Assembly (NCBI GenBank): GCA_937883885.1 | Contig: CAKZXL010000851.1 | Coordinates: 1-10,326, forward strand | DNA: 10,326 nt | Source: an uncultured Aquincola sp. | GTDB taxonomy: Bacteria; Pseudomonadota; Gammaproteobacteria; Burkholderiales; Burkholderiaceae | Direction: 5' to 3' | Part shown: piece by piece, positions 1-10,326 of the stretch | How the letters are laid out: every line of letters starts with the position of its first letter | Numbering within the stretch: position 1 is the first letter of the stretch | Notes under the pieces: model-generated | The model's database searches: none | Told to the model about the DNA's origin: nothing | Seen by the model: only the letters and a program-made list of their open reading frames with translations | Position numbers and translations under genes: made by a program

Positions 1-141
1 AAAGGTGAAGGGCGCGGCGTACTGCAGCCCCGTCTTGCTGGCCAGGTAGCCTGAGCCCCATACCAGCACGAAGAACCAGGCCAGCGCGGTGTCGGTGCGG
101 GGCGCAGGCGGCGTCTGGGGCAGGGCGGGGGTAGAGGTCAT
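1..141 (-). CDS. EamA/DMT-family transporter, N-terminal fragment
   Basis: Reading the minus strand from ATG at 141 gives 47 residues that stay open to the left edge, so only the N-terminus is visible. After a proline-rich, polar first 18 residues comes a hydrophobic stretch starting ALAWFFVLVWGSGYLASKTG and continuing LQYAAPF. This is the typical first transmembrane helix of EamA (DMT superfamily) permeases, where a W-G-x-x-Y/F-x-x-x-K/R pattern follows the helix. Members export or import small metabolites across the inner membrane; the substrate cannot be told from this fragment. It is divergent from the flavin reductase gene at 328. No strong Shine-Dalgarno is seen upstream of the ATG. It has no visible link to the aromatic operon. 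The family call is fairly sure from the motif, but rests on fewer than 50 residues. Confidence 0.7.
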   Translation of the reverse strand, partial: MTSTPALPQTPPAPRTDTALAWFFVLVWGSGYLASKTGLQYAAPFTF

Positions 142-327
142 GCAGGGCCGATGGTGCCTCACCCCGCCAGGCGCGGCCTGCAACGACCCAACGTCCACTG
201 GCTGCAGCGGCTATCCGCGCCTGGCAGCTTCTTGCCGCCGGCGCGCCCGCTTGCGCTGCAGACGGCTGAGCGGCCCGCACACTGGGCGCTCCTGGCCTCC
301 GGGGCCGCCACCCCTGTTGCGATTGTC

Positions 328-948
328 ATGACCACGCGCCATTCCTATGCGCCGGCCCAGGGCCACCGCCTGCGCCACGATCCGCTGGCCGCCATCCTGG
401 GCCCGCGGCCCATCGGCTGGATTTCCACGCTCAGCGAAACGGGCGTGGCCAACCTGGCGCCCTACAGCTTCTTCAACGTCTTCAACTACCGGCCGCCCAT
501 CGTGGCGTTTTCCAGCGTCGGCCACAAGGACACGGTGCGCCATGCCCAGCGCAGCGGCCAGTTCGTGTGCAACCTGGCCACCCGGGCGCTGGCCGAGGCG
601 GTCAACCACTCCAGCATCGACGCACCGCCCGGCACCAGCGAGTTCACGCTGTGCGGCCTGACGCCGCGCGCCAGCACGCAAGTGCAGGCCCCGGCGGTGG
701 CCGAGAGCCCGGTGAACCTGGAATGCGAGGTGCTGCAGGTGCAGCGCCTGCACGACCGCCAGGGCCGCCCGCTGGACACCTGGATGGTGCTGGGCGAGGT
801 GGTGATGGTGCACATCGACCCGACACTGCTGAGCGGCCCCGACGGCACCTACGACACCGCCGCCGCCCCCATCCTGCGCGGCGGCGGCCCGGCCGACTAC
901 TTCGAGGTCACGGCGGCCGCGCGGTTCGAGATGCGGCGGCCGGGGTAG
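328..948 (+). CDS. Flavin reductase-like domain protein (FMN-binding split barrel)
   Basis: A 206-residue protein with one flavin reductase-like domain (about residues 15-170). The N-terminal signature HDPLAAILGPRPIGWIST (17-34) is followed by NLAPYSFFNVFNYRPPIVAF (42-61), both typical of the family that binds FMN and either reduces free flavin with NAD(P)H or works as a reductase component. The ATG at 328 is chosen because the family usually starts 15-20 residues before the PRPIGWIS motif. The open frame runs back to ATG 151, but that extension reads as low-complexity translated intergenic DNA. No good Shine-Dalgarno is visible. The protein is probably cytoplasmic. It could supply reduced flavin to an oxygenase, but it lies on the opposite strand from the catabolic operon with a toxin-antitoxin module between, so a link is not supported. 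Confidence 0.85.
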   Translation: MTTRHSYAPAQGHRLRHDPLAAILGPRPIGWISTLSETGVANLAPYSFFNVFNYRPPIVAFSSVGHKDTVRHAQRSGQFVCNLATRALAEAVNHSSIDAPPGTSEFTLCGLTPRASTQVQAPAVAESPVNLECEVLQVQRLHDRQGRPLDTWMVLGEVVMVHIDPTLLSGPDGTYDTAAAPILRGGGPADYFEVTAAARFEMRRPG

Positions 949-1026
949 CCGGCGTCCTTGTCGAAGCGCGCGCCCTCAGGTTGGCAGGGTCCAAGCTTCA
1001 GAACCAGGTCGCAAGCTCAGCTGCGG

Positions 1027-1055
1027 TTGCGCTCGCATACAAGTTTTTGTATATT
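1027..1055 (+). promoter_or_regulatory. Putative sigma70 promoter of the toxin-antitoxin module
   Basis: TTGCGC (1027-1032) and TATATT (1050-1055) are separated by 17 bases, a good sigma70-type arrangement, in the only clearly AT-rich patch of this part of the window. The expected transcription start, about seven bases after the -10 box, falls on or next to the GTG at 1062. The -10 box overlaps the right arm of the palindrome at 1037-1052. Seen by eye; no scoring was run. Confidence 0.5.
1037..1052. promoter_or_regulatory. Palindromic operator for toxin-antitoxin autoregulation
   Basis: A perfect inverted repeat, ATACAA-GTTT-TTGTAT, lies between the -35 and -10 boxes and overlaps the -10 box. 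XRE-type antitoxins commonly bind such palindromes to repress their own operon, so this is the likely site for the antitoxin encoded at 1397-1681. The symmetry is seen directly; the binding role is inferred. Confidence 0.55.
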
Positions 1056-1061
1056 TGCTGT

Positions 1062-1400
1062 GTGAACCAGACCAAGCCCGTCGAGTTTCGGGGAAGTGCG
1101 CTGGACGACCTGCGAGCCTTCCCGCTGGATGCTCGGCGAGAGGCCGGGTATCAGCTTGACCGTGTGCAGAACGGCTTGGATCCGGACGACTGGAAGCCGA
1201 TGAACACGGTAGGCGCTGGCGTGCGGGAAATCCGCATCCGCGACGCTCACGGGATTTTCCGGGTGATCTACGTCGCGAAGCTGGCGGATGCCGTGTATGT
1301 GCTCCACTGCTTTCAAAAGAAGACCGAAAGGACCAGCCCTCCCGACCTCGACCTGGCGACGCGGCGCTTCCGCGAGTTGATGCAGGAGTTGAAGTCATGA
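1062..1400 (+). CDS. RelE/Gp49-like type II toxin (HigB/RelE superfamily)
   Basis: A 112-residue basic protein of the phage-derived Gp49-like (DUF891) branch of the RelE/ParE fold. Characteristic stretches are DDWKPMNTVGAGVREIRIRD (42-61), FRVIYVAKLADAVYVLHCFQ (66-85) and the KK pair right after it (86-87). Toxins of this family are usually ribosome-dependent mRNA endonucleases. The start is GTG at 1062: the frame is open far upstream, but only from here does the sequence look like the family. There is no Shine-Dalgarno, and the predicted transcription start falls at this codon, so translation may be leaderless. Its stop overlaps the antitoxin start by four bases (ATGA), giving the toxin-first order typical of higBA-like modules. 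Family assignment is confident; activity is not shown. Confidence 0.88.
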   Translation: MNQTKPVEFRGSALDDLRAFPLDARREAGYQLDRVQNGLDPDDWKPMNTVGAGVREIRIRDAHGIFRVIYVAKLADAVYVLHCFQKKTERTSPPDLDLATRRFRELMQELKS

Positions 1401-1681
1401 CCAAGCAACGCTTTGCCAGCGTGTGGGACGCCATCGAGGACACGCCCGAGCAGGCCGAGAATATGAAGCTGCGCGCAGCGCTCATGACGGCCTTGAAGGA
1501 TCGCCTTGCTCAGAGCCGCATCAGTCAGGCGCAAGCCGCTGAACTGTTCGGCGTCACGCAGCCGCGGGTGTCTGACCTCGTGCGCGGCAAGATCGACCGC
1601 TTCGGGCTCGACGCCCTGGTGAACATGGCGACGGCAGCGGGGCTGCATGTGGAGCTTCGGATTCTTGAGTCCGCTTGTTGA
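1397..1681 (+). CDS. XRE-family antitoxin (HigA-like helix-turn-helix)
   Basis: A 94-residue protein with a helix-turn-helix at about residues 40-65, including SQAQAAELFGVTQPRVSDLV (43-62) followed by RGKIDRFGLDALVNM, the pattern of the XRE antitoxins paired with Gp49-like toxins. The N-terminal 30 residues (VWDAIEDTPEQAENMKLRAA) are the usual toxin-contacting region of this subfamily. AGGAG at 1384-1388, eight bases before the ATG, supports the start, and the ATGA overlap with the toxin stop implies translational coupling. It would neutralise the toxin and repress the operon through the palindrome at 1037-1052. The gene ends 14 bases from the facing end of the BrnA remnant. The base composition of the module is visibly less G+C-rich than its neighbours, which fits acquisition by transfer. 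Confidence 0.9.
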   Translation: MTKQRFASVWDAIEDTPEQAENMKLRAALMTALKDRLAQSRISQAQAAELFGVTQPRVSDLVRGKIDRFGLDALVNMATAAGLHVELRILESAC

Positions 1682-1695
1682 CCAGTTATCGCCCT

Positions 1696-1881
1696 TCAAC
1701 CGCAGTCAGGACCCACTGAATGCGCGGCGTCTGAGTCTGACGACGGTGCCGGCACCATGGCCTTGAGCTGAGCCGGCGTCAGGGGTGGCGCGTCAGGGTC
1801 GGCGTTGGCGGCTGCGGTGATGGCGCGGTCTTCCTCCGCGGTCGGCATCACGACATCGGGGCGTTGGCGTTGCTGGGACAT
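1696..1881 (-). pseudogene. Truncated BrnA-type antitoxin remnant
   Basis: The frame from ATG 1881 encodes 61 residues. Residues 9-43 (DVVMPTAEEDRAITAAANAD then PDAPPLTPAQLKAMV) match the conserved N-terminal region of BrnA antitoxins (BrnA_antitoxin family), which read P-T-x-E-E-D-x-A-I-x-A-A-x-x-A-D-P-D. Normally this is followed by an R-G-R-P-type linker and a ribbon-helix-helix DNA-binding domain. Here the match stops at MVPAP and the frame ends 15 residues later in unrelated sequence. Neither other minus-strand frame restores the missing domain. No BrnT toxin lies upstream: only 34 bases separate this gene from the MarR stop. It is therefore most likely a decayed orphan antitoxin cut at about position 1750. 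Expression as a short peptide cannot be excluded. Confidence 0.65.
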
Positions 1882-1915
1882 GGTGGCTGATATGTAGCGA
1901 GCGCCGATCCGCCTG

Positions 1916-2434
1916 TCAAAGCGGCCCGTTCGGCACTGCACTCCCCGCTCCACCCGCCACCTCCGGCACCAGCGCCTGCAGCAGCCCCACCAACTGCCGC
2001 CAGCGGGCGTCGCCGAACTGCTGGCGCTGTTGCTGCTGGTGGGCTTGCGCCTGTTCGATCAGCCGGCGCACCGTGGTGTGGCCAGCGGGGGTGATGCGCA
2101 GCAGGGTCTGGCGGCGGTCTTGGGGGTCGGGCTCGCGCAGCACCAGCGCCTGTTGCGCCAGGCGGTCGATCAGCCGCGTGAGTGTGGGCTGCTTGGTGGC
2201 CGCGCGGCGGGCCAGCAGGCCCAGCGGCACCGGGCCGCCATCGGCCAGCGTGGCCAGCACCCGCCACTCCAGCACCGACAGGCCCGCCGCCCGCACCTGC
2301 TCGGCAAAGTCGCCCACCAGGTGGGCGGCGGCCTGCGTCAGCAGCGCCGGCAGGTACTGGGCGACGAAGCCGCCCTCTTGGGGCGGCGCCGCGGGCAGCG
2401 CGTCAATAGCGCCCACTGAGCAAGGCCCCGCCAC
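1916..2434 (-). CDS. MarR-family transcriptional regulator
   Basis: About 166-172 residues with a winged helix-turn-helix of the MarR family. LSVLEWRVLATLADGG begins the domain, LARRAATKQPTLTRLIDRL carries the recognition helix, and DPQDRRQTLLRITPAGH is the wing, with the D-x-R-x-x-x-L-x-x-T-x-x-G signature. MarR proteins are dimeric repressors or activators whose DNA binding is changed by aromatic acids or CoA thioesters, and several control aromatic catabolism. It is the last gene of the catabolic operon and overlaps the 3' end of the maleate isomerase gene. The start is uncertain: GTG 2434 (used here, 32-base overlap) or GTG 2416 (14-base overlap, with a G-rich stretch upstream). No ATG fits. 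It probably senses the pathway substrate or a thioester intermediate; the target promoter lies outside the window. Confidence 0.88.
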   Translation of the reverse strand: MAGPCSVGAIDALPAAPPQEGGFVAQYLPALLTQAAAHLVGDFAEQVRAAGLSVLEWRVLATLADGGPVPLGLLARRAATKQPTLTRLIDRLAQQALVLREPDPQDRRQTLLRITPAGHTTVRRLIEQAQAHQQQQRQQFGDARWRQLVGLLQALVPEVAGGAGSAVPNGPL

Positions 2435-3170
2435 CCGGGATGTGCGTGGGCAGGTTCAGCTGCTTGAGCATCTGCCAGGTGGTGGCCACCGCGGCCGACA
2501 GCGTGGGAATGCCCGACGCATCCTGCACCTTCTGGATGGAAGGCAGCGAAGGCATCTGCACGCAGGCCGACAGCACGATGCCGTCGATGCCGCTGCGGTC
2601 CAGCCGCTGGTAGATCTCCAGCAGGTTGGCCGGGTTCTGCGCCGCCACCGCCAGGTTGTCGGGGATCTCCAGCGCCACGTAGTCCTTCACCTCCACGCCT
2701 TCGTGCTCGATGTAGTCGACCACCAGCTTCGTCAGCGGCTTCATGTAGGGGCAGATCACGCTCACCCGCTTCATGCCCATCGCATGCAGGCCGTCGATCA
2801 GCGCGCCGGCGCTGGTCACCACCGGGGCGGCGTTGCCATTGGTCTCGGTGGCCAGCTGCAGCCGCGCCTGTGACTGGCGGTGGTAGCCCAGGCCCATGCT
2901 CATGATGGCCACCAGGCAGGCATAGCCCAGCACATCGACCTTGGCGTCCGACAGCTCCAGCGCGCAGCGGTCGCTGTCGCGGTCCATGGCTTCCAGCTCT
3001 TCCTTCACCACCTTCTTCATGCGCATGCGGCTGGAGTGGAAGGTGAAGCGCTCGGGCGCCACGTGCTCCCGCGCGCGCAGCAGCGCAGGGATTTCGGTTT
3101 CCATCGTCGTGTTGGACGAAGGCACGATCTGCCCCACGCGGATGGGGCGGGCAACGAAGTCGAAGCTCAT
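2403..3170 (-). CDS. maiA: Maleate isomerase (maleate cis-trans isomerase, Asp/Glu racemase superfamily)
   Basis: A 255-residue cytoplasmic enzyme converting maleate to fumarate without a cofactor. The sequence closely follows characterised maleate isomerases of nicotinate degradation: RVGQIVPSSNTTMETEIPAL (11-30), RFTFHSSRMRMK (41-52), a catalytic cysteine in GYACLVAIM (C85), GYHRQS (95-100), ICPYMKP, and the second catalytic cysteine in LSACVQMPSLP (C203). The length is normal for the family. The ATG at 3170 overlaps the nitrilase-type stop by four bases (ATGA), and GGAGG sits seven bases upstream. In the operon it would be the last step, delivering fumarate to the TCA cycle. Its presence means that the preceding hydrolase releases a maleyl (cis) product directly, with no maleylpyruvate isomerase needed. 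NicE is the equivalent name in the nicotinate pathway. Confidence 0.92.
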   Translation of the reverse strand: MSFDFVARPIRVGQIVPSSNTTMETEIPALLRAREHVAPERFTFHSSRMRMKKVVKEELEAMDRDSDRCALELSDAKVDVLGYACLVAIMSMGLGYHRQSQARLQLATETNGNAAPVVTSAGALIDGLHAMGMKRVSVICPYMKPLTKLVVDYIEHEGVEVKDYVALEIPDNLAVAAQNPANLLEIYQRLDRSGIDGIVLSACVQMPSLPSIQKVQDASGIPTLSAAVATTWQMLKQLNLPTHIPGGGALLSGRY

Positions 3171-4189
3171 GCGGAGGCCTCCGGGCTCACGGTCAGGTCC
3201 AGGCCCTGCAGCGCATCGGCGCTGGCGGGGTCGATGAAGCGCGCCGCCGCCAGCGGCTGGCGGTTGACGCGCAGGTCGAAGATGTCGAAGCGGTTGTAGT
3301 GGCCGGTGATGTCGTGCATCTGCCGCGGCTGCAGGCATTTGCCGAGGTCGATCTCGGCATAGGCGATGCCTTCGACGTCGATCAGCGGCTGGCCGATCAC
3401 GCGGCCGTCGGGCCCGATGAAGCCCGAGAACGCGCTGTTGGGCCGGGCCAGCAGCTCACGCGCCTCGGGGTGGGTGGCGGCCATGGCGTCGACGATCTCG
3501 CTCGACACGGTGGAACACGACACCACCGTGAACAGCTTGCCCTCGAAGCTGTGGGCCGCCGCGCGCAGGCGAATGGCCTCGGCCATGTCGTAGTCCTTGG
3601 GCGCCACCGGCAACGCGATGTAGCTGGCCACGTGCACCAGCTCGCCCTGCGCCAGCAGCGAGAAGCGCGCCAGCGTGTTGGTGTTCTCGCCGCAGGCCAG
3701 CGCCCCCAGCTTGCCGATGGGCGTGTCGTGCACCCGCAGCGCCGAGGCATCGCCCGGCGCCCAGGTGAGCTTCTCGGCCCAGGTGGGCACCAGCTTGCGG
3801 TGGCGGCCCAGCAGGCGGCCGTCTTCGCCGATGGTGACCAGCGTGTTGTAGATGGTGCCGATGCTCTGCGGATGCCGCTCGTTGACGCCGATGACCACAT
3901 GGATGCGGTGGCGTGCCGCGGCCTGCGCGATCTTGCGGATCTCCGGCCCCGGAATCTCGATGGCCGAGCGAGCCAGCCTGTCGAACCACGGGCTGCCGTC
4001 GATCGGGTTCATCACCCAGCTCCAGTACGGGTAGCCCGAGACGAACACTTCCGGAAAGGCCACCAGCCGCGCGCCGTGGGCGGCAGCCTCGGCGATCAGC
4101 CGGCAGGCCTTGTCCACCGTGGCGTCGGTGTCCAGGAAGACGGGCGCGGCCTGCACGGCCGCGGCCTTGAAGGTGGGGAGCTGCAGCAT
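3167..4189 (-). CDS. Nitrilase-superfamily carbon-nitrogen hydrolase (possible maleamate amidase)
   Basis: A 340-residue protein with the complete catalytic set of the nitrilase superfamily: Glu47 in AFPEVFVSGYPYW, Lys132 in HRKLVPTWAEKLTW (with Glu139 as the usual second glutamate), and the nucleophile Cys166 in GALACGENTNTLARF. GHYNRFDIFDL (297-307) is typical of the true nitrilase branch, whose members hydrolyse nitriles to acids and sometimes amides. ATG 4189 starts where homology starts; GAGGTG lies ten bases upstream, and the open frame above it is only the shadow of the preceding gene. It sits between the ring-fission-product hydrolase and maleate isomerase. I infer that the natural substrate is a C4 amide such as maleamate, giving maleate and ammonia. 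Sequence type alone would suggest a nitrilase, so the substrate is unproven. Confidence 0.9.
   Translation of the reverse strand: MLQLPTFKAAAVQAAPVFLDTDATVDKACRLIAEAAAHGARLVAFPEVFVSGYPYWSWVMNPIDGSPWFDRLARSAIEIPGPEIRKIAQAAARHRIHVVIGVNERHPQSIGTIYNTLVTIGEDGRLLGRHRKLVPTWAEKLTWAPGDASALRVHDTPIGKLGALACGENTNTLARFSLLAQGELVHVASYIALPVAPKDYDMAEAIRLRAAAHSFEGKLFTVVSCSTVSSEIVDAMAATHPEARELLARPNSAFSGFIGPDGRVIGQPLIDVEGIAYAEIDLGKCLQPRQMHDITGHYNRFDIFDLRVNRQPLAAARFIDPASADALQGLDLTVSPEASA
3178..3182 (-). promoter_or_regulatory. Shine-Dalgarno of maleate isomerase, inside a palindrome
   Basis: GGAGG on the minus strand lies seven bases before ATG 3170 and fixes this start. It forms half of a perfect ten-base palindrome, GGAGGCCTCC (3173-3182), within the end of the nitrilase-type gene, so the site might be partly masked until the upstream gene is translated. 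Confidence 0.6.
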
Positions 4190-4203
4190 GCCGCGCCCCC
4201 ACC

Positions 4204-5115
4204 TCAGACCGCCACCACCGGGTGGCGCAGGCGGCCGATGCCCTGCACCTGGCCTTCGATCACGTCGCCCGGCCACACCCATTCCTGCGGGCCGCGGCCG
4301 GCGCCCACGCCATCGGGCGTGCCGGTGGCAATGATGTCGCCCGGCTCCAGCGTGATGCCGGCGCTCAGGTCGGCGATCAGCTCGTCCACCTTGAACAGCA
4401 TGTGGCGGGTGTTGGCGCTTTGCTTGGTGATGCCGTTGACCGTCAGGCTCAGGTCCAGCGTCTGCGGATCGGGGATCTCGTCGGCGGTGACGATGCACGG
4501 ACCCATGGGCGCATAGGTGTCCTGGCCCTTGGAATAGATCCACTGGCCGGCGCGGCGGCAGTCGCGTGCGCTCATGTCGATGATCACGGTGTAGCCGAAC
4601 ACGTAGCTCAAGGCTTTTTCCACCGCCACACGCTTGGCGCGGGTGCCGATGACCACGCCCAGCTCGATTTCCCAGTCCAGCTGCTGGGTGATCTTGGCGT
4701 TGTGCTCGATGGCGTCGCCGGGGCCGATGACGGTGGTGGGCGGCTTGGAGAAGATCACCGGCTGCTTGGGCAGATCCTTCGAGGTGTCCAGCGTGCGGGC
4801 CGATTCGGCCACGTGCTCCACATAGTTCAGGCCGATGCCGAAGATGTTCTTGCGCGGCCGCGGGATCGGCGCCAGCAGCTTCACATTGGCCAGCGGCCAG
4901 CTGGTGCCGGCCGGGAAGCGGCCTTCGAACGAGGCCAGCAGCTCGGTGGTGCTGCGCACGGCCTGCGGGCCCAGGTCGATGAAGTCCAGCATGTCGGCCG
5001 GCAGGCTCTGGCCGCGCTGGGCGGCCAGCAGCGCCAGGTCCACGACCTGTTGATCGACGATGGCGCCCAGGCGGGCGGCGGCCAGGATGTCGGCGCGGTA
5101 GGTGACGAGTCGCAT
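4204..5115 (-). CDS. Fumarylacetoacetate hydrolase-family protein (acylpyruvate hydrolase)
   Basis: A 303-residue protein with a short N-terminal region (1-80) and the FAH catalytic domain (about 85-303). Seen are IFGIGLNYVEH (91-101), the metal-ligand pair E149 and E151 in DWEIELGVVIG, the third ligand D180 in FGYTVIIDMSARD, KGQDTYAPMGP (196-206), and the closing GDIIATGTPDGVGAGR. The family cleaves C-C bonds of 2,4-dioxo acids with Mg2+ or Mn2+. After a gentisate-type dioxygenase it would hydrolyse maleylpyruvate, or here possibly maleamoylpyruvate, to pyruvate plus a C4 acid. The next genes handle maleamate and maleate, so the C4 product is probably still in the cis form. GGAG nine bases upstream supports the ATG. 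The stop lies 14 bases before the nitrilase-type start, and a 40-base gap separates it from the dioxygenase gene. Confidence 0.9.
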   Translation of the reverse strand: MRLVTYRADILAAARLGAIVDQQVVDLALLAAQRGQSLPADMLDFIDLGPQAVRSTTELLASFEGRFPAGTSWPLANVKLLAPIPRPRKNIFGIGLNYVEHVAESARTLDTSKDLPKQPVIFSKPPTTVIGPGDAIEHNAKITQQLDWEIELGVVIGTRAKRVAVEKALSYVFGYTVIIDMSARDCRRAGQWIYSKGQDTYAPMGPCIVTADEIPDPQTLDLSLTVNGITKQSANTRHMLFKVDELIADLSAGITLEPGDIIATGTPDGVGAGRGPQEWVWPGDVIEGQVQGIGRLRHPVVAV

Positions 5116-5155
5116 GTGAAGGGTCTCCGATGAGGTGAAGAAGCAGGCGAGGGCG

Positions 5156-6283
5156 TCAGCCCGTCACCGGTTGGTGGCCGCCGTTCTCGGCCAGCGCCTG
5201 TTCGCGGTACAGGCCCAGGGCGTTGATCGTGGGCAGGTCATGGAAGGCGAAGAGGCAGGCGTCTTCGCTGCCGCTGGCGTTGGCGTGTTCGTGGAAGGCC
5301 CACGAAGGCACGCAGAAGATGTCGCGCTCCTGCCAGTCGAAGCGCTGGCCGTTGATCACCGACCAGCCTTGGCCCTTGGCCACCTGGTACAGGAAGCTGC
5401 CGGTGTGGCGGTGGGCTTTGGTGTGCTCGCCAGCGCGCAGCAGCTGCATCGAGGCGCCCACCGTCTGCATCACCGGCCCGCCGGTCAGCGGGTTCACGTA
5501 GTTCATCAGCACGCCGTCGAAGGGGCTGCCGTCGGTCACCGCGGCCTGGCGCACCAGGGCCTCGTAGGTGGCCGCCCATTCGTACTTGAAGAGCGGCGAG
5601 TAAGGCTTGGTCCAGCCGTGCTGCTGCGGCTGCAGACCGGCGCCGGCCCAGGCGGCCATCAGGTCGTTCACCGGGCGCGTCACGGCCTGGTGCAGGTCGG
5701 GGTGCACCGCGTAGAAGTTGGCCTCCATCGCGTTGACCAGCGGAATGTCCAGCCCGTCCTGCCAGATGCAGGGCGTGCCGTCTTCCGCCACGCCATGCTC
5801 GTGCCAGGTGCCGTTGGGCGTGATCACGAAGTCGCGGGCGGCCAGCGTCACCTGGTGGCCGTCGACGATGGTGTAGGCGCCGCTGCCTTCCATGATGAAG
5901 CGCAGCGCCGAAGCCGCATGCGCATGGGCCGAAGCACGCTCGCCCGGCTTCATCACCTGCAGCCCGGCATACAGCCAGCCCACGGCGGCGGAGACGTCGC
6001 GGCGGCCAGGGTTGTCCAGGTACACCACGCGGCGGCCGGCCTTCTCGGGCGTCACCAGGTCGACCGAGCGCAGCACGTGCTCACGCAGGTCGCGGTAGCG
6101 CCACAGCACCGGCACCGAGGCCGACTGCGGCTGCCAGGGCTCGATCTTGTTGGCCACGGTCCACAGCGCGCCGGTCTTCAGCCGGTCCAGCTCGGCGTAG
6201 TAGGCCAGCAGCTCGGGCGAGTCGGCCACGTCGGCGCGGCCGGCCACCGATTCGCGGTATTGGTCGTAGTTGGCTTGGGTCAT
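5156..6283 (-). CDS. Gentisate 1,2-dioxygenase-type double-cupin ring-cleavage enzyme
   Basis: A 375-residue bicupin of the gentisate/1-hydroxy-2-naphthoate dioxygenase family, which uses Fe(II) and O2 to cleave the ring between the carboxyl-bearing carbon and its ortho-substituted neighbour. The N-terminal cupin has H120 and H122 in ASAHAHAASALRF and H161 with H163 in PNGTWHEHG; the stretch FIMEGSGAYTIVDG (129-142) between them is the family hallmark. The C-terminal cupin keeps H291 and H293 (KAHRHTGSF) and H331 with H333 (WAFHEHAN). The length is normal. ATG 6283 is chosen because AGGAG lies seven bases before it and homology begins there. Its upstream neighbours, a CoA-thioester 5-hydroxylase and a thioesterase, would make a 5-hydroxy-2-substituted benzoate. 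Gentisate is the default substrate; 5-hydroxyanthranilate fits the operon better. Substrate choice cannot be read from the sequence. Confidence 0.9.
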   Translation of the reverse strand: MTQANYDQYRESVAGRADVADSPELLAYYAELDRLKTGALWTVANKIEPWQPQSASVPVLWRYRDLREHVLRSVDLVTPEKAGRRVVYLDNPGRRDVSAAVGWLYAGLQVMKPGERASAHAHAASALRFIMEGSGAYTIVDGHQVTLAARDFVITPNGTWHEHGVAEDGTPCIWQDGLDIPLVNAMEANFYAVHPDLHQAVTRPVNDLMAAWAGAGLQPQQHGWTKPYSPLFKYEWAATYEALVRQAAVTDGSPFDGVLMNYVNPLTGGPVMQTVGASMQLLRAGEHTKAHRHTGSFLYQVAKGQGWSVINGQRFDWQERDIFCVPSWAFHEHANASGSEDACLFAFHDLPTINALGLYREQALAENGGHQPVTG

Positions 6284-6290
6284 CGCAGGG

Positions 6291-6295
6291 CTCCT
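6291..6295 (-). promoter_or_regulatory. Shine-Dalgarno that decides the dioxygenase start
   Basis: AGGAG on the minus strand lies seven bases before ATG 6283. The frame stays open far upstream through the preceding gene, so this site, together with where homology begins, separates the real start from the long artefactual extension. Confidence 0.7.
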
Positions 6296-6297
6296 GC

Positions 6298-8625
6298 TCA
6301 GGCGGGGGTCGCGGGGGAAGAAACCAGGGGCTTGGCCAGCACGCGCTCGAACTGCGTGCGCGCCGGCTCGATGGCCGGGTGCCAGGCCACGCCGCCGCGG
6401 CCCAGGCGCACCAGCTCGCGGTGCAGCCAGGCCGGGTCGCTCATGAAGGGGCGGCCGATGGCGCACAGGTCGGCGCGGCCGGAGGCGATCACGCTGTTGA
6501 CCTGGTCGGCCTCGGTGATGGCGCCGACGGCGATGGTGGCCACCTGCGCTTCGTTGCGGATGCGGTCGGCCATTGGCGTTTGATACAGGCGCCCATACAC
6601 CGGACGTTGGTCGGGCGTCACCTCGCCGGTGGACACGTCCACCAGGTCGGCGCCGGCCTGCTTGAACTGCCGGGCCATCTCGATGGCGTCGTCCACCGTG
6701 GTGCCGCCTTCGGCCCAGTCGGTGGCCGACAGGCGCACCGACATCGGCCGGTCGGCCGGCCAGGCGGCACGCATGGCCGCGAACACTTCCAGCGGGTAGC
6801 GCAGGCGCTGGGCCAGCGAACCACCGTACTCGTCGTCGCGCTGGTTGGTCAGCGGCGACAGGAAGCTGGACAGCAAAAAGCCGTGGCCGGCCTGCAGCTC
6901 CAGCCAGTCGACGCCGGCCTCGGCGGCGCGGCGGGTGGCGGCCACAAACGCGTCGCGCACCGCGTCCATCTGCGCGCGGTCCATGGCCGCGGGCACGGCA
7001 GACACCCCGGGCTTGTAGGCCAGGGCCGAAGCCGACAGCAGGGGCCAGCCCTCGGCCAGCGGCTGGTCGGCCGGCTCCCACCCCGGCTGCACCGCGCCGC
7101 GGCGGCCGGCATGGCCCAGCTGCAGACCGAAACGGGCCGGCGTGTGGCGGTGGATGAAGTCGGCAATCGCCGCGATGCCGGCCTGCTGCTCGGCATTCCA
7201 CAGCCCGGTGTCGGCGCGGGTCATGCGGCCCTCGGGCGTCACCGCGGTCATCTCCATCATCACCAGGCCGGCGCCGCCCAGCGCCCGGCTGCCCAGGTAC
7301 ATGCGGTGGAAGTCGCCGGCCACGCCATCGTCGGCCGCGGCCTGCAGCAGCGTGGGCGATACCACCACGCGGTTGCGCAGCGTCAGGCCACGCACCGGGA
7401 AAGGCGTGAGCATCGGCAGCGGGGCAGGCTGCGTGTCGGCCACGCTCACCCCGGCCTGGCCGGCCAGCCAGCGTTCATAGCCGGCCACCCAGGCCGGGTC
7501 GCGCAGGCGCAGGTTCTCGTGCGAGATGCGCTGCGAACGCGTGAGCAGCGAGTAGGTGAACTGCTCGGGCGCCAGACCGGCATAGCGGCGCACGTTCTCG
7601 AACCATTCGGTGGAGTTGCGCGCGGCGTTCTGGATCTTCAGCACCTCCACGCTGCGCACCTCCTGGTAATGGGCCAGGCCGGCGCGCAGGTCGCCTTGTG
7701 CGCCCTTCAGGCAGCGCGCCAGCTCGATCGCGTCTTCCAGCGCCAGCTTGGTGCCCGAGCCGATGGAGAAGTGCGCGGTGTGGGCGGCATCGCCCATCAG
7801 CACCACCGGTATGTCGCCGTTCCAATGCACCCAGCCGCCGCAGATCACCCGCGGGAAGCGGATCCAGATGGCCGAGCCGCGCAGGTGCGTGGCATTGCTG
7901 ATCAGCGGCTGGCCATCGAGCCAGGGCGCGAACAGCCGCTCGCAGAAGGCGATGCCTTCTTCCTGGCTCATCTCGTGCAGCCCGCTCTTGTGCCAGCAGT
8001 CGTCGGGCGTTTCCACGATGAAGGTGGACAGCCCGTTCTCGAAGCGGTAGGCATGGGCCGCGAACCAGCCATGCTCGGTCTCGACGAACAGGAAGTTGAA
8101 GGCGTCGAACACCTTGCGCGTGCCCAGCCACACGAAGCGGCAGTGCCGGGTGTCGATGTCGGGCTGGTAGGTCGCAGCGTAGCGGGTGCGGGTGGGGCTG
8201 TTGATGCCGTCGCTGGCAATCACCAGATCGGCGCCGTACTGGCGCGCGATGGCCTGGTCGTCGGTCACGGTGGTCTCGAACACCAGCTGCACGCCCACTT
8301 CTTCGCAGCGCGCCTGCAGGATGTTGAGCAGCCGCTTGCGGCCGATGCCGATGAAGCCGTGGCCGGTGGTGCGGATGGCCCGGCCCTTGAAGTGCACCTC
8401 GATGTCTTCCCAGCGCGAGAACTCGTCGGCGATGCTGCGGGCCGACACCGGGTCGGCCTCGTGCAGGTGGTCCACCGTGGCATCAGAAAACACCACGCCC
8501 CAGCCGAAGGTGTCGTAGGGGCGGTTGCGTTCGACCACCACCACCTCGTGGCTGGGGTCCTGCAGCTTCATTAGCAGGCCGAAGTACAGGCCGGCGGGGC
8601 CGCCGCCGATGCAGACGATCTTCAT
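6298..8625 (-). CDS. Bifunctional aryl-CoA 5-hydroxylase / Old Yellow Enzyme-type oxidoreductase (anthraniloyl-CoA or salicylyl-CoA)
   Basis: A 775-residue, two-domain flavoprotein. Residues 1-390 are a FAD-dependent aromatic hydroxylase: dinucleotide fold [15 protein letters not shown] (6-20), [13 protein letters not shown] (137-149), and the FAD site [20 protein letters not shown] (275-294). Residues about 400-770 are an FMN-binding Old Yellow Enzyme barrel: [20 protein letters not shown] (501-510), [18 protein letters not shown], and [11 protein letters not shown] (721-731). This fusion and length match 2-aminobenzoyl-CoA monooxygenase/reductase of Azoarcus evansii and the proteins named bifunctional salicylyl-CoA 5-hydroxylase/oxidoreductase. 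Both act on a CoA thioester, hydroxylating C5. Residue 578 is Gln where OYE enzymes usually have the first substrate-binding His of a H-x-x-H motif; H581 is kept. The ATG shares one base with the thioesterase stop (TGATG). Anthraniloyl-CoA is the preferred substrate here, because a C-N hydrolase lies downstream; this is inference. Confidence 0.9.
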
Positions 8626-9050
8626 CAATGTGCCTCCAGCGCGTGGCGCAGTTCGAGGGGGATGGGAATGGCTTCGTGCGTGACCAGCGAGGTGGTCACC
8701 AGGGTCTGGCGGGCCTGCATGCGCAGCTGGCCGTCGCTGCCACGGCAGGCCAGCTCCAGCACCAGCGAGCGGCTGCCGAGGTGGGCCACGTCCAGCGTCA
8801 GCGTCACGTCGTCGCCCATGCGGCTGATGGCCTTGAAGTCGGCCTCGATGCGCACCGAGGGCATGCCCTGCCGGCGGCCCAGGATGTAGCCGGCAAAGCC
8901 GCCGTCGGGCAGCAGCTGGTCGACCCAGGCTTCCAGCAGGTCGTTGAACATCACGAAGTACTGCGGGTAGAAAACGATGCCGGCGGGATCGCATTCCGAG
9001 AAGCGGATGCGGTGCGCGCGGCGGAAATGCCGTGGCGTGGCGGTGGTCAT
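8625..9050 (-). CDS. 4HBT-type acyl-CoA thioesterase (hotdog fold)
   Basis: A 141-residue single hotdog-fold protein. [19 protein letters not shown] (14-32) is the 4-hydroxybenzoyl-CoA thioesterase signature, with Asp21 as the catalytic residue. [20 protein letters not shown] (67-86) is the central strand region typical of the family, and the length is standard. It would hydrolyse an aromatic CoA thioester to the free acid and CoA in the cytoplasm. Placed directly before the hydroxylase gene, with its TGA sharing a base with the next ATG, it most likely acts after hydroxylation. It would release 5-hydroxyanthranilate or gentisate, since the dioxygenase family acts on free acids. ATG 9050 has GGAG seven bases upstream; the open frame beyond is a shadow of the oxidoreductase gene. 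Family assignment is confident; the exact substrate is inferred. Confidence 0.9.
8633..8637 (-). promoter_or_regulatory. Shine-Dalgarno that decides the hydroxylase start
   Basis: GGAGG on the minus strand lies inside the end of the thioesterase gene, seven bases before ATG 8625. It supports this start over the open frame that continues to 8994, and with the TGATG junction points to coupled translation of thioesterase and hydroxylase. Confidence 0.7.
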
Positions 9051-9066
9051 GCGGTATCTCCGGGGC

Positions 9067-10326
9067 TCAGGCGTGCAGCGCCTGTTGTTGCAGCGCGGCT
9101 TGCAGGGCCTTGCCGTGTTCGTCGGCCAGCGCGGCATCGCGCAGCCGGGCCAGCTGCGCCGGGGCCAGCGTGGCGCCGTGGCGGTCCAGCACGCCCAGCA
9201 GCGTCTGGTAGTTGCGCAGGCCGCGGGCATGGGTGTCGCCATAGCCCTTGACCAGCCGCTGCAGCCGCGCCACTTCCAGCGCCAGCGCCGGGTGGCTGGC
9301 GGCCAGCGCCTGCACCCGCTGCAGCCAGTGCTCGATGCGCTGGTTCTCCTGCACGTAGCGCAGCGTGCTGCGGCGGGCCACGCGCCAGCGCGACAGCAGC
9401 CACAGCAGCGCAAAGCCGCGCAGGCTGGAGGTGCGGATCACCCGCCCTTCCCGCGTGAAGCGGGCCACCAGCCGGTGCAGCGCATGCGGCCGGGCCAGCC
9501 AGCGGCCCAGGGCGGCCGGCAGGGTTTCGCACACCTCTTCGATGCGCGGGTGCATGAACTCGTGGATGTGCAGCTGCTGGTCGGCCTTGGCCCGCACCTC
9601 GCCCTGCACGCGCTGGAAGCGGCTGTCGCGGGTCTTCAGGTCCGCCACGCGGATGGTGTCTTCGTACGACATCCACAGCGCCAGGTGACGGGCGGTCTCG
9701 CGCACCAGGGTGTCGTCTTCGGCGCCGGCCTGTTGCACCAGCGCGGCCAGGCGGTCGAGGTAGAGCGCGGCATAGGCCGTGTCCTGGTAGTCGATCAGCC
9801 GGCGCACGCCTTCGCGCACCACGTGGTGGCAAGGCGGACGGTGTTCACGCGCCAGCCGCTGCAGCAGCGCGGCCACGGCGGCAGATTGGGGGGCCGGCGC
9901 AGGCACGTCGGCCGCGGGTTCGGCCGCCGGTGCGTCCTGGCCCAGCGCTGCCTGGCAGCCGCGGCCAAAGGCCTTGAGGCTGGGCTTGACGCCCACGCCA
10001 CCGCGTTCGATGGTGGCCTCGAAGTCGGCGCGCGAAAAGGGCAGGGCGCCCACGCCGCACAGCGCACCGAACAGCACCGCGCTGATCACGCTGCCGCTGG
10101 CTTCGGCGGTGCGCGCCATGTCGAAGCTCACCAGCTTCTGCGCCGCTGCCTTGGCATGCTGCAGCAGCACCTCGTCGTTCACCCGGCCGTCGCCCATCGC
10201 GGCTTTTTCGGCGATGGCGTACACCCGGTGGGTGGAGGTGATGAGGGTGGTGCGCTGCGGCGTCACCAGGCCACGCTGCACCGCGCGGCCGGCTTCCATC
10301 AGCTCGGAGCACAGCACCACGTCCAC
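9067..10326 (-). CDS. Indolepyruvate:ferredoxin oxidoreductase beta/gamma-type protein (C-terminal 419 residues)
   Basis: The gene enters from the right edge, so its start is not visible; 419 residues and the TGA are. Roughly the first 120 residues match the gamma (2-oxoacid oxidoreductase) domain: SELMEAGRAVQRGLVTPQRT, TSTHRVYAIAEKAAMGDGRV, SVISAVLFGALCGVGALPFS, and ERGGVGVKPSLKAFGRG. A proline/alanine-rich linker follows, then an Arg-rich C-terminal domain of the DUF6537 type (MSYEDTIRVADLKTRDSRF, IRTSSLRGFALLWLLSRWRV, KGYGDTHARGLRNYQTLLG) usual in the long beta-subunit family. With a thiamine-diphosphate alpha subunit, expected just outside the window, such enzymes oxidatively decarboxylate aryl-2-oxoacids to aryl-CoA thioesters. 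The thioesterase start is 16 bases downstream, so it belongs to the same operon. It could make the CoA thioester used by the hydroxylase; the substrate is unproven. Confidence 0.85.
   Translation of the reverse strand: MDVVLCSELMEAGRAVQRGLVTPQRTTLITSTHRVYAIAEKAAMGDGRVNDEVLLQHAKAAAQKLVSFDMARTAEASGSVISAVLFGALCGVGALPFSRADFEATIERGGVGVKPSLKAFGRGCQAALGQDAPAAEPAADVPAPAPQSAAVAALLQRLAREHRPPCHHVVREGVRRLIDYQDTAYAALYLDRLAALVQQAGAEDDTLVRETARHLALWMSYEDTIRVADLKTRDSRFQRVQGEVRAKADQQLHIHEFMHPRIEEVCETLPAALGRWLARPHALHRLVARFTREGRVIRTSSLRGFALLWLLSRWRVARRSTLRYVQENQRIEHWLQRVQALAASHPALALEVARLQRLVKGYGDTHARGLRNYQTLLGVLDRHGATLAPAQLARLRDAALADEHGKALQAALQQQALHA

Follow-up and report, generated by a model that had tools for sequence, protein, structure and literature searches.

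Why should an operon that carries an aryl-CoA hydroxylase and a ring-cleaving dioxygenase of the gentisate type also carry a C-N hydrolase and a maleate isomerase? The question is raised by a stretch of 10,326 nucleotides from an uncultured Aquincola sp., here called the window, on whose minus strand the genes run in the order IorB, thioesterase, hydroxylase, dioxygenase, FAH-family hydrolase, C-N hydrolase and maleate isomerase, with intergenic gaps, from IorB to isomerase, of 16, -1, 14, 40, 14 and -4 nt (Table 1). The six enzymes that the earlier note had placed in one tightly spaced minus-strand operon are all present, with gaps of -4 to 40 nt. The same order, headed by the IorAB pair, was also found in loci of Cupriavidus, Paraburkholderia, Burkholderia, Trinickia, Variovorax, Paracidovorax and Providencia, and because it is found again in these seven genera it is not one of chance. 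Outside the operon, homologues of the flavin-reductase-like protein occur in 41 of 80 dioxygenase loci (the best 80 of at least 566) versus 0 of 52 control loci, and the protein is likely an accessory of the module.

Table 1. Genes of the window, with the family matches on which their names rest
Gene product	Coordinates	Strand	Family match or remark
IorB / IadB-like beta subunit, 2-oxoacid:acceptor oxidoreductase	9067..10326	-	PRK08312, DUF6537; 5' end cut by window edge
4HBT-type acyl-CoA thioesterase	8625..9050	-	Pfam 4HBT_2
FAD monooxygenase fused to OYE-type FMN domain (hydroxylase)	6298..8625	-	PRK08255
Gentisate-dioxygenase-like bicupin	5156..6283	-	Cupin; nearest solved relative 3bu7
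FAH-family hydrolase	4204..5115	-	Pfam FAA_hydrolase, 237 bits
C-N hydrolase, type A	3167..4189	-	Pfam CN_hydrolase, 143 bits
Maleate cis-trans isomerase	2403..3170	-	Pfam Amdase; solved relatives 4fq7, 4fq5
MarR-family regulator	1916..2434	-	Pfam MarR; start codon uncertain
FMN-binding flavin-reductase-like protein	328..948	+	Pfam Flavin_Reduct

Read as one pathway, the operon would begin with IorAB, which would join isatinate to CoA by oxidative decarboxylation and so form anthraniloyl-CoA. The fused flavoprotein would hydroxylate this at C5 and, judging from its altered reductase site and a property reported for related enzymes, would release the aromatic 5-hydroxyanthraniloyl-CoA, from which the thioesterase would free 5-hydroxyanthranilate. 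The cupin dioxygenase would then open the ring between C1 and C2 to give maleamoylpyruvate, the FAH-family hydrolase would split this into maleamate and pyruvate, the C-N hydrolase would turn maleamate into maleate and ammonia, and the isomerase would convert maleate to fumarate. We regard it as quite probable that the operon is the lower part of isatin and indole (elsewhere auxin) degradation, running through 5-hydroxyanthranilate to pyruvate, ammonia and fumarate. The idea of the earlier note that each gene has exactly one step fits the six genes it named, but it had omitted a seventh, IorB, which lies within 2403..10326. In the sdg pathway of Streptomyces, salicylyl-CoA is hydroxylated at C5 and the ring is cleaved in the gentisate manner. 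Hydroxylation at the CoA level and gentisate-type cleavage are thus common to both systems, whereas the sdg substrate has a hydroxyl group at C2 and the window's is proposed to have an amino group, which would be why a C-N hydrolase and a maleate isomerase are there.

To see which genes keep company, we compared the best 80 of at least 566 dioxygenase loci, in which some genera are over-represented, Achromobacter above all, with 32 contrast loci that have a related hydroxylase and no such dioxygenase and come only from the window's order, Burkholderiales; this order, and the phylum Pseudomonadota used for comparing the dioxygenase family, were assigned through named relatives of the window's proteins. 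The hydroxylase is present in 26 of these best 80 loci. The FAH-family hydrolase accompanies all 26 (77 of the best 80 overall), and the C-N hydrolase 25 of them, the sole miss stopping at a contig edge; the latter is also found in 30 of the 54 loci among the best 80 that have no hydroxylase. IorA and IorB each occur in 23 of the 26, a thioesterase homologue of at least 38% identity in 20, maleate isomerase and isatin hydrolase in 14 each, and a CoA ligase in 3, all of them auxin (iad) loci. The contrast set has a CoA ligase in 25 of 32 loci and IorA in none; 7 of the 32 gave neither a ligase motif nor a match, some of them at contig ends. Fisher values for C-N hydrolase (6e-9), IorA (3e-13) and ligase (3e-7) are only nominal, because kindred genomes are not independent.

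Should the substrate carry a hydroxyl group at C2 after all, the operon would be an sdg-type route from salicylyl-CoA to gentisate, with an ordinary gentisate dioxygenase and a maleylpyruvate hydrolase for its FAH member, a reading that we find improbable. Several family names do point that way: the hydroxylase matches PRK08255, 'bifunctional salicylyl-CoA 5-hydroxylase/oxidoreductase', at 1245 bits (cut-off 1078), maleylpyruvate hydrolase (6jvv/6jvw) is among the relatives of the FAH-family protein, and the nearest solved dioxygenase, 3bu7 (564 bits, 64% identity), is named gentisate 1,2-dioxygenase. Given that name, and since residues that we take to be gentisate-binding look conserved in the alignments with 3bu7, gentisate is a possible substrate. 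Other solved entries named gentisate dioxygenase match the window's enzyme at 177-246 bits, and its scores lie below the cut-offs of both the gentisate 1,2-dioxygenase profile TIGR02272 (317 bits, cut-off 442) and that of the 5-aminosalicylate 1,2-dioxygenase MabB (271 bits, cut-off 650). Against the gentisate route, the enzyme belongs to a family set apart from the canonical one, with identities to the window's protein of at least 64% versus at most 42%, and the route would leave without a substrate a C-N hydrolase that is found in 55 of the best 80 (of at least 566) loci versus 0 of 20 canonical gentisate-dioxygenase loci. It would also leave aside the isatin hydrolase that adjoins the operon's counterpart in the nearest genome and 14 of the 26 hydroxylase-bearing loci among the best 80, and the auxin genes in 3 of the 26. 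We propose that the bicupin is a 5-hydroxyanthranilate 1,2-dioxygenase and the FAH-family protein a maleamoylpyruvate hydrolase. The middle residue of HxH in the first cupin did not hold up as a signature of 5-hydroxyanthranilate specificity: it differs between family members (Arg in 32, Ala in 30, Lys in 11 and others in 7 of the best 80 of at least 566 loci), and canonical enzymes, too, have Arg.

What the C-N hydrolase acts on is less plain from the protein itself. All 37 type A homologues share its motif CGENTNTL, and the nearest solved relative of this type is NitA (6zby, 240 bits); that of type B, found in other loci, is plant NIT4 (6i00, 381 bits), which ruled out the idea that type B is closer to amidases. 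The match to the Nit6803 equivalog, at 227 bits, is under its cut-off of 503. Such relatives would suit a true nitrilase, acting for example on indole-3-acetonitrile, with the ring nitrogen lost otherwise, either spontaneously or at the FAH step, but we think this unlikely. The gene accompanies dioxygenase and FAH-family hydrolase with the hydroxylase (25/26) and without it (30/54) among the best 80 of at least 566 loci, maleate isomerase is found in this set only where a type A C-N hydrolase is (27/27), and NIT4 itself has a four-carbon nitrogen compound as its substrate. The amide-hydrolysing step that had been put forward for this gene fits the co-occurrence (55 of the best 80 of at least 566, versus 0/20), while the sequence is nearer to nitrilases than to amidases, so that the amidase role rests on context; in that context we propose maleamate amidohydrolase. 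In the nicotinate and nicotine branch of the NicF/NicE type, maleamate is likewise converted to maleate and then fumarate, and the window shares this end, with an isomerase of the 4fq7 family. The amide hydrolase of that branch belongs to a different superfamily from the window's C-N hydrolase; in the latter Pfam matched CN_hydrolase alone, and no match was found to the cysteine hydrolase superfamily to which we take NicF to belong.

The isomerase matches the solved maleate cis-trans isomerases 4fq7 and 4fq5 at 364 and 360 bits and has both cysteine motifs, GYACLVAIM and SACVQMPSL, whose cysteines presumably have a functional role; among its homologues YACLVAIM is present in 27 of 27 and SACVQMPSL, as a strict pattern, in 16 of 27. 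A search for the gene elsewhere in the genome took in 49 of the 53 loci without it among the best 80 of at least 566. Twelve of the 53 bear the hydroxylase, and of the 11 genomes searched for them (all but that of L042) 5 had a homologue elsewhere and 6 had none. One contrast locus out of 32, L165, carries a relative of the isomerase (61%) and lacks such a C-N hydrolase.

Does the hydroxylase then reduce the ring, as its architecture would allow? It has the make-up of a monooxygenase/reductase, and in Azoarcus evansii 2-aminobenzoyl-CoA is attacked by an enzyme taken to be of this same fused family, in a pathway that, in the available text of PMC4539516 and PMC3534580, starts with a ligase, reduces the ring and ends in beta-oxidation; the window differs in having IorAB apparently in the ligase's place, a changed reductase site and a dioxygenase that cleaves the ring. 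The family, the fusion and the 32 related-hydroxylase loci without such a dioxygenase in the window's own order would all be in keeping with that classical pathway, the other genes being unrelated to it. Yet the ring-cleaving set adjoins the hydroxylase, and the reductase site has changed, so that we give the classical pathway very little credence. Solved OYEs have His and Lys at the sites concerned in each of the 5 alignments listed, of which two are with nearly the same protein, and the substrate site for ring reduction, His-x-x-His, is not intact in the window's enzyme, which has T at 425, R at 509 and Q at 578. Among 27 readable dioxygenase-linked hydroxylases position 509 is Arg in all and position 578 Gln in 25 and His in 2, versus Lys and His, respectively, in 32 of 32 contrast hydroxylases, all of which have M at 425; the two that keep His 578 are of the sphingomonad group (L077, L104). 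On a tree of the hydroxylases, linkage to the dioxygenase requires 2 changes, Lys/Arg 2 and His/Gln 3, and the altered site occurs in two lineages. It seems that the second domain of the flavoprotein fusion was inactivated on two occasions, changing the outcome of the pathway. A changed site fits the release of an aromatic product, and 2-aminobenzoyl-CoA monooxygenase/reductase makes 5-hydroxyanthraniloyl-CoA when NADH is limiting, according to the part of PMC3534580 available. We propose that the window's enzyme hydroxylates anthraniloyl-CoA at C5 and that its ring-reductase function is disabled.

The earlier note had called the pathway CoA-primed, and entry at the CoA level stands, with an amendment as to how it comes about. 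The window's part of IorB matched the indolepyruvate oxidoreductase beta profile at 542 bits, above the cut-off of 348, and in the nearest genome (G001) the IorAB pair is complete, although no solved relative of IorA was matched by sequence at E 0.001. Upstream of the operon's counterpart there, at a place that the window ends short of, lie a relative of isatin hydrolase (474 bits to 5nmp), a StyA-like monooxygenase (208 bits, under the cut-off of 550) and an SDR. Because neither a six-frame search of the window nor the ORFs above 350 aa in the 40 kb around the counterpart gave a ligase motif, it is probably IorAB that primes with CoA, using isatinate (2-aminophenylglyoxylate), rather than a ligase. 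IorAB might instead be an arylpyruvate oxidoreductase that makes indole-3-acetyl-CoA from indolepyruvate, as the family name says, with anthranilate activated by a CoA ligase encoded elsewhere; loci of the ligase type are indeed present in the same order, 24 of 32 genomes have IorA without an isatin hydrolase match, and 6 of 10 further IorA loci (L221-L226) have no isatin hydrolase nearby. We still consider this rather doubtful, since IorA is found in 23 of the 26 hydroxylase-bearing loci among the best 80 (of at least 566) versus 0 of the 32 contrast loci, which have a ligase instead in 25, and since the other 4 of the 10 loci (L217-L220) have IorAB next to isatin hydrolase and iad genes.

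Across 250 genomes, isatin hydrolase is present in 8 of the 32 with IorA at E<=1e-120 versus 2 of the 218 others, and in 7 of 12 versus 3 of 238 when IorA is required to be at least 67% identical, a cut picked after viewing the table. Less informative than this comparison was its presence anywhere in the genome, tried over 50 of the best 80 (of at least 566) loci, which is a weak discriminator, because 24 of 26 hydroxylase-bearing and 16 of 21 comparison genomes have it. IorAB is absent from 3 of the 26 loci with hydroxylase and dioxygenase among the best 80 (L081, L099, L104). The 5-hydroxyanthranilate reading is supported on several sides: by the C-N hydrolase counts, the restriction of the isomerase to type A, the changed reductase site, and the isatin hydrolase and StyA-like monooxygenase that precede the operon's counterpart in the nearest genome.

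IorAB (as IadAB) is likewise found in the iad auxin locus of Variovorax, Achromobacter, Bradyrhizobium and Alcaligenes, along with an isatin-hydrolase-type PF04199 protein (PMC9613470 and the preprint PMC12633357, as far as their available text goes). That locus has iadCDE; none of the three is in the window, and in the 40 kb around the counterpart in the nearest genome no blastp match to the iadC, iadD and iadE proteins of L097 was found. In their available text both papers take the iad pathway to end at anthranilate and assign no step to IadAB; iadC-K2 alone in a strain gave anthranilate (PMC12633357), so IadAB seems dispensable for free anthranilate there. On a connection of isatin or isatinate with IorAB, anthraniloyl-CoA or a ferredoxin oxidoreductase, the literature yielded one paper, PMC9613470, whose available text names isatin and iorAB and draws no link between them. 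In three Alcaligenes and Paenalcaligenes loci (L097, L107, L108), IorAB, hydroxylase, dioxygenase, FAH-family hydrolase and C-N hydrolase lie inside the iad cluster. We lean slightly towards a wider proposal, namely that IorAB/IadAB is an isatinate:acceptor oxidoreductase giving anthraniloyl-CoA without a ligase, and that ring reduction was lost on two independent occasions in the anthraniloyl-CoA monooxygenase/reductase, which so came to feed a 5-hydroxyanthranilate 1,2-dioxygenase; together these would make up a ligase-free path leading from isatin to pyruvate, ammonia and fumarate, and the missing lower half of iad in the Alcaligenes group.

Anthranilate breakdown has been described in Nocardia opaca via 5-hydroxyanthranilate and gentisate and in Alcaligenes In3 via gentisate (in the available text of PMC4539516 and PMC6221969), and cleavage of 5-hydroxyanthranilate or of the gentisate type is common to these and the window, where, in contrast, the nitrogen would stay until after the ring is opened. 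For the gentisate route in indole degradation, the functional gene had not yet been revealed as of 2018, according to the available part of PMC6221969. As judged from genes and their neighbours, the cluster looks like an apparently complete, previously unassigned ring-opening route from anthranilate to pyruvate, ammonia and fumarate. It supplies candidate genes for every step after anthranilate in a range of named bacteria and, if the reading is true, would help to answer what becomes of the anthranilate that arises from indole and auxin breakdown in such bacteria.

Seven adjoining genes on the minus strand of the window encode IorB, a thioesterase, a fused flavoprotein hydroxylase, a bicupin dioxygenase, an FAH-family hydrolase, a C-N hydrolase and a maleate isomerase, with successive gaps of 16, -1, 14, 40, 14 and -4 nt, and a MarR regulator follows the isomerase. 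The earlier note had described a tight minus-strand operon of six enzymes, and its gene list is correct, with IorB missing from it. G+C content in 1-kb steps is 64-73%. The nearest comparison genome, G001, is 95% identical to the window over 8.6 kb and continues past its edge (table), and a CoA-ligase motif was found neither in the window nor in 40 kb of G001. The structure 5nmp is a Ralstonia enzyme, for which isatin activity is reported in the available part of PMC6117287.

Features beside the operon in the window and in its G001 counterpart
Feature	Location	Strand	Remarks
Flavin-reductase-like protein	window 328-948	+	PF01613; solved relatives include 2-nitrobenzoate nitroreductase 4z85
Stretch missing from G001 counterpart	window ~944-1745	+	~190 bp stand there in G001
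Small HTH_37 protein	window 1397-1681	+	inside the ~944-1745 stretch
Complete IorB and IorA	G001, past window edge
Putative outer-membrane-type protein	G001, past window edge
Putative FAD oxidoreductase	G001, past window edge
Isatin-hydrolase-like protein	G001, past window edge		474 bits vs 5nmp
Putative flavin reductase	G001, past window edge
StyA-like monooxygenase	G001, past window edge		208 bits, under curated cut-off
SDR	G001, past window edge
Putative MarR regulator	G001, past window edge

On the plus strand, the stretch missing from G001 is perhaps a recent insertion, and the ORF before its HTH_37 protein resembles a putative RelE/HigB-type toxin-antitoxin partner. Homologues of the flavin-reductase-like protein occur in 41 of 80 dioxygenase loci (the best 80 of 566) versus 0 of 52 control loci; its role may be to protect 5-hydroxyanthranilate, as a quinone-imine or nitro reductase.

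The maleate isomerase matches the maleate cis-trans isomerase structures 4fq7 and 4fq5 (364 and 360 bits) and, at 211 bits, 2xec. For the dioxygenase, the best match is 3bu7, named a gentisate 1,2-dioxygenase (564 bits, 64% identity, 363 columns), the remaining structure entries among the matches listed reaching at most 246 bits; gentisate may therefore be an alternative substrate. The enzyme falls under the curated cut-offs for both gentisate and 5-aminosalicylate dioxygenase. In 20 canonical gentisate-dioxygenase loci of 13.5-17 kb each, at the thresholds used for the 80 loci, C-N hydrolase (a single 34% match, L151), isomerase and hydroxylase were each found in 0/20, and IorA in one (L159). 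Apart from G001's own, dioxygenases in the 60 genomes around G001 reach at most 42% identity, and a close dioxygenase (64-98%) occurs in 12 of 398 genomes of the phylum.

Named genomes were scanned with a profile, and the best 80 of 566 loci were used. Among these 80, FAH is present in 77, the C-N hydrolase in 55 (37 type A, the window's kind, and 18 type B), the hydroxylase in 26 and the isomerase in 27, all 27 with a type A C-N hydrolase. The 26 loci with both hydroxylase and dioxygenase hold FAH (26), thioesterase (20), IorA (23), IorB (23) and isatin hydrolase (14). The C-N hydrolase accompanies the hydroxylase in 25 of these 26 (type A in 19, type B in 6), the sole exception, L042, stopping ~1 kb past the dioxygenase, and the isomerase does so in 14. 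IorAB is absent from three (L081, L099, L104). A CoA-ligase motif occurs in three others (L097, Alcaligenes faecalis; L107 and L108, Paenalcaligenes), all with auxin-degradation (iad) genes, among which the ligase sits. Of the 54 loci without hydroxylase, 39 have a GntR regulator, 24 a LIV-type ABC binding protein and 22 an alpha/beta hydrolase; in these the same ring cleavage may be supplied from a different source. A second dioxygenase-FAH cluster type, without hydroxylase or IorAB, was seen in L055, L067, L070, L079, L080 and similar loci, and its role is perhaps to take up a 5-hydroxyanthranilate compound, acylated or otherwise ready-made.

Loci of the 12 phylum genomes hold the C-N hydrolase in eight and IorAB in six cases, L216, with the most divergent dioxygenase of the 12 (64%), spanning only a 3.8 kb contig. 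L207 and L209 bring together iadCDE, IorAB, dioxygenase and FAH, a recognised hydroxylase of the window's kind being absent. L100 and L216 combine C-N hydrolase, dioxygenase, FAH and isomerase, hydroxylase and IorAB being absent from the sequence at hand, and are perhaps a minimal set from 5-hydroxyanthranilate to fumarate.

Across 250 genomes of the window's order, the hydroxylase occurs in 33 (34 places). G001 and G239:C29 (L163) carry it with the set from IorAB to isomerase; in the other 32 loci, IorA, a window-type dioxygenase and the C-N hydrolase were each found in 0/32, an isomerase relative in one (L165, 61%) and a CoA ligase in 25. The CoA thioester would thus come from a ligase or, where the dioxygenase is present, judging by gene content, apparently from IorAB.

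Isatinate is 2-aminophenylglyoxylate, a 2-oxoacid, and phenylglyoxylate dehydrogenase is a precedent for the CoA-dependent oxidation of such compounds. With CoA, a 2-oxoacid:acceptor oxidoreductase would turn isatinate directly into anthraniloyl-CoA and CO2. In the same 250 genomes, isatin hydrolase is present in 8/32 with IorA at E<=1e-120 versus 2/218 others (nominal Fisher 1e-6), and in 7/12 versus 3/238 at at least 67% IorA identity (Fisher 8e-9), a cut chosen post hoc with the table already seen. In four of ten further close-IorA loci (L217-L220), IorAB has isatin hydrolase and iad genes as neighbours; no such neighbours were found in the other six, of which L221 runs to the contig end. 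Compound formulae in the available part of PMC12633357 would fit 2-aminobenzaldehyde and isatinate. That text names the cloned region iadCDEFGHIJK2, without iadAB (the IorAB-type pair), and places the overexpression strains in a locus-deletion background, so the model predicts isatinate build-up if the deletion includes iadAB; since these strains are described there as still producing anthranilate, the model would also require a bypass.

The hydroxylase differs at its reductase site. Among 27 readable dioxygenase-linked hydroxylases (the window's, 25 of the 26 named loci and L163; L037 is incomplete at these positions), position 509 is Arg in all 27 versus Lys in 32/32 others, and position 578 is Gln in 25 and His in two versus His in 32/32 others. 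Lys and His are present in all five solved OYE proteins that were aligned, of which two are almost identical, and the His pair in OYEs binds the substrate oxygen. A tree built with columns 509 and 578 left out needs two changes for dioxygenase linkage, two for Lys/Arg and three for His/Gln, and separates two dioxygenase-linked lineages, one beta/gamma-proteobacterial and the other sphingomonad/Brevundimonas; with two independent pairs only, significance is out of a sign test's reach (median p 0.5). According to the available part of PMC3534580, limiting NADH makes 2-aminobenzoyl-CoA monooxygenase/reductase yield 5-hydroxyanthraniloyl-CoA; an enzyme whose reductase is disabled would accordingly stop at this product.

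The C-N hydrolase matches NitA at 240 bits, nitrilases being nearer than amidases, and its position is filled by two distinct nitrilase-type subfamilies: type A, all 37 of which carry the motif CGENTNTL, and type B, closest to plant NIT4 (381 bits). From gene context, it is the candidate for the amide-cleaving step. The sphingomonad/Brevundimonas version (L077, L083, L087, L096, L099, L104) pairs an NIT4-like C-N hydrolase with a separately altered hydroxylase, and a search for maleate isomerase at E 1e-30 found none in five of these six genomes. Twelve hydroxylase-bearing loci lack a local isomerase, and of their 11 genomes searched, six have none elsewhere at E 1e-30, so those bacteria must dispose of maleate or maleamate otherwise.

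According to the available parts of PMC4539516 and PMC6221969, Nocardia opaca breaks anthranilate down by way of 5-hydroxyanthranilate and gentisate, and gentisate belongs to the indole pathway of Alcaligenes In3, the gentisate-route gene being unrevealed as of 2018; that of PMC9613470 counts iorA and iorB among the homologues in auxin loci, the end product being anthranilate. Our literature search, with most subscription papers outside it, found no description of the full gene set, and novelty is not proven. The evidence supports the earlier note's 5-hydroxyanthranilate reading with two amendments, which would make the operon a hybrid CoA pathway for anthranilate that ends by cleaving the ring while the nitrogen is still in place, a variant on known anthranilate routes in which IorAB would do the CoA priming and the reductase site of the hydroxylase is altered.
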